From positions 124,001-188,000 of the forward strand of contig JAIZOF010000001.1 in NCBI GenBank assembly GCA_020525365.1: a stretch of DNA of 64,000 bases, in the 5' to 3' direction. Positions 1 to 64,000 of this stretch are shown here, piece by piece. Each line of letters begins with the position of its first letter. The stretch's first letter is position 1. Under the pieces are notes generated by a model that saw only the letters and a program-made list of their open reading frames with translations, was not told where the DNA came from and did no database searches. A program made the position numbers and the translations under genes. Source of the DNA: Sulfurovum sp. GTDB taxonomy: Bacteria > Campylobacterota > Campylobacteria > Campylobacterales > Sulfurovaceae.

Positions 1-315
1 CAATGCATGCTCTATTCCCATATCTTTTTCATCAAAGAAATACTTGAGATTGTGTTTGTAGGCAAACTCACGGCTAATTTTTGCTTGGTTGGCAGAAGCA
101 ATATCTTTTGCTGGAATATAGTGATCCATTACGATAGCGAAACCATCTGGGTTAGCAAGTTCTTTTGATCCACTCTCTTCAAATGCCTTGATGGAGATTG
201 GTGTAGTAATATCGTTTCCAATGGTCATATCGATTGGTACTCTAACAATTTCCCCTGCATAAACATCATATTTTGCATGCTCAGAAAAAATCTTTTCAGT
301 AATGGTCTGTCCCAT
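1..315 (-). CDS. leuC: 3-isopropylmalate dehydratase large subunit (partial, N-terminal 105 residues)
   Basis: Only the N-terminal end lies in the window; the gene runs off position 1. The reverse-strand translation starts MGQTITEKIFSEHA and contains IDMTIGNDITTPISI, VMDHYIPAKDIASAN and FFDEKDMGIEHAL, which are family signatures of LeuC in Campylobacterota. LeuC with LeuD isomerises 2-isopropylmalate to 3-isopropylmalate in cytoplasmic leucine synthesis, using a [4Fe-4S] cluster whose cysteine ligands lie beyond the window. The ATG at 315-313 follows an AAGGAT ribosome site. The gene is divergent from nosZ. Identity is by recognition of sequence, without alignment. Confidence 0.93.
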   Translation of the reverse strand, partial: MGQTITEKIFSEHAKYDVYAGEIVRVPIDMTIGNDITTPISIKAFEESGSKELANPDGFAIVMDHYIPAKDIASANQAKISREFAYKHNLKYFFDEKDMGIEHAL

Positions 316-351
316 AAAATATCCTTCAATCCATATCATAAAATTATATGA

Positions 352-360
352 ATTATAGCA
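352..360 (-). promoter_or_regulatory. leuC extended -10 promoter
   Basis: On the minus strand the sequence reads TGc-TATAAT (hexamer 357-352), an extended -10 element, giving a predicted start near 345 and a leader of about 30 nt that includes the AAGGAT ribosome site. No obvious -35 is needed or seen, as is usual for sigma-70 promoters in this phylum. Confidence 0.6.
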
Positions 361-522
361 AAATATATTTATGCCGATGGAAGGTTGTTGATCTTTTTTT
401 AATTAAAGTAGAAAATATATTATTTCCTTTTTTTCCACTCTTTTTCAAATTTTTTACGCTTAATGAATGAGAGTTTCTCAACAAATATTTTTCCATCCAA
501 ATATTAAATAAGTGTTAAATTA

Positions 523-536
523 TTGATTAAGATCAA
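523..536. promoter_or_regulatory. FNR/CRP-family operator upstream of nosZ
   Basis: TTGATTAAGATCAA is a perfect TTGAT-N4-ATCAA dyad, the FNR/CRP-superfamily consensus. It ends 23 bp before the TATAAT at 560-565, so its centre (529.5) is about 42 bp upstream of the predicted start near 572, the class II activator position. In Wolinella and Campylobacter, nitrosative or anaerobic respiration genes are controlled by CRP/FNR-family proteins such as NssR. Which family member acts here cannot be told from the site. The spacing and symmetry are seen; activation is inferred. Confidence 0.75.
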
Positions 537-559
537 CTATATTTATTATTCTTATTGGT

Positions 560-565
560 TATAAT
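560..565 (+). promoter_or_regulatory. nosZ -10 promoter element
   Basis: TATAAT preceded by an AT-rich tract, correctly placed for class II activation from the dyad at 523-536. The predicted start near 572 gives a leader of about 100 nt before the nosZ start at 673. Confidence 0.6.
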
Positions 566-578
566 GAAGAGTTCGTAG

Positions 579-613
579 CCATATATTACACAGTAAATAG
601 CTTGAATATATGG
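579..613 (+). repeat. Inverted repeat in the nosZ leader
   Basis: CCATATATT (579-587) and AATATATGG (605-613) form a perfect 9-bp inverted repeat with a 17-nt loop. It begins about 7 nt from the predicted 5' end of the nosZ transcript, so it would form a 5'-terminal stem-loop. It may stabilise the mRNA. The A/T-rich stem makes chance possible. Confidence 0.45.
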
Positions 614-672
614 ATGAGAAAACAAAAGATTCAAATTATATTACATTAGTATAATTTTCTAAAGGAGGAGAA

Positions 673-3273
673 ATGAGTTATAAAGCTACTAAGACTATAT
701 TGCTATTTCTTGGTTCCATATTGAGTATTTCTATACTTTTTGGCTCTGGTACCTTGGATGACGTAATGAAAAAGAGAGGATTGACACAGGTAGATATGCT
801 TGCAGCCGCAAAGACATATACTCCTAGTGGAGGAAGAGACAAGTATATCGTCTTTAGTTCAGGGGGACAGTCTGGTCAGATTATGGTCTATGGTGTGCCT
901 TCAATGAGGATTTTAAAGTATATTGGTGTCTTTACACCAGAACCTTGGCAGGGATGGGGGTTTGATGATGATACTAAGAAGGTACTTGCTCAAGGAAATA
1001 TTAGAGGTAAGAAAATTACATGGGGAGATACGCACCACCCAGCTATTTCAGAAACCAATGGAAAATATGATGGAAAATGGTTAGTAATTAATGATAAAGC
1101 TAACCCCAGAATTGCAGTAATTGACCTGAGTGACTTTGTTACTAAGCAAATTGTGGTTAACCCAGTCTTCAAGTCTGAGCATGGGGGATCATTTTTTACA
1201 CCCAATTCAGAGTATATTCTTGAAGCATGCCAATATGGTGCACCACTTGATAATAATTATCATCCAATTGAAGAGTATAAGGAGACATACAGGGGTGGTG
1301 TAACTGTATGGAAGTTTGATCATAAAAAAGGGAAAATTATCCCAGAAAAGTCTTTTACAATAGAAATGCCTCCTTATATGCAGGATCTTTCAGATGCAGG
1401 TAAAGCAATGAGTAATGGTTGGGGATTTACCAACTCTTTCAACTCTGAGATGTACACAGGAGGTATTGAGAAGGGGCTTCCTCCGTTTGAGGCAGGAACA
1501 AGTCGTAATGATACAGATTTTTTACATATGTATAATTGGAAAAAATTAGCTAAGCTTGCAAAGGATGATAAAAATGTTAAGATTATCAATGGTCATCGTG
1601 TAATTCCTATGGATGTGGCGATTAAAAATAATGCGCTTTTCCTTGTGCCTGAACCCAAATCACCTCATGGTGTAGACGTATCTCCTGATGGAAGATATAT
1701 TGTAGTATGTGGTAAACTTGATACACATGCAACGGTTTATGACTTTAAAAAGCTGATGAATGCAATCAAAAATAAAAAGTATGCGGGGAAAGATCCTTAT
1801 GGCATACCAATTCTTGATTTAAAGAAAACAACACATTGTCAGGCAGAACTTGGTCTTGGACCACTACATAACCAGTATGGAAAGAACTGGAAAAATGGTG
1901 AAATATATACCTCTTTGTATGTGGACTCACAAGTTGTCAAATGGAATTATAAAACATGTAAAGTAGAAGATAGACAGAATGTAAACTATAACATTGGTCA
2001 CCTCTGTGGTATGGAGGGGAAATCAGCAGATCCCCAAGGGGACTATATTATTGCATTGAATAAATTGGCAATTGATAGATTTAACGAGATTGGTCCTCTA
2101 CATCCTCAGAATCATCAACTTATCGATATTAGAGGCAAGAAAATGCAACTGCTTTATGATATGCCAATACCTTTAGGTGAACCACATCAGGCTGTAGCAA
2201 TTCGAGCAGATAAGTTGCATACACATGTACGGTATAAGATGGGTACCAATGCCTTTACTGGAAAGCCCCATAAAGGTAAAACACTTGCAGGTCAAGAGAA
2301 GATTGTTAGAAAAGGAAACCATGTCTATATCTATGGTACAGTTGTACGCTCACATATTAACCCTGAACATGTAACGGTCAATAAGGGTGATATCGTTACA
2401 TTCTATTTGACAAATCTAGAGCGTGCAGAAGATGAAACGCATGGGTTTACAGTAGACCAATATAATGTTCATACATCACTTGAGCCAGGTAAAACGGTTG
2501 CTGTATCATTTAAAGCAGACCAAGAAGGTGTTTTCCCATATTATTGTACAGAGTTCTGTTCTGCATTACACCTAGAGATGATGGGATATCTTTTGGTTAA
2601 AGACCCGAATAAGAAATATACTGCAGCAAAAAAGCTAAAAATGGCAAAAATGAGTCCCAAGCAACTTAAAAAAGAGTATGAGCAGACTGTAGCAGTGAAT
2701 AATGCTACAGATAAAGTGATTCAAAGTGTAGTAAAGTTTCTTAAAGAGAATCATTATGAAAAATATCCAACAGTTAAAGCATTAGTGGAAGATGCACTTG
2801 ATCAGTATGGTAAGATTAAAGGACAAAAACAAAAAGCAGATAAAGCACTTAAGTCTGGCAATATCAATAAAGCAATCCTTTTTGAAAATATGATTTGGCA
2901 ATATATGGTAAAAACTGCTGATGTTGGAATTAGGGCAAAAGATCTATTGGTTAAGAAAGTTGCTAAACCAATGAGCGAAGCAGCAAAAAGAGGTGAAGAA
3001 GCTTATCTTGAAGGTGGCTGTAACGGATGTCATGTTATTGGAAAAGTCTCTTCAGGTCCTGATTTAACAGGAGTGTTGCAAAGACATGAAAATGGTGAAA
3101 AGTGGGTCAAAGAGTGGATTATGCATCCTGAGAATATGTATGATAATGACTATATTAAATCGATGGTCAACTACTTTAATCTTCGTATGCCCAATCAGGG
3201 TATGACAGAGAAACAGACCGATGATATCATTGAATATCTTAAATGGATTGACGAGAATGCCAATCTTTTCTAA
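673..3273 (+). CDS. nosZ: Nitrous-oxide reductase, clade II, with C-terminal cytochrome c domain
   Basis: NosZ reduces N2O to N2 in the periplasm. The 866-residue product has a Sec-type N-terminal signal (hydrophobic residues about 9-25, no twin arginine), a seven-bladed propeller with the CuZ histidines (H121, H122, H170, H332, H399, H443, H505 by motif), and a cupredoxin CuA domain with C625, C629, H633 and M636 in YYCTEFCSALHLEM and H590 in ETHGF. A C-terminal haem c domain has CNGCH at 783-787 and Met-rich segments for the distal ligand. A Sec signal plus fused haem is characteristic of epsilonproteobacterial clade II enzymes. The AAAGGAGG ribosome site directly before the ATG is strong. 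No frameshift or missing ligand was seen. Confidence 0.98.
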   Translation: MSYKATKTILLFLGSILSISILFGSGTLDDVMKKRGLTQVDMLAAAKTYTPSGGRDKYIVFSSGGQSGQIMVYGVPSMRILKYIGVFTPEPWQGWGFDDDTKKVLAQGNIRGKKITWGDTHHPAISETNGKYDGKWLVINDKANPRIAVIDLSDFVTKQIVVNPVFKSEHGGSFFTPNSEYILEACQYGAPLDNNYHPIEEYKETYRGGVTVWKFDHKKGKIIPEKSFTIEMPPYMQDLSDAGKAMSNGWGFTNSFNSEMYTGGIEKGLPPFEAGTSRNDTDFLHMYNWKKLAKLAKDDKNVKIINGHRVIPMDVAIKNNALFLVPEPKSPHGVDVSPDGRYIVVCGKLDTHATVYDFKKLMNAIKNKKYAGKDPYGIPILDLKKTTHCQAELGLGPLHNQYGKNWKNGEIYTSLYVDSQVVKWNYKTCKVEDRQNVNYNIGHLCGMEGKSADPQGDYIIALNKLAIDRFNEIGPLHPQNHQLIDIRGKKMQLLYDMPIPLGEPHQAVAIRADKLHTHVRYKMGTNAFTGKPHKGKTLAGQEKIVRKGNHVYIYGTVVRSHINPEHVTVNKGDIVTFYLTNLERAEDETHGFTVDQYNVHTSLEPGKTVAVSFKADQEGVFPYYCTEFCSALHLEMMGYLLVKDPNKKYTAAKKLKMAKMSPKQLKKEYEQTVAVNNATDKVIQSVVKFLKENHYEKYPTVKALVEDALDQYGKIKGQKQKADKALKSGNINKAILFENMIWQYMVKTADVGIRAKDLLVKKVAKPMSEAAKRGEEAYLEGGCNGCHVIGKVSSGPDLTGVLQRHENGEKWVKEWIMHPENMYDNDYIKSMVNYFNLRMPNQGMTEKQTDDIIEYLKWIDENANLF

Positions 3274-3287
3274 TCTATCTTAAATAG

Positions 3288-3310
3288 TGAAGGGAATGAA
3301 ATTCCCTTCA
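3288..3310 (+). terminator. Hairpin downstream of nosZ, possible terminator or mRNA-stabilising stem
   Basis: TGAAGGGAAT and ATTCCCTTCA form a perfect 10-bp stem around a GAA loop, 15 bp after the nosZ stop. A run of seven T follows only at 3323-3329, about 12 bp past the stem, so it is not a textbook intrinsic terminator. It could separate the abundant nosZ message from the accessory genes or protect the nosZ 3' end. Confidence 0.45.
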
Positions 3311-3362
3311 TGTTCCCCATAAATTTTTTTAAAATCGTATTTACTCATGAATATAACTAAGA

Positions 3363-3404
3363 TTGATGTTTGTCAAGAGCCCAAAGACTCTTTTGCAGTA
3401 GAAT
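3363..3404 (+). promoter_or_regulatory. FNR/CRP-type site plus -10 upstream of nosB
   Basis: TTGATGTTTGTCAA (3363-3376) matches TTGAT-N4-ATCAA with one mismatch. A TAGAAT hexamer at 3399-3404 lies 22 bp downstream, nearly the same geometry as at nosZ (23 bp). The dyad centre is about 41.5 bp before the predicted start at 3411. This suggests that the nosB-to-nosY genes have their own activator-dependent promoter, co-regulated with nosZ. A second TATAGT at 3436-3441 is an alternative -10. Confidence 0.55.
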
Positions 3405-3472
3405 AAATAGGGCTTGATAGATTTATAGGCAATTGTATAGTATGCTTGTAAATAATGATGAAAGGATAAAAT

Positions 3473-4255
3473 ATGAGTTCTTTGACTAAATCAAGAATTT
3501 TTGCGTTATTGGCTTTGGGAGTATTGCTGTATTGGTTTGTGATTCCAGCAGTATTGACCCATAATGTAGTGGAGATGGGACACCATGGCAAAGGATATCA
3601 GGTCTCTGACCTTACTGTCAAAGTATGGGACTATTATCAAAAGGGACGTTATGTTTCCCCCAATATCCCAAAAGAGGATGCCAACAACCTTCAAAAAATG
3701 ATTCAAGATGATATGGAGCTTAATGTAGTGACTGCTCCACTTTGGTATGTCTCTTTAGAAGCACCAAATTATCCAAAAGATGCATTTCCGGAAGGAATTC
3801 CCGTCTTTTATCATTTTGATGGCTTTTCTGGAGATGTTCATGAGATGAATACGATTAACCATTATATTGGTATGGATCCCATGAAGAGAGGCGCCCCATA
3901 CCTACGTATGCTGGCACCCTATGCATTAATTTTTGTAGCATGGATAATTGTAATGTTTATGATATACAGTATCCGATTCTTTAATATTTTGATGTTAATT
4001 CCTATAGTATTGCCAATTGTTTTTATAGGATTCTACTCCTATTGGCTCTATTGGTTTGGTCACCATATGCATGAATGGGGAGCCTTTAAAATTAAACCAT
4101 TTACACCTACAGTATTTGGAGATGGTAAGGTGGCACAATTTACTACACACTCCTATCCTGCAATTGGTTTTTGGCTATTGGTAGCCCTTAGCATCTTAAG
4201 TATCTTGGCCTTGGTATCAAAACAAAAATATCAAAAAAGTATAAAAGAAGCTTAA
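3473..4255 (+). CDS. nosB: NosB-like membrane protein of the nos cluster
   Basis: A 260-residue protein with about four membrane segments (near 8-28, 146-167, 170-193, 229-247) and a soluble loop of roughly 110 residues after the first. It sits directly after nosZ, as nosB does in Wolinella succinogenes. Its function is not established. The C-terminal third is rich in possible copper ligands, including GHHMHEWGAF and a FTTHSYP motif next to the last helix, so a role in electron or copper delivery to NosZ is possible but inferred. An AAAGGAT ribosome site precedes the ATG. Its stop overlaps the nosD start by one base (TAATG). Assignment rests on position and topology. Confidence 0.75.
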   Translation: MSSLTKSRIFALLALGVLLYWFVIPAVLTHNVVEMGHHGKGYQVSDLTVKVWDYYQKGRYVSPNIPKEDANNLQKMIQDDMELNVVTAPLWYVSLEAPNYPKDAFPEGIPVFYHFDGFSGDVHEMNTINHYIGMDPMKRGAPYLRMLAPYALIFVAWIIVMFMIYSIRFFNILMLIPIVLPIVFIGFYSYWLYWFGHHMHEWGAFKIKPFTPTVFGDGKVAQFTTHSYPAIGFWLLVALSILSILALVSKQKYQKSIKEA

Positions 4256-5478
4256 TGCTCAGAATACTTTTATCTTTACTAGTATTTATTTTACCGGTTT
4301 TTTCACAAAAAAGTATATTGCAGGAGGTAATTGATCAGGCAAAACCTGGATCAAAGCTTGACCTTCCCTCAGGGATATATAAGGGAAATATCATCATAAA
4401 TAAACCATTAATCTTAGATGGAAAAGATCAAAATGCGATTATAGAAGGCGATGGGAATGGTACAGTTATTACGATTTTGAGTTCAGGGGTGAGCTTAAAG
4501 AATCTTACGATTCGCCATAGTGGTGAAGCACATGAGCGGGTTGATGCAGGAGTGGCATTGAAGCATGTAGAGCAATGTCATATTGAAAATTGTAAAATAG
4601 TAGATACACTTTTTGGTATTGATATGGAACAGGTCAACAGGTCAGAGATTAGTGGAAATTATATTGAGTCAAAACCATTTGACCTTGGGCTTAGAGGAGA
4701 TGGAATACGCCTATGGTATAGTAATGATAATCATCTAAACAAAAACTATCTCTATCGTTCTAGAGATTTTGTTGTATGGTACTCGCATGGAAACTTGATA
4801 GAGAATAATAAGGGAGAATATGGAAGATACTCTCTACATTTTATGTATACAGGAAAGAATATTGTCAAGAATAATGTCTATAAACATAACTCTGTAGGTA
4901 TCTTTTTTATGTACTCTCAAGACTCTATTGCAATAGGAAATCTTATCCAAAACTCTTTGGGTACTACAGGACTGGGTATTGGTATGAAGGATGCTAGTAA
5001 TTTTGTACTCAAAGACAATACAATTATCTATTGTGCTAGAGGTCTGTTTATTGATCGATCTCCCTATGAACCTGATACAGTCAACACTATAGAAAATAAT
5101 AGGATTATCTACAACAGTGAAGGGATACATTTTCACTCTTTGAGTTTACATAATATCTTTAAAGGAAATATCTTTAAAGGAAATATTGAACATGTAGTCA
5201 ATGACTCTTATAATACCAAGATAGATAAAAATTTATTTGATAGTAATTTTTGGGATGATTATGAAGGATTTGATAAAAATAATGATGGAATGGGAGACAC
5301 TTCTTATCGTTATTATGCCTATGCAGATAAAGTATGGCTTCTTAATCCTAATATTAAATTCTTTTATGGTTCACCAGTAATCTCTATTTTGAATTTTCTT
5401 GCAAAACTTGCTCCATTTTCTGAACCAACTTTACTGATAAGCGATAAACATCCTAAAATGTATGAAGGGGAAGTATAA
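4255..5478 (+). CDS. nosD: NosD, periplasmic beta-helix copper-maturation protein
   Basis: A 407-residue protein with a Sec signal (residues 1-17, cut likely near VFSQ) followed by repeated parallel beta-helix rungs of the PbH1/NosD type, seen as recurring N-x-I-x-x-N and G-I-x-F/L-x-x-S patterns. It ends with the typical NosD motif NNDGMGDTSYRY. NosD works with the NosF/NosY ABC transporter in assembling the CuZ centre of NosZ in the periplasm. It starts on the last base of the nosB stop and its own stop overlaps nosG, so translation is probably coupled. An in-frame 15-bp duplication (5152-5181) repeats N-I-F-K-G in one rung. Confidence 0.95.
   Translation: MLRILLSLLVFILPVFSQKSILQEVIDQAKPGSKLDLPSGIYKGNIIINKPLILDGKDQNAIIEGDGNGTVITILSSGVSLKNLTIRHSGEAHERVDAGVALKHVEQCHIENCKIVDTLFGIDMEQVNRSEISGNYIESKPFDLGLRGDGIRLWYSNDNHLNKNYLYRSRDFVVWYSHGNLIENNKGEYGRYSLHFMYTGKNIVKNNVYKHNSVGIFFMYSQDSIAIGNLIQNSLGTTGLGIGMKDASNFVLKDNTIIYCARGLFIDRSPYEPDTVNTIENNRIIYNSEGIHFHSLSLHNIFKGNIFKGNIEHVVNDSYNTKIDKNLFDSNFWDDYEGFDKNNDGMGDTSYRYYAYADKVWLLNPNIKFFYGSPVISILNFLAKLAPFSEPTLLISDKHPKMYEGEV
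5152..5187 (+). repeat. 15-bp tandem duplication inside nosD
   Basis: AATATCTTTAAAGGA occurs twice back to back (5152-5166, 5167-5181), followed by a third partial copy AATAT. The unit is in frame and encodes N-I-F-K-G, so it lengthens a beta-helix turn by five residues without breaking the reading frame. Confidence 0.85.
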
Positions 5479-6275
5479 TGAAAGGGATAAAAGAGAAACA
5501 AAGACGATACTTTATGCAGCAGATTGCAGGGCTAGGAGTTTTGGGTCTTGCTGCTACCGGTGGAATCTATGTAGCAAAAGATTTTACGAGAAGTGAAGGA
5601 AAACTTCGTCCACCCGGTGCAGTAAAAGAGGATCATTTTTTAGCAATGTGTATCAAGTGTGGACAGTGTTTGCAGGTTTGCCCCTATGATTCAATTAAAC
5701 TGGAGGATATTGATGGAAAAGCAGGAGTAGGTACTGCCTATGTCGATCCACTTCAAAGAGGATGTTATCTTTGTGAAGCCTTTCCTTGTGTACTTGCTTG
5801 CCCTACTGGAGCACTAGACCATGAAGCCAATGTACTTGAAAAAGTACATATGGGAATGGCAATTGTGGTGAATGAAAGTGCTTGCTTAGCCCTAGATAAA
5901 AAACCAATAACCAAAGAGATGGTAGATAAAATTTATAATCATACTTATGTAATTTCTGAAGAAGAGAGGCAAAATAGAAAAGCAGTCATTCATCTAGATG
6001 ATCCCGAAAAGGTTAAACTTCAAAAAGAACTTTTACAACAACTTGATCAAGAGATAGGAAAGCCTTGTGCGCTGTGTGCAGATCTCTGTCCCTATCGTCC
6101 CGATCCCACACAAGCAATTGGAATGATTTCCAAAGAGGGAGGGCTCTTTCCTGAAATACGTGAAGCTTGTGTTGGTTGTGGTGCTTGTGTTGAATTGTGT
6201 CCTACAAAAGTACTACAGATTCTTCCATATGCCAGCTATGAAGATATTTATCAAAAAGGCAAACAGCATGTATAG
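5478..6275 (+). CDS. nosG: NosG, NapG-like periplasmic ferredoxin with four [4Fe-4S] motifs
   Basis: A 265-residue protein with a twin-arginine signal (RRYFMQQIAGLGVLG, residues 9-23) and four cysteine clusters: CIKCGQCLQVCP, CYLCEAFPCVLACP, CALCADLCP and CVGCGACVELCP. This is the NapG/NosG architecture. With the membrane protein NosH it is thought to form a menaquinol dehydrogenase that feeds electrons towards NosZ, replacing NosR of proteobacterial denitrifiers. The folded Fe/S protein would leave by the Tat route. The ATG overlaps the nosD stop (TAATG). The last 8 bp overlap nosC1. Confidence 0.93.
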   Translation: MKGIKEKQRRYFMQQIAGLGVLGLAATGGIYVAKDFTRSEGKLRPPGAVKEDHFLAMCIKCGQCLQVCPYDSIKLEDIDGKAGVGTAYVDPLQRGCYLCEAFPCVLACPTGALDHEANVLEKVHMGMAIVVNESACLALDKKPITKEMVDKIYNHTYVISEEERQNRKAVIHLDDPEKVKLQKELLQQLDQEIGKPCALCADLCPYRPDPTQAIGMISKEGGLFPEIREACVGCGACVELCPTKVLQILPYASYEDIYQKGKQHV

Positions 6276-6846
6276 GAATACAAATATATTCTTCTTATGG
6301 ATAGGGATGGTAGTACTTTTTATGGGATGTGAAGAGAAGAATAAGGTAGATGAGCTTAAAGTAGTACAACAAAATAGTAGTAGAATCATTGTAACAGAAA
6401 ATGTAGTTGGGCCACTCAAGAAAGAGACAAAAAACAAAGAGAACAGTGGGCAGTTCTATTACTCTTACAATAAAGAGAAAAAAAAAGATAAGTATAACGC
6501 AGAAAATTCTAAAGTACGGACGACACTGGATGCCTATCGGGAAATACGTTCACCCTATGAGCGAGTACAAGTTACACTAATGATACAGCAGCTGAGCCCT
6601 GATTACCGTCTTTTATGCTCTGCTTGTCATGATGACTATGCCAACGGGGTTATAGGTCCAGCATTGCTTGATAAGAATGCCAGCTATATTTATGATCAGA
6701 TTATTGCATTTAAAACAGGAAAGAAAGAAAATCCTCTGATGAAGGAACTTGTAAGTCGTATAGGAGAAAATAGGCTTAAGGCAATTGCCCAAGAGATAGA
6801 GAGGTTTAACAGACAAATTCAGGAAATGAGGAGTAAAAGAAAATGA
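6268..6846 (+). CDS. nosC1: NosC1, c-type monohaem lipoprotein
   Basis: The frame is open from 6160, but the start at 6268 is preferred: it gives an N-terminal lipoprotein signal ending LFMGC, overlaps nosG by only 8 bp, and the upstream stretch is simply nosG read in another frame. The 192-residue product has one haem motif, CSACH at residues 117-121, after a long charged linker (about 40-90) rich in Lys and Glu. In Wolinella, NosC1 and NosC2 are proposed to pass electrons from the NosGH complex to NosZ. The stop overlaps the nosC2 start (ATGA). Confidence 0.88.
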   Translation: MYRNTNIFFLWIGMVVLFMGCEEKNKVDELKVVQQNSSRIIVTENVVGPLKKETKNKENSGQFYYSYNKEKKKDKYNAENSKVRTTLDAYREIRSPYERVQVTLMIQQLSPDYRLLCSACHDDYANGVIGPALLDKNASYIYDQIIAFKTGKKENPLMKELVSRIGENRLKAIAQEIERFNRQIQEMRSKRK

Positions 6847-7367
6847 AACATATAATTGCAGTGATTATAACTATGGTAGCATTATGGGGAATGTATTTGA
6901 TCTATCAATCAGATAAAGAGGTAAACAAATGGGAGGAGATTCAAAAGGTAATTGCAAAATCTAAAGTAACAATAAAATTGGATAACAGTCAGCCTATTGT
7001 TCAGAAACCTATAGAAGAACAGATGGAAATAAGTTCCGAAGAAGGGCAGAAAAAGAAACAAAAAGAACTTGATGAGAAGCTACAAGCATTAAAAAATAAA
7101 GCAGGAAATGTGACAGCATTCAAGGTAAGTTCGCTCTATAAACAGAAATGTGCATCATGTCATGGTGTCAATGGAGAAGGAATTATTGGACCAAAATTAA
7201 TTGGAAAGAGTGCCAAGGATATCTATCAAGCCCTAAGTGATTTTAAATCAGGAAAAAGAAAGAATTATGTGATGTATGGATTGTTAAGTAAGATGGACGA
7301 GGAAGAACTTAAAATCCTTTCTGATGAGATTGGTTTATTTGCTAGTAAACTAAAAGAACAGCAATAA
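6843..7367 (+). CDS. nosC2: NosC2, c-type monohaem cytochrome
   Basis: A 174-residue protein with one N-terminal hydrophobic segment (residues 3-20, signal anchor or uncleaved signal), a charged helical linker (about 55-85), and CASCH at residues 103-107 followed by GVNGEGIIGPKLIG. The C-terminal cytochrome domain resembles that of nosC1, including the GPxL and SxKxI/DIY region and the L-x-x-E-I-x-x-F helix, so the two look like tandem duplicates. It probably relays electrons to NosZ in the periplasm. The ATG overlaps the nosC1 stop. It lies 41 bp before nosH. Confidence 0.88.
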   Translation: MKHIIAVIITMVALWGMYLIYQSDKEVNKWEEIQKVIAKSKVTIKLDNSQPIVQKPIEEQMEISSEEGQKKKQKELDEKLQALKNKAGNVTAFKVSSLYKQKCASCHGVNGEGIIGPKLIGKSAKDIYQALSDFKSGKRKNYVMYGLLSKMDEEELKILSDEIGLFASKLKEQQ

Positions 7368-7408
7368 GTAGTAAGCAAGCAAAAGTCTGCACCATAAAAG
7401 GATAGATG

Positions 7409-8320
7409 ATGGACAAATATAACAGTAGTGTAAAAAAACTTATTGATGCACCTTTTTTAAGTACACTCTATTATAAAAATTGTAATGGAAAATACAGACT
7501 GACAATTAGGGCATGGAGATGGTTGAGTATCTTTGTTATTAATTTTCTATTTTTTCTCTCTTTTCATGTAGACATGCAAGTATTGGAAGGTACCTTGAAC
7601 GGTTCAAGACTCCTAGGGTTTCACTTAATTGATCCATTTACTGCATTGGAGATATTTGCAGCAGAGTATCATTTTCATATCAATGTAATTATCGGCAGTA
7701 TGACATTAATTATATTCTATTTTTTGGTAGGAGGAAAAGCCTATTGTGCATGGGTTTGCCCCTATGGTTTTTTAAGTGAAATAGGTGAACGTATTCACCA
7801 GATACTTGTACGAAAGAAAACTATTAAAGGGCATAAATTTAACCCCAATGTACGGTTTATCTTTTGGGTAATTTTTTTGGTAGCTGCAATTATAGATGGG
7901 TATCTTGTCTTTGAGGTAATCAACCCTATTGGGTATTTGAGTCGTGTAATTACCTATGGTTGGAGCTTGGCCATAGTTTGGGTACTTGTAATTTTATTGA
8001 TTGAAATATTTTACTCTCGACGTGCATGGTGTAAATATGTTTGTCCAGTAGGTACCACTTACAACTTGATTGGTTGGGCTAGTATGACAAAAGTACAGTG
8101 GGACATGAACAAGTGTGATCATTGTGGTGCATGTTTGAATGTATGTTTTGAGGATCATGTTCTTGAGTTTATTAAACCAAAATATGACAAGGAGCGTACC
8201 CAAAAAGGGGTAGAAAAGCAGTTAGTTATTAATGGTGATTGTACATTGTGTGGTAGATGTTTTGATGTTTGCCACACCGATGCGTATCATTATGAATTTA
8301 GACTGAAGGATTTTGTTTAA
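7409..8320 (+). CDS. nosH: NosH, NapH-like membrane menaquinol dehydrogenase subunit
   Basis: A protein of about 303 residues with four predicted membrane helices, two CxxxCP motifs at membrane boundaries (CAWVCPYG and CKYVCPVG) and two C-terminal [4Fe-4S] clusters (CDHCGACLNVC and CTLCGRCFDVC) on the cytoplasmic side. This is the NapH/NosH/CcoG-like layout. It would oxidise menaquinol and pass electrons to NosG. Two ATGs are adjacent (7406 and 7409); 7409 has better spacing from the AAGGAT at 7398-7403. The ATG of nosF overlaps its stop (TAATG). Confidence 0.92.
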   Translation: MDKYNSSVKKLIDAPFLSTLYYKNCNGKYRLTIRAWRWLSIFVINFLFFLSFHVDMQVLEGTLNGSRLLGFHLIDPFTALEIFAAEYHFHINVIIGSMTLIIFYFLVGGKAYCAWVCPYGFLSEIGERIHQILVRKKTIKGHKFNPNVRFIFWVIFLVAAIIDGYLVFEVINPIGYLSRVITYGWSLAIVWVLVILLIEIFYSRRAWCKYVCPVGTTYNLIGWASMTKVQWDMNKCDHCGACLNVCFEDHVLEFIKPKYDKERTQKGVEKQLVINGDCTLCGRCFDVCHTDAYHYEFRLKDFV

Positions 8321-8961
8321 TGCTAGTAGATATAAAGCATGTAAGTAAAAAATTTATGGATACAAAAGTACTTAACGATGTAACGTTTCATATTGATAGT
8401 GGAGACCGTATTGCCATGATGGGACCCAATGGTGCAGGTAAAACTACTTTGGTGCGTGCGATACTAGGCTTTTACCATATTGATAGTGGAGAGATTAAGG
8501 TTAGAGGATGCGATCCTGTAAAAAATAGAGTAGATGTTTTGAATCATATCAGCTTTATACCACAGCTGCCTCCACCTGTGAAACTGAGTATTAATGAATT
8601 ATTGATGTATATAGAAAAAAGTACTGGTATTTCCAAAAAGAAGATATATAAAGAGTCTGATCGTTTAGATTTAGATCTTACTAAACAGTTAAATAAACCA
8701 TTTTTCAAGCTTTCAGGAGGCATGAAGCAGAAGCTTTTGATTGCTATTGCATTGTCAAAAAAGAGTGACTTGCTAATTTTTGATGAACCGACAGCCAATC
8801 TTGACCCAAAAGGCAGAAATATTTTTTATGAGCTGCTAGCTGAAATTGATATACACTGCTCAACACTTTTTATTACACATAGACTGGACGAAATAGAGAG
8901 GTTGGTTAACAGAAAGATATACATAGATCTTGGAAAGGTGGTAGAAGATGAAAAAATATAG
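8320..8961 (+). CDS. nosF: NosF, ABC transporter ATPase
   Basis: A 213-residue ABC ATPase with Walker A GPNGAGKTT (about residues 35-43), the signature LSGGMKQK, Walker B LLIFDEPT and the switch histidine in FITHRLDE. With the permease NosY and periplasmic NosD it forms the ABC complex needed for CuZ maturation in NosZ. It is shorter than many NosF proteins, ending soon after the core domain. It starts inside the nosH stop and overlaps nosL by 14 bp, which argues for one polycistronic message. Confidence 0.93.
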   Translation: MLVDIKHVSKKFMDTKVLNDVTFHIDSGDRIAMMGPNGAGKTTLVRAILGFYHIDSGEIKVRGCDPVKNRVDVLNHISFIPQLPPPVKLSINELLMYIEKSTGISKKKIYKESDRLDLDLTKQLNKPFFKLSGGMKQKLLIAIALSKKSDLLIFDEPTANLDPKGRNIFYELLAEIDIHCSTLFITHRLDEIERLVNRKIYIDLGKVVEDEKI

Positions 8962-9418
8962 TCTATTGGTTTCTTTATTGTTTTTGATAATCCTATTTAA
9001 TGGATGCGAAAAAAAACAGATTGGTACAGCAGTAAAAATGCATTGGGACAGAGATATGTGTCAACGCTGTAAGATGGCAATTAGTGAGCGCAAATTTGCA
9101 GTACAAATTATTGATAAAAGGCATAGAAAAGTATATAAATTTGATGATCTAGGATGTGCTATATTGTGGATGGATAGAGTAAAGGCTCCATGGAAAGATC
9201 AGGCAATTATCTGGATTTCTGATGCTAAAACAGGCAAATGGGTTGATGGAAGAAAAGCATTATATATCGAGGGGGCTATTACGCCAATGGCATTTGGTTT
9301 TGCAGCCTACACCAAGCAGACTGTACCACAAAATGTCACTATCTACAACTTGGAAGATATTATACAGAAGATTAGAAAAACTGAAATACAAAATAGTAAA
9401 AGAGTAAAGACATTTTAA
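8948..9418 (+). CDS. nosL: NosL, periplasmic copper-binding lipoprotein
   Basis: A 156-residue lipoprotein: signal ending LFNGC with the lipidated Cys at 20, then MCQRCKM at 37-43, the Cu(I)-binding M-C-x-x-C-x-M motif of NosL, and the C-terminal ISDAKTGKWVDGRKALYI and TPMAFGFAAY motifs. NosL is a copper chaperone that hands copper to NosD or NosZ. The gene overlaps nosF by 14 bp and nosY by one base. Position between nosF and nosY differs from the Wolinella order as I recall it (nosF-nosY-nosL). Confidence 0.92.
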   Translation: MKKYSLLVSLLFLIILFNGCEKKQIGTAVKMHWDRDMCQRCKMAISERKFAVQIIDKRHRKVYKFDDLGCAILWMDRVKAPWKDQAIIWISDAKTGKWVDGRKALYIEGAITPMAFGFAAYTKQTVPQNVTIYNLEDIIQKIRKTEIQNSKRVKTF

Positions 9419-10245
9419 TGAAAAATCTTTTTTTAATTGCATATTTGGATATTAAAGAGTCTCTACGTTCCAAATGGTTTTATGTCTATGCTACAGTCTT
9501 TGGAGGCTTGATGGCACTCTTTTTTATTACTGGGGTATCAGATTCTGTGGTGATGGGGTTTACAGGGTTGAGTAGAATGCTTTTGATCTTTATCCAAGTA
9601 ACAATCATTATCTTACCTATTTTTATTTTAATTACAACAGTTAGGTCAATTTCTGGAGACAGGGAGAGCAATGTGCTTGAGTATATGCTTTCATTTCCTG
9701 TATCATTGAGAGACTACTATTGGGGTAAGATGCTAGGACGCTTTTTAACAGTTTTTCTACCAGTTTTTCTTGCATTGGTGTTAGGGGTTTCTTTTGGGAT
9801 TTTTAAAGATGGTGAGTTGCCTTGGCGTATGGTTTTTCTCTATTCGGCTTTACTCTTTTCCCTTAGTTTTGTCTTTTTAGGATTAGCATTTTTCCTTTCT
9901 GCATTATTAAAGTCAACCGATGTGGCATTGGGAAGTTCCTTCATTGTATGGATTGCAATGCTAGCATTCATTGATATTGCACTGATGGGATTAATGTTGC
10001 AGAATAGAGTAAGCGATGAGCTAATTATTGTATTGGCAATGCTCAATCCAATAGAGATATTTCGTATAGGGGCAATCTCTTTGTTTGATCCCGAGTTAAC
10101 TGTTATTGGCCCTGTAGCATACTATCTTCTAGATACTTTAGGACCAGTATGGCTGATAGTCTATGCCCTTGTCTACCCTATTGCTATAGGATTATTGTTG
10201 GCATATATGGGCTATCTTGCTTTTAGAAAAACAGACCTTTTGTAA
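9418..10245 (+). CDS. nosY: NosY, ABC transporter permease
   Basis: A 275-residue hydrophobic protein with about six membrane helices (near 21-40, 56-75, 105-124, 138-158, 172-191, 243-264) and the cytoplasmic motif GDRESNVLEYMLSFPVS typical of ABC-2/NosY permeases. It forms the membrane part of the NosDFY complex. The start overlaps the nosL stop (TAATG). Twenty bp separate it from the next gene. Confidence 0.92.
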   Translation: MKNLFLIAYLDIKESLRSKWFYVYATVFGGLMALFFITGVSDSVVMGFTGLSRMLLIFIQVTIIILPIFILITTVRSISGDRESNVLEYMLSFPVSLRDYYWGKMLGRFLTVFLPVFLALVLGVSFGIFKDGELPWRMVFLYSALLFSLSFVFLGLAFFLSALLKSTDVALGSSFIVWIAMLAFIDIALMGLMLQNRVSDELIIVLAMLNPIEIFRIGAISLFDPELTVIGPVAYYLLDTLGPVWLIVYALVYPIAIGLLLAYMGYLAFRKTDLL

Positions 10246-10265
10246 ATATAAATAAAGGAGTGGTC

Positions 10266-10739
10266 ATGAAAATACTACTTATTCTTACGTCACTTTTAGG
10301 ACTATTTTACGCACAAGAACCCTTTAATGGAAAGATTATGGTGCTAAAGCAGCAACTTGACCCTGTCTATCAGATCCCATTGAAAGAGGATTCAAAGTGG
10401 CAATGTGAAGCTATACTTAAAAGTAGACAAAAAGCATTTTTTGTTTCTGTCAAGTCGATGATGCAGGTCTATTGGCATCAGTCATATTTTAAAAAGAATA
10501 GTTTACTTTTGGATGATATCGATAAGCTCTATATCAAAGATTTTCTTAATGGAAAGAAAATAGAGGCGAACAAGGCTTTCTATCTTTTTGGAAGTAGAGT
10601 TGTTGGTCCCCATGGGGATGATTTGATTCCTTTTGTTTCTCAGCAAAATGCAAAACTTTTCAAGCTCAAGCATGGCGGCACTAAGATACTCCCATTCTCT
10701 CGTTTAAGCAAAGGATTGATAAGATATTTGGATATGTGA
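10266..10739 (+). CDS. Second NosL-family protein, without the CxxC copper motif
   Basis: The ATG at 10266 has an AAAGGAG site 5 bp upstream; an in-frame GTG at 10260 overlaps that site and is not used here. The 157-residue product has a Sec signal (residues 1-17, FYAQ) and, from about residue 75, the NosL-type core LYIKDFLNGKKIEANKAF, GSRVVGPHGDDLIPF and KLKHGGTKIL. The Met-Cys-x-x-Cys-x-Met motif of NosL is missing; a single Cys occurs near residue 47 (WQCEAIL). As the last gene of the nos cluster it may be a structural partner of NosL or a holder of copper through His/Met. Function is unknown. Confidence 0.75.
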   Translation: MKILLILTSLLGLFYAQEPFNGKIMVLKQQLDPVYQIPLKEDSKWQCEAILKSRQKAFFVSVKSMMQVYWHQSYFKKNSLLLDDIDKLYIKDFLNGKKIEANKAFYLFGSRVVGPHGDDLIPFVSQQNAKLFKLKHGGTKILPFSRLSKGLIRYLDM

Positions 10740-10821
10740 TATTGCCAAATAGATAACTATATATTTTCTGTTCTTATATCAAAGTAGTTAAGTTAACGGT
10801 ATTCCAAAAAAGGAAAGAATA

Positions 10822-11343
10822 ATGAAACAACCAGAACCCATTAATGAAGAGATCATACTAAAAAATAATGTTTATATTGAAAGCGATACTGATCTAAAAG
10901 GGGTGATTACCTATGTTAATGATTATTTTGCAGAGATTTCACGCTATAGAGAAGATGAACTTATTGGGCAACCTCATAATATTGTTCGTCATCCCGATAT
11001 GCCATGTATTCTCTATAAGATACTTTGGGATCGTATCCAAAATGGACAGAATTTTGTCGCAGCAATTAAAAATCTTGCCAAAGATGGGAAATACTATTGG
11101 GTCTTTACCGATTTTGAAATACTCAAAGATGAACAGGAAAACCCAATAGGATACAAAGCATCACGCAAGAAGATTTCCAAACATGTTGCCGATATACTAA
11201 ACCCAATCTACAAAAAACTGGTAGAAGTAGAAAAAGAAGGTGGCATGGAAGCATCAGAGAAGTACTTAAATAATTTTTTGAAGTCTCATGGAGATGATAT
11301 TACCGTAGACAATATGCTTGAAGAGATACACCACCTCTATTAG
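10822..11343 (+). CDS. Stand-alone PAS domain protein of the Aer type
   Basis: A 173-residue cytoplasmic protein made of one PAS domain (about residues 20-125) and a short helical tail. The segment IVRHPDMP and the K-x-G-x-Y-Y-W-V strand match the FAD-binding PAS of aerotaxis receptors (Aer) and of Campylobacter CetB, which senses redox state and signals through a separate membrane partner. No methyl-accepting, kinase or GGDEF domain is present. It lies just after the nos genes but 82 bp away with its own AAAGGAAAG ribosome site, so co-transcription is uncertain. No chemotaxis gene is in the window. Confidence 0.8.
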   Translation: MKQPEPINEEIILKNNVYIESDTDLKGVITYVNDYFAEISRYREDELIGQPHNIVRHPDMPCILYKILWDRIQNGQNFVAAIKNLAKDGKYYWVFTDFEILKDEQENPIGYKASRKKISKHVADILNPIYKKLVEVEKEGGMEASEKYLNNFLKSHGDDITVDNMLEEIHHLY

Positions 11344-11410
11344 GTTAACTTGGATTTATTAATCTATAGTAGTGTTTTTGATATATAACTGCAATCATAA
11401 GGATAAAAGA

Positions 11411-11521
11411 ATGATGCCTATGATAAAGTATAGTAAGTCAAGAAAAGTATTGAATGCCATATCATGTCTTGACTCAAATACAAAAAGAGAAAGCTATTAT
11501 GGAATATTGTATTTATGCTAA
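11411..11521 (+). CDS. Possible 36-codon small ORF in the gap before rqcH
   Basis: The frame from ATG 11411 runs 36 codons (MMPMIKYSKSRK... ending YGILYLC) and follows an AAGGATAA ribosome-like site with good spacing. It is the only open stretch in the 209-bp gap between the PAS gene and rqcH. Its first half also contains one arm of an 8-bp inverted repeat (AGTCAAGA 11436-11443, TCTTGACT 11467-11474), so the region could be structured RNA instead. No homology is recognised. Confidence 0.2.
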   Translation: MMPMIKYSKSRKVLNAISCLDSNTKRESYYGILYLC

Positions 11522-11552
11522 ATAAATCAATATTCTACCAACACTATAATCT

Positions 11553-12911
11553 ATGAAACTCAAAGAACTTCAAGCTATTTCCAAACGCCTTAATAATTTT
11601 ACCTACCTTTCTCGTGCTAGACGCATAGAAGATAATATCGTTGAACTTGTTTTCAATAAAGATCAAAGCTACTTTTTTAATATGACACGCGGTCATAGCT
11701 TTGTCTACAAGGCATCTAGCCAAAGACCACTTCAGGGCTATAGTGCCCCTTTTGATACCCTGCTCCATTCTTTACTGGCAGCAAGTAGGTTGCTAGAAGT
11801 TTCTGTACCAGAAAATGATCGTATATTGCGTATTAAAATTGCCCCCAAAAGTACCTATAAAGACAAAGCAGTTACCTTGCAATTGGAGTTTACAGGCAAG
11901 AATACTAATGCTATACTTCTTGATGAAAACGAGGTGATTATCGAAGCACTTCGCCATATTGACAGTGAAAGCTCTTTTCGTGTGGTGCGCCCAGGAATTG
12001 AACTTCTTCCTATTCCGCCAAGAGGGGAAAGCAAAAAGCAAGAAATAGACAGTAGAGAACAAACAATAGATATTGATTTTATTCTGGAGGAGCGATACAA
12101 AGTTATTCAAGCCAAGCGCCTTGAAGAGATGAAACAGCAGAAGATTTCTTCTGTTACCAAAAAGATTATCAGGCTACAACAAGAACTTGATAGACTATCT
12201 AATGAAGCTTTGCTGGAAACAGAAGTACAGAAAAATATAGAATTAGGGAACCTCATTCTTGCCAATCTCTATCAAATTAAACCCTATGATACCAAGCTAA
12301 AGACTAATGATTTTGAGGGCAATGAGATTATCATCAAACTACCTAAAAATGTTACAGTCAATCGTTACAGTGATCACTTTTTCAATCTTGCAAAGCGTGC
12401 TAAAAGCAAGGCAAAAAACATTCATATCGAGAGAGAGAACCTTGAGAGTAAAAAACACTTCTATGAGAATATTCTTTGTGCTATTAAGCAGGCAAAATCC
12501 CCCTATGCACTGGAACTTCTTGTCCCTAAGCGAGGAAAGTCTCAGCGTAAAAAAGAGAAGCTTAGAGAGGGGGAACTCTTCTGGATTGAAGATTACAAGG
12601 TAATGGTTGGACGTAATAGCAAAGAGAATCAAGTACTTCTTAAGATGGCTAAGGGTAATGATATTTGGATGCATACTCGTGAAATCCCTGGTTCACATGT
12701 TATTATTCGTACTGATAAGCAGAACCTTCCTGACTCTGTACTCAATGCTGCGGCCAAACTTTGTGTTGATTTTTCAACCAATCAACCTGGAAATTATCTT
12801 GTCGACCACACTAAACGTAAGTTTGTCAAAATACAAGAGGGCTCTAGCGTTGAGTATGATAAGTATCAGACCATTCCTATTCTTAAAGAGGGCGTAGAGA
12901 TACGGGTTTAA
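11553..12911 (+). CDS. rqcH: Rqc2/RqcH-type NFACT protein, ribosome quality control
   Basis: A 452-residue protein. The N-terminal NFACT-N region covers about 1-200, a coiled-coil middle (about 185-330) has many charged heptads, and the C-terminal NFACT-R domain holds DIWMHTREIPGSHVII and VDFSTNQPGNYLVDHT. RqcH binds stalled 50S subunits carrying peptidyl-tRNA and adds alanine tails that mark nascent chains for degradation. Older annotations call it fibronectin-binding protein. The start is clear from the protein, but no ribosome site is visible and a TATAAT (11545-11550) ends only 2 bp before the ATG, so the true promoter is unclear. Confidence 0.88.
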   Translation: MKLKELQAISKRLNNFTYLSRARRIEDNIVELVFNKDQSYFFNMTRGHSFVYKASSQRPLQGYSAPFDTLLHSLLAASRLLEVSVPENDRILRIKIAPKSTYKDKAVTLQLEFTGKNTNAILLDENEVIIEALRHIDSESSFRVVRPGIELLPIPPRGESKKQEIDSREQTIDIDFILEERYKVIQAKRLEEMKQQKISSVTKKIIRLQQELDRLSNEALLETEVQKNIELGNLILANLYQIKPYDTKLKTNDFEGNEIIIKLPKNVTVNRYSDHFFNLAKRAKSKAKNIHIERENLESKKHFYENILCAIKQAKSPYALELLVPKRGKSQRKKEKLREGELFWIEDYKVMVGRNSKENQVLLKMAKGNDIWMHTREIPGSHVIIRTDKQNLPDSVLNAAAKLCVDFSTNQPGNYLVDHTKRKFVKIQEGSSVEYDKYQTIPILKEGVEIRV

Positions 12912-12919
12912 CTCCCTTA

Positions 12920-12928
12920 TGGTATAAT
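12920..12928 (+). promoter_or_regulatory. cdsA extended -10 promoter
   Basis: TGg-TATAAT at 12920-12928, just after the rqcH stop. A start near 12935 gives a leader of about 20 nt carrying the AAGGAT ribosome site of cdsA. Confidence 0.6.
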
Positions 12929-12953
12929 TTTCTATATTATTCAAGGATAGAAG

Positions 12954-13712
12954 ATGACAAGGATCTTTGCAGACCATCAAGAGCGTTGGTTTACCGGTAT
13001 TGGGCTACTAGTAGTAATTGGCTTTATTGGTTGGATAGATAACTTTTTTATAATGTGGGCTTTTTTGGGTACTATTTACATATTTGCATTCTATGAAGCG
13101 ATGAGACTCTTTAAGCTTGTTGGCTCTTCTGCCTACTTCTGGGCAGTGCTACTGTGGATTTTTGCCTATTTTTATCCTAATCCTGATGACCTTTTCTATT
13201 TTGTTGCCATTATCTTTGGAGGCTCTATTGCTTACTTTCATAATTTTGATAAACGATTAATCCTGCCATTTATGTATCCTGTTAGTGGTATTTTCTTCTT
13301 TTTAATTCTTTATAGTGATTTTGGTATTCAGGCAATGTTTTGGTTGTTAGTTACTGTTGCCTTGACAGATGTGATGGCATTTTTTACTGGTAAGGCAATT
13401 GGGCATACCAAGTTCTCTGATACATCCCCAAACAAGACCCTTGAAGGGGTGATTGGCGGTATTGTATTTGCTACAGCGGTAGGCACCTATGTGGGACTCT
13501 ACATCGCACCGTTTGGGGTTGCTTTTGTAGTAACTTTGTTAACTTCTATTGCTTCAGTCTTTGGTGATCTTTTTGAGAGCTATCTCAAACGTGAGGCGAG
13601 AGTCAAAGACAGTGGAGATTTATTGCCAGGGCATGGTGGTATTCTTGATCGTATTGATGGCTATCTTTTTGGTGCACCCATGATGGTTATAGCACTTCGA
13701 GCATTTTTGTAA
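12954..13712 (+). CDS. cdsA: Phosphatidate cytidylyltransferase
   Basis: A 252-residue integral membrane protein with about seven helices. The C-terminal signature S-YLKREARVKDSGDLLPGHGGILDR-D (split here as SYLKREARVKDSG and LLPGHGGILDRIDG) is diagnostic of CdsA, which makes CDP-diacylglycerol from phosphatidate and CTP, the branch point of phospholipid synthesis. The ATG follows AAGGATAG. Dxr starts 3 bp after the stop, so cdsA-dxr is probably one transcript, as in many Campylobacterota. Confidence 0.95.
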   Translation: MTRIFADHQERWFTGIGLLVVIGFIGWIDNFFIMWAFLGTIYIFAFYEAMRLFKLVGSSAYFWAVLLWIFAYFYPNPDDLFYFVAIIFGGSIAYFHNFDKRLILPFMYPVSGIFFFLILYSDFGIQAMFWLLVTVALTDVMAFFTGKAIGHTKFSDTSPNKTLEGVIGGIVFATAVGTYVGLYIAPFGVAFVVTLLTSIASVFGDLFESYLKREARVKDSGDLLPGHGGILDRIDGYLFGAPMMVIALRAFL

Positions 13713-13715
13713 ATA

Positions 13716-14792
13716 ATGTCCATTGTCCTTTTAGGCTCTACTGGATCTATTGGGGTCAATACCCTTATTGTTGCTAAAGACTATAACATTGAAATCGAAG
13801 CATTAGTCGCAGGCAATAATATAGACCTGCTCAACCAGCAGATTGTTCAATATAAGCCAAAGATGGTTGCTATTGCCAATAAGGCAGACAAATATAGAGT
13901 TAATCACCCTAATGTACACATTGGGACAGAAGGAATCCTTTCTGTTATTGAAGAGAGTCAAAGTACTACTATTGTCAATGCCCTTGTGGGCTACACAGGT
14001 GTAGCCCCTACTTTCAAAGCAATACAACTTGGTAAAAAGGTTGCACTTGCCAACAAGGAATCCCTTGTTGTTGCCGGTGCTTTTATTGATATGTCGTATA
14101 TTGTTCCTATTGACTCTGAACACTTTGGGCTTTGGTATCTCATGGGCGATCGCTCTTTCTCCAAGCTTTATATTACTGCTAGTGGTGGTGCATTTAGGGA
14201 GTGGTCAACAGAGAAGATGAAAGATGCCACTTTCTCTGATGCACTAAAGCACCCCAATTGGAGCATGGGAAATAAAATTACCATTGACTCAGCAACTATG
14301 ACCAATAAACTCTTTGAGATACTGGAAGCTAAATGGTTCTTTGATACCAATAATATCGATGCTCTTATTGAAAAAAAATCTATTATTCATGCCTTATGTG
14401 AGTTTAAGGATGGTTCCACTACTGCTCACTTTGCTGGCGTGGATATGAAACTTCCTATCGCTTTTGCCCTTAGAGACAAGATTGAAGAATCTATTCTCCC
14501 CCCAGTAAATCTACTTGAGATTGGTTCTCTTGAATTTTTCCCCATCAAAGCATCACGCTACCCTATTTGGAGTATCAAGGAGCATATCCTTCAAAACCCT
14601 CATCTAGGAGTTGTGATTAATGCTGCCAATGAAGTTGCTATAGAGAAGTTTCAAAAAGAGAAATGTTCATTTTTCGGCATGAGTGATATTGTGCTGAATG
14701 CCTATAGGCATTTTGAAGATATTAGACCAAATGATATTAAAGAGATTATTGAGATAGATCAAGAGGTTAGGAAATATGCTAGTTTATTATAG
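13716..14792 (+). CDS. dxr: 1-deoxy-D-xylulose-5-phosphate reductoisomerase
   Basis: A 358-residue enzyme of the MEP isoprenoid pathway converting DXP to MEP with NADPH. Visible motifs are the dinucleotide fold GSTGSIGVNT (residues 7-16), the metal and substrate loop PIDSEHFGLW, the catalytic stretch TASGGAFREW and HPNWSMGNKITIDSATM, and NAANEVAIEKF near the C terminus. It is somewhat shorter than E. coli Dxr (398), as is usual here. Dxs, the preceding enzyme of the pathway, is also in this window at 49335-51143. No ribosome site lies in the 3-bp gap, so it likely depends on cdsA translation. Confidence 0.96.
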   Translation: MSIVLLGSTGSIGVNTLIVAKDYNIEIEALVAGNNIDLLNQQIVQYKPKMVAIANKADKYRVNHPNVHIGTEGILSVIEESQSTTIVNALVGYTGVAPTFKAIQLGKKVALANKESLVVAGAFIDMSYIVPIDSEHFGLWYLMGDRSFSKLYITASGGAFREWSTEKMKDATFSDALKHPNWSMGNKITIDSATMTNKLFEILEAKWFFDTNNIDALIEKKSIIHALCEFKDGSTTAHFAGVDMKLPIAFALRDKIEESILPPVNLLEIGSLEFFPIKASRYPIWSIKEHILQNPHLGVVINAANEVAIEKFQKEKCSFFGMSDIVLNAYRHFEDIRPNDIKEIIEIDQEVRKYASLL

Positions 14793-14831
14793 GAACCCAC
14801 AAGAGAATTTTCTAGAACAAAAGGAATTTTT

Positions 14832-15359
14832 ATGAGACTTCTAATACTACACGGGTGGGGTGGTTCTGATTTTCCTCATTGGCAAGCACATCTTGCTTGT
14901 GAAGTAGCTAAAAATTATGGTACTGTCTCTTTTCCATTGCTTGACAATCCTCACTTCCCTAGTAAAAATCGTTGGATCAAACAGGTTAAAGCTATACTAG
15001 AAAAGTTTAAGCCCGATACTGTAGTTTGCCACTCCCTTTCCAATACCCTTTGGTTTTGGCTTTGCCAAGAGGAGATAGAGACAGTAGAGAGACTCTTTAT
15101 GGTCTCTCCTCCAAGTCTACAAACTATAGAAAATACTATCAAGACTTTCTTTCCTTGTGAGGTACCTAAAAATATTTATGCCAAAAAGGTACATATGATT
15201 GTCTCTGATAACGATCAGTGGGTCAAGATGATAGAGGCAGAAGGTATTGCAATGCAGATAGGCGCCTTTTTGAGTGTGATACAAAGTGCTGGACATATTA
15301 ATGCTGATAGTGGGTATGGAAAATGGGAATTGATAGAAAAGTTGGTTTTGAGGAAATAA
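14832..15359 (+). CDS. RBBP9/YdeN-family alpha/beta hydrolase
   Basis: A 175-residue protein starting MRLLILHGWGGSDFPHWQAHL, the HGWGGS-x-x-x-HW motif of the RBBP9/YdeN serine hydrolase family. The nucleophile is probably the serine in VVCHSLSN (near residue 62), with the aspartate in VSDNDQWV and the histidine in SAGHINADSGYG completing the triad. The substrate is unknown. An AAGGAATTTTT site precedes the ATG. It lies between dxr and tsaD on the same strand. Confidence 0.85.
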   Translation: MRLLILHGWGGSDFPHWQAHLACEVAKNYGTVSFPLLDNPHFPSKNRWIKQVKAILEKFKPDTVVCHSLSNTLWFWLCQEEIETVERLFMVSPPSLQTIENTIKTFFPCEVPKNIYAKKVHMIVSDNDQWVKMIEAEGIAMQIGAFLSVIQSAGHINADSGYGKWELIEKLVLRK

Positions 15360-15407
15360 TGAGTAGTGTATACCAATATGCTTTGCTAAGTTATAGGAGT
15401 ACCCCTG

Positions 15408-16421
15408 ATGATCTTAAGTATCGAATCAAGTTGTGATGACAGTTCTATTGCTGTTACTGAGATTGCTACTAAAAAAATACTCTATCATAAAAAAATTTCA
15501 CAAGAGACTGAGCATGCCTGCTATGGTGGAGTTGTGCCAGAGCTCGCTTCGCGCTTACATGCAGTAGCGCTACCGAAGATCCTTGAAGAGACCAAGCCTT
15601 GGCTTGACCAAATTAAGGCTATTGCGGTAACAAACCAGCCTGGTCTTGGTGTAACACTTTTGGAAGGGATTGCCATGGCAAAGACCCTTGCAATGTTCCA
15701 AAAGATACCACTTATCCCTGTGCATCATCTCAAAGGACATATCTATTCACTTTTTATTGAACAGAAGACATGCTTTCCAATGTTAGTGCTACTCATTTCT
15801 GGTGGACATACCATGATACTACGTGTTGAGAGATTTGAAAAAATAAAAATTCTTGCCACCTCTATGGATGATTCGATAGGAGAGAGTTTTGACAAGACTG
15901 CCAAAATGATGGGACTGGGGTATCCAGGCGGACCAATTATTGAAACACTTGCTCAAAAAGGAGACGAGGATCGCTTCAGCTTACCCATTCCTTTGCGTAA
16001 CTCTAAACTTATTTCTTTCTCTCTTTCTGGTCTTAAAAATGCTGTACGGCTTGTTGTTGAAAATCTTGGTGGAGCAGAGGCAATGAGCGAACAAGACAGG
16101 TGTGATCTTGCAGCCTCTTTTCAGAAAGCAGTTAAACTTCATCTGCTACAAAAGAGTAAGAAAGTTTTTAAAGTTGAGCCCATCAAGGATGTTGCTATTG
16201 TAGGTGGTGCATCGGCAAACCTCTACCTGCGTGCTGCTTATGAAAAGCTCTGCAAAGAGTTTGGAAAGACTCTCCATGTAGTGCCAATGCAGTATTGTTC
16301 TGATAATGCTGCCATGATCGGACGCTATGCTATAGATGCTTACGAAAGAGAAAATTTTGTTGTATCAGGATCAGTAGATATTATTGTAACAAAAAAACAA
16401 CAGACTGGAGATCTTCTTTAA
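15408..16421 (+). CDS. tsaD: tRNA N6-threonylcarbamoyladenosine transferase TsaD
   Basis: A 337-residue ASKHA-fold enzyme that attaches the threonylcarbamoyl group to A37 of ANN-decoding tRNAs. It opens with MILSIESSCDDSSIAV, has the metal-binding HHLKGH (106-111), SGGHT, DDSIGESFDK-x-A and the C-terminal YCSDNAAMIG motif. Its partners TsaB and TsaE are not in this window. An ATG at 15405 lies in another frame; the start at 15408 follows TATAGGAG. Confidence 0.96.
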   Translation: MILSIESSCDDSSIAVTEIATKKILYHKKISQETEHACYGGVVPELASRLHAVALPKILEETKPWLDQIKAIAVTNQPGLGVTLLEGIAMAKTLAMFQKIPLIPVHHLKGHIYSLFIEQKTCFPMLVLLISGGHTMILRVERFEKIKILATSMDDSIGESFDKTAKMMGLGYPGGPIIETLAQKGDEDRFSLPIPLRNSKLISFSLSGLKNAVRLVVENLGGAEAMSEQDRCDLAASFQKAVKLHLLQKSKKVFKVEPIKDVAIVGGASANLYLRAAYEKLCKEFGKTLHVVPMQYCSDNAAMIGRYAIDAYERENFVVSGSVDIIVTKKQQTGDLL

Positions 16422-16526
16422 TTTGATTCCTCTAAAAAATAGATAGCATATGACAAAATAATGTATAAAATATTTTTTTAAAAAGCGTGAAATGCCGTAC
16501 ACAACACACTTTATGTAAGTTTATTT

Positions 16527-18887
<2,361 letters not shown>

Positions 18888-18934
18888 TTTATATTCTTTT
18901 TTAGTTAGTTGGTACAAACCACTAAAGGACACTT

Positions 18935-19312
18935 ATGAAGTATGGTGAAAAAGAAATAAAAGAGTTTGATATCAATACAGATAAGAATTTTTGGCCAAAT
19001 GATCATGAAAAAAATTATACTATCAATATCGAATTACCTGAATTTATGTGCCTATGCCCTCGTTCTGGTTATCCAGATTTTGCCACACTAAAGCTCTCTT
19101 ATGTGCCTGATAAGATAGTGATAGAGCTTAAAGCATTGAAGCTTTATATTAACTCTTTTATGTTCCGTTATATTTCACATGAAAACGCAGCAAATGATAT
19201 TTTTGATACTCTTTATGCAAAACTCAAACCAAAATCCATGAAGCTTATTGCAGATTTTAATCCAAGAGGAAATGTTCATACTGTTATTGAGATTGATTCT
19301 AAAAAATTTTAA
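18935..19312 (+). CDS. queF: NADPH-dependent 7-cyano-7-deazaguanine reductase
   Basis: A 125-residue single-domain QueF of the T-fold family, reducing preQ0 to preQ1 in queuosine synthesis. The nucleophilic cysteine lies in FMCLCPRSGYPDF and the family motif is ELKALKLYINSFMFRYISHE, here with substrate-binding Glu, followed by DFNPRGNVHT. This is the short type found in Bacillus and Campylobacterota, not the tandem-domain E. coli form. An AAAGGA site precedes the ATG. It is 47 bp after gyrB and may share its transcript. Confidence 0.95.
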   Translation: MKYGEKEIKEFDINTDKNFWPNDHEKNYTINIELPEFMCLCPRSGYPDFATLKLSYVPDKIVIELKALKLYINSFMFRYISHENAANDIFDTLYAKLKPKSMKLIADFNPRGNVHTVIEIDSKKF

Positions 19313-19390
19313 TATATGCCAATTTGACATTTTTTTATACTCTTGTATCTATTTGAAGTATTATAGCCTACTCTAATTTTAGGGAGAGGT

Positions 19391-19627
19391 ATGATACTCT
19401 TTTCAGATGTGCTGGCACGGCTTAAAATTATTTTGAGTCAACACCATCAGCGGTCAAAAATTAAAGATAAAGATATTGCAGAGGTACTTGGGCTGAGCCC
19501 TCAATATTTTGCTGTTATTAAACGACGCAATAAGGTACCCTATGAAGCAATTGCTAACTTTTGTAAAAAATACAATATTAACATGAACTGGGTTCTTCTT
19601 GAGCAGCCACCAAAACATTTAACTTGA
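19391..19627 (+). CDS. Small helix-turn-helix protein (CI-repressor-like)
   Basis: A 78-residue protein that is almost entirely an HTH domain. Residues about 27-50 (KDIAEVLGLSPQYFAVIKRR) form the helix-turn-helix, and NINMNWVLLEQPP at the end resembles the C-terminal part of phage CI-type N-terminal domains. It is probably a DNA-binding regulator without an effector domain. A TTGACA at 19324-19329 upstream is the best -35-like hexamer in the window, but no matching -10 at 17 bp is convincing. A GGGAGAGG site precedes the ATG. Targets are unknown. Confidence 0.75.
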   Translation: MILFSDVLARLKIILSQHHQRSKIKDKDIAEVLGLSPQYFAVIKRRNKVPYEAIANFCKKYNINMNWVLLEQPPKHLT

Positions 19628-19720
19628 AAGCTGTATATTACTATGATTAAAATGTATATTTATGAAGAGGAATATTTAAAAAAAAATAGAAGATATGCTT
19701 ATAGAGAAGAAGAGGGAGGC

Positions 19721-20776
19721 TTATGCGCCCATCTGTTTTGCAACTTCTGCTGCAAAATCTTCCTCTTCAATTTCGATACCTTCACCCACTTCAAGTCTAG
19801 TAAATACTATAATTTTTGCTTTACCATCAGATTTTTCTTCAAAGTACTCAGAAACAGTTTTAGAATCATCCATTACAAACTTCTGATCAAGTAGGCACTG
19901 CTCCTGATCAAGTGTTGTATTGTCAGAGATAAATCTTTCGAGCTTGCCAGGAAGGATTTTATCCCAAATCTTTTCGGGCTTTCCTTCTGCCTTAAGCTCT
20001 GCCTTAATCACCTCTTCTGCTGCCACAATTACTTCTTCTGTAAGTTGCATTCTTGAGATATACTGAGGAATATTTTTGAGTGGTTTTCCAAGACGCTCAA
20101 GTTCTTCATTTTCTTTTCTAATTGCTTCTATGCGTCCTTTAGTTTCTTCCAAAACATACTCAGGGTCAAAATCTTTATATGTAAGTGTTTTTGGTGCCAT
20201 TGCAGCTGCATGCATCGCAATTTCTCTGAGTATAGGTGTTACTTTTTCGCAAGTTTGTGTATCTTCACATGTGGCTGCAATAATAACACCATTTTGACCA
20301 TTTGAGTGAACATATCCACTTATAGCTGTTTTTTCATCACCCTTAATGAGTGCTGCACGTCTGACAACAAGATTTTCACCAATAATAGCAATGTTTTGAG
20401 CGAGGAACTCAGAAAATGGTTGACCATTTATTGTGGAAGCATTGATTGCTTCAGCATCTTCAAGACTATTGTTAAATGCATGCTCAACGACTTCACTCAT
20501 CAGTGCTTTGAATTTATCATTTTGTGCTACAAAGTCAGTTTGGGAATTGATCTCTACAATAACTGCTTTAGACTCTTCGACTTTAATGCCAATGGCACCT
20601 TCAGCAGCAGTTTTGCTTGCTTTTTTTGCAGCTGCACCAATACCTTGATCCCTAAGCCATTCGATTGCTTTATCTATATTACCTTCAGCAGCAGTAAGAG
20701 CTTTTTTGCAATCCATCATTCCCGCATCAGTTATTTCGCGAAGTTTTTTGATATCTTTTGGTCCAAAATTTGCCAT
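19721..20776 (-). CDS. tsf: Elongation factor Ts
   Basis: A 351-residue EF-Ts, the nucleotide exchange factor of EF-Tu. The N-terminal UBA-like domain (LREITDAGMMDCKKAL) is followed by the TDFVAQND motif that contacts EF-Tu. Residues about 180-280 form a coiled dimerisation region. It starts one base after the rpsB stop, with a GGAGG site inside the end of rpsB, so the two are one operon. The gene ends facing the small HTH gene; the 93-bp convergent gap has a nine-T run on the minus strand but no clear stem. Confidence 0.97.
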   Translation of the reverse strand: MANFGPKDIKKLREITDAGMMDCKKALTAAEGNIDKAIEWLRDQGIGAAAKKASKTAAEGAIGIKVEESKAVIVEINSQTDFVAQNDKFKALMSEVVEHAFNNSLEDAEAINASTINGQPFSEFLAQNIAIIGENLVVRRAALIKGDEKTAISGYVHSNGQNGVIIAATCEDTQTCEKVTPILREIAMHAAAMAPKTLTYKDFDPEYVLEETKGRIEAIRKENEELERLGKPLKNIPQYISRMQLTEEVIVAAEEVIKAELKAEGKPEKIWDKILPGKLERFISDNTTLDQEQCLLDQKFVMDDSKTVSEYFEEKSDGKAKIIVFTRLEVGEGIEIEEEDFAAEVAKQMGA

Positions 20777-20777
20777 A

Positions 20778-21791
20778 CTATGCCTCCACTAGTTCTTTTG
20801 CGTGTGTAATAGTTTCTTTAAAGTCACCTTTAAATTTATGCTTCTCTTCCATTACTTGAATTTGCTCTTCAGTCATGCTTGCAATGTCATTAAACGTATA
20901 GAAACCCTCGTTATTAAGTTTCTCGGCATAGACTTTTCCCACACCTTTGAGTTGCGTTAGGTTGTCGCCCTCATTCTTTTTGGCTTTTGGTGTTTCTATT
21001 GTTGGTGTTTCTGCTTTAGGGGAAACAGATGCCTCCTCTTTGACTTCAGAAACTACTTGCTCTACTTCTGTGGAGCTTGGTACCTCTTCAACATCTTCAC
21101 CATTTATTTCAGAAAATGCTACCTTGCCTTCAATGATTGCCTCTGCAATTTCTTTACAGAAAAGGTTGATAGAACGGATTGCATCATCATTTCCTGGAAT
21201 AGGATAGTCAATTACATCAGGATCACAGTTAGTATCAAGTGGTGCAACCACTTTCATGCCCAGCCTCTTTGCCTCTTTGACTGCAATATGTTCTTTAACC
21301 GCATCAACAACAAACATCATTTCAGGCAACTTTTTCATATGTCTGAAACCTTCAAGGTAAGAGTTGAGTTTCTCCTTCTTCCTGAGCAGCATCAGTGCCT
21401 CTTTTTTTGTTAAAAGATCAAGCTGTCCATTCTCTTCCATCTGTTCGATAATTTCAAGTTTTCTGATAGATTTTTTCATAGTTGGGTAGTTTGTCAGCAT
21501 GCCACCAAGCCATCTTGTTGCAACGTAAGGCATGCCACATCTCTCGGCATGCTCTTTAACTGCTTGGCGTGCCTGCTTTTTTGTGCCAACAAAAAGAACA
21601 GTTTGTCCTTCTGCCACCGCATCACGAACAATATTATATGTATATTTGAAATACCTGAGTGTCTTTTGGAGGTCGATGATATAGATATTTTTTCTTGCAC
21701 CAAAAATAAATTTCTTCATTTTTGGATTCCATCTTCTTGTCTGGTGTCCGAAGTGAACACCGCACTCTAGTAAGTCTTTCATGGTTACCAT
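20778..21791 (-). CDS. rpsB: 30S ribosomal protein S2 with long C-terminal extension
   Basis: Residues 1 to about 225 are a normal uS2 ([59 protein letters not shown]). S2 is usually 230-270 residues; this one is 337. The added part has an acidic, Ser/Glu/Pro-rich linker (about 232-278) and then a helix-hairpin-helix-like module ([17 protein letters not shown] and [16 protein letters not shown]). That module resembles HhH domains also seen appended to other ribosomal proteins and respiratory subunits. Its job is unknown. The start follows AAGGAGATAATT. A long structured leader precedes it. Confidence 0.96.
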
Positions 21792-21958
21792 AATTATCTC
21801 CTTGGTATATTAATATATAATTTGAGAAGCACACTGCTTCAACACCTGGTTTGATCCTCTGTAGTCCTTAGCGCCAAAACGCAACCATTCAAGGAATAAC
21901 TACATGTGTATTTTCCAAATTCAAACTATTGTATAGATAGCCCTGTTAAAGAATAAGG
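21792..21958 (-). ncRNA. Structured 5' leader of rpsB-tsf, candidate autoregulatory RNA
   Basis: A minus-strand TATAAT at 21970-21965 predicts a start near 21958, giving a leader of about 165 nt. It contains nested stems between 21903 and 21861: GTAGT with ACTAC, CCTT with AAGG (with a 4-nt bulge), and GCG with CGC around a TTTTGG loop. A second hairpin, GAAGCA-GTG-TGCTTC, lies at 21840-21826, just before an AT-rich stretch and the ribosome site. S2 represses its own operon in several bacteria. That this leader is the S2 binding site is inferred. Confidence 0.5.
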
Positions 21959-21964
21959 AACGCG

Positions 21965-21970
21965 ATTATA
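21965..21970 (-). promoter_or_regulatory. rpsB -10 promoter element
   Basis: TATAAT on the minus strand, followed by CGCG at the predicted start. It is the only perfect hexamer in the 250-bp gap between rpsB and the peroxiredoxin gene. A weaker TACAAT at 21933-21928 is an alternative that would give a shorter leader. Confidence 0.55.
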
Positions 21971-22041
21971 CCGAAATATTTTTAAATTTATGACAAAAGG
22001 AAGAGAGAGGTAAAGAAAAAAGTCTATAAAAGCGTTTTATA

Positions 22042-22524
22042 TTAAAGTTGTTTTGTTGCTATTTGAAGCTCCACTAATTTCTCTTTCACTATTCCAGCAT
22101 GCCCTTTTACACGTACTTTTTCCCACTTGGAAGCTATTTTTCCATTAGGATCGATGATAAAAGTGGAGCGTACCACTCCCATATACTCGCGTCCATAATT
22201 TTTCTTAAGTTGCCAACAACCAAAGAGAGTACAAAGTTCTTTCTCTTCATCAGAGAGTAGCATAATTTTTAACCCTTTTTTCTCAATAAAATTTCTATGT
22301 TTCTTTGGGCTGTCAGGACTGACACCTAGTACAATGGCATTAAGGTCTTCAAAGTCTGGTAATACCGTAGTAAAATCACATGCTTCAGTTGTACACCCTG
22401 GGGTATTATCTTTGGGGTAAAAGTAGAGTACAATCCATTTGCCTCTAACATCTCGCAGACAAATCTCTTCCTCATCTTGGTTTGGTAGACAAAAATGAGG
22501 TACCATATCACCAATATTTAGCAT
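22042..22524 (-). CDS. bcp: Thioredoxin-dependent peroxiredoxin (Bcp/PrxQ)
   Basis: A 160-residue atypical 2-Cys peroxiredoxin. The motif YFYPKDNTPGCTTEACDF carries the peroxidatic cysteine and, five residues later, the resolving cysteine, the arrangement of the PrxQ/BCP class. The family reduces hydrogen peroxide and organic peroxides using thioredoxin. An AGGAG site precedes the ATG. It is a single gene divergent from the small gene at 22621. Confidence 0.95.
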   Translation of the reverse strand: MLNIGDMVPHFCLPNQDEEEICLRDVRGKWIVLYFYPKDNTPGCTTEACDFTTVLPDFEDLNAIVLGVSPDSPKKHRNFIEKKGLKIMLLSDEEKELCTLFGCWQLKKNYGREYMGVVRSTFIIDPNGKIASKWEKVRVKGHAGIVKEKLVELQIATKQL

Positions 22525-22605
22525 TATTAACTCCTATGAAATAATATATCAATTGTAGTAAAAAGTTTTTTTGAATGAAAATATATAAAACTCTTCACTA
22601 ATTTT

Positions 22606-22614
22606 TGGTAGTAT
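22606..22614 (+). promoter_or_regulatory. Extended -10 promoter predicting a leaderless mRNA
   Basis: TGg-TAGTAT ends at 22614, so the usual start 7 nt downstream is exactly the A of the ATG at 22621. No ribosome site lies between. Confidence 0.45.
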
Positions 22615-22620
22615 AGCAAA

Positions 22621-22836
22621 ATGAATAAAAAAAATCTGCAATCCAAGGAAGAACTTCTTGAAGAGATTGACAAGCTTATTGCATATGGTAAAGAGGAACC
22701 AACTATTAGTCCTAATCTGCTCTCCTACTTAAGTATGAAGGATCTTGAGAATATCAAATCAAAATTACTCGAACGAGTCAATATGCTTTCAGATGAAGAC
22801 AAAGTATGGCTAGAACAGTTCAAAAAGTATGAATAG
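22621..22836 (+). CDS. Small acidic helical protein, unknown function
   Basis: A 71-residue protein, mostly predicted helix and rich in Lys, Glu and Leu (KEELLEEIDKLIAYG, LSYLSMKDLENIKSKLLER, LSDEDKVWLEQFKKYE). It looks like the short conserved hypothetical proteins found across Campylobacterota, but I recognise no named family. No signal or membrane segment is seen. It lies alone between two minus-strand genes, and its promoter spacing suggests a leaderless message. Confidence 0.7.
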   Translation: MNKKNLQSKEELLEEIDKLIAYGKEEPTISPNLLSYLSMKDLENIKSKLLERVNMLSDEDKVWLEQFKKYE

Positions 22837-22843
22837 AGTAAGA

Positions 22844-23584
22844 CTATATATTAATTTTCTCTTTAATCTCTTTGGCAATTGTGGCAATCTCTGTGATTTT
22901 TTGTGTACCGCTTAGGCTCTCATTAAGTAGCACTTTGACAAATGCCGAACCAACAATAACCCCATCGACCCCTTTGGCTTTTTCTTTTGCTGTGTGTTGG
23001 TCAACTCCGAAGCCAACATAGACTGGTGTATTGGTAAATGTTTTGATATCAGCAATAACCTCTTGTAAATTTTCACTTTTCCCTTTCCCTGTAATACCAG
23101 CATAAGCAACAAGGTAGATAAATTTTTTTGCTCCAGCAACAATCTGTTTAATGCGTTTACGCGAATCGGTTGGAGCGATAAAATCAATGAGGTTGAGCCC
23201 TGCCTTTTCGATTATTGGCTTGTAAGGTTGTGCTTCCTCAAAAGGCAAGTCAGGAATAATAAAACCGTTAACGCCTACTTTGTTGGCTTCATTGATAAAG
23301 GTTTCCATTCCCTTATGGTAGAAGGGATTGAAGTAGCCCATCCAAAGTGTGTCAATATGGGGTGCTATTTTTAAAGAAGCATCAAAGAGTTTTTGGAGTC
23401 TGAAGCCACTCTGTAAAGCTTTGAGATTGGCAGCTTCAATGACTGGACCATCTGCAACTGGATCAGAAAAAGGTATACCAAGCTCAAGAGTATCGACTCC
23501 TGCTTCTGCCAGTGCTAATGCAACATCAATAGTAAAGTTAATAGAAGGAAATCCAGTGGTAATATAGGCGACTAATTGTTTCAA
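22844..23584 (-). CDS. trpA: Tryptophan synthase alpha subunit
   Basis: A 246-residue TIM-barrel enzyme splitting indole-3-glycerol phosphate into indole and glyceraldehyde 3-phosphate. Motifs are ELGIPFSDPVADGP with the catalytic aspartate region, GFIIPDLPFEEA and GVIVGSAFVK. The start is a TTG at 23584-23582 (TTG-AAA-CAA) behind an AAAGAG site; no ATG fits the N terminus. TrpB and other trp genes are not adjacent, so the pathway genes are scattered in this genome. It is divergent from panB. Confidence 0.95.
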   Translation of the reverse strand: MKQLVAYITTGFPSINFTIDVALALAEAGVDTLELGIPFSDPVADGPVIEAANLKALQSGFRLQKLFDASLKIAPHIDTLWMGYFNPFYHKGMETFINEANKVGVNGFIIPDLPFEEAQPYKPIIEKAGLNLIDFIAPTDSRKRIKQIVAGAKKFIYLVAYAGITGKGKSENLQEVIADIKTFTNTPVYVGFGVDQHTAKEKAKGVDGVIVGSAFVKVLLNESLSGTQKITEIATIAKEIKEKINI

Positions 23585-23687
23585 ATAGAACTCTTTTACA
23601 TAATTTTTAACATTATATGATAAAATCAGTAAAATATTAAAACTCTGCTAAAGAATGCAGGACAAATGAGGCAAAAAGATTGAAAAC

Positions 23688-24512
23688 ATGAGTACCCAGA
23701 CCCAAAATATTGAAAAAAAAATTACTCTTTCTACAATTACAAAAATGAAAGGTAAAGAGCCTATTACGATGGTAACTGCTTACGATGCACTCTTTGCAAA
23801 ACTTTTTGATGGACAGGTCGAGATGATATTGGTCGGGGATAGTTTGAATATGAGTTTTTATGGCAAACCTGATACACTTTCGGCAACAATGGATCAGATG
23901 ATTTACCATACACGGGCAGTTTGCAATGGTGCAAAACTTGCTTGTATTGTTTTTGATATGCCTTTTGGTTCCTATTTGACACCTGAGCAGGCACTTAAAA
24001 ATGCAGCACGTGTCTATCGTGAAACTTGTGCCGATGCAGTTAAAATTGAAGGTGGTAAAGAGAAAGCATCTATTATAAAATCCCTTTCAAGTAATGGTAT
24101 TGCCGTGGTAGCACATATTGGTCTCATGCCACAGCATGTTAGGAGCGAGGGTGGCTATAAGGTACGAGGAAAAAATGAAATGGATGTGGAGGTATTGGTA
24201 GAGGATGCTTTGGCACTTGAATCTGCTGGTGCAAAAATTGTATTGGTAGAGGGTGTCAACTCTGAAGCAGCCAAACGTATTACTGAAGCGATTAATGTAC
24301 CAACTATTGGTATTGGTGCAGGCAATACCACTGATGGACAAGTATTGGTATGGTCTGATATGTTTGGTTTTTTTGAAGCCTTTTCTCCTAAATTTGTTAA
24401 ACAATATTGCAATGGTGCTAAAGAGATTCAAAAAGGGCTGGAGCAGTATGTTGATGAAGTAAAAAATCGAACATTTCCTGCAGATGAACACACCTACTGG
24501 AGTAAAAAGTAG
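23688..24512 (+). CDS. panB: 3-methyl-2-oxobutanoate hydroxymethyltransferase
   Basis: A 274-residue TIM-barrel enzyme transferring a hydroxymethyl group from methylene-THF to ketoisovalerate to make ketopantoate, the first committed step of pantothenate synthesis. Family motifs are MVTAYDALFAKLFD, VGDSLNMSFYGKPDTLSAT with the metal-binding aspartate, DMPFGSY and VKIEGG. It ends immediately before ruvB with no gap (TAG-ATG), so panB-ruvB-permease is probably one operon. Confidence 0.96.
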   Translation: MSTQTQNIEKKITLSTITKMKGKEPITMVTAYDALFAKLFDGQVEMILVGDSLNMSFYGKPDTLSATMDQMIYHTRAVCNGAKLACIVFDMPFGSYLTPEQALKNAARVYRETCADAVKIEGGKEKASIIKSLSSNGIAVVAHIGLMPQHVRSEGGYKVRGKNEMDVEVLVEDALALESAGAKIVLVEGVNSEAAKRITEAINVPTIGIGAGNTTDGQVLVWSDMFGFFEAFSPKFVKQYCNGAKEIQKGLEQYVDEVKNRTFPADEHTYWSKK

Positions 24513-25523
24513 ATGGAAAGAATGGTTGAGATTGAGCGTTTTGACAGTGAAACTTCTTATGAAGTAAGTTTACGCCCAAGTGGTTGGGAGGAGTATATTG
24601 GTCAGGAGAAGATTAAGAAGAACTTACATGTTTTTATAGAGGCAAGCCGACGTCGTGAAGAGGCACTTGATCACACTCTTTTTTTTGGTCCTCCCGGACT
24701 AGGAAAGACAACACTGGCAAATATTATTGCTACAGAGATGGGTGCAAATATTAAAACTACAGCCGCACCTATGATTGAAAAGACGGGTGACCTTGCCGCA
24801 CTGTTAACCAATATAGAAGAGGGAGATATTCTTTTTATTGATGAGATCCATCGTCTCTCTCCGTCAGTTGAAGAGATACTTTATCCTTCGATGGAGGATT
24901 TTAGGCTTGATATTATTATTGGTAGTGGTCCTGCAGCACAGACTGTTAAGATAGACCTACCACGCTTTACACTCATTGGAGCAACAACGCGAGCAGGAAT
25001 GTTGAGTAGTCCATTGCGTGAACGTTTTGGAATGCACTTTAGAATGCAATTTTATACACCTCAAGAGCTTTCTCAAATTATAGATCAAGCAGCATATAAG
25101 TTAGAAAAACCAATACATAAAGATGCTGCAGCAGAGATTGCTCGACGTAGCAGAGGGACACCACGTATTGCATTGAGGCTTCTAAGAAGGGTGCGTGATT
25201 TTTCTGAAGTATTTGATGAAGTAGAGGTAACTTTAGAGCGGGCACATTATGCACTTGATGAAATAGGAGTAAACCATTTAGGTTTTGATGAACAAGATAT
25301 TCAATTTTTAGAGCTATTGGTAAATGCCAAGAATCGTCCAATGGGGTTAAGTACTATTGCGGCAGCATTGAGTGAAGACGAGGGAACAATTGAAGATGTC
25401 ATTGAACCCTATTTAATTGCCAATGGTTATGTGGAACGAACAGCTCGTGGACGCATTGCAACACAAAAAAGTTATGAACATTTCAAGCTAGGTAATATCA
25501 ATAAAGGATTTTTTAATGACTAA
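24513..25523 (+). CDS. ruvB: Holliday junction ATP-dependent DNA helicase RuvB
   Basis: A 336-residue AAA+ motor that drives branch migration with RuvA. Motifs are [17 protein letters not shown], Walker [10 protein letters not shown], Walker B LFIDEIHR, the sensor [18 protein letters not shown] and the C-terminal winged helix ([14 protein letters not shown]). The ATG at 24513 touches the panB stop; a second in-frame ATG at 24522 (MVEIERF) is also possible and is closer to some relatives. The last 8 bp overlap the next gene. Confidence 0.97.
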
Positions 25524-26547
25524 AACTCAACTAATGATTACCGCATTATTTATTTTGGGTCTTATGGGAGCTTATAGTGTTTACCAGCCTTTTTTACTCT
25601 CTATGGCAGTGGCTGTTTTGCTTTCTATGGCAACCTTTAACCTTACTAAACATTTAACAGATTTTACCAATTGTGCAAAAATCTCTTCAGGAATCTCAAC
25701 ACTATTGATGACACTGTTGCTTTTTGTACCTATTGTCTATTTGGCAACAATAGGTGTAAGCTATATTGCTGAGATTGATAAGCAAGGTGTACAAGAGACA
25801 CTTTCGGCACTAAGAGTGCTTGTACAAGATATTCCCTTTTTTAAGGAGATAGCTTATCAATATATGAGTGATGAGCATATTACTAAATATATCCAAGAAT
25901 CTACAACCTATGCAACTATGGTAGGAGGCAAAGGATTAGGTTTTATGAAAAATATGCTTTTTGTGGTATTTTTTTACTTTTTTATTAACTACTATGGAAA
26001 TAGGTTCTTTGATACAATTTTAGAATTACTGCCAGTAACACCACAAAAAGGGGAAAAGATAATAAAGGAGATCTCCACAACAATGGAGATTGTTTTCTAT
26101 TCTGTTATTGTAACGGCAATTTTTGAAGGCTTTCTGTTTGGTGCTATGATGAGTTATTTTGGCTTTAATGGGATCTTTTTTGGTGTGATTTATGGGTTTG
26201 CATCTTTGGTTCCTATTATTGGTGGAGTAATTGTTTGGGTACCAGTTTCACTTTATGTTTGGACAAAGATCGATACACAAATAGCATTGATGATTGCTTC
26301 TTATTCGGTGATAGTTGTCTCTATCGTTGCTGATACATTTGTTAAGCCAATGATTATTGAGATTATCAAGAAAAATTTTCTTAAGAGTGCACTTCAGATT
26401 AACTCTATACTAATTTTCTTCTCTATTTTTGCAGGGATGAATACTTATGGATTTTGGGGAATGATTCTTGGTCCTGCGATTACTTCATTTTTAATTGCGA
26501 TTACAAAGGTGTATTTAAATTGCTCTGAAGAGAATGAAGAGGATTAG
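25516..26547 (+). CDS. AI-2E family transporter (PerM/YdiK-like permease)
   Basis: A 343-residue membrane protein with about eight helices: two pairs at the N terminus (8-28, 31-47, 62-86), a soluble region (90-145), then a helical bundle ending in the family motifs [13 protein letters not shown] and [10 protein letters not shown]. The AI-2E family includes the TqsA exporter and sodium or proton antiporters, so substrate cannot be assigned. It overlaps ruvB by 8 bp. Confidence 0.85.
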
Positions 26548-26601
26548 GTCGCAATATGTTGTTGCCCAATATAGTACATATTGTCTGTTTTTTTGAGCTT
26601 T

Positions 26602-27903
26602 TTACTCTTTTAATGCTTCCACAATTAACTCTAAGGGATTTTTAAAAACTGTTTTAACATTGGCATTATTCATTGCTTCATTTATCTGTACACGGCAGGC
26701 AGAGCACTCTGCACTAACATAGTGTGCTTTGGTTTCTTTAATCATTGCAGCTTTTGGTTTTCCTGCAGCTTGTGCAAAATGGAATTTTTCTGTTTGCATT
26801 GTTACTCCTCCAAAACCACAGCATCGATTGGAGTCTGACATTTCTACCATTGGATAGTTGGGGCTGAGGAGGTTTCTGGGTTGCTCGTAAATACCTTGTA
26901 CTTTTCTAGCATGGCAGGGGTCATGATAGGTAACAATATCATTAAATTTTTTACCCTTTTGTGCCAGCATTTCTTTAAGGTTGGTATTATCATGCAACCA
27001 TGCGGTCGCCATATGGATTTTTTTGCTTACTTTTTTTGCACGTGCTTCCCACTCCGGCATTTTATGATTTTTAAAAAAGACTTGCCAATCATGTTTCACC
27101 ATTGCTGAACAAGTTGCTTCTGGGATTAGCATGGCATCATACTCTTCCATAAAACTTTCAAAATATTCAATATTCTTCTTGGTCATGTACTCTACTGAGT
27201 TGATATCACCAGTAAAATATGCTGGTGCACCACAGCAAAGTTGCTTTTTAGGAATAAAAATTTCAATATTGAGTATTTCGAGTATTTTGATTAAACTATC
27301 ACCAATACCTTCATAGTTATAGTTTGCCAAGCAACCAATGAAGATAGCAATTTTCTGTTTTTTTTCTTCTGGTTTGGATGCAGAAATATGTTCAGAATAT
27401 TTATTAAGGAAGCTAGTTTTCATCATAGAGGGGATGAGCCGTCCTTTTTTCATCATAGGTAGAGAGAAACGTGCACGCAGTCCTCTGTCTTTGTCATCTT
27501 TGGCAAGTGCACAGGTTTTGAACATGAAGCCAAATTTCATTACAAAATCCATTATTTTACGATGCCTAAGCAGAAAGAAGAATCCTTTTTTGAACCAAGC
27601 GATACCATACTTTTCAGCAAGGTCTGCACGTACCTCTTCAATAACCATATCAGTTGCCAAAGAGTTAGGACAAACATCGACACAATTAGTACATAAAAAA
27701 CAGCTTTCAAAAATATTTTTAGCATTCCTATCTAGTGGCAGATGTCCATGCTGATAAGCCCCAAGAAGATCTATGAATCCACGAGGAGAAGTAGTTTCGT
27801 CAGGATTAATTTGGTGAATTGTACAGACAGGAATACACTTACCACATTTAATGCAAGCATCACTGGTTTCGGTGAAGTTAAATAGCTCTTTGGATGCTAT
27901 CAT
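26602..27903 (-). CDS. Fe-S oxidoreductase subunit with two CCG domains (GlcF/HdrB-like)
   Basis: The frame is open from 28047, but that upstream part is antisense-like spill into hemN; the ATG at 27903 follows AAGGATA and begins MIASKELFNFTETSDACIK. The 433-residue product has two N-terminal [4Fe-4S] motifs (CIKCGKCIPVC, CFLCTNCVDVCP) and two CCG-type motifs (QLCCGAPAYF, NRCCGFGG). This layout occurs in glycolate oxidase GlcF, lactate utilisation LldE and heterodisulfide reductase-like proteins. The catalytic partner is not adjacent. It is the last gene of the argF-hemN operon. Confidence 0.85.
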   Translation of the reverse strand: MIASKELFNFTETSDACIKCGKCIPVCTIHQINPDETTSPRGFIDLLGAYQHGHLPLDRNAKNIFESCFLCTNCVDVCPNSLATDMVIEEVRADLAEKYGIAWFKKGFFFLLRHRKIMDFVMKFGFMFKTCALAKDDKDRGLRARFSLPMMKKGRLIPSMMKTSFLNKYSEHISASKPEEKKQKIAIFIGCLANYNYEGIGDSLIKILEILNIEIFIPKKQLCCGAPAYFTGDINSVEYMTKKNIEYFESFMEEYDAMLIPEATCSAMVKHDWQVFFKNHKMPEWEARAKKVSKKIHMATAWLHDNTNLKEMLAQKGKKFNDIVTYHDPCHARKVQGIYEQPRNLLSPNYPMVEMSDSNRCCGFGGVTMQTEKFHFAQAAGKPKAAMIKETKAHYVSAECSACRVQINEAMNNANVKTVFKNPLELIVEALKE

Positions 27904-27928
27904 AAAATATATCCTTCCAGTCAGGTAG

Positions 27929-29296
27929 TTACACTGTCTTGCTAAAGCTTTTTTTGTTCCCTGTATATTGATGCATATAGACATCGAATGGCATAGCAAT
28001 ATTTCGAATGAGTAATGTCCCCGTTGAAGAGACGCTAATCTTTTCATTGGTAATAGTTACTAGACCAGCATTAACAAACTCTTGAAGCTCTGTTAGTGCA
28101 TCTTTAAAATAGGATTTAAAGTCAATGCTATGCTCTTTTTCAATGCGCTTGATATCAATGGAAAAGTTTGCCATTAGTTCCATAATGACAGCTTTCCTTA
28201 GATAGTCATCATCACTGAGTGAAATACCTTTTTCAAATGGTAGTCTTCCTGCATCAATTGCCATTTCGTATGCTTTCATGTCTTTTGTATTCTGTGCATA
28301 GTAGTGACTTCCCTCACCAATACTTGTCAGACCAATACCGATTAAGTTGGCTCCACCCTTGGTGGTATAGCCCTGAAAATTTCTATGAAGCTCTCCTTTG
28401 GAGATAGCACCAAAAAGCTCATCTTCAGGCTTGGCAAAATGATCCATGCCCACCATCTTATAGCCATTGTTTTCAAAAAAGTCAATAGTATACTGAAATA
28501 TTTGTAGCTTGATATCAGGACTTGGCAAGGTTGTCTCATCAAATTTTCGCATAGTTTTTTTTAACCATGGTACATGGGCATAATTGAAGACTGCTAGTCT
28601 ATCAGGCATAAGCGTAAAAGCCTTTTGAAGAGTATTCTTGAAGCTCTCAAAAGTTTGATAGGGCATACCGTAAATAAGATCAATATTGATAGAGTTAATG
28701 CCATGCTTGCGTGCTAAATCAACAGCTGCTTTAGTTAAATCGTAGGGTTGAATACGGTGGATCTCTTTCTGTACTTTGGGGTCAAAATCTTGAACGCCAA
28801 AGCTGATACGATTAAATCCATACTTTTTAAAGATTTTCATTTGTGCTTCATTAAAAAAGCGTGGATCTATCTCGACACTAATTTCGGCATCCTTGCTCCA
28901 GTTAGGGAAGACTTTCTTAATGTAGGAGATAATTTCATCTAGTTCAAAGGCTTTATAGAAGGTTGGCGTTCCACCACCAAAGTGAAATTGTATAACCTCT
29001 CTAGAGGTATCAAGATATTTTGCAAGAATATTAATCTCTTTTTTGAGATATTCAATATAGGTGCTGAGTTTTTCTTCTTTAGAAGTGAAAACAACGTTGC
29101 AACCACAGAAATAGCATGCACTTCTACAGAATGGCAGATGTATATAAAGTGAGAGTTTTTCATCACCCTTTTTAAGGTATTTGATGTAGTTCTCATATGT
29201 AAAATTATTGCTAAACTCTAGTGCAGTTGGGTAAGAGGTATAGCGTGGCCCTGGTTTGGAATATTTACTGAACTTTTCTAAATCTATTGTACTCAA
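27929..29296 (-). CDS. hemN: Oxygen-independent coproporphyrinogen III dehydrogenase
   Basis: A 455-residue radical SAM enzyme making protoporphyrinogen in haem synthesis without oxygen. The cluster motif is [13 protein letters not shown] (C-x3-C-x2-C), with [18 protein letters not shown] and [12 protein letters not shown]. The start is a TTG at 29296-29294, 5 nt after a GAAGGAG site, giving [13 protein letters not shown]; it overlaps the argF stop as TTGA. Upstream in-frame codons lie inside argF and contain that ribosome site. Haem supply fits the cytochrome-rich nos system. HemB is 2 kb away. Confidence 0.94.
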
Positions 29297-30231
29297 AAGG
29301 ACTCCTTCTGAGAGCAATGATTGTTAAGCCAAACCATAATTCCTTTTTGTGCATGCAGGCGGTTTTCTGCTTCAGTGAAGATAATATCGGCATGTTTCTC
29401 AAAGGTTTCTTCGCTCACCTCATAGCCACGGTAGGCAGGTAGGCAGTGCAGAAAGATGGCATTAGGCTTTGCTGCTGCCATCATGGTTTCATCAACCATG
29501 TAGTCTTTAAAGGCTTTGAGCTTAATCTCTTTTTCATCCTCTTGTCCCATGCTCACCCATGTGTCAGTGGTAACTACGTCACACTCTTTGACTGCTTTAA
29601 GTGGATTATTGCTAAAGGTAATTTTTGCACCACTATCTTTAGCAAAAGATAGTGCTTTTTTGACAATAGTAGGGTCACATTCATAGTCTTTTGGGGTAGC
29701 AACATGTAGTTCAAATCCTATTTTTGCAGCAAGCATTAACCAAGAGTGAGCCATGTTGTTCCCGTCACCTACATAGGCACAGACAGGGTTGTTAGTTTTA
29801 CCAAACTCGAGCATCGTTAAATAGTCTGCCATTAGCTGTACAGGGTGATAGCTGTCAGTCAAACCATTGATGACGGGTACTTTTGAAAATTTAGCAAACT
29901 CTTCAAGTTTATCTTGCTCGAAAGTACGAATCATTACCATATCAACCATACGACTGATAACGCGTGCAGTATCTTTCATAGGTTCACCGCGCCCAAGCTG
30001 AATATCGTTGGCAGAAAGAAAAAGTCCTATCCCTCCAAGTTGATAGATACCAGTCTCAAAACTTACACGTGTTCGAGTTGAACTCTTTTCAAAAATCATT
30101 CCCAGTGTTTGGCGCTCCATGTAGGGAATAAACTCTTTACGTTTGGTCTGCGCCTTAATTTTCTGCGCTAGATTGATCATTTCTAGCAGCTCCTCTTTGG
30201 TAAAGTCTGCCAGTGTCAAAAAGTGTCTCAT
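29293..30231 (-). CDS. argF: Ornithine carbamoyltransferase
   Basis: A 312-residue enzyme making citrulline from ornithine and carbamoyl phosphate in arginine synthesis. Carbamoyl-phosphate motif [10 protein letters not shown], the [11 protein letters not shown] loop, DTWVSMGQE and the ornithine motif [10 protein letters not shown] are present. The ATG at 30231 ([10 protein letters not shown]) follows a GAGGAAAG site; an in-frame TTG eight codons upstream is not needed. It leads an operon with hemN and an Fe-S protein on the minus strand. Confidence 0.96.
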
Positions 30232-30318
30232 AGGACTTTCCTCGCCTTGCTTCAAAGAAAGAAAACAAGGATTAAATTTTTTAAAAGAGATTATTTTACC
30301 ATAAAAAGAGTTGAAAAA

Positions 30319-30945
30319 TTATAAATAGGGTTTTTCTACTATTTTTCCAAGTTCTACAGCAATCGCATAAGCAATAAGCTTAGCAATTTTTTTACGTCTA
30401 GGCTTAAGCCAATCGGTCTGTTTTTTACAAGTGAGCTCTCCAAGCTCAAGTACCAGAAACTTTTGTGCATCTATATGTATAGGGCTATAGGCATAGTAGT
30501 ACTTCAGGTTATCTGTAAAGTTGTCTTTGTTCCAGTTAAAAGGGAAGTAGGATTTATAGAGTACTTTCCAGCGTTGAGCAAAATGGTATGAAGCCTCCGT
30601 ATTAGGGTAGCCTATTGATGCACCTGAATGGCAAATGTGTTTTGTTGCATCAAAGTGAATGGCAATGGCAATTTTTGTACGCTTTAGAAAAATATCTGCT
30701 GGCACACGTTTAACATCAATATCCCATGCTTTAAGTTGCTTGGCTACCTCATCAGCCACAAGCATATTCCACTCTACCTCTTTGTCAGTCTTATATGTGG
30801 TTCCAGTGTTTCCACATGTTCGCCCTTCATGTCCTGCTTGGATAATGACAGAAATAGGTGGTTTGAGTCTTTCAAAAAGAATGTAGCCAAATAGTATGAT
30901 GATAAGCATAACAAAGAAGAGAGTAATTTTGTTTTTGAGGTGCAT
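30319..30945 (-). CDS. Membrane-anchored N-acetylmuramoyl-L-alanine amidase-like protein
   Basis: A 208-residue protein with one N-terminal membrane anchor (residues 7-24) and an amidase_3-like periplasmic domain. The expected zinc and catalytic residues can be seen in order: His in IIQAGHEG, Glu in KEVEWNM, His in AIAIHFDAT, Glu in VLELGELT. Family members cut the amide between muramic acid and L-alanine of peptidoglycan. The domain is short and has no SH3 or AMIN part. A TATAAT ends 7 bp before the ATG with no ribosome site, so a leaderless message is likely. Confidence 0.78.
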   Translation of the reverse strand: MHLKNKITLFFVMLIIILFGYILFERLKPPISVIIQAGHEGRTCGNTGTTYKTDKEVEWNMLVADEVAKQLKAWDIDVKRVPADIFLKRTKIAIAIHFDATKHICHSGASIGYPNTEASYHFAQRWKVLYKSYFPFNWNKDNFTDNLKYYYAYSPIHIDAQKFLVLELGELTCKKQTDWLKPRRKKIAKLIAYAIAVELGKIVEKPYL

Positions 30946-30952
30946 ACGAAGG

Positions 30953-30961
30953 ATTATAGCA
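30953..30961 (-). promoter_or_regulatory. Extended -10 of the amidase gene, leaderless geometry
   Basis: On the minus strand TGc-TATAAT ends at 30953, and the A of the ATG is at 30945, 8 nt downstream. The intervening CCTTCGT has no Shine-Dalgarno match, so transcription should begin at or next to the start codon. Confidence 0.55.
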
Positions 30962-31283
30962 AACTTTTCAAGAGCTTATAGTTTCCAAGCCATATGGCAA
31001 TTTTTAGAATCTCCTTCAAATATTTATTATAATAAATACTGTTTATTTTTTAACTTAAACTATATTTTTGTAGATATCTCTACTTTAAATAACAAATAAA
31101 TTATATTTTAGGGGTATGGTTTTTTCATAATGAAAGTTTAAAAAGAATTAGATGATTTTCTCTCTACTTTTTCATAATTTGTATTGAGAATATATAAAAG
31201 GGGAGCTAGATTAAATAGATATTTTGCATAAGACATGGAGGCATGTGCTGTATTGTTGATAATATATCTTTTTAAAACTATTC
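30962..31283. other. Gene-free AT-rich gap between the amidase and hemB
   Basis: About 320 bp with no convincing gene on either strand. It is very AT-rich, with several short A and T runs and stop codons in all frames. The minus-strand amidase promoter is at one edge and the 3' end of hemB at the other. No strong hairpin with a T tract was found after hemB. It may be decayed sequence. Confidence 0.6.
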
Positions 31284-32249
31284 TTAAAGAAGCGAAGCTG
31301 CTTCCTTTGCATGATAGGTGATAATGATATCTGCTCCCGCACGTTTGAAGCCCAGCAGTGTTTCCATCATGACTCTATCATAATCAATAACACCTGCTCT
31401 GGCAGCCATTTTGAGCATGGAATATTCCCCACTAACATTATAAATAGCAAGTGGTAAAGTAGTACTCTCTCTTACATCACGAATAATATCCATGTAAGCA
31501 AGAGCAGGTTTTACCATGAGAATATCAGCACCTTCTACTTCATCGGAAACTGACTCGGCAATAGCTTCTCTACGATTAGCAGGATCCATCTGGTAGCTTT
31601 TACGATCACCAAAACTTGGACTACTCTCTGCCACATCACGGAAAGGCCCATAATAGCCAGAGGCAAATTTGGTTGAGTAGCTCATGATGGGAAGACTTTC
31701 AAACCCTGCATCGTCTAATCCACTTCTAATGGCTTGTATCATGCCATCCATCATCCCGCTAGGGGCAACCATATCAGCACCTGCTTTTGCGTGGATGACT
31801 GCCTGTTTGGCAAGATTGTCAAGCGTGATATCGTTGTCAACTGTCTCTAGGATAGGATCTAGAACACCACAGTGCCCATGGTCTGTATATTCGCAGAAGC
31901 AGAGGTCAGTGATAATAAACATATCAGGATGTACTGATTTAATTTGTTTGACCGTTTGGGCAATAATACCATATTCACACATCGCATCACTTCCAACTGA
32001 GTCTTTAATGTCAGGGATACCAAAGAGAATAATTGATTTAATACCAAGCCCTTTGAGTACTTCGCACTCTTTGATAATTTCATCAACACTCATTTGATAT
32101 ACACCAGGCATGGAATCGACTTCATCTTTTATGCCTTTGCCAATTCGAGCAAAGAGTGGATAGACAAAATCATTCACAGAAAGTGTAGTTTCCTGAAGCA
32201 GATCTCGCAATACGGGGTTGATTCTTTTTCTTCTAAAACGTGGGAACAT
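31284..32249 (-). CDS. hemB: Delta-aminolevulinic acid dehydratase (porphobilinogen synthase)
   Basis: A 321-residue TIM-barrel enzyme condensing two 5-aminolevulinate molecules to porphobilinogen. The zinc site is DLCFCEYTDHGHCG, the zinc-type (three-cysteine) variant. Active-site lysines are in MSYSTKFASGYYGPF and MVKPALAYMD. The ATG gives MFPRFRRKRINPVLR, a typical N terminus, after an AAGG site. The gene is divergent from ribA, with 93 bp between. Confidence 0.97.
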   Translation of the reverse strand: MFPRFRRKRINPVLRDLLQETTLSVNDFVYPLFARIGKGIKDEVDSMPGVYQMSVDEIIKECEVLKGLGIKSIILFGIPDIKDSVGSDAMCEYGIIAQTVKQIKSVHPDMFIITDLCFCEYTDHGHCGVLDPILETVDNDITLDNLAKQAVIHAKAGADMVAPSGMMDGMIQAIRSGLDDAGFESLPIMSYSTKFASGYYGPFRDVAESSPSFGDRKSYQMDPANRREAIAESVSDEVEGADILMVKPALAYMDIIRDVRESTTLPLAIYNVSGEYSMLKMAARAGVIDYDRVMMETLLGFKRAGADIIITYHAKEAASLL

Positions 32250-32296
32250 GATGGATAGCCTTCAAAATGATAATTTTACTATTTTAACCAAAAATT

Positions 32297-32324
32297 CCTA
32301 ATTACTTATTCCTAATTACTTATT
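32297..32324 (+). repeat. 14-bp perfect tandem duplication in the hemB-ribA promoter region
   Basis: CCTAATTACTTATT occurs at 32297-32310 and again at 32311-32324. The second copy ends 7 bp before the TATAAT of ribA, so the duplication covers the -35 region and changes the distance between that promoter and hemB. Confidence 0.9.
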
Positions 32325-32331
32325 CTTACTG

Positions 32332-32337
32332 TATAAT
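32332..32337 (+). promoter_or_regulatory. ribA -10, leaderless geometry
   Basis: TATAAT at 32332-32337 is followed by CACAT and then the ATG at 32343, so the start codon begins 6 nt after the hexamer, where transcription should start. There is no ribosome site upstream. Confidence 0.6.
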
Positions 32338-32342
32338 CACAT

Positions 32343-32921
32343 ATGCAAAATATAGAAATCTCTCAAATTGCTACTTTACCAACACGACATGGCATTTTTC
32401 TTATTCAGGCTTTTAAAGAGCCTGATGCCAAGAAGGAGCACCTTGCAGTTTTTACCAAGAGCCTTCCTGAATTGGAAACTCCCATTGTCCGTGTCCATTC
32501 AGAGTGCTTGACTGGTGATGCTATTGGCTCTATCAAATGTGATTGTGGAGAACAGCTTGATTTTGCACTTAATCTCATTGCCAAAGAGGGTGGATTGGTG
32601 ATCTACCATCGTCAGGAGGGCAGAAACATTGGTCTTCTCAACAAGGTCAACGCTTACACATTGCAAGATCAAGGACTAGATACTGTTGCCGCCAATCATC
32701 AGCTTGGTTTTCGTGCTGATGAACGCACCTATGAAGCAGTAGCATTCATTTTATACCATTTTGGTATTACAAAACTTAAACTTCTTACCAACAATCTTAC
32801 CAAAATGGAGAGTCTTTCAGGTATTGAAATCGTAGAACGTCTCCCCATTAAGATTGCTCCCAATCCCTATAATGAAGTATATCTCAAGACCAAAAAAGAG
32901 AAACTGGGGCACATTCTTTGA
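32343..32921 (+). CDS. ribA: GTP cyclohydrolase II
   Basis: A 192-residue enzyme opening GTP to the pyrimidine precursor of riboflavin. Zinc-binding cysteines are in [21 protein letters not shown] (the first C, then C-x-C), followed by [18 protein letters not shown] with the catalytic arginine and tyrosine region. It is a stand-alone RibA without the DHBP synthase domain. The N terminus [14 protein letters not shown] matches relatives, which supports the ATG despite the lack of a ribosome site. The stop overlaps the rsmG start (TTGA). Confidence 0.96.
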
Positions 32922-33514
32922 GTAAGGAACTAGAAAAAAGACTTCTGGAAGAAGGGCTCTTTTTGAATATCAATATTATTGAAAAACTACAAAAGTTTAC
33001 ACTGCTTTTACATGAGTGGAACCAAATTCATAATCTGACAGGAGCCAAAACCATAAGGGCGATTCATGATAATATTATTGATTCACTCTATCCTCTAACT
33101 TTTATAAAAGAGCCTAAAATACTACTTGATGTTGGTACAGGATCAGGGTTTCCGGGATTGATACTTGCTATTGCGATGCCAGAAACCAAAGTAGTGTTGG
33201 CAGAACCTTTGAAAAAACGGGTCTCTTTTTTAAAATATGCTATTATTGATGTGGATATACCAAATGTAACAGTAGAGGCAAAACAGGTAGAGAAAGTGAC
33301 ACATACCCCCTTTTCTCTTATTAGCTCACGTGCAGTAACAAATACAAAACTGTTGCTTGAATTAACACAACATCTTAGTGACACAGAGACCCAATATCTT
33401 TTTTATAAAGGTAGTCGTGTATTTGATGAGATCGATGATGTACAACATCAGTTAGGTTATGATATAGTACAGAAAAACCAGAGAAACTATCTTTACATCA
33501 AGGGATATGTATGA
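32918..33514 (+). CDS. rsmG: 16S rRNA (guanine527-N7)-methyltransferase
   Basis: A 198-residue methyltransferase acting on G527 of 16S rRNA. The SAM motif [20 protein letters not shown] is clear, preceded by [12 protein letters not shown] and followed by [14 protein letters not shown] and SSRAV. The start is a TTG (32918-32920) overlapping the ribA stop; no in-frame ATG fits, and translation is probably coupled. Its stop overlaps the next small gene (ATGA). Confidence 0.94.
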
Positions 33515-33726
33515 TTATAAAGTTTATTATATTTGCTATGATCGGAATATTTATCTATAGGCTCATGGGAGGAAAGCTACCAATTATAGATATAAAGAAT
33601 AGACCCAAAACAAAGAAGAAACCTGATGGTGATACACTGGTTGATTGTAGTAAATGTGGTACCTATGTGATGATAGAAGAAGCAACACTTATTGGCGGCA
33701 AGTATTGTTGTGATGAATGTGTATGA
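33511..33726 (+). CDS. PP0621-family small zinc-ribbon membrane protein
   Basis: A 71-residue protein with an N-terminal membrane helix (residues 2-17) and a C-terminal pair of cysteine motifs, DCSKCGTYV and YCCDEC, forming a likely zinc ribbon. This matches the PP0621 family of small proteins of unknown function. The ATG overlaps the rsmG stop, so it is the third gene of the ribA operon. Confidence 0.78.
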
Positions 33727-33747
33727 TATTTGCAAAAGGAGTAGTCA

Positions 33748-34128
33748 ATGATACTAATGGGGCATCCGTGGATTAGTAGCCCAAAATTTTGTAGGATTTT
33801 CTCTAAAAAGGAGATAAAAGATACAAGATCAGACCAGATAGTATTGCTTGAACCATTGGTTAACTCCTATGCGTTGGCCTCTTACTGCCAACAAAACAGC
33901 ATATCGTATGCTGTTGTTGTCGATACTGTCGATGATGCCATCTATGCAAATGCATTAGGCGCCTCCTATGTAATATGCAAAAAAGATACGGCACTGGTGA
34001 TTCAGCCAATTGCAGAGACTTACCTGTTTGATACCAAAGTGTTAGTACTTATAAACAGTGAAAAAGAGATTACAAAAATTGCATGCAACGGAATAGATGG
34101 TGTCATATTTTCTAAAATAATTGAATAA
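33748..34128 (+). CDS. Conserved hypothetical protein, unknown
   Basis: A 126-residue protein that I do not recognise. No signal or membrane segment is seen. The middle (VVVDTVDDAIYANALGASYVICKKD) and end (IACNGIDGVIFSKI) have alternating strand and helix like a small Rossmann or half-barrel fold. The pattern of hydrophobic strands ending in D or K suggests an enzyme-like alpha/beta domain, but no catalytic motif can be named. An AAAGGAG site precedes the ATG. It is 21 bp after the PP0621-like gene and 8 bp before the rhomboid gene. Confidence 0.6.
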   Translation: MILMGHPWISSPKFCRIFSKKEIKDTRSDQIVLLEPLVNSYALASYCQQNSISYAVVVDTVDDAIYANALGASYVICKKDTALVIQPIAETYLFDTKVLVLINSEKEITKIACNGIDGVIFSKIIE

Positions 34129-34136
34129 GATTATAA

Positions 34137-34820
34137 ATGAAAGAGTTTCATCATTTTCCACTTACCTATAGTATTATTTTTCTCAATACTTTTTTCTATT
34201 TTTTATTGGTTTTGTTTGGTGGAAAATTTATTGAAATTAACCTTAATACCCTTGTAGATTTTGGAGCACTCTATGGACCGTTGGTTGTCTTTAAGGGTGA
34301 ATGGTGGCGTCTTCTAAGTGCCATGTTTTTGCATGGAAATATAACGCATATTCTTATGAATATGGCGTCACTCTATATTATTGGTCGTAGTATGGAGCAC
34401 TATTTTTCTAAATTTTTCTATATTATAATTTATCTTTTTTCTGGTCTTATTGGTGCACTAACATCACTTTATATGCATCCCCAAAGTGTGGGAATTGGTG
34501 CTTCAGGGGCAATTTTTGGAGTATTTGGTGCACTGGGTGGCTTCTTTTTGGTATATTGGAACCAAGTTACTTCTCACAGTAGGGAAATTATAAAAAACTT
34601 TTCTGTAATGTTGGGATTAAATTTTATACTTGGACTTTCCATTGCCTCAATTGATATGAGTGCCCATATAGGTGGACTGATTGTTGGGTTTATTAGTGGT
34701 TTTGTATTGACAAAGTATCCACATACCATCATACCATTCTCTTTCATTTTAGGTACTATTTTTATTTTTGGAACACAGTATTTATATGCATACTATCTAC
34801 AGATATTTATGTCATTTTAG
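34137..34820 (+). CDS. Rhomboid family intramembrane serine protease
   Basis: A 227-residue protein with six or seven membrane helices. The catalytic serine is in GIGASGAIFGVFGA and the catalytic histidine in DMSAHIGGLIVGF; MFLHGNITHILMNM matches the conserved H-x-x-x-N of the oxyanion region, and GEWWRLLSAMFLH is the usual loop 1 start. Rhomboids cut membrane-spanning substrates; the target here is unknown. The following lipoprotein gene begins inside its end. Confidence 0.9.
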   Translation: MKEFHHFPLTYSIIFLNTFFYFLLVLFGGKFIEINLNTLVDFGALYGPLVVFKGEWWRLLSAMFLHGNITHILMNMASLYIIGRSMEHYFSKFFYIIIYLFSGLIGALTSLYMHPQSVGIGASGAIFGVFGALGGFFLVYWNQVTSHSREIIKNFSVMLGLNFILGLSIASIDMSAHIGGLIVGFISGFVLTKYPHTIIPFSFILGTIFIFGTQYLYAYYLQIFMSF

Positions 34821-35346
34821 CCTTACTGCTTGGCTTCTTTTGGGCTGCACGCATCCAATAGAACCAAAACTAGAAAAACGTATTTCAGTACACTTGACCC
34901 ATATGCTCACAAGGCTTTCTCCTGAGGCACCGTACCTTGAAAATGTTAGACTCGCAGAAGATATTGTACATTACAGTCATACTCTTGAAATAAAGTTTGA
35001 CCGCCATACTTATCCATGGTTGCATAACTTCTTAGTTAATGTTGGTTTAAAAGAAAGAGGGCTGTGTTATCACTATAGTGATGCACTATACCAGTATCTG
35101 AAGCAACAATACTACCCCCACTTTACATTCCATCAGGCAGGTGCAAATATTGGAGAGTACTTTTATGAACACAATGTATTGGTAATTTTATCTTCAAAAT
35201 GGAGTCATTTTGAAGAGGGGATTGTAATTGATGTATGGCGTGAACCTGGAAATATATTTATTTCTAACGTTAAAGATGATGCGATATACCAATGGAGACA
35301 CCGTCCTTATCGAGAGTATGGATATCAAGATCATAATGGTAGATAA
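34786..35346 (+). CDS. Uncharacterised lipoprotein
   Basis: The frame is open from a TTG at 34768, but the ATG at 34786 gives a proper lipoprotein signal ending WLLLGC, with the lipidated Cys at residue 21. The mature part has GLCYHYSDALYQYL, a segment AGANIGEYFYEHNVLVI and EGIVIDVWREPGNIFI. The order Cys, His-Asn and an acidic/Trp strand is reminiscent of papain-like or transglutaminase-like folds, but that is a guess. It overlaps the rhomboid gene by 35 bp and pabB (convergent) by 16 bp. Confidence 0.65.
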   Translation: MHTIYRYLCHFSLTAWLLLGCTHPIEPKLEKRISVHLTHMLTRLSPEAPYLENVRLAEDIVHYSHTLEIKFDRHTYPWLHNFLVNVGLKERGLCYHYSDALYQYLKQQYYPHFTFHQAGANIGEYFYEHNVLVILSSKWSHFEEGIVIDVWREPGNIFISNVKDDAIYQWRHRPYREYGYQDHNGR

Positions 35347-36266
35347 ATTTTGTCAATAAGTTCTTCATACTCACTATTTGGGCTAGAATCGATAGTAATG
35401 CCACCACCACTTTTGTAGAATAGCTTGTCCTTATATTTCTCAATGAAACGTATCATGACCCCAGAACGCAATTTTGTACCATCAAAAATACCAAATATGC
35501 CAGTATAAAAACCACGATTATAATTTTCAACACAATTGATAATATCGACAGTCTTTTTTTTTGGTGCTCCAGTAATAGACCCTGCTGGAGTAATCTTTTC
35601 AAGTAGGGTGCCAATTTTATGATGCCAACTATCAGAAAGTGTGGCTGTGATTTTGGAGCTAACCTGCAATAGTTCTTTTTCTCCTGCTTTAATGCGGTCA
35701 ATATATCGAAACTTTTCCACTTTGACATTGGTGCCAATGATTCCCAGGTCGTTACGCATTAGATCAACAATCATTGCGTGTTCGGCCATCTCTTTTTTAT
35801 CTAAAAGTATCTTTTCTTTTGCATTGGGCATATTGGCATCAATGGTTCCTTTCATGGGATAGGTAGCAATAGTATTATTTTCTATTTCAACAAAACGTTC
35901 AGGAGAAAAACAGATAAATTCCCCTTTAAAGTAAAGCTTGAATTTGGCCCTAGCATAAGTAAAGATCTCTTTAAGTGAAAGGTTGGTTTGAACAGGTGTT
36001 GCAAATGTGAGATTGAGTAAGTAGGTATTGCCTGAGCGCATCTCTTCGAGTATTTGTTCAAGCGCATTTTGGTAGGCTTTAAAACTTACAGGAGAAAGTG
36101 AAAAAGTAAAACTATGTTCTCTTTTTTGTACAGGGTAGTTGCGCCAATTTTCTAGTTTATAAAAGATATTGTCGTCAAGTTCGCTTAGCGGTTGAGCAAA
36201 GATATGATTTTTATTGTAAGAAACAATAAAAAGAAAGGGAGTACGCTCCCTTCCAAGCCTATTCAT
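35331..36266 (-). CDS. pabB: Aminodeoxychorismate synthase component I-like (chorismate-binding enzyme)
   Basis: About 311 residues from the ATG at 36266 (MNRLGRERTPF). An in-frame ATG at 36299 is an alternative. It is a short, PabB-type chorismate-binding domain: SPERFVEIE, ATYPMKGTID, KEMAEHAMIVDLMRNDLG, VSSKITATL, PAGSITGAPKKKT and the C-terminal SGGGITIDSSPNSEYEE. PabB forms 4-amino-4-deoxychorismate for folate synthesis. The N-terminal domain of full-length TrpE/PabB is largely missing, as in other short PabB proteins of this phylum. No PabC domain is fused. Confidence 0.88.
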   Translation of the reverse strand: MNRLGRERTPFLFIVSYNKNHIFAQPLSELDDNIFYKLENWRNYPVQKREHSFTFSLSPVSFKAYQNALEQILEEMRSGNTYLLNLTFATPVQTNLSLKEIFTYARAKFKLYFKGEFICFSPERFVEIENNTIATYPMKGTIDANMPNAKEKILLDKKEMAEHAMIVDLMRNDLGIIGTNVKVEKFRYIDRIKAGEKELLQVSSKITATLSDSWHHKIGTLLEKITPAGSITGAPKKKTVDIINCVENYNRGFYTGIFGIFDGTKLRSGVMIRFIEKYKDKLFYKSGGGITIDSSPNSEYEELIDKIYLPL

Positions 36267-36334
36267 TGTATGGAAACCCTCTTGTGTAGATAGCCACATT
36301 TAGATATCTTACTTATTTATAGTAGGCAGCAATA

Positions 36335-36358
36335 ACACCAAGTTTGAATCTTTGGTGT
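36335..36358. repeat. 7-bp inverted repeat between pyrB and pabB
   Basis: ACACCAA (36335-36341) and TTGGTGT (36352-36358) flank a 10-bp loop, in the gap after pyrB on the minus strand. No T tract follows on that strand, so it is a weak terminator candidate at best. Confidence 0.35.
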
Positions 36359-36392
36359 CATACTTTTAAATACTGAGTATCGAATATTCATA

Positions 36393-37274
36393 TTAACTAT
36401 CTAACAGTAGTAGCTTTAAGATTGCCATACGCATAAATACCCCATTTTTTACTTGGGTAAGTACTTTGCAACGAGGGTCTTTTAGCATCTCATCAGAGAT
36501 ATCAATGTTTCGCATCACGGGTCCTGGGTGTAAAAGTAAAATATTTCTGTCTCTTATGCGTTCCTTGGTAATACAGTAGTGATTCGCATATGTAGCATAG
36601 TTATCAAATATTGGCTTGGTGTGTCGCTCGAGTTGGGCACGTAAACTCATAATAATATCAACACTATCAATAACCTCTTCAAGGTATTCGTATTGAGGAA
36701 ATTCTCTTTTTTGTGGCATAAAGGGCTTGGGAGCAACAAGTAGTACATGTAACCCCATACGAGTTAGTAGCCTTATGCTTGAATTTGCCACACGTGAGTT
36801 AGCAATATCTCCAACAATGGCAATGGTCTTCCCCTCAATTTCTCCATCAAAGTGTTCATAAATAGTAAAGAGATCTAATAGAGCTTGTGTTGGGTGGGCA
36901 TAGTTTCCTGCACCAGCATTAATAACAGAGGTTAGTTCCATGCGAGCAAGCAAAACAGGAGCATCATTGTCTTTATGTCGAATGATTACCCCATCGGGTT
37001 CCATGGCACAGAGGTTGGCAAAAGTGTCTTCAAGACCCTCACCTTTTTTTGCAGAAGAGTTTAAGGAGTCAAGGTGTACAACCGATGCACCCAATCGTTT
37101 GGCTGCAATTTCAAAAGAACTTCTGGTACGAGTAGAGGGTTCAAAGAAGAGCGTGATGAGTAGTATATTTTTGAGTAGTTGTGCTGGACGTTGTCTTTTA
37201 AAGCACATGGTATCTTCAATAAGATTTCTTATTTGGATGTCTGTGAGATTATTGGTACTGATGAGGTGTTGCAT
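36393..37274 (-). CDS. pyrB: Aspartate carbamoyltransferase catalytic subunit
   Basis: A 293-residue enzyme of pyrimidine synthesis joining carbamoyl phosphate to aspartate. Motifs are FEPSTRTRSSFE for carbamoyl phosphate, NAGAGNYAHPTQALLDLFT and LLHPGPVMRNIDI near the aspartate site. No PyrI regulatory subunit is adjacent. The ATG follows a GAGGATG site. It is upstream of pabB on the minus strand, 52 bp downstream of nothing but the bioD stop. Confidence 0.96.
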   Translation of the reverse strand: MQHLISTNNLTDIQIRNLIEDTMCFKRQRPAQLLKNILLITLFFEPSTRTRSSFEIAAKRLGASVVHLDSLNSSAKKGEGLEDTFANLCAMEPDGVIIRHKDNDAPVLLARMELTSVINAGAGNYAHPTQALLDLFTIYEHFDGEIEGKTIAIVGDIANSRVANSSIRLLTRMGLHVLLVAPKPFMPQKREFPQYEYLEEVIDSVDIIMSLRAQLERHTKPIFDNYATYANHYCITKERIRDRNILLLHPGPVMRNIDISDEMLKDPRCKVLTQVKNGVFMRMAILKLLLLDS

Positions 37275-37326
37275 GGGTCATCCTCGCTGTTTATAGTATT
37301 GTGATTATATCCAATCAATAGTAAAA

Positions 37327-37968
37327 TTATATATTTAAAAAATGTTCCAGATAGGAGGATAAGCCCCTTTCTGCACTCCACCAGTTTGGAAATATTGCAT
37401 CGTAATAGGGCTGTGTTACCTCCTTGAATATTTCTTTATCTTTGTAAAGGTTGACACACCAATCAAAATTAATATCAAAGTTGTGTAGAGCCATCATAGA
37501 GAGAAGAGTATCATTGATACAACCTAAATGGCTGGGGGTAACTAGCAGAGCTTTCGCTTTGAGATCTCTGATAAGATTAATCATCATATACTCTTTGGCA
37601 ATAGGTACCATCAGCCCACCTGCACCTTCAATAAGCAAGATATCACACTTTTTCAAAAGCATATTATGTTTGTCAATGAGATACTGTGGATTGATAGTAT
37701 GTTTGGTATCTGCACAGAATGGAGATGCAGAAAGTGAAAAGGTGTAGGCAGTGATATCGGCTATTGTTAGTTTTGCAAAGGCAGGATTGGTATGCTGACA
37801 GGCAATAAGTAGACTTGCTGCATCAAGTGCCTTTTTGGTAACACCTGTTTCAATGGGCTTGTATACGCCTGGCTTGAGCCCTTGTTGTGCAATAGCATCA
37901 ATGAGCTTGAGGGCAATGTGTGTTTTTCCTACATTGGTGCCAGTTGCAGTAATAAAAAGTGATTGCAT
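37327..37968 (-). CDS. bioD: Dethiobiotin synthetase
   Basis: A 213-residue ATP-dependent enzyme forming the ureido ring of dethiobiotin. Walker A is GTNVGKTHIAL at the N terminus, with KPIETGV and LIEGAGGLMVPI following. The ATG is preceded by AGAGGAAAA. Other bio genes are not in the window. It diverges from clpS. Confidence 0.94.
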   Translation of the reverse strand: MQSLFITATGTNVGKTHIALKLIDAIAQQGLKPGVYKPIETGVTKKALDAASLLIACQHTNPAFAKLTIADITAYTFSLSASPFCADTKHTINPQYLIDKHNMLLKKCDILLIEGAGGLMVPIAKEYMMINLIRDLKAKALLVTPSHLGCINDTLLSMMALHNFDINFDWCVNLYKDKEIFKEVTQPYYDAIFPNWWSAERGLSSYLEHFLNI

Positions 37969-38046
37969 TTTTCCTCTGTTTGCCTAAATTCATAAAATTT
38001 CTGTATACTATCTGTAATAATAGATTAAAGGAATAGTAGCATACCT

Positions 38047-38343
38047 ATGCCAAAAATTGAAGAAGAACTTGACTACGCTTTAGAGTTACAGGAACCACAA
38101 ATGTTCAGGGTGCTGTTGCATAATGATGATTATACAAGTATGGATTTTGTAATAGAGATTTTGATAGACATCTTTCACAAAGATCATTTACAAGCAGAGC
38201 AGACTATGATTCAGATACATGAAAAAGGTAAAGCAGTTTGTGGTATTTATACGTATGAGATTGCACAGATGAAAGTAGAACAAGTACGACAGCTTGCCAA
38301 AAAAAATGAATTTCCTCTACTTGCAACTATGGAGGAGGTATAG
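38047..38343 (+). CDS. clpS: ClpS adaptor protein
   Basis: A 98-residue adaptor that binds proteins with N-degron residues (Leu, Phe, Tyr, Trp) and hands them to ClpAP. The binding-pocket motif LHNDDYTSMDFVIEIL and EKGKAVCGIYTYEIAQMK are typical. The gene is 4 bp before clpA. A TATACT at 38004-38009 is a possible -10. Confidence 0.96.
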   Translation: MPKIEEELDYALELQEPQMFRVLLHNDDYTSMDFVIEILIDIFHKDHLQAEQTMIQIHEKGKAVCGIYTYEIAQMKVEQVRQLAKKNEFPLLATMEEV

Positions 38344-38347
38344 TTAA

Positions 38348-40540
38348 ATGATTAGTATAGCATTGAATGATGTATTTAAAGAGGCCGTAAACTATGCCAA
38401 GGAGAATCGTCATGAGTATCTAACCGTAGAGCATGTCTTTTTGTCAATTGTTCGTTCAGAGAAAGGACGTGAAGTGCTTAATCTTCTTGGTGCCAATCTT
38501 GAGAAGCTAGAAAAAGGGATTTCTGCCCATATTTATAAAACCATCCCAGTACTTAAAGAAGCAGTAGAGCCATTTGAGACTGTAGCACTTTCACGTGCCA
38601 TTAATGATATGATGACCCATATTCATTCATCAGGTCGCACAGAGGCAAAGGTAGGTGATATGCTAGCATCTATTTTTATGCAGGAGCATTCTTACGCAGT
38701 TTATTTAATGAAAAAAGAGGGCATTGCACGTGTAGATATATTGGAGGTAATTTCTCATGTACAAAATGAAGGAGACCTTAAACCTAAAAAGAAGGATAAG
38801 AAAGAAGAGACACTGCTTGAACAATTTACAATAGAGCTTGTATCATTTGCCAAGAATGGAAAGATAGATCCTGTAATTGGACGCATGGATGAGATAGATC
38901 GTGTTATGCAAACACTTTGTCGTCGTAAGAAAAATAATCCATTGCTAGTAGGAGAACCTGGTGTTGGAAAAACAGCAATTGCTGAAGGATTGGCACTGAA
39001 GATCTCAAAAGAGGAAGTACCAAATATTTTGAAACATGCAAAGATTTTTGCACTTGATATGGGTGCACTGATTGCAGGTACCAAGTACCGTGGTGATTTT
39101 GAGAAACGACTTAAGGGCATTTTAAAAGAGATGAAGCAGATTCCTGATGCAATTATGTTTATTGATGAGATTCATACTATGGTAGGTGCGGGAGCAACAA
39201 GTGGCGGAAGTATGGATGCAAGCAACCTACTCAAGCCTGCATTGGCTCGTGGTGATCTCAAATGTATTGGCGCAACGACCTATCAAGAGTTTAGGAATTT
39301 TTTTGATAAAGATAAGGCACTTAGCCGTCGGTTTGCAAAGATAGATGTAGAGGAGCCAAGTTTAAAAGATGCCTTTATCATCCTCAAAGGGGTGCAGCAC
39401 AAATATGAGGATTTTCATACGATTAATTTTACTGATGAAGCACTACAGAGTGCCATCGACCTTTCAGTAAAGTATTTGCACGACCGTTTCCTTCCAGATA
39501 AAGCAATGGATATTATCGATGAGGTAGGAGCACACTTCATGCTTCGCGGTAAGGAGAATGTAATCATAGAGCCCAAAGATATTGAAGAGAGTGTTGCTAA
39601 GATGATGAAGTTGCCTTCAACTGTGGTAGGAGCAGATGATACAAGAAAGCTAAAGAGCCTTGAGAAGAATCTCAAAAAGCATATTATTGGACAGGATGAG
39701 TCCATTGCTGTATTGACAAGGGCTATCAAACGCTCCTATGCAGGACTTAATGTTGAAAATAGACCCATCGGCTCATTCCTCTTCGTTGGACCAACCGGTG
39801 TAGGAAAAACGGCACTGGCGACACAGCTTGCCAAAACAATGCATGTACATTTTGATCGTCTTGATATGAGTGAATATATGGAAGCACATACGGTCAGCCG
39901 TCTGGTGGGCGCACCTCCAGGCTATGTTGGGTATGAGCAGGGTGGACTTTTAACAGAGATGATTAAGAGGCATCCTCATACCGTATTACTACTTGATGAA
40001 ATAGAGAAGGCACACCCAGATATCATGAATATTTTGCTACAAATTATGGATGGAGCAAAGCTGACAGACAACAACGGTGTGATGACTGACTTCAAAAATG
40101 TTATTCTTATTATGACCTCTAACCTCGGTACTAAAGAGGCAAACGTTATGGGCTTCAATAAGGACAACTCGATGAAGACCAATAAAGCCATTAATGCTTT
40201 TTTTGCACCAGAGTTCCGTAACAGGTTAAGTGCTATCGTTGAATTTAATCCACTTAAGCTTGATGTACTTATGAAAATTGTTGATAGGGAGATAACCAAG
40301 CTCAATGTGTTACTTAAGCCTAAAGGAGTTAAGATCAAGCCTAATAAGAAGGCTAAGATTTATTTGGCACAAGAGGGATATGATGAGCGATATGGTGCAC
40401 GGCACATTTCACGTGTGATTGATGAAAAGATTAAAGAGGTATTGACAGATAAAATACTCTTTGGAAAGTTGAAAAGGGGTGGCATGGTGAAGGTAGGCAT
40501 GGAAAACCAAATGCTTATATTTGATTTTTCATACCAATAG
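38348..40540 (+). CDS. clpA: ATP-dependent Clp protease ATP-binding subunit ClpA
   Basis: A 730-residue double AAA+ unfoldase for ClpP. The N-terminal repeat domain (residues 1-140) includes YLTVEHVFLSIVRSEKG. Walker A motifs are GEPGVGKTA (near 201) and GPTGVGKTAL (near 482), with Walker B IMFIDEIHT and VLLLDEIEKAH. An MGF tripeptide in NVMGFNKDN is the likely ClpP-docking loop. It is ClpA rather than ClpB or ClpC, since the middle coiled-coil domain is absent. ClpP is not in the window. Confidence 0.97.
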   Translation: MISIALNDVFKEAVNYAKENRHEYLTVEHVFLSIVRSEKGREVLNLLGANLEKLEKGISAHIYKTIPVLKEAVEPFETVALSRAINDMMTHIHSSGRTEAKVGDMLASIFMQEHSYAVYLMKKEGIARVDILEVISHVQNEGDLKPKKKDKKEETLLEQFTIELVSFAKNGKIDPVIGRMDEIDRVMQTLCRRKKNNPLLVGEPGVGKTAIAEGLALKISKEEVPNILKHAKIFALDMGALIAGTKYRGDFEKRLKGILKEMKQIPDAIMFIDEIHTMVGAGATSGGSMDASNLLKPALARGDLKCIGATTYQEFRNFFDKDKALSRRFAKIDVEEPSLKDAFIILKGVQHKYEDFHTINFTDEALQSAIDLSVKYLHDRFLPDKAMDIIDEVGAHFMLRGKENVIIEPKDIEESVAKMMKLPSTVVGADDTRKLKSLEKNLKKHIIGQDESIAVLTRAIKRSYAGLNVENRPIGSFLFVGPTGVGKTALATQLAKTMHVHFDRLDMSEYMEAHTVSRLVGAPPGYVGYEQGGLLTEMIKRHPHTVLLLDEIEKAHPDIMNILLQIMDGAKLTDNNGVMTDFKNVILIMTSNLGTKEANVMGFNKDNSMKTNKAINAFFAPEFRNRLSAIVEFNPLKLDVLMKIVDREITKLNVLLKPKGVKIKPNKKAKIYLAQEGYDERYGARHISRVIDEKIKEVLTDKILFGKLKRGGMVKVGMENQMLIFDFSYQ

Positions 40541-40549
40541 GGGGTCTTA

Positions 40550-41299
40550 ATGGGTTCTATGTTTAAAGAAGAGATATATTGTATTCCTCCTTTAAGTAAT
40601 TACTCCTATAGTTTTCCTAGCCCACGTTTTGCCTCAGATGAGGGATTGCTTGCCTATGGTGGTGATCTCTCATCTGTTCGTATTCTGACAGCATATAGAA
40701 ATGGTATTTTCCCTTGGTACAATAAGGGTGACCCAATTTTATGGTGGTCTCCTAGTCCAAGATTGTTACTCTACCCTGGTAAATTCATTGTGCAAAAATC
40801 TTTTCGACGCATATTGCGAAATGCTGGTTTTAGTGTAACTTTTGATAGACATTTTTCTAAGGTGATACACCACTGTGCAACAATCATGCGAAAAGGACAG
40901 AATGGTTCATGGATTCTTCCTGAGATACAGGAAGCATACATCAGGCTACACGAAGAAGGATATGCCCATAGTATTGAGGTACATAAAGAGGGAAAACTGG
41001 TTGGGGGACTGTATGGAATTTCTATGGGAAAGGCCTTTTTTGGGGAGTCAATGTTTTCACTGGTGAAAGATGCCTCCAAGGTTGCCTTTAAGGCGCTCAG
41101 TGATGTTTTAGTTGAGAAAAGTTATGATTTTATTGATTGCCAGATGGAAACAGACCATATGATTCGACTAGGAGCAGTTACAGTCAGTAGAGATTATTTT
41201 CTTGATTTGCTTGACCAAACACTGCAAAAACCAAGTGAACTAGGAAATTGGCAACATTTTCATTGGGAATATAAGGAAAAAGAAAACGATGGTAAATAA
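40550..41299 (+). CDS. aat: Leucyl/phenylalanyl-tRNA--protein transferase
   Basis: A 249-residue GNAT-fold enzyme that adds Leu or Phe to N-terminal Lys or Arg, creating the N-degrons recognised by ClpS. Family motifs are FPSPRFASDEGLLAYGGDL, NGIFPWYNKGDPILWWSPSPR, GESMFSLVKDASKVA and FIDCQMETDHMIRLGA. An in-frame ATG at 40559 is an alternative start; the GGGGG site fits 40550. It follows clpA by 9 bp and overlaps tal by 11 bp, placing the whole Leu/Phe N-degron pathway in one operon. Confidence 0.95.
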   Translation: MGSMFKEEIYCIPPLSNYSYSFPSPRFASDEGLLAYGGDLSSVRILTAYRNGIFPWYNKGDPILWWSPSPRLLLYPGKFIVQKSFRRILRNAGFSVTFDRHFSKVIHHCATIMRKGQNGSWILPEIQEAYIRLHEEGYAHSIEVHKEGKLVGGLYGISMGKAFFGESMFSLVKDASKVAFKALSDVLVEKSYDFIDCQMETDHMIRLGAVTVSRDYFLDLLDQTLQKPSELGNWQHFHWEYKEKENDGK

Positions 41300-42272
41300 A
41301 GAGATAGACTTTTCGTTATGGCTGGATTTTGTTGAGCGAGATTATTTGAAGAATCAGTTTAACAAACTGATTGAAAAAGGGATTATTAACGGTGCAACGA
41401 GCAATCCAGCAATTTTTGCTTCAGCTATTACAACTTCACCAGCATACAAAGCACAACTTGCTTCTCTTGAGGGCAGAAGTTCCAAAGAAAAGTATGAAGC
41501 ATTAGCGATTGAAGATATCCGTATGGCGGCACAAGCACTTAGACCACTGTATGATATGGATAATGATGGATATATCTCTATTGAAGTTGATCCTTTTCTG
41601 TCCAATAATACACAAGGAACGATAGAGGAGGGTAAACGACTTTTTAAAGCAATTGGTGAACCTAATGTTATGATTAAAGTACCCGCGACCAATGCTGGCT
41701 ATGAGGCAATGACAATACTGCTCTCTGAGGGAATTTCTGTTAATGCTACGCTTGTTTTTTCCCCTCTTCAAGCACAACGATGTGTTAAAGCAATGGAAAA
41801 AGGAATGGAGCAGACTGATAAAAAGATTGATGGTGTTATCTCTGTTTTTGTTAGTCGTTTTGATAGGATGCTTGATAGTGATCTTATGCAAAATGGTATT
41901 GATGTGGGATTGACAGGTATTTACAATGCAGCAAAGATATATAACCTAATTGAAAAAAATAGTAATATGCATATCCGTACACTTTTTGCTAGTACAGGAG
42001 TCAAAGGGGATGATTTGCCCCCATACTATTATATGAGGGAACTGCTTGCATCACATGCTGTTAATACAGCACCACTGGCAACCATTGAATCTTGGATTGC
42101 GGTCAAAAAAGTATTACCAAAACTGCCTTTAGAAGACACAGTCATTAATGGCTATTTTACTAAGCTTTCTGACAATGGTTTTGATATGGAGATGGTTTAT
42201 GCTACACTTCTAAAAGAGGGGTTGGAGGCGTTTGAAAAAGCCTTTCAAGAGATGCTTGATATACTACAATAA
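41289..42272 (+). CDS. tal: Transaldolase
   Basis: A 327-residue TIM-barrel enzyme of the non-oxidative pentose phosphate pathway. The Schiff-base lysine is in VMIKVPATNAGYEAM, preceded by INGATSNPAIFASAI and EVDPFLSNNTQGTI, and followed by NATLVFSPLQAQ and VFVSRFDRMLD. Its coding sequence starts inside the end of aat, so it is translated from the same message. A functional tie to the N-degron genes is not evident. Confidence 0.94.
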   Translation: MVNKEIDFSLWLDFVERDYLKNQFNKLIEKGIINGATSNPAIFASAITTSPAYKAQLASLEGRSSKEKYEALAIEDIRMAAQALRPLYDMDNDGYISIEVDPFLSNNTQGTIEEGKRLFKAIGEPNVMIKVPATNAGYEAMTILLSEGISVNATLVFSPLQAQRCVKAMEKGMEQTDKKIDGVISVFVSRFDRMLDSDLMQNGIDVGLTGIYNAAKIYNLIEKNSNMHIRTLFASTGVKGDDLPPYYYMRELLASHAVNTAPLATIESWIAVKKVLPKLPLEDTVINGYFTKLSDNGFDMEMVYATLLKEGLEAFEKAFQEMLDILQ

Positions 42273-42281
42273 AGAAAGAAT

Positions 42282-43424
42282 ATGGAAGAGAAACTCAAAC
42301 TATACCTGCAAGCAATGATTAGCAATGAAGGAAGTGACCTTCATCTCAAGTCTGGATCAAATGTACGGGTTAGAGTACATGGTATACTAAAATTATTGGG
42401 AAAGGATATATTGAGTACCGAGCAGATGGATAAACTTGCTCAAGAGATTATGACACCTGACCAATATAAAAAACTTAAGCAAGACCGTAATCTTGACTTC
42501 TCCTACTCTACAAAAAATGAGTATCGATTTAGGGTAAACTTTTTTTATCAAATAGATGGATTGAGTGCAGTATTCCGCACTATTCCTGCTAACATTTTAA
42601 GCATTGAACAGCTTAAACTTCCCAAAGCTGTGAATGATCTTGTTAATATTCAACGTGGTCTTGTGCTGGTAACTGGTATAACTGGTTCAGGCAAATCAAC
42701 GACTCTTGCAGCAATTCTTGACAAGATTAACCGTGAAGAGAAAAAACATATCATTACAGTAGAAGACCCAGTTGAGTTTATACATAAGGATAAAGGATGC
42801 CTAATCAATCAAAGAAGTATTGGGCAGGATACACACTCTTTTGCCGATGCTCTAAGAGCAGCACTACGCGAAGACCCAGATATCATTCTTGTTGGGGAGA
42901 TGAGAGATCTAGAAACAATTGATATTGCTATGCATGCTGCTAATACTGGGCATCTTGTACTTTCTACTCTTCATACATTAGATGCAAAAGAGACTATTGA
43001 TAGAATTGTAGGCATGTTTCCTAATGATGAGCAGAATCGTATTAGAATATCTTTGGCTTCTGTTCTTGGGGGGATTCTCTCTCAGCGCCTAATTCCAACT
43101 ATTCATGGTGGAAGGGTTGCAGCTATAGAAATCTTAAAAAAAACTGCACGTATAGAACAGCTAATTGCAGAAAATCGCGATACAGAAATTCCAGATGCAC
43201 TTTCTGATGGAAAAGAGATTTATGGTACCCAAACCTTTGATCAGGCACTATTAGATTTACTTAAAAAAGGTGAAATTGATGATAAAACAGCACTTAAGTA
43301 TACAACTAATCCAGCAGATATGAAGTTAAAAATGCAAGGGATTGGCAAAGATGCTATTTTTGATGAAAATGCTGATAACAAAGATCTTGATTTCTTCGAT
43401 TTTAAAGACGATAATGAAGAATAG
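42282..43424 (+). CDS. pilT: PilT-type twitching motility ATPase
   Basis: A 380-residue secretion-type ATPase. The N-terminal PAS-like domain opens LQAMISNEGSDLHLKSG, then Walker A GITGSGKSTTLA, the Asp box VEDPVEFIH, Walker B ILVGEMRDLETI and the His box GHLVLSTLHT. PilT retracts type IV pili. The AIRNLIRE tip typical of PilT is not seen; instead the end is a strongly acidic tail (DADNKDLDFFDFKDD-like). No pilin or pilB gene is in the window, so PilT could serve a distant pilus system or be a PilU-like paralogue. Confidence 0.85.
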   Translation: MEEKLKLYLQAMISNEGSDLHLKSGSNVRVRVHGILKLLGKDILSTEQMDKLAQEIMTPDQYKKLKQDRNLDFSYSTKNEYRFRVNFFYQIDGLSAVFRTIPANILSIEQLKLPKAVNDLVNIQRGLVLVTGITGSGKSTTLAAILDKINREEKKHIITVEDPVEFIHKDKGCLINQRSIGQDTHSFADALRAALREDPDIILVGEMRDLETIDIAMHAANTGHLVLSTLHTLDAKETIDRIVGMFPNDEQNRIRISLASVLGGILSQRLIPTIHGGRVAAIEILKKTARIEQLIAENRDTEIPDALSDGKEIYGTQTFDQALLDLLKKGEIDDKTALKYTTNPADMKLKMQGIGKDAIFDENADNKDLDFFDFKDDNEE

Positions 43425-43437
43425 TTTAAAATTATTT

Positions 43438-43446
43438 TGGTATAAT
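43438..43446 (+). promoter_or_regulatory. rplY extended -10 promoter
   Basis: TGg-TATAAT at 43438-43446, just after the pilT stop. A start near 43453 gives a short leader with the AAAGGAC ribosome site of rplY. Confidence 0.65.
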
Positions 43447-43480
43447 CCCCTCCTAAAATTTAAATTTAAAGGACATACTA

Positions 43481-44017
43481 ATGTTAGAAGGTATCGTTAG
43501 AGAGAGTATCGGAAAAACTACTGCAAAGAAGTTTAGAAGAGATGGTTATCTAACTGCAAATCTTTATGCCAAAGGTGTAGAGAACATTCAGGCTGCGTTT
43601 AAACGTGGTGAGTTTGTAAGGGCAGTAAGAAAAAAAGATAGCCTCACATTTCCTGTTAAAGTGGGTGATAAAGAACTCAATGTTGTTATTCAAGAGTATC
43701 AGTTACATCCTGTGCATGGTGAAGTTGTTCATGTAGATCTTAGAATTGCTGTTCCTGATCAAGTAACTGATTATCTTGTACCAGTTGTTACACATGGAAT
43801 ACCAGTAGGATTGAAGAACAAAGGAGTTCTTGTTATGTCTAAAAAGCGTGTTAAAGTAAGAGGAGCTATTGAAAGTATGCCTGCCAAATTTGACTTGGAT
43901 GTTTCACATCTTGATAGAGATGAGTCTATTTTGGTAAGAGATATAGAAGTACCTGAAGGATGTCGCATGATGGACAGACCTGATGTTGCTGTTTGTGGTG
44001 TAATTAAAGCGAAATAA
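43481..44017 (+). CDS. rplY: 50S ribosomal protein L25/general stress protein Ctc
   Basis: A 178-residue two-domain bL25 (CTC type). The N-terminal 5S rRNA-binding domain contains ESIGKTTAKKFRRDGYLTAN and the C-terminal TL5 domain includes VHGEVVHVDLRI and DLDVSHLDRDESILVRDI. It binds 5S rRNA in the large subunit. It stands directly before pth, a gene pair conserved in many bacteria. Confidence 0.95.
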   Translation: MLEGIVRESIGKTTAKKFRRDGYLTANLYAKGVENIQAAFKRGEFVRAVRKKDSLTFPVKVGDKELNVVIQEYQLHPVHGEVVHVDLRIAVPDQVTDYLVPVVTHGIPVGLKNKGVLVMSKKRVKVRGAIESMPAKFDLDVSHLDRDESILVRDIEVPEGCRMMDRPDVAVCGVIKAK

Positions 44018-44034
44018 TCTATGAAAGCACTGTT

Positions 44035-44607
44035 GTGATACTCTTCGTAGGTCTGGGAAATCCAGAATCAAGATACGAAGATACACGACATAACATTGGT
44101 TTTAAGGTAGTCGATGCACTTGTTGAAAAACTTGGAGCACGAGATATATCTAAAAATACATTTTACGGTAACCTCTACCGTACAACCTCCACCCTTTTTT
44201 TAAAACCTATCACCTATATGAACTTATCAGGCAAAAGTGTGCTTCCTGTTAAGCAATTTTTTAAACTTGATTTAGAAAATATTATTGTAGTGCATGACGA
44301 TATTGACCTTCCTTTTGGTGCAGTACGTTTTAAAAGAGGAGGTGGGAATGGTGGACATAATGGGCTAAAATCCATTGATGCAACAATAGGAAAAGAGTAC
44401 TTTCGGGTTCGTATTGGTGTGGGTAGACCAGAATACAAATCACAGATAGCTGAGTATGTATTGCATGACTTTAATCAAAAGGAGGCACAATATCTTTCTT
44501 TATTGATTGGACATGTTGCAAAAGCATGTCAGATGATTTCGCAACATAAATTTAATGAGGTAAAGTTATGCTATACACTTAAATCTATAGAGGCACTCAG
44601 TTTATGA
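44035..44607 (+). CDS. pth: Peptidyl-tRNA hydrolase
   Basis: A 190-residue enzyme releasing peptides from tRNA after drop-off. Motifs are FVGLGNPESRYEDTRHNIGF with the catalytic histidine, NLSGKSV, VVHDDIDLPFG with the aspartate, and GGNGGHNGLKSI. The start is GTG at 44035; no ATG is available in frame. A five-codon ORF (44021-44038, ATG AAA GCA CTG TTG TGA) ends exactly across this GTG, which may couple initiation. The stop overlaps the next gene. Confidence 0.95.
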   Translation: MILFVGLGNPESRYEDTRHNIGFKVVDALVEKLGARDISKNTFYGNLYRTTSTLFLKPITYMNLSGKSVLPVKQFFKLDLENIIVVHDDIDLPFGAVRFKRGGGNGGHNGLKSIDATIGKEYFRVRIGVGRPEYKSQIAEYVLHDFNQKEAQYLSLLIGHVAKACQMISQHKFNEVKLCYTLKSIEALSL

Positions 44608-45686
44608 ATGTATTATCCTTACCACTCTATTTTCGCTATTTAGTTAAACATTATGTACAGAACTTTCTTGCTATTTTATTTGGTTTGGCATTTGCTTTTG
44701 CTGCCATTGATTACTTTCAGCATATACAGCAATTTAATATTTCAGGCAATTATAAAATTCTTTATATTTACTATATGTGGCAGGAAGCACTATCATTGCT
44801 TTATCCTCTTGCCATTGTATTTGCGTTAATTATAACAAAATTGAATTTTGTTAAGCAGGGTACAATGGCGGCACTGTATGCATTTGGTTATAGTAAAAAA
44901 CAGTTGGTTTTACCAATTATATTTGTTATGACACTAACTTATAGTATTTTTATTACATTACACATGACCGAGTTTTCTTATGCAAAGGACAAAGCTGCTG
45001 TATTGCTGGAAAATCACATCAGTGCCTATGATACTAATGACTTTTTTTTTAAGTATAATGATACATTTGTTTATATGAAAAAACTTGATCCAATACATAA
45101 GAGGTTGGAGGAAATTACAATTTTTAAGGTTAAAGGACATAAGGTTCTTTATACAATATATGCACCTTATGCTATTTTCAATGGGGAAGAATGGGAGGCA
45201 AAGAATGCCACATTGAAAACACATGTTTATGAGCAAGGGAGACTCATGAAATATAGTGTAGAAAATAAAAAGAGCATTAAGACATTACATGGATATAAGC
45301 CAAAAATTATTGAATCATTATATGAGGGGAAGGCACTCAATATTCTTGATGCATATCATACATGGATGCTATTAAAAATACAACATCTTGACTCCAGCAA
45401 GATACGAGCTGCCTTGTATGCAAAAGTTGTTATGCCTCTTTTTGCATTGGCATTAGCAATTATTCTCTTTTTTAAGATACCGTTTCATACAAGAATGATA
45501 CATTTTGGTTTGGTTGTTTCTGTTGCACTTGGGGTAACATTCATGATTTGGGGAGTACTATTTGGGCTCAATCAGATTGGTGCAAATGGTGTATTGTCTC
45601 CAGAGGTGACAGTCATTATCCCTATTGTGTTGTTGTGGCTCTATGCGATATATGTCTACTTGACAAATGAACGAACAATCCAATAA
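44604..45686 (+). CDS. LptF/LptG family lipopolysaccharide export permease
   Basis: A 360-residue protein of the YjgP/YjgQ family: three N-terminal helices (about 13-33, 50-72, 98-118), a periplasmic jellyroll domain (about 120-265), and three C-terminal helices (275-352). It is a subunit of the LptB2FG complex that extracts LPS from the inner membrane. Whether it is LptF or LptG cannot be decided. The LptE-like gene lies 16 kb downstream. It starts 4 bp inside pth. Confidence 0.88.
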   Translation: MNVLSLPLYFRYLVKHYVQNFLAILFGLAFAFAAIDYFQHIQQFNISGNYKILYIYYMWQEALSLLYPLAIVFALIITKLNFVKQGTMAALYAFGYSKKQLVLPIIFVMTLTYSIFITLHMTEFSYAKDKAAVLLENHISAYDTNDFFFKYNDTFVYMKKLDPIHKRLEEITIFKVKGHKVLYTIYAPYAIFNGEEWEAKNATLKTHVYEQGRLMKYSVENKKSIKTLHGYKPKIIESLYEGKALNILDAYHTWMLLKIQHLDSSKIRAALYAKVVMPLFALALAIILFFKIPFHTRMIHFGLVVSVALGVTFMIWGVLFGLNQIGANGVLSPEVTVIIPIVLLWLYAIYVYLTNERTIQ

Positions 45687-45744
45687 TCATGCCTCTCTTA
45701 ATGATTTTTAGATAAAATCACTCTAAATATCATGAGGATTTGAA

Positions 45745-46953
45745 ATGCCCATAGATTACAATGCTTTACTAGAGAAATATGGTTCTCCACTCTATATGTA
45801 TGATTTTGACTATATCGAGAACCGTTATAAAATCCTCAAAGAGGCTTTTTCTGGTAAAAAATCACTGATTAACTATGCGGTCAAGGCAAACTCTAATCTT
45901 TCACTCATTCAGCATCTTGCAAAACTTGGTGCAGGGGCAGACTGTGTGAGTATAGGGGAAGTCTATCGTGCAATTGATGCTGGCGTGAATAGATATAAAA
46001 TTATTTTCTCTGGTGTGGGGAAACGTGATGATGAGATTGAAGAGGCACTCAAAAGAGATATTCTGATGCTTAATATTGAGAGTGAAGCAGAGATGAAGCG
46101 CGTAGAGAAAATAGCCAAAAAGCTAGGAAAAGAGGCACGCATCTCTATTCGGGTCAATCCCAATATTGATCCACAGACCCATCCATATATCTCGACGGGA
46201 CTACACGAGAATAAGTTTGGTGTCGAAATAGATATGGCAAAGTACATGTATATCTATGCCAATAAATCTGAGTATCTCGATCCAGTAGGGATTCACTTTC
46301 ATATTGGATCACAGTTGACCAATCTTGATCCCATTAGGGAGTCAGCTATCATTGTGGCTGATCTTGTACGTTCACTCAAGGCAATCAAGATTAATATCAG
46401 GTTTTTTGATGTGGGTGGTGGTCTTGGCGTTGTGTATGATGATGAGATATTGATTAAAGAGACTGAGTATACAGAGGCAATATTTGAAGCGGTCAAGGGA
46501 CTAGACTTGACCATTATGTGTGAACCTGGTCGGTATATGGTTGCTAATGCAGGTGCATTTTTTACAAAAGTATTATATGAAAAAAGTAATGGCAATAAAC
46601 GTTTTGTTATTGTTGATGGTGCAATGAATGATTTGATTCGTCCAAGCCTTTATAATGCCTATCATAAGATTGAAGCATTGGGTATCAAGGGTGAGATTAC
46701 CCCAGCAGATGTGGTGGGACCTGTATGTGAGAGTGGAGATTTTTTTGGAAAAAGTGTACCATTGCCACCACTGAATCATAATGATATTATTATAGTGCAT
46801 TCAGCTGGTGCCTATGGGTTTACCATGGCTAGTAATTATAATACACGTCCCAAGCCTGCTGAAGTAGCACTTCAGGGAAAAAAAGATAGGCTTATTCGTA
46901 AACGAGAGACCTATGAGGATCAGGTATGTTTTGAGAAGGAGTTCCTACAGTAA
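45745..46953 (+). CDS. lysA: Diaminopimelate decarboxylase
   Basis: A 402-residue PLP enzyme that makes lysine from meso-diaminopimelate. The PLP lysine is in NYAVKANSNLSLIQ. HIGSQLTN, FFDVGGGLGV, EPGRYMVANAG and GPVCESGDFF follow, and the last motif carries the active-site cysteine. The ATG is preceded by GAGGATT. It begins the order lysA-pheA-hisC that is shared with Campylobacter. Confidence 0.97.
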   Translation: MPIDYNALLEKYGSPLYMYDFDYIENRYKILKEAFSGKKSLINYAVKANSNLSLIQHLAKLGAGADCVSIGEVYRAIDAGVNRYKIIFSGVGKRDDEIEEALKRDILMLNIESEAEMKRVEKIAKKLGKEARISIRVNPNIDPQTHPYISTGLHENKFGVEIDMAKYMYIYANKSEYLDPVGIHFHIGSQLTNLDPIRESAIIVADLVRSLKAIKINIRFFDVGGGLGVVYDDEILIKETEYTEAIFEAVKGLDLTIMCEPGRYMVANAGAFFTKVLYEKSNGNKRFVIVDGAMNDLIRPSLYNAYHKIEALGIKGEITPADVVGPVCESGDFFGKSVPLPPLNHNDIIIVHSAGAYGFTMASNYNTRPKPAEVALQGKKDRLIRKRETYEDQVCFEKEFLQ

Positions 46954-46974
46954 CTAGGAAGCAGGGGGAAGATT

Positions 46975-48036
46975 ATGATGATACTTGATGAGCTTAGAGA
47001 AAAGATAGATAGGGTGGATGACACACTGCTTAGACTTTATAGTGAGCGGATGGAGTTGGTATATCAGGTAGGAGAACTTAAAAATACAGCTGGTGCACCC
47101 ATTTACCGACCTGAACGTGAACAGGCAATCCTTCGAAGGCTTAAAGAGCAAAATAATGGTAAGCTAACTAATGAAGCAATCGATGCACTTTTCTTGGAAC
47201 TTTTTGCTGTTGCTCGTAACCTTGAGCGCCCTGAAGCCATTGCTTACTTGGGTCCTGAAGCAAGTTTTACCCATCAAGCAGCAGAGAATAAGTTTGGTGC
47301 AATGAGTGCTTACTTTCCCGTTGCAACCATTAAGGGGGTTTTCCGTGAAGTGGCTAACGGTAAGGCAAAATTTGGGGTTGTGCCTATTGAGAATAGCTCG
47401 AATGGGATTGTTTCTGATACGATTAGTTGCTTGAATGATTATGATCTTAAGATTATTGCTGAAGTGGTAGTGGAAATACATCATGTATTAGCAACACAGG
47501 CAGAGGATATTAAAGAGATTAAACGTATTTATTCTAAAGATATTGCCTTTGGTCAGTGCCAGGACTTTTTAAATGATTTTGGTTTTGATGATGTTGAACA
47601 GATTCCAGTAGAGTCTACGGCTAAGGCGGCAAAATTAGCAACTGAAGATTCTCAAAGTGCAGCAATCTGTTCAGCAGTAGCAGCAAAAATATATAATCTT
47701 CCAATACTTTTTCAAAATATTGAGGACAAGCAGAATAATCGTACACGTTTTTTTATTATTAGTGATTTTGAAAATACTCAAAGTGGAAATGATAAAACCT
47801 CTCTGTTGGTAAAGCTTCTAAATAAACCAGGATCACTGGTAGAGTTTCTTAATGCCTTTGAGTCAGCAAAAATTAATTTAACCAAAATCAAGTCACATAT
47901 TGTTGAAGGGGACTCAATTTTCTTTATTGAGTTCAATGGACACAAAGATGATTCAAAAATTAAAACAATTCTTCAGAAACATCAAGGTGCTATTAAAATA
48001 TTGGGTTCATATGTAAAAGAGACAGACGACATTTAA
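46975..48036 (+). CDS. pheA: Bifunctional chorismate mutase/prephenate dehydratase
   Basis: A 353-residue P-protein of phenylalanine synthesis. The AroQ chorismate mutase domain spans about 1-88 ([33 protein letters not shown]), followed by the prephenate dehydratase domain ([36 protein letters not shown]) and a C-terminal ACT domain ([13 protein letters not shown]) for feedback by Phe. ATGs at 46975 and 46978 are both possible after the GGGGGAAG site. Confidence 0.95.
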
Positions 48037-48110
48037 ATACTATTGTATGCATTTCTAAAATGCTTTTATTTTTTAAGGTGGCTATTTGCATCCACCGAAC
48101 AGGGGAAACT

Positions 48111-49208
48111 TTGAAATTTAATAAAGTTCTAGACGATATCAGGATCTATGAAGCAGGAAAACCCATAGAACTAGTGGTGCGTGAATTTGGTGTAGTGCCT
48201 GAAGATGTAATTAAACTCGCTTCCAATGAAAACCCTATAGGAACTTCTCCTGCGGTAGAGAAGACAATCAGAAACTATGCGAACAAAGCACACCTTTATC
48301 CTGATGATAGCATGTTTGAACTCAAAGCAGCACTCTCTAGGAAGTATAATATTATAGATGAGAACATTATTATTGGGGCAGGAAGTGATCAGGTGCTGGA
48401 GTTCATTTCACGAGTACTGCTTAATGAAAATGAGTCAGTTTTAATGTCAGCAGTGACTTTTGCTATGTATGAGATTTACGCTAAGCAGATGGGTGCAAAA
48501 GTTTACCGTACAAAAAGTTGGGAACATAAGTATGATGAATTTATAGAAGCCTATCATATGTATCTCCCACGTATTGTCTATATTTGTACACCCAACAATC
48601 CTACGGGTGATGCTACAATCAAAGAGGAAGTGCTGCGTATTATCGAAGCAGTTGATTCAACACAAACACTGATTGTGGTAGATGGTGCTTATATGGAATA
48701 TGCTGTTGCTAAAAATAAAAAGTATGCTATTTCGCCAAGTAGTCTTTTAAAGTATGAGCATGTGATCTATCTGGGTACCTTTTCTAAAGCTTATGGACTT
48801 GGGGGAATGCGTGTAGGGTACGGGATTGCTCAGTCAAAGCTGATTGAAGCACTTTATAAGATGCGTCCACCATTTAATATTACGACACTTTCATTGGCTG
48901 CGGCAATTACAGCAACACAAGATGATACTTTTGTCAGGGAGTCTATTGTGTTACACCAAGAACAGATCAAACGCTATGAAGTATTTGCTCAAGAGAATGG
49001 ATTAGCATATATTGATAGCTATACCAACTTTATTACGTATCTTTTCCCCGATAAAATAGACTCAACAGTAATCTGTGATGCACTACTTAAACGTGGAGTA
49101 ATTGTGCGAAACCTCATATCTTATGGTATGAATGCTATACGTATTACCGTGGGCACAGCATATCAAAACGATATTTTCTTTAAACATTTTTCAGAGGTTA
49201 TTGCATGA
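48111..49208 (+). CDS. hisC: Histidinol-phosphate aminotransferase
   Basis: The frame is open from an ATG at 48060, but family alignment from memory starts at the TTG at 48111 (TTG-AAA-TTT-AAT), 5 nt after AGGGG, giving [18 protein letters not shown] and 365 residues, the usual size. The upstream 17 codons contain the ribosome site and a GGTGG/CCACC hairpin (48077-48096), so they are leader. The PLP enzyme has [19 protein letters not shown], and the lysine motif [17 protein letters not shown]. It converts imidazole-acetol phosphate to histidinol phosphate. The ATG of a small ORF overlaps its stop. Confidence 0.95.
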
Positions 49209-49345
49209 AACATATAAATATTTTTAAAGCAAGAAAGATAAAAATTGACCTATGTTTAGGTAAAGATTTTACAGTTTCTGAAGTAAAATCTAATAGAATA
49301 AAAAAGAACTATCAAAAGACAGCAAAGAGTAAGTATGAATATTAA
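49205..49345 (+). CDS. 46-residue basic small ORF between hisC and dxs
   Basis: ATG 49205 overlaps the hisC stop (ATGA) and the TAA at 49343-49345 overlaps the dxs start at 49335, so the frame fills the whole gap. The product begins [16 protein letters not shown] and ends KTAKSKYEY; about one residue in four is Lys or Arg. No homology is recognised. It could be a genuine translationally coupled peptide, or leftover sequence where flagellar genes once stood. The exact fit with both neighbours is the main support. Confidence 0.4.
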
Positions 49346-51143
49346 GAATTATTCTATTAAAGAGTTAGAAACACTGTCACAGGAGATACGCAATCGCATA
49401 TTAGAGATTGTTAGCAAGAATGGTGGGCACTTGAGTTCTACCATGGGAGCAACTGATCTTATTGTAGCAATGCATAGGGTATTTGATGCCAAGAAAGACC
49501 CATTTATTTTTGATGTTTCTCATCAGGCCTATGCTCACAAACTACTTACTGACCGTTGGGAAAGTTTTAAGACGTTACGACAATTTGGCGGTATTTGTGG
49601 CTACACAAAACCCAAGGAGTCTCCCTATGATTATTATGTAGCAGGACATAGCTCTACTTCTATCTCTTTGGCGGTGGGAGCGGCTAAAGCAATTGCCCTT
49701 AAAGGAGAGTGCCGTACTCCTATTGCTTTTATTGGGGATGGAAGTATGAGTGCGGGAATGGTTTATGAGGCGCTTAATGAGTTGGGCGATAGAAAATACC
49801 CAGTAGTCATTATTCTTAATGACAATGAAATGAGTATTGCCAAACCTATTGGTGCAATTTCTAAACTACTTTCACAAACTATGGCAAGCTCTTTTTATCA
49901 AAAATTTAAAGGGAGAGTGGAGAAGATATTAGAGCACCTTCCTGAGAGTGCTACCTATATGGCAAAGCGTTTTGAAGAGAGCTTAAAACTTATTACACCT
50001 GGGATTCTTTTTGAAGAGATGGGTATTGAATATATTGGTCCAGTAGATGGACATGACATAGGAGCCCTGATTGAAACAATGAAGGTAGCTAAAAACTTTG
50101 GTAAACCAGTAATTATTCATGCACAGACCACTAAAGGTAAGGGGTATGAGATTGCTGAAGGTACAAAAGAGCATTGGCATGGTGTTGGGGCATTTGATTT
50201 AGAGACAGGCAAGGCATACAAAAAAAGTAGTACCAAAACTGCTACACAGATCTTTTCTGAGACGTTAGCAATGATGGCTGACGGTGATGATAAGATTGTT
50301 GGTGTGACTGCTGCCATGCCAAGTGGTACCGGAATTGATATGGCAATGAAGAAATATCCTGAGCGTTTTTGGGATGTAGGGATAGCTGAACAGCATGCTG
50401 TTACCTCCATGGGACCACTTGCCAAAGAAGGATTTAAGCCTTTCTGTGCCATCTATTCAACATTTCTTCAGCGAGGGTATGATCAAGTAATTCATGATAT
50501 TTGCTTGATGGATCTTGGTATTACTTTTGCTCTTGATCGTGCTGGAATTGTTGGAGAAGATGGAGAGACACATCAAGGGGTTTTTGATATTTCATACCTT
50601 AGACCTATCCCCAATATAACACTATTAGCTCCCTATAATGAGAGCAGTATGAAAAAGGTAATGGCTTTTGCTAAAGACTACGAAAGCCCCTGTGTCTTCC
50701 GTTATCCTAGAGGTGCCTTTCTTGCAAAAGATTGTGAAGTACCTGATTATGAGCTTGGTAAAGCACATCTGTTACAAGAAGGAGAGAGTGATATACTTTT
50801 AGTAGGTTACGGTAATGGAGTAGGTAGAGCAGAACAAACAGCGGTATTGCTTGCACAGAAGCCTGCAATTCTTGATCTACGTTTTGTCAAACCACTTGAT
50901 AAAATAATGCTAAAAATATTGAGTAAAAAGTATAGACGCTGGTATCTTTTTTCTGACTCTGCAAGGCAGGGAGGGGTAGGATCTGCCATTTTGGAACTCT
51001 TTGTTGAATTGGGTATTGACAATGTAGCATTAATTTCTTTTGAGTATGATGATAATTTTATTACCCATGGGAACACAAAACTAGTAGAGGAAAGTCTAGG
51101 GATATTGCCTATACAAATTGCTCAGAGAATTAATGAAGAATAG
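49335..51143 (+). CDS. dxs: 1-deoxy-D-xylulose-5-phosphate synthase
   Basis: A 602-residue thiamine-diphosphate enzyme joining pyruvate and glyceraldehyde 3-phosphate, the first step of the MEP pathway. The thiamine site is IGDGSMSAGMVYEALNELG, with DVSHQAYAHKLLTDR, GPVDGHD, AEQHAVTSMG and the DRAGIVGEDGETHQG loop. The ATG is at 49335 after AAGAG. It lies after hisC with only a small ORF between, whereas flagellar genes separate the two in Campylobacter. Confidence 0.97.
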   Translation: MNIKNYSIKELETLSQEIRNRILEIVSKNGGHLSSTMGATDLIVAMHRVFDAKKDPFIFDVSHQAYAHKLLTDRWESFKTLRQFGGICGYTKPKESPYDYYVAGHSSTSISLAVGAAKAIALKGECRTPIAFIGDGSMSAGMVYEALNELGDRKYPVVIILNDNEMSIAKPIGAISKLLSQTMASSFYQKFKGRVEKILEHLPESATYMAKRFEESLKLITPGILFEEMGIEYIGPVDGHDIGALIETMKVAKNFGKPVIIHAQTTKGKGYEIAEGTKEHWHGVGAFDLETGKAYKKSSTKTATQIFSETLAMMADGDDKIVGVTAAMPSGTGIDMAMKKYPERFWDVGIAEQHAVTSMGPLAKEGFKPFCAIYSTFLQRGYDQVIHDICLMDLGITFALDRAGIVGEDGETHQGVFDISYLRPIPNITLLAPYNESSMKKVMAFAKDYESPCVFRYPRGAFLAKDCEVPDYELGKAHLLQEGESDILLVGYGNGVGRAEQTAVLLAQKPAILDLRFVKPLDKIMLKILSKKYRRWYLFSDSARQGGVGSAILELFVELGIDNVALISFEYDDNFITHGNTKLVEESLGILPIQIAQRINEE

Positions 51144-51164
51144 TGGTTATATGTATCGCAAAAG

Positions 51165-51209
51165 CACTAAACTTAATAAAATGCTTCAAGTATTTTATTA
51201 AGTTTAGTG
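51165..51209. repeat. 18-bp perfect inverted repeat between dxs and metK
   Basis: CACTAAACTTAATAAAAT (51165-51182) is exactly complementary to 51192-51209, with a 9-bp loop GCTTCAAGT that can extend the stem further (CTT with AAG). It begins 22 bp after the dxs stop and ends 17 bp before the metK start. There is no T tract after it, so a plain intrinsic terminator is doubtful. An operator for a dimeric regulator or an mRNA-processing hairpin is also possible. Confidence 0.85.
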
Positions 51210-51226
51210 ACAAACAAGGAACGTGA

Positions 51227-52384
51227 ATGAATGAATATATTTTTACCAGCGAATCAGTAACTGAAGGACATCCTGACAAGATGTCAGATCAGATATCCGA
51301 TGCAATTTTGGACTACATTATTGCAGAGGATCCTAATGCTAGAGTGGCATGTGAGACATTATTGAGCAATGGTTTTTGTGTGATTGCAGGTGAATTGAAA
51401 ACAACAACGTATGCTCCTATGCAAGAGATTGCCCGTGAGGTAATACGCGATATTGGCTATACTGATGTGGCATATGGGTTTGATTACAGAAGTGCAGGGA
51501 TACTCAATGGGGTTGGAGAGCAGTCTTCTGATATTAATCAAGGAGTTGACCAAGTAAGTGGGGAGATTGGTGCAGGAGACCAAGGCCTAATGTTTGGCTA
51601 TGCTTGTAAAGAGACACCTGAATTGATGCCATTGCCTATTATACTAGCACACAGACTAACTTCAAAATTGGCAGAGGTACGCAAGAATGGTACGGTACCA
51701 TTCCTTAGACCTGATGGCAAAGCACAGGTTTCTGTAAAATATATTGATGGAAAGCCAATTAGTGTCGATACAGTAGTTGTCTCTACACAGCACCATGATA
51801 ATGTTTCATTAGAACAAGTACAAAAGGCAGTACATGAAGAGGTGATTAATCCAGTACTTGATACCTATGATATGTTGCATGATGAGATTGTTTACCATAT
51901 TAATCCAACAGGTCGTTTTGTTATTGGCGGTCCTCAGGGGGATGCAGGACTAACAGGACGTAAGATTATTGTCGATACCTATGGGGGCTCTTGTCCACAT
52001 GGGGGAGGTGCATTTTCAGGAAAAGATCCAACCAAAGTAGACCGTTCTGCTGCTTATGCAGCACGTCATATTGCTAAAAATCTTGTAGCAGCAGGTACTT
52101 GCGAAAAAGTAACACTTCAGATAGCCTATGCAATTGGAGTAGCAAAGCCTGTCTCAATTTATGTCAATACACATAAAACTGCTCATATTGATGAGGAAAA
52201 AATTATCAAATGCATTGAAACACTCTTTGACTTGACCCCTAAAGGGATTATAGACTCTCTTAATTTATTACACCCAATTTACCGAAAAACAGCAATATAT
52301 GGACACTTTGGTAGAGAAGATCAGGGGTTTGGTTGGGAGAAGCTAGACAGAGTCGATGATATTAAGTCGTTTTTAAACATTTAA
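51227..52384 (+). CDS. metK: S-adenosylmethionine synthetase
   Basis: A 385-residue enzyme forming SAM from methionine and ATP. Motifs are [44 protein letters not shown] and [16 protein letters not shown]. An AAGGAAC site precedes the ATG. The large inverted repeat just upstream is the only notable feature of its promoter region. Confidence 0.98.
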
Positions 52385-52445
52385 TTAAAGAATCATTTAA
52401 ACAACTTTTGCTATAGTTTGAGCATCTTAATAAAGGAGAAATAAA

Positions 52446-52721
52446 ATGGCAGTAATTATTACAGATACTTGTATCAACTGTGCCGCTTGTATTGATGAGT
52501 GTCCCGTAGAGGCTATTGTTGATGAGGACGATAACCCAACAGGTGAAGAGATTTATTATGTTTATCGTGATAAATGTGTTGAGTGTGTGGATCACTTTGA
52601 AGTCCCAGCATGTGCTGAAGCATGCCCTACAGAGGGATGTATCCAATGGGATGACCCTGTTGATGGTATGCCTTCATCAGCCGATAGAGGCACAAAGGGT
52701 GAGCCAGTTATTGAAGACTAG
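52446..52721 (+). CDS. 2[4Fe-4S] ferredoxin, Allochromatium type
   Basis: A 91-residue ferredoxin. The first cluster motif is CINCAACIDECPVEAI and the second is CVECVDHFEVPACAEACP, with eight residues between the second and third cysteines, the insertion of Alvin-type ferredoxins that have low-potential clusters. Such ferredoxins are the electron donors for reverse-TCA and other reductive enzymes in Campylobacterota. AAAGGAG precedes the ATG. It stands before ndk, as in Campylobacter. Confidence 0.93.
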   Translation: MAVIITDTCINCAACIDECPVEAIVDEDDNPTGEEIYYVYRDKCVECVDHFEVPACAEACPTEGCIQWDDPVDGMPSSADRGTKGEPVIED

Positions 52722-52735
52722 TTCCTCTTTTTAAG

Positions 52736-52752
52736 GTCGGGTTTTCCCCGAC
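52736..52752 (+). terminator. Possible terminator after the ferredoxin gene
   Basis: GTCGGG (52736-52741) pairs with CCCGAC (52747-52752) around a TTTTC loop, 14 bp past the ferredoxin stop. The T-rich tail (TATTTCTG) is imperfect. It is one of the more GC-rich stems in the window's intergenic DNA. Confidence 0.5.
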
Positions 52753-52808
52753 TATTTCTGAATATCTTCTCTTTTTCTCTTTTAATAATTTTTTAATATC
52801 TTTTTAGA

Positions 52809-52843
52809 TAGAATTCCGCCCGAATACTTCACTTGTCGAAGTA
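52809..52843 (+). promoter_or_regulatory. ndk promoter and 5' hairpin
   Basis: TAGAAT at 52809-52814 is a likely -10 with a start near 52821. TACTTC (52825-52830) and GAAGTA (52838-52843) would form a 6-bp stem at the 5' end of the transcript, before the ribosome site at about 52855. Confidence 0.4.
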
Positions 52844-52865
52844 AATTATCCCGTAGGAATTATAG

Positions 52866-53279
52866 ATGGAACAAACACTATCAATCATTAAGCCAGATGC
52901 AGTTAAAAAGAATGTTATAGGACAGATTCTTGCACGTTTTGAAGAAGCAGGGCTGAGAATTGCAGCAACCAAAAAGACTAGACTCTCTAAAGTTGATGCA
53001 GAAGCATTTTATGCAGTACACAAAGGTCGTCCTTTCTTTGGTGAACTTGTTGAGTTTATGATTTCAGGTCCAGTTGTTGTTTCTGTTCTTGAAGGAGAGA
53101 ATGCAATGGCAAAAAATAGAGAACTAATGGGAGCAACTGATCCAAAAGAGGCGGCACCAGGTACGATTAGAGCAGATTTTGCTGATAGTATTGATGCTAA
53201 TGCAGTACATGGAAGCGACTCTCTTGAGAATGCAAAGGTCGAGATTGATTTTTTCTTTGCTCAGAGGGATATCCGTTAA
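52866..53279 (+). CDS. ndk: Nucleoside diphosphate kinase
   Basis: A 137-residue enzyme exchanging phosphate among nucleoside di- and triphosphates. It opens [16 protein letters not shown], has [11 protein letters not shown], and the phospho-histidine lies in [20 protein letters not shown] site precedes the ATG. Ndk-yceD-rpmF-plsX-fabH is the conserved gene order of the phylum. Confidence 0.97.
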
Positions 53280-53292
53280 TTAAGAAGATTTT

Positions 53293-53667
53293 TTGAAAAT
53301 TATTTTTGATAAAGTAGGCAGTACCCCCAAACCTATTGAACTTGAAGTTCGAGGGATAACACTAAGTGGTACGCTACAAAAAAGTGGTTATCATCTTGTT
53401 CTACTTGATGCTTTTATAAAAGGGAAAATGCCCCTTTTTTGTGATAGATGTGGAGAGAAATATCTTTATAGGGTTTCTTTTGAGCTGAAGTTGACACTTA
53501 GTGACCAAGTATCGGAAAATAAAGATGATTTAGATATAATCGAATTTTTAGATGGCATTATCGATATAACGTACATTATTGAGAGTGAAATCAATGCAAT
53601 AGAGGGTGTGTTTCATTATTGTGACCAATGTGACGGTAATGACGAACTTCTTGAGATAGAATATTAA
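53293..53667 (+). CDS. yceD: YceD/DUF177 family protein
   Basis: A 124-residue protein placed directly before rpmF, as DUF177 proteins are in most bacteria; they are linked to 23S rRNA processing or ribosome assembly. It carries LFCDRCGEKYLYRVSF, a conserved cysteine pair, and a second pair HYCDQCDGND at the end, so it may bind zinc. The start is TTG at 53293, after AAGAAG, as no ATG fits. Confidence 0.8.
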   Translation: MKIIFDKVGSTPKPIELEVRGITLSGTLQKSGYHLVLLDAFIKGKMPLFCDRCGEKYLYRVSFELKLTLSDQVSENKDDLDIIEFLDGIIDITYIIESEINAIEGVFHYCDQCDGNDELLEIEY

Positions 53668-53688
53668 TTTTTTAGTAAAGGATAGAGT

Positions 53689-53850
53689 ATGGCAGTACCT
53701 AAAAGACGTGTAAGCAAAACAAGAGCAGCAAAGAGAAGAACGCATTATAAACTAACACTTCCAATGCCAATTAAAGATGCAGATGGAACATGGAGAATGC
53801 CTCACCATATGAACATGACAACAGGTGAGTACAAGTCTAGTAAAGCGTAA
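53689..53850 (+). CDS. rpmF: 50S ribosomal protein L32
   Basis: A 53-residue basic protein beginning [20 protein letters not shown], the diagnostic start of bL32. The cysteine pairs of zinc-binding L32 are absent, so this is the zinc-free form. The ATG at 53689 follows AAAGGATAGAGT. It lies 21 bp after yceD and 5 bp before plsX. Confidence 0.96.
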
Positions 53851-53855
53851 GCATA

Positions 53856-54836
53856 ATGATAAAGATCGCAATTGATGCGATGGGTGGGGATTTTGGTTCC
53901 GAACCTATTATTGAAGGTGTCGTTCAGGCACTTGAAGGAAGAACTTTTTTACCCATACTCGTAGGTCAAAAAGAAGAGATTCTTGCTTTTCTACCCCAAT
54001 ATTATATTAATAAAGTAGAGATTATTGAAGCCTCTGATGTCATTGATATGGCTGATCAGGCAACCAATGCACTTAAGCGTAAAGATTCCTCTATTTATAA
54101 AGCGGTAGAACTTGTACGAAATAAAAAGGCAGATGCAGTGGTGTCTGCTGGACATAGTGGTGCAACAATGACACTAGCAACACTACGTATGGGTCGTCTA
54201 CCACATATCTCCAAACCAGCACTAGCTACATTGATGCCAAGTCTTGGTGACAATAAGACATTGGTACTTGATGTTGGTGCAGTGACAGATTGTACGCCAC
54301 AAAATCTTTATGAATTTGGCGCAATGGGTGAAGCATATATTGAAAAAATATTTCATATAGAAAACCCACGTGTAGGACTTCTTTCGAATGGTTCTGAGGA
54401 TAGCAAAGGGAATGCTTTAACGAAAGAAGCTTTCATGCTACTGAAGAACCTTAAAGGGTTTGTTGGGAATGTAGAAGGAAAGAATATTTTTGATGGTAGT
54501 GTTGATGTGGTTGTCTGCGATGGATTTACAGGAAATATTCTACTTAAAACAAGTGAAGGTGTTGTGACCACGGTCTTTGCTTTGATGAAACAGTATATAC
54601 GCAAATCGCTTCCTGCAAAAATTGGTGCACTAATGATGCGAAAGAAGGTTTTCATCAATATGAAAAAAGAGGTTGATAAAGATGAGTATGGTGGTGCACC
54701 ACTACTTGGTATTGATGGGTGTGCTATTATCTCACATGGTGCCTCTAATGCAAAAGCAATCAAAAATGCTATTTTCCAAGCAATGGACTATATGCAGTCT
54801 GATGTTAATAGTGAGATAGAGTCACTTTTAACGTAA
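53856..54836 (+). CDS. plsX: Phosphate acyltransferase PlsX
   Basis: A 326-residue enzyme making acyl-phosphate from acyl-ACP for phospholipid synthesis. Motifs are IAIDAMGGDFGSEP, SAGHSGATMTLATLRMGR, VLDVGAVTDC, and GFTGNILLKTSEG. It follows rpmF by 5 bp and precedes fabH, the standard fatty-acid cluster. The usual alanine-rich asparagine of VLDVGAN is replaced here by VT. Confidence 0.96.
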   Translation: MIKIAIDAMGGDFGSEPIIEGVVQALEGRTFLPILVGQKEEILAFLPQYYINKVEIIEASDVIDMADQATNALKRKDSSIYKAVELVRNKKADAVVSAGHSGATMTLATLRMGRLPHISKPALATLMPSLGDNKTLVLDVGAVTDCTPQNLYEFGAMGEAYIEKIFHIENPRVGLLSNGSEDSKGNALTKEAFMLLKNLKGFVGNVEGKNIFDGSVDVVVCDGFTGNILLKTSEGVVTTVFALMKQYIRKSLPAKIGALMMRKKVFINMKKEVDKDEYGGAPLLGIDGCAIISHGASNAKAIKNAIFQAMDYMQSDVNSEIESLLT

Positions 54837-54850
54837 TAAGATATAATCAA

Positions 54851-54871
54851 AGAGGAGACACTTTATCCTCT
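54851..54871 (+). terminator. Weak stem-loop between plsX and fabH
   Basis: AGAGGA (54851-54856) and TCCTCT (54866-54871) form a 6-bp stem with a 9-nt loop, followed by a TC-rich stretch without a clean T run. It may slow transcription, but a separate fabH start is not proven. Confidence 0.3.
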
Positions 54872-54948
54872 GTTCTGTCTTCTTTATCCCTCCAAGTATT
54901 AGAAATTTATGGTAAAATAGAATTAGAATTTATGACTTAAGGATTTAG

Positions 54949-55965
54949 ATGTTTCATGCCTCTCTCTATGCTTCTTTTCGGTCTATTGGTGCGTATGTTC
55001 CCCCCAAAACTCTTTCCAATAAAGATCTTGAGAAGATAGTTGATACCAGTGATGAATGGATTACCAAGCGTACAGGAATTAAAGAGCGTCATATTGCGGC
55101 CGATAATGAGTATACCAGCGATATGGGTACCAAAGCAGCAAAACAAGCAATAGAACGTGCTGGGCTTAAGCCTGAAGAGATTGATTTAGTTCTATGTGCT
55201 ACCGTGACACCTGATTACTTCAATATGCCCTCTACTGCTTGTATTATTTCGGACAAGCTAGGTATTCAAAATGTACAAGCATTCGATATATCTGCTGCTT
55301 GTAGTGGATTTGTCTATGTGCTTTCTATTGCTAAAGCATTTATTGAATCAGGTATGAAAAAGAATGTTTTAGCCATAGGGGCTGAAAAGTTCTCATCAAT
55401 TGTAGACTATACGGATAGAAGTACATGTATTCTATTTGGTGACGGTGCAGGTGCAGCAGTTATCTCTGCAACAGAAAATAGAGATGATGCCTTTATGGAT
55501 GTTCATGCAAGTGCCGATGGTTCCTATGCAGACTTTCTTGTAACACCCGCTCCGGGTACAGTTAACCCTGTTAGTCAAAAAGTAATTGATGAAGGGTTAA
55601 ATTTTGTTCAAATGAAGGGGAATGAAACCTTTAAGCTGGCAGTGAAGACCCTAACAAAAGATGTTAAAGAAATTCTTGCTAAGAATGAGATTATTTCAGA
55701 GGATATTCCTCATTTTATACCACATCAGGCAAATTATCGTATTATCAAAGCAGTGGGAGATGCCCTTAAAATGCGAGAAGATCAAGTGGTTTTAACTGTT
55801 CATAAATATGGCAATACCTCGGCTGCCTCTATTCCTATGGCAATTAATGATATTTGGGAGTCCGGCAGGCTTCAAAAAGGTGAATTGATGCTTCTTGATA
55901 CTTTTGGTGGAGGGCTGACTTGGGCTTCAGCTCTTCTTCCGTTTGCAGGAGAAGCAAGCAAATAA
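54949..55965 (+). CDS. fabH: 3-oxoacyl-ACP synthase III
   Basis: A 338-residue enzyme condensing acetyl-CoA with malonyl-ACP to start fatty acid synthesis. The catalytic triad is visible: Cys in DISAACSGFVYVL, His in FIPHQANYRI, and Asn in YGNTSAASIP. The ATG at 54949 follows AAGGAT. The N terminus is about five residues longer than in some relatives. Confidence 0.96.
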   Translation: MFHASLYASFRSIGAYVPPKTLSNKDLEKIVDTSDEWITKRTGIKERHIAADNEYTSDMGTKAAKQAIERAGLKPEEIDLVLCATVTPDYFNMPSTACIISDKLGIQNVQAFDISAACSGFVYVLSIAKAFIESGMKKNVLAIGAEKFSSIVDYTDRSTCILFGDGAGAAVISATENRDDAFMDVHASADGSYADFLVTPAPGTVNPVSQKVIDEGLNFVQMKGNETFKLAVKTLTKDVKEILAKNEIISEDIPHFIPHQANYRIIKAVGDALKMREDQVVLTVHKYGNTSAASIPMAINDIWESGRLQKGELMLLDTFGGGLTWASALLPFAGEASK

Positions 55966-56061
55966 GTCTTTTTATTCACACAAGTATTATTGATTATAAT
56001 TATATTTTTCTGCCTTTTTAAAAAAGTAGAGTTGAAAAGTAACAGAGCATAAAGGTTATTT

Positions 56062-56874
56062 GTGAAAATAGGATTTATTGGTGATATTGTAGGGAAGCCT
56101 GGTCGTTTTATTATTAAAGAGCACCTTCAAGTACTTCGAGATAAGTACTCTCTTGATTTTGTTATTGCCAATGCAGAGAATGCTTCCCACGGTTTTGGAC
56201 TAACGGTCAAGAATTGTGAAGAGTTATTGGAGTATGGCATTGATGTAATGACTGGTGGGAACCATAGTTTTGACAAGAGAGAGATCTTTAAACTCTTTGA
56301 AACCCACCCTCTTATACGTCCCATAAATTACCCAGAAGCAACACCAGGGAAAGGACTTTACCGTACACGTATTGGTAATAATGAGATTGCAGTAATCAAC
56401 CTAATGGGATACTACACTATGCCGATGGTTGATAATCCCTTTACAAAGGTTGTGCCAGTAATTGCTTCATTGAAAGCTGAGGGAGTGAAACATATTATCA
56501 TAGATATGCATGCAGAGGTGAGTGCAGAGAAAAATGCATTGTTGCACCTTTTTAGAGGAGATGTTTCTGCTATTCTAGGTACCCATACACATGTAGGAAC
56601 TGATGATCTTCAGATAACAAGCGGTTGTTGTTATGTGACCGATGTAGGGTTGACTGGTTGTCGTGATGGTGTGATTGGTATGGATAAAGAGGTGCCGATA
56701 CACCGTTTTCTTACTGGTACAGGTGGACATTATGATATTCCAAAGAATTGCAAGGCAATCTTTCAGATGATTATATTTGAATTAAATGATGAGGGACGAT
56801 GCATAGATGCTAAAAAGATTAAAATCTATGAAGAAGAAGCACAAGTAGTGACATCTGCTTGGTTGGAAGAGTAA
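56062..56874 (+). CDS. ymdB: YmdB-family metallophosphoesterase
   Basis: A 270-residue calcineurin-like phosphoesterase. Metal ligands lie in IGFIGDIVGKPGR, ANAENASHGFG, TGGNHSFDKR, MHAEVSAEK and LGTHTHVGTDD. The family (YmdB) acts on 2',3'-cyclic nucleotides and influences motility and biofilm in Bacillus; its role here is not known. The start is GTG at 56062 after AAAGG. It ends 210 bp before dnaX, in a gap with no gene. Confidence 0.9.
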   Translation: MKIGFIGDIVGKPGRFIIKEHLQVLRDKYSLDFVIANAENASHGFGLTVKNCEELLEYGIDVMTGGNHSFDKREIFKLFETHPLIRPINYPEATPGKGLYRTRIGNNEIAVINLMGYYTMPMVDNPFTKVVPVIASLKAEGVKHIIIDMHAEVSAEKNALLHLFRGDVSAILGTHTHVGTDDLQITSGCCYVTDVGLTGCRDGVIGMDKEVPIHRFLTGTGGHYDIPKNCKAIFQMIIFELNDEGRCIDAKKIKIYEEEAQVVTSAWLEE

Positions 56875-57084
56875 TCGACCTATTTTTTAAATAAATATTT
56901 TAAATTACTAGGGAAAAATGATAGCTATAGTAATTGTGATTGGGATAAAGATGTTATTAATCTTTCCAGAGTTTCTGAGAGTTTTCTCACGATATAACAG
57001 CAGTAATTTTTAGCTCCAATATCCAAGCATGGAATTGGTATATGATTTTCTAGAATAAGTAATCCAAAAAGATATTTTTGTAGA

Positions 57085-58875
57085 TTAGATATTTTTCTTG
57101 ATACGTACTTTTTTTGGCGAGAGAAGCTCCATTGCCACTTTGACCATAGGTTCTTCGAGCAGAATGGAGGGGTCTTTCTCTTTAGATGCTTCGGTATTTC
57201 CTGCATCTGGAGCAATACATGAACTTTTCATTTCAATATCTTTAGATATCAAGTCAGCATCGGTGCCACTATGTGTAGATATGGGTTGTGCGGTGACAAT
57301 ATTTTTATCTTCAGATATACTATTTTTTAAGGTTTTGTCGCTATCTTCTACTGGTTTTTTGTTGCTACTTGTTGGAGCTTTTTTTTTAATAATATTTTTG
57401 ATTGTGGTTTCTAAGCCAAAGATTTCTTTGACAAACATATTGATTAGTCCCCAGTGCTTAATAAGCATTTTTTTATCATTTTCTTCAGCAGTTGATTCCC
57501 ATGTTAGAAGGTTCTCCTCGAAACCAATAAAGGTAATATTTTTCTCAAAACAGCTTCCAAGGTCATAGTCTCGGTCATAAATCTTTTTAATAAAGATATC
57601 AAAAAGATTAGTACTGGGTTCTACATTTTGAGTATCAAGAGAAGAAGTGTGAGTATTTTGAGCCACCATGTTACTGCTACTATCAGGCGCCTCTTTTTCT
57701 ATTTTTGATAAAATTTCTGGTGAGAGAATCTCCTCTTCTGTAATTGTAATAACTTCTTTTGACATAGAAGCTTGTTTGGGGGTATTAACAATTTTACTAC
57801 TTACTGTTACTCCCTTAAGCTCTTGCTCTAGACCACGTATCATGGCATCGATTTCTTTTATTTCAAGGGCTTCAACCATTTTGAAAAGTACCAAAGAGAG
57901 AACAAACTCTCCATCGCTTCCTAGGGCTAATAGACCTTTAGACTCTGCAATAGTACGAAAAAATCGCTCAATAATCATTGTGCTGAGCTTGCTGCTACCT
58001 TCGAGTAATAGATTTTTAAGATAGAGTGTTAATTCATCAAGAATCATCTCTGCCTCATAGTCGGCTGCTTTACGAATAAATCTTAAAATAGCATCATTAT
58101 TTTTATTGATAATATTATCTAAGAGTGTTTCTAGCATACTTGGTTCTATGATACCAAGCATGCCTGTTACAGTTGCAACATCAACATGGTTTTGTGAATA
58201 GACAATTGCTTGATCAAGCAGTGTCAGGGAGTCTCGCAAGCTTCCTGCACCCGTACGAGCAATAATCTCAATAGCCTCTTTTTCAAATTCAATTTTTTCG
58301 AGGTTGAGAATATGCCCAAGGTGTTGTGCTGTTAAATTTTGTGGGATCTTTTTAAAACGAAAGTGTTGTGTTCTAGATAGAATGGTTGCAGGCAGCTTGA
58401 GTGGATCGGTAGTAGCAAGGATAAATTTGACAAAATCAGGCGGTTCTTCGAGTGTTTTGAGTAGGGCATTAAATGCTTGATTGGTAAGCATGTGGACTTC
58501 ATCAATAATAAAAATCTTGTAGCGAGCAGAGCTTGGTTTGTATTTGGTGTGCTCAATGAGATCTTTGATATCATCAATTCCACGGTTACTTGCCGCATCC
58601 ATCTCAATGGTATCCATATGGCGATTTTCTGTTGCCATCACACAATGAATGCATTCACCACAAGGATGAGAGCTAGCACCTTTTTCGCATAAAAGTGCTT
58701 TGGCAAAGATACGTGCAGTGGAGGTTTTTCCACTTCCTCTTAGGCCAGAGAAGAGGTAGGCATGAGAGAGTTGTTGATTATCCAGTGCCAGTGAAAGTGT
58801 TTGGGAGACTGCCTCTTGTCCAATTAAATCATTGAAGGTGGTAGGACGGTATTTTCTGGCTAGGGCTAATGACAC
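57085..58875 (-). CDS. dnaX: DNA polymerase III subunits gamma and tau
   Basis: A clamp-loader AAA+ protein of about 596 residues. Walker A GLRGSGKTSTARIF, the zinc cysteines (CEKGASSHPCGECIHC), Walker B IIDEVHML and the sensor SRTQHFRF are in the first 200 residues; the rest is the lid and a low-conservation tau tail. Three GTG codons stand in a row at 58881-58873; the third is 5 nt after GAGGAGG and is taken as the start (MSLALARKYRP). A nine-A run lies in the tail at codons 497-499. Confidence 0.96.
   Translation of the reverse strand: MSLALARKYRPTTFNDLIGQEAVSQTLSLALDNQQLSHAYLFSGLRGSGKTSTARIFAKALLCEKGASSHPCGECIHCVMATENRHMDTIEMDAASNRGIDDIKDLIEHTKYKPSSARYKIFIIDEVHMLTNQAFNALLKTLEEPPDFVKFILATTDPLKLPATILSRTQHFRFKKIPQNLTAQHLGHILNLEKIEFEKEAIEIIARTGAGSLRDSLTLLDQAIVYSQNHVDVATVTGMLGIIEPSMLETLLDNIINKNNDAILRFIRKAADYEAEMILDELTLYLKNLLLEGSSKLSTMIIERFFRTIAESKGLLALGSDGEFVLSLVLFKMVEALEIKEIDAMIRGLEQELKGVTVSSKIVNTPKQASMSKEVITITEEEILSPEILSKIEKEAPDSSSNMVAQNTHTSSLDTQNVEPSTNLFDIFIKKIYDRDYDLGSCFEKNITFIGFEENLLTWESTAEENDKKMLIKHWGLINMFVKEIFGLETTIKNIIKKKAPTSSNKKPVEDSDKTLKNSISEDKNIVTAQPISTHSGTDADLISKDIEMKSSCIAPDAGNTEASKEKDPSILLEEPMVKVAMELLSPKKVRIKKNI
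57379..57387 (-). other. Nine-A run in dnaX, possible transcription-slippage site
   Basis: The coding strand has A9 in codons 497-499 (KKK of IIKKKAPTS). Loss or gain of one A would shift to frames that stop within about 10 codons (TAG after S-S-N-K in one, after A-T-K-N-Q in the other). This would give a protein about 85-90 residues shorter than full length. Thermus dnaX uses such slippage to make gamma. Slippage here is inferred, not shown. Confidence 0.35.
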
Positions 58876-59101
58876 CACCACCTCCTCAATTTATAGTAAT
58901 ATATTGTAGTCAATTTTTACTTTTGGTTGGTATAACTGAGAAGAATTTATGAAAGAGAAAAGATACTGCTTGAATGATGTAAAAAAGAGCAAGACATGCA
59001 GAGCATAAGCTAGATGTGACAAATTATATAAATGCAATATTTTAAAAATACTATTTCTCTTCCTCTTTCTTCTGCAAACCTCTTCCTACGGAAAAATGCG
59101 C

Positions 59102-59107
59102 TATAAT
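59102..59107 (+). promoter_or_regulatory. leuS -10 promoter element
   Basis: TATAAT at 59102-59107, predicted start near 59114 and a 29-nt leader to the leuS ATG at 59143. The 260-bp gap before leuS, shared with the dnaX promoter, holds no other gene. Confidence 0.55.
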
Positions 59108-59142
59108 CCTTCCAATTTACTTCCCTTTAAAAGTGAGAATAT

Positions 59143-61587
59143 ATGAATTATGAGCCAAGTGAGATTGAAGCCAAATGGCAACGAAAATGGGAAGAGGAGC
59201 AGGCTTTTGAGCCAAATGATTCTCTGACACAAAAGAAGAAATATATTTTAAGCATGTTTCCGTTTCCAAGTGGTCGTCTGCACATGGGACACGTACGAAA
59301 CTATACTATTGGTGACGCATTGGCACGTTATTACCGCAAGCAAAAATTTAATGTACTACATCCTATCGGATGGGATGCTTTTGGCATGCCTGCAGAGAAT
59401 GCCGCAATCAAGCATGGTAGACACCCTAAAGAGTGGACCTATGGTAATATTGACTATATGCGTAAAGAACTTAGTGCATTGGGTCTTAGCTTCTCCAAAA
59501 CACGTGAGTTTGCTACTTGTAATGAAGCTTATACCAAACATGAGCAGAAGTTTATTATTGAAATGTATAAGAAGGGACTACTCTATCGTGAGAGTACGAC
59601 AGTCAATTGGTGCGAAAGCTGTCATACTGTACTTGCCAATGAACAGGTTGAAGAGGGGTGCTGTTGGCGTTGTGATAATCCTGTTAGGCTTAAAAAGATG
59701 CCTGGATATTACTTAAATATTATCTCCTATGCAGATGAACTGCTTGAGAATCTTGAACAGCTCGATGGTAAATGGCCCCATCAGGTTATTGCGATGCAGA
59801 GAAATTGGATTGGGAAGTCTCAAGGACTCTCATTTAGGTTTGAGTTGAGTCAAGAGAGCAAAGTAAAACTTGGTAGAGAGTTTGATGGATATGAAGTTTT
59901 TACTACACGTCCCGATACAGTTTATGGAGTGACTTATTCTGCACTAGCAGTGGAGCATCCTATTACAAAATATTTAGTTGAGCAAGGACTACTTGAAGCC
60001 AGCGTAATTGAGAAAATCAAAGCCATTGCTAGTATGACAGAAGTAGAGCGTGCACAACAGGACAAAGAGGGGTATCCACTGGGTATATCCGTTGTGCATC
60101 CGCTTACTGGAGAAGAGATCCCTGTTTGGACAGCAAATTTTGTATTGGCAAGCTATGGTAGTGGTGCAGTTATGGCAGTACCAGCACATGATGAACGTGA
60201 TTTTGAATTTGCTACCAAGTATGATTTGCCAATTAAGCGTGTTATTGAGGGGGGTGAGAATTTGCCCTATATTGGGAATGGGATACTTATTGAGAGTGAA
60301 CATTTTAGTGGCGCAAAGAGCGATGAGGCAAAGAGAGCTATTATTAACTATATGGAGGAAAAGGACAAGGGTAGAGGGACGACTAACTATAAACTACGTA
60401 ATTGGGGAGTTAGCCGTCAACGCTATTGGGGTGCACCAATTCCATTTGTTCATTGCGATGATTGTGGACTTGTGCCTGAAAAATTTGAAAATCTACCTGT
60501 TACGCTTCCTGAAGATGTGGAGATTACTGGAGAGGGAAATCCACTAGAAAACCACCCAACATGGAGATTCTGTCAGTGTCCTAGGTGTGGCAAGGATGCT
60601 GTACGCGAAACAGATACACTTGATACCTTTGTACAGTCAAGTTGGTATCAGTTTCGTTATGCGACTAACTCTAAAAAATGGAATGAAATTGGTATTGATA
60701 AAGATGAAGCCAACTACTGGCTAGGTATTGATCAATATATTGGTGGGATTGAGCATGCCATCTTACACCTACTCTATGCACGTTTTTTTACTAAAGTACT
60801 TAGGGATTTTGGTTACCATAGTATTGATGAGCCTTTTACACACCTATTAACACAAGGAATGGTGCTTAAAAATGGTATAAAAATGAGTAAGTCTAAAGGT
60901 AATACAGTCGATCCTGATGCTTTGGTGCAGAAGTATGGTGCTGATACGGCACGTCTATTTATTCTCTTTGCCGCACCGCCACAAAAAGAGCTTGAGTGGA
61001 ATGATTCAGCCGTAGAGGGTGCTTTTAAGTTTATCAAAAAACTATATGATCGCAAAAATAAAGTAATAAGTGATACATTATCTCAAATCGATCACAGTAG
61101 TTTAGATAAAGAGAGTAAACTGGCACGTCAGAAAGTATATGAAGCCCTAAAAAAATCAACTGATGTCTATGAGAATACTTTTGCTTTCAATACACTCATT
61201 GCCGCTTGCATGGAGGCACTTAATGCACTCGATAAACAGAAAAGTAGCGATGTTTGGACAGAGGGGATGTATATTATGCTTAATTTACTTGAACCAATAA
61301 TTCCACATATAACAACTGAACTGAGTGAACAACTCTTTAATAGAGACAATCTTAGAACAAACATACAAGTCAAAGAAGAAGTTTTTGTACAAGAGAGTAT
61401 CCTTTATATGGTAATGATTGGAGGGAAAAAACGGACAGAGATTGAAGTTAACCCGTCTACCTCACAAGAGGATATTCTTGTTGCCGCTAAAGTAGCAGGA
61501 GAGAAGTGGCTTCAGAATATGCAAATTGTCAAAGAGATTGTTGTGCCTGGTAAATTGGTTAATTTGGCAGTTAAGCCAATTACTTAG
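59143..61587 (+). CDS. leuS: Leucyl-tRNA synthetase
   Basis: An 814-residue class I aminoacyl-tRNA synthetase. The HIGH-type motif is [13 protein letters not shown] and the KMSKS loop is [12 protein letters not shown]. The CP1 editing domain is present ([12 protein letters not shown] and [13 protein letters not shown]), and a zinc-ribbon CESCHTVL is at about 165. The anticodon-binding domain follows from about residue 650. Downstream is an LptE-like gene and folC, the order usual in this phylum. Confidence 0.98.
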
Positions 61588-61644
61588 TGAAGAATATGCA
61601 TATAAAATATAATTTTATTTTTATACAATTAAAGGGTAGACAAG

Positions 61645-62202
61645 ATGAAGATTATCAATAAATATTTTTTGAAGAAAAATATACCAAAATATGTCATACT
61701 TTATATACCATACTTCATGATGATAGTATTGCTATTGACTGCCTGTAGCTATAAGCCCTCTGCCCATTCGATTAAAAAATTCTTTGGTAATAATATATTT
61801 ATTGAAGTCAATGTTGACAGAGCAGAACCTGAAAATGCATCCTATATTAAAGATGAGATGAATCGGATTGTTTACCAGCATTTTAAAGGACATGTTGTTT
61901 CTAAAGAGGCAGCAGAAAGTCAGATATATATTGATTACCATGGAAGTACATTTGAGCCACTTACCTATACCAATGGATATGTAACACGTTACCGTGTCAA
62001 CATGCAGGTACATTTTCATATGATTACCCCAAAAGGTGTATTGGATAAAACAATTTCTACGATTTATGAGTCTGATATTGAAGAGAGCGCACTACGGTCA
62101 TCCACGTTACGTATTGAGGCAATTAAAAACGGATTGAAAAAGGCTATGGATGAGTTCATTACATATGTGAGTGTCAAAGGAGTATTAAATGTTAAACGCT
62201 AA
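61645..62202 (+). CDS. LptE-like LPS assembly lipoprotein
   Basis: A 185-residue lipoprotein with signal MMIVLLLTAC and the lipidated Cys at residue 34, so about 24 residues precede the usual signal core. An in-frame ATG at 61717 would give a more normal signal; the AAAGGG site favours 61645. The mature part (YKPSAHSIKKFFG and VYQHFKGHVVS) has the sheet-and-helix pattern of LptE, which plugs LptD in the outer membrane. The leuS-lptE-folC context supports this, but sequence similarity in the family is low. Confidence 0.75.
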   Translation: MKIINKYFLKKNIPKYVILYIPYFMMIVLLLTACSYKPSAHSIKKFFGNNIFIEVNVDRAEPENASYIKDEMNRIVYQHFKGHVVSKEAAESQIYIDYHGSTFEPLTYTNGYVTRYRVNMQVHFHMITPKGVLDKTISTIYESDIEESALRSSTLRIEAIKNGLKKAMDEFITYVSVKGVLNVKR

Positions 62203-62213
62203 GTATTGAGACA

Positions 62214-63422
62214 ATGGATTTAATCACTTTTTTAGACCAAAAACCACTTTACTACAAAGAGATAGATCATGAGCGAGTACATATTGCCTATGGGGTACTC
62301 AAGTCATATATCAAGCATCCTAGAACAATTCATATAGTAGGTACAAATGGAAAAGGAAGCATAGGGCGAATGATTGCTCATCTTGCATGGTGTCAAGGAG
62401 CGAGTATTGAACCATATGAAAAAAATTCTTTCTGTTTTTCGGTAGGACACTACACCTCTCCTCATATTTTAAAGTTTAATGAACGTATTTGGATAAATGG
62501 TACAGATATCTCCGATGAGGTGCTTGAGTATGCGCATCAGAGACTTTATGGTATTCTTGGCAAAGAGATGAGTCAAGCACTCTCCTATTTTGAGTATACA
62601 ACACTACTTGCATTGGTTGTATTTGAAAAATGTGATTTGATAATACTTGAGGCAGGGCTTGGTGGTGAATTTGATGCAACCAATATTTGTGACAAAGAAC
62701 TTTCTGTTATCACTCCCATTGGTATTGATCATCAGGCATTTTTGGGTAATACCATCGTAGAGATCGCAACAACAAAAATACGCAGTATTCAAAAAAAAGT
62801 TTTGTTAGCCCCACAGCCATATTCAGAAGTGGTAGAAGTAGCAAAAAAAGTTGCAAATGATACAAAATCAACCCTTGTGTTTGCTCAACTATTTGAAGAT
62901 AATCCCATAGAGGATATCTGCAAGAGCTACTCCTGTGTATTAAAGCAAATTGCCAAACAAAAAGGTTGGCCGAACTTTCTTATACAAAATGCTATGGTTG
63001 CTATGCAGGCTTTAGATATGCTAGAGATACCGTATGACCTAAGAGATCTTGAAAGCCTAAGACTTTTTGGTCGTTTCTATCCAGTGACAGAAAATATTCG
63101 TATTGATGTTGGACACAATTTATTGGCAGCAAAAGTTATTGTAGAAGCAATGGAGCCTAAAACAGTACTCATTTACAATTCACTCGATGATAAAGATTAT
63201 GAGATAATATTACGGATACTAAAACCTAAGCTTAAACGTGTAGAGATTATTGATATTAATTCACAGCGTGCAACAACCAAAGTATCGATAGAGTTTGCAC
63301 TTGAGAGGATTGGAATACCTTATAGTGATTTTAATGGCATACTTGATAAGAATGAATATTATTTGGTCTTTGGGTCATTTTATACTGTTGAAGCATTTTT
63401 AAAAACTATCAAAATTAAATAA
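62214..63422 (+). CDS. folC: Folylpolyglutamate/dihydrofolate synthase
   Basis: A 402-residue Mur-ligase-type enzyme adding glutamate to folates. The P-loop is IVGTNGKGSIGRM, with the SVGHYTSPHILKFNERI loop, LEAGLGGEFDATNI and TPIGIDHQAFLGNT. A C-terminal Rossmann domain ends the protein. It is 11 bp after the LptE-like gene. Confidence 0.93.
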   Translation: MDLITFLDQKPLYYKEIDHERVHIAYGVLKSYIKHPRTIHIVGTNGKGSIGRMIAHLAWCQGASIEPYEKNSFCFSVGHYTSPHILKFNERIWINGTDISDEVLEYAHQRLYGILGKEMSQALSYFEYTTLLALVVFEKCDLIILEAGLGGEFDATNICDKELSVITPIGIDHQAFLGNTIVEIATTKIRSIQKKVLLAPQPYSEVVEVAKKVANDTKSTLVFAQLFEDNPIEDICKSYSCVLKQIAKQKGWPNFLIQNAMVAMQALDMLEIPYDLRDLESLRLFGRFYPVTENIRIDVGHNLLAAKVIVEAMEPKTVLIYNSLDDKDYEIILRILKPKLKRVEIIDINSQRATTKVSIEFALERIGIPYSDFNGILDKNEYYLVFGSFYTVEAFLKTIKIK

Positions 63423-63432
63423 GGTGAAAATT

Positions 63433-64000
63433 ATGCTATCTCAAGCAGCTATCTACGAATATCTCAAAAATCAGTATTCAGCACCCAGTGCTTCTTTGCT
63501 TCTTTGTAAAAATGATAAAGAGGCAAGTCAGATTGCTGACGTGGCAATACTTCTTAACTATAGCACATTTGTGCTACCCGATATTCGTACTAGTACGGGA
63601 GAGAACTTACGAAGCTATTCAGAAGAGATACAGCAGTTTATGCTTACTTTGACAAGGTATCATAATTCGTCACAGAGTAATACATTACAATCTACGAGAC
63701 ATCCAAAGCTTCTCATCTCCCCTATCAAAACCATATTGCTTCCTTTTCCAAAACCAGAATACTTTTCTCAAAAACAGATTACATTTGGCGAGATGATTGA
63801 CCTGAAGGCATTTAAAGATGAGCTTTACCATTGGGGTTATCATTTTACTGATATTACTGTAAGTCGTGGAGAGGTTTCATTTCGTGGAGATATCATTGAT
63901 ATCTTTCCTATTCAAAGTGAGAATCCTTACCGCATTTCGCTCTTTGATGAGGAGATTGAAAGTATTTATATGTTTGATAAGAATAGTCAAAAACGTATTG
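63433..64000 (+). CDS. mfd: Transcription-repair coupling factor Mfd (partial, N-terminal)
   Basis: The frame is open from ATG 63433 to the window end. It begins MLSQAAIYEYLKNQ, and the motif VSRGEVSFRGDIIDIFP followed by RISLFDEEIESIY is the UvrB-like domain that Mfd shares with UvrB (residues about 135-175). Mfd removes stalled RNA polymerase and recruits UvrA; its helicase part lies beyond 64000. A GGTGAAAATT spacer holds a weak ribosome site. It is 10 bp after folC. Confidence 0.92.
   Translation, partial: MLSQAAIYEYLKNQYSAPSASLLLCKNDKEASQIADVAILLNYSTFVLPDIRTSTGENLRSYSEEIQQFMLTLTRYHNSSQSNTLQSTRHPKLLISPIKTILLPFPKPEYFSQKQITFGEMIDLKAFKDELYHWGYHFTDITVSRGEVSFRGDIIDIFPIQSENPYRISLFDEEIESIYMFDKNSQKRI

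Follow-up and report, generated by a model that had tools for sequence, protein, structure and literature searches.

The rpsB-tsf operon of a Sulfurovum sp., on the minus strand of the 64,000-nt stretch of DNA analysed here (the window), is preceded by a leader, and the question raised by this locus is whether that RNA folds into a conserved regulatory element and, if so, whether the element stands for a class of its own. A sequence-only reading of the DNA had proposed a structured leader of about 165 nt that may bind S2 or sense a domain added to S2, and had raised the question of an epsilon class. The answer that we favour, with a probability of about 0.86, is that this leader belongs to the rpsB motif (t44) as a divergent member, and that excess S2 would bind its fold and repress translation of rpsB-tsf. 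The genes and expression signals of the locus are as follows.

19721-20776, minus strand: tsf, elongation factor Ts (PF00889, 8.5e-62; ORF coordinates)
20778-21791, minus strand: rpsB, ribosomal protein S2, 337 aa (PF00318, 6.5e-97)
21798-21803, minus strand: Shine-Dalgarno sequence AAGGAG, within the loop that a weak UACCA/UGGUA hairpin closes
21965-21970, minus strand: -10 box TATAAT of the predicted rpsB promoter, from sequence

According to the ORF coordinates, one base separates the rpsB stop from the tsf start, and a bcp-type peroxiredoxin gene (22042-22524) borders the leader on the side opposite rpsB (20778-21791). The TATAAT box places the predicted transcript start near 21958, and thus the leader, about 165 nt long, would extend from about position 21958 down to 21792 of the minus strand; on this prediction, the length first proposed was about right. 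Similar boxes lie 42-66 nt before the first helix of the leader (P1, below) in Sulfurovaceae, and 22-28 nt before it in most other families. At the other end, the UACCA/UGGUA hairpin (window 21783-21808), which encloses the Shine-Dalgarno sequence and part of the start codon, was found by RNAalifold in 13/13 Sulfurovaceae sequences without two-sided changes (window z -0.29), and because of this lack of two-sided changes we do not claim it as a conserved structure. The leader holds no intrinsic terminator-like site, the sole one on the minus strand lying inside the upstream gene (22165-22179). This weighs against a transcription attenuator in which S2 binding favours premature termination, a mode of control used by some widespread ribosomal protein leaders in other phyla (PMC4647458), and we regard attenuation here as very unlikely.

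The core of the leader in the window comprises these elements.

21844-21912, minus strand: S2 leader core (rpsB motif), namely, P1, J2/3, P3, GAGG and the pseudoknot strand, matched at 66.8 bits, E 8e-17, by R1, a covariance model of the leader core that has the window sequence in its training set
21899-21904, minus strand: P1 5' strand UGUAGU, six pairs in 36/36 aligned sequences, each with two-sided changes
21860-21865, minus strand: P1 3' strand ACUACA, followed by the conserved GAGG at 21856-21859
21871-21882, minus strand: P3 hairpin GCGUUUUGGCGC, with covariation
21883-21886, minus strand: J2/3, pseudoknot 5' strand GGUU, which U 21887 may extend by a fifth pair
21848-21851, minus strand: pseudoknot 3' strand AACC, which A 21847 may extend by a fifth pair

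Folding energy was dropped as support for this structure, since the single sequence folds no better than its shuffles (leader, z -0.02; core, z 0.19), and the window folded alone favours another fold over P1. As energy alone does not beat chance, the structure was decided by comparison with relatives. For this purpose, regions upstream of rpsB were taken from nearly all of 95 related genomes of about 20 families, the family names of numbered genomes being inferred from matching GTDB records. The same order of elements recurs among them: CA, a six-pair P1, AAUCCUU, GGUUGC, P3, GUU(G/A)A(U/G)G, the second strand of P1, GAGG and AAACC. Between families the sequence of P1 is fully replaced and its pairing retained, namely, UGUAGU/ACUACA in the window, and CACACC/GGUGUG, CGCAAG/CUUGCG, CCUCUC/GGGAGG and UCUGUC/GACAGA elsewhere. 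In this main type of leader P1 consists of six pairs plus a weaker three, and P2 is not evident; P3 is a helix of variable length, with 86.8% of cells paired and two-sided changes in 6/6 pairs.

Taken together, all 15 pairs of P1 and P3 vary among 36 sequences, 14 of them with changes on both sides. Pairing was found in 89.9% of cells, against 66.0% after shuffling and 30-53% in slid registers, and 167 cells were two-sided against 58; the shuffles take no account of relatedness among the sequences. The right arm was picked by the script partly by complementarity, which would inflate these pairing values; however, conserved sequence anchors both arms on either side, and RNAalifold, run without an input structure, recovered 11 of the 15 pairs, which counters this concern. 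A P1/P3 leader structure with covariation is therefore strongly supported by the alignments. Two of the complementary segments noticed at the outset proved real, GTAGT/ACTAC as the core of P1 (21899-21904 with 21860-21865) and GCG/CGC as P3; the third, CCTT/AAGG, is present in the window but falls outside the conserved structure, many relatives having GATG in place of AAGG. The pseudoknot (21883-21886 with 21848-21851) and a 5'-terminal hairpin (21913-21960) had been overlooked.

That pseudoknot joins the junction GGUU to the AACC downstream of P1, with which it can pair. In the main type it has four to five pairs (consensus GGUUGC/AAACC), of which pairs 1-3 are invariant and pair 4 shows one replacement of G-C by A-U (leader L083). 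Of 46 distinct combinations, 27 form the fifth pair, against 16.7 after shuffling and with 0/1000 shuffles as high, in a count where the script left two rows of family f13 one register off. Better evidence for the pseudoknot comes from the Sulfurimonadaceae, whose leaders (L188, L189, L199 and L204-L231, taken as 200 nt upstream of rpsB) are missed by R1. Their layout is that of the main type, and their pseudoknot has six pairs, formed in 98% of cells and with two-sided changes in five of the six, as in ACCGGU/ACCGGU, AUCGGU/ACCGAU, GUCGGU/ACCGAC, ACUAGU/ACUAGU and ACUGUU/AGCAGU; the right arm, first found by complementarity, is preceded by a conserved GAAGC(A/G)A, and only 18-42% of cells pair in slid registers. 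A Sulfuricurvum-like subgroup (L201, L217, L220, L223, L224, L226 and L231) has a different consensus, UCUCGU..ACGAAG.

The unimpressive folding energy of the window, no better than that of shuffles, would suit a chance structure in conserved upstream DNA. Because of the covariation, namely, two-sided changes in 14/15 helix pairs over about 20 families and a further, independent set in the pseudoknot of Sulfurimonadaceae, this explanation is already refuted and we leave it next to no weight.

The distribution of the element was examined with R1, a covariance-model check that the sequence-only reading had itself suggested and which bore out a structured leader. R1 matched 329 of 397 Campylobacterota genomes, in 61 of 68 genera and nearly always once per genome; most of the 328 genomes other than the window's own lie outside the training set. 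The genome of the window gave one match, besides which two marks, at E 2.9 and 5, are noise. Among 80 GTDB rpsB loci, 72 carried the match upstream of the gene, where it was expected, including those of Sulfurovum, Nitratifractor, Hydrogenimonas, Arcobacter relatives, Sulfurospirillum and Helicobacter; of the eight misses, two are contigs beginning at or inside rpsB, and the other six include Sulfurimonas and Sulfuricurvum. Conversely, rpsB lay just downstream in 30/30 loci fetched by the model.

How such a leader may work is suggested by E. coli, where uS2 is the translational autorepressor of rpsB-tsf, and where excess uS2, aided by bS1, binds a leader structure that excludes the ribosome site, by a mechanism whose details are unclear (PMC10931766). 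By analogy, the nascent rpsB-tsf mRNA would fold into P1 and P3, and the pseudoknot would tie their junction to the strand following P1. When production of S2 outpaces its uptake by 30S subunits, free S2 (in E. coli, with bS1) would bind this fold and block initiation at rpsB, and tsf, one base downstream, would drop together with it. We infer that S2 is the ligand, that its binding leads to repression, and that tsf is coupled to this control.

Two further hairpins, together with the distance to the start codon, set the Sulfurovaceae apart.

21913-21960, minus strand: P0, 5'-terminal hairpin UUCC..AUUC / GAAU..GGAA, specific to Sulfurovaceae
21826-21840, minus strand: P4, hairpin GAAGCA-GUG-UGCUUC between the pseudoknot and the Shine-Dalgarno sequence, lineage-specific

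Nearly all of 48 leaders from Sulfurovaceae form P0, with a mean z of -2.78 against dinucleotide shuffles (window z -1.64). The stems of P4 co-vary by eye (GAAGC/GCUUC, GAAGU/ACUUC and GAGGC/GCCUU; mean z -1.4), and RNAalifold did not call this hairpin on the gapped Sulfurovaceae alignment. P4 is the second hairpin near the ribosome site that had been seen in the window; it is real, but it occurs in Sulfurovaceae only and lies about 23 nt upstream of the Shine-Dalgarno sequence. P0 is of a type typical of mRNA protection, and pseudoknots are known to be bound by bS1 (PMC10931766), so the fold might be an element of translation or mRNA stability (a ribosome standby site, a bS1 pseudoknot site or 5' protection) and not a repressor site that responds to S2. 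Given that the core is located at rpsB, and that its architecture is common to the E. coli leader that does respond to S2, we consider such a role unlikely.

The spacer between the pseudoknot and the start codon has a median of 75 nt in Sulfurovaceae (range 31-203) and of 25.5 nt elsewhere (range 20-47); in the window, the rpsB start codon is 56 nt from the predicted S2-binding fold. To our knowledge, P0 and the long spacer with P4 are new features. Other variants were observed as well. A Helicobacter-like genus (f13 g41; L232, L233 and L234) has a minimal leader without P3, CACACACGCCCCGCCUUAAAGUGUUUUUAGGGAGCGUGGCGGCAAACUUUAAGGAG, in which the pseudoknot strand AAACUUU continues directly into AAGGAG. 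The Sulfurovum leaders L011, L017, L040, L051 and L089 have a further long hairpin, related in sequence among them (CAGCCUAAGUUAUGUUCUAUG..UAGAUGGCUUAGGCUG), between P4 and the Shine-Dalgarno sequence; in L017 the insertion amounts to about 130 nt. One Sulfurovum subgroup (L013, L015, L018, L019, L021-L023, L032 and L090) carries a hairpin-like insert (GAUUCGAAUGAUU..AAUUCGACUC) between GCGG and AAACC, in the linker from P1 to the pseudoknot strand.

Within the reading of the leader as an S2 repressor site, the long gap in Sulfurovaceae does not favour a mechanism in which the ribosome site is simply masked. The wide spread of distances between binding site and ribosome site in the phylum argues against such masking as a universal mechanism. 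It is tempting to speculate, as a possible if rather doubtful scenario, that one ancestral S2 leader split within the phylum into forms that couple the binding site to the ribosome site in different ways, namely, a minimal form (the Helicobacter-like genus), a long-pseudoknot form (Sulfurimonadaceae) and that of Sulfurovaceae, which would act from 31-203 nt away with added hairpins. If true, control would not proceed through masking of the ribosome site in all forms. Irrespective of this scenario, the natural variants uncouple the S2-binding core from the distance to the start codon, which bears on how S2 would repress translation when bound outside the ribosome site.

The idea that the leader senses the domain added to S2 found little in its favour. 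Residues 277-312 of S2 in the window form a C-terminal extension resembling HHH_5 (2.4e-5, just below the cut-off), and leader and extension do occur together in this gene. However, E. coli has the leader too, as do families in which S2 stops near residue 260-280; and family f6, which has a matching extension, has a gap of 26-29 nt. As the leader accompanies S2 proteins without the extension and spacer length does not follow it, the proposed link is unsupported and was rejected; we give sensing of this HHH-like domain hardly any credence. Tails similar to the extension (about 30-60% identity) were found in other Sulfurovum genomes as ORFs of their own (for example, G055:C19:83011-83337 and G046:C13:22209-22604), as though a single domain had been added to several proteins.

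Regulatory RNAs for the ribosomal proteins of E. coli reportedly have, for the most part, a narrow distribution, going by the title of work by Fu and colleagues from 2013 that is cited in PMC4647458 and PMC10931766. For S2, one leader architecture is retained through essentially a whole further phylum, including relatives of Helicobacter and Arcobacter. This leader is invisible to Rfam, which our alignments would allow to be extended.

With regard to known systems, the rpsB motif was described from Alpha- and Gammaproteobacteria with 'a few Epsilon-' members, and consists of P1, an optional P2 that is absent in many taxa, P3 and a pseudoknot from J2-3 to a strand after P1 (Meyer et al., 2009; PMC2704228). 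The Campylobacterota leaders are alike in lying upstream of rpsB, in having P1, P3 and a short or absent P2, and in the J2-3 pseudoknot to the strand past P1. They differ in that the published P1 is long, whereas in the main type P1 is short, P2 is not clearly present and the pseudoknot has four to five pairs; in that the few Epsilon- examples contrast with near-universal presence here; and in that the Sulfurimonadaceae, Helicobacter-like and Sulfurovaceae forms differ among themselves. The 20 new motifs of Eckert and Weinberg (2020), like this one cis-acting ribosomal protein leaders detected by covariation, include no S2 leader and none from Epsilonproteobacteria, and rpsB figures there only as the downstream gene of a Bacteroidia L13 leader (PMC7247131). 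Our literature search found no paper on an rpsB leader or its transcription start in Campylobacter or Helicobacter.

The Rfam family t44 (RF00127), the S2 leader that was characterised first, in E. coli, was compared directly. An Rfam scan of the window, as the sequence-only reading had advised, returned no relevant family, RF00127 being without a match at E up to 10 (one spurious match was to a human lncRNA). In all, 0/150 genomes of the phylum exceeded the gathering threshold of 44 bits (Rfam 15), which is a threshold of recognition and not a structural feature. Below it, matches of RF00127 fell exactly at the homologous position in 8 of 20 diverse leaders (22.7-29.7 bits, E below 1), and genome-wide it gave matches in 15/150 genomes, the best at 34.6 bits; of nine checked, seven lay directly upstream of rpsB and the two weakest elsewhere. 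In the reverse direction, R1 matched the E. coli K-12 leader weakly, exactly at the t44 position (17 bits, E 0.027).

Conserved structure, pseudoknot and place upstream of rpsB are found across the phylum in an E. coli-like architecture. Together with the cross-matches to t44 and the alignment with E. coli, the shared features of the rpsB motif make these leaders members of the known S2 leader and not a new class; an epsilon-specific class, raised by the sequence-only reading, was rejected, as the arrangement of P1, P3 and pseudoknot is the same as in E. coli. Common ancestry of the Campylobacterota leader and t44/rpsB motif is, on these comparisons, very likely, albeit not formally proven. 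The two systems differ in score, all leaders of the phylum falling below the 44-bit cut-off and that of the window going undetected, and they are alike in position, in CAC before P1 and GUGGAGG after it, its GAGG being found in E. coli as well, and in the pseudoknot, where the alignment sets GGUU/AACC against GGGGU/ACCCC of t44, with the GGUU of J2/3 as the apparent homolog of GGGGU.
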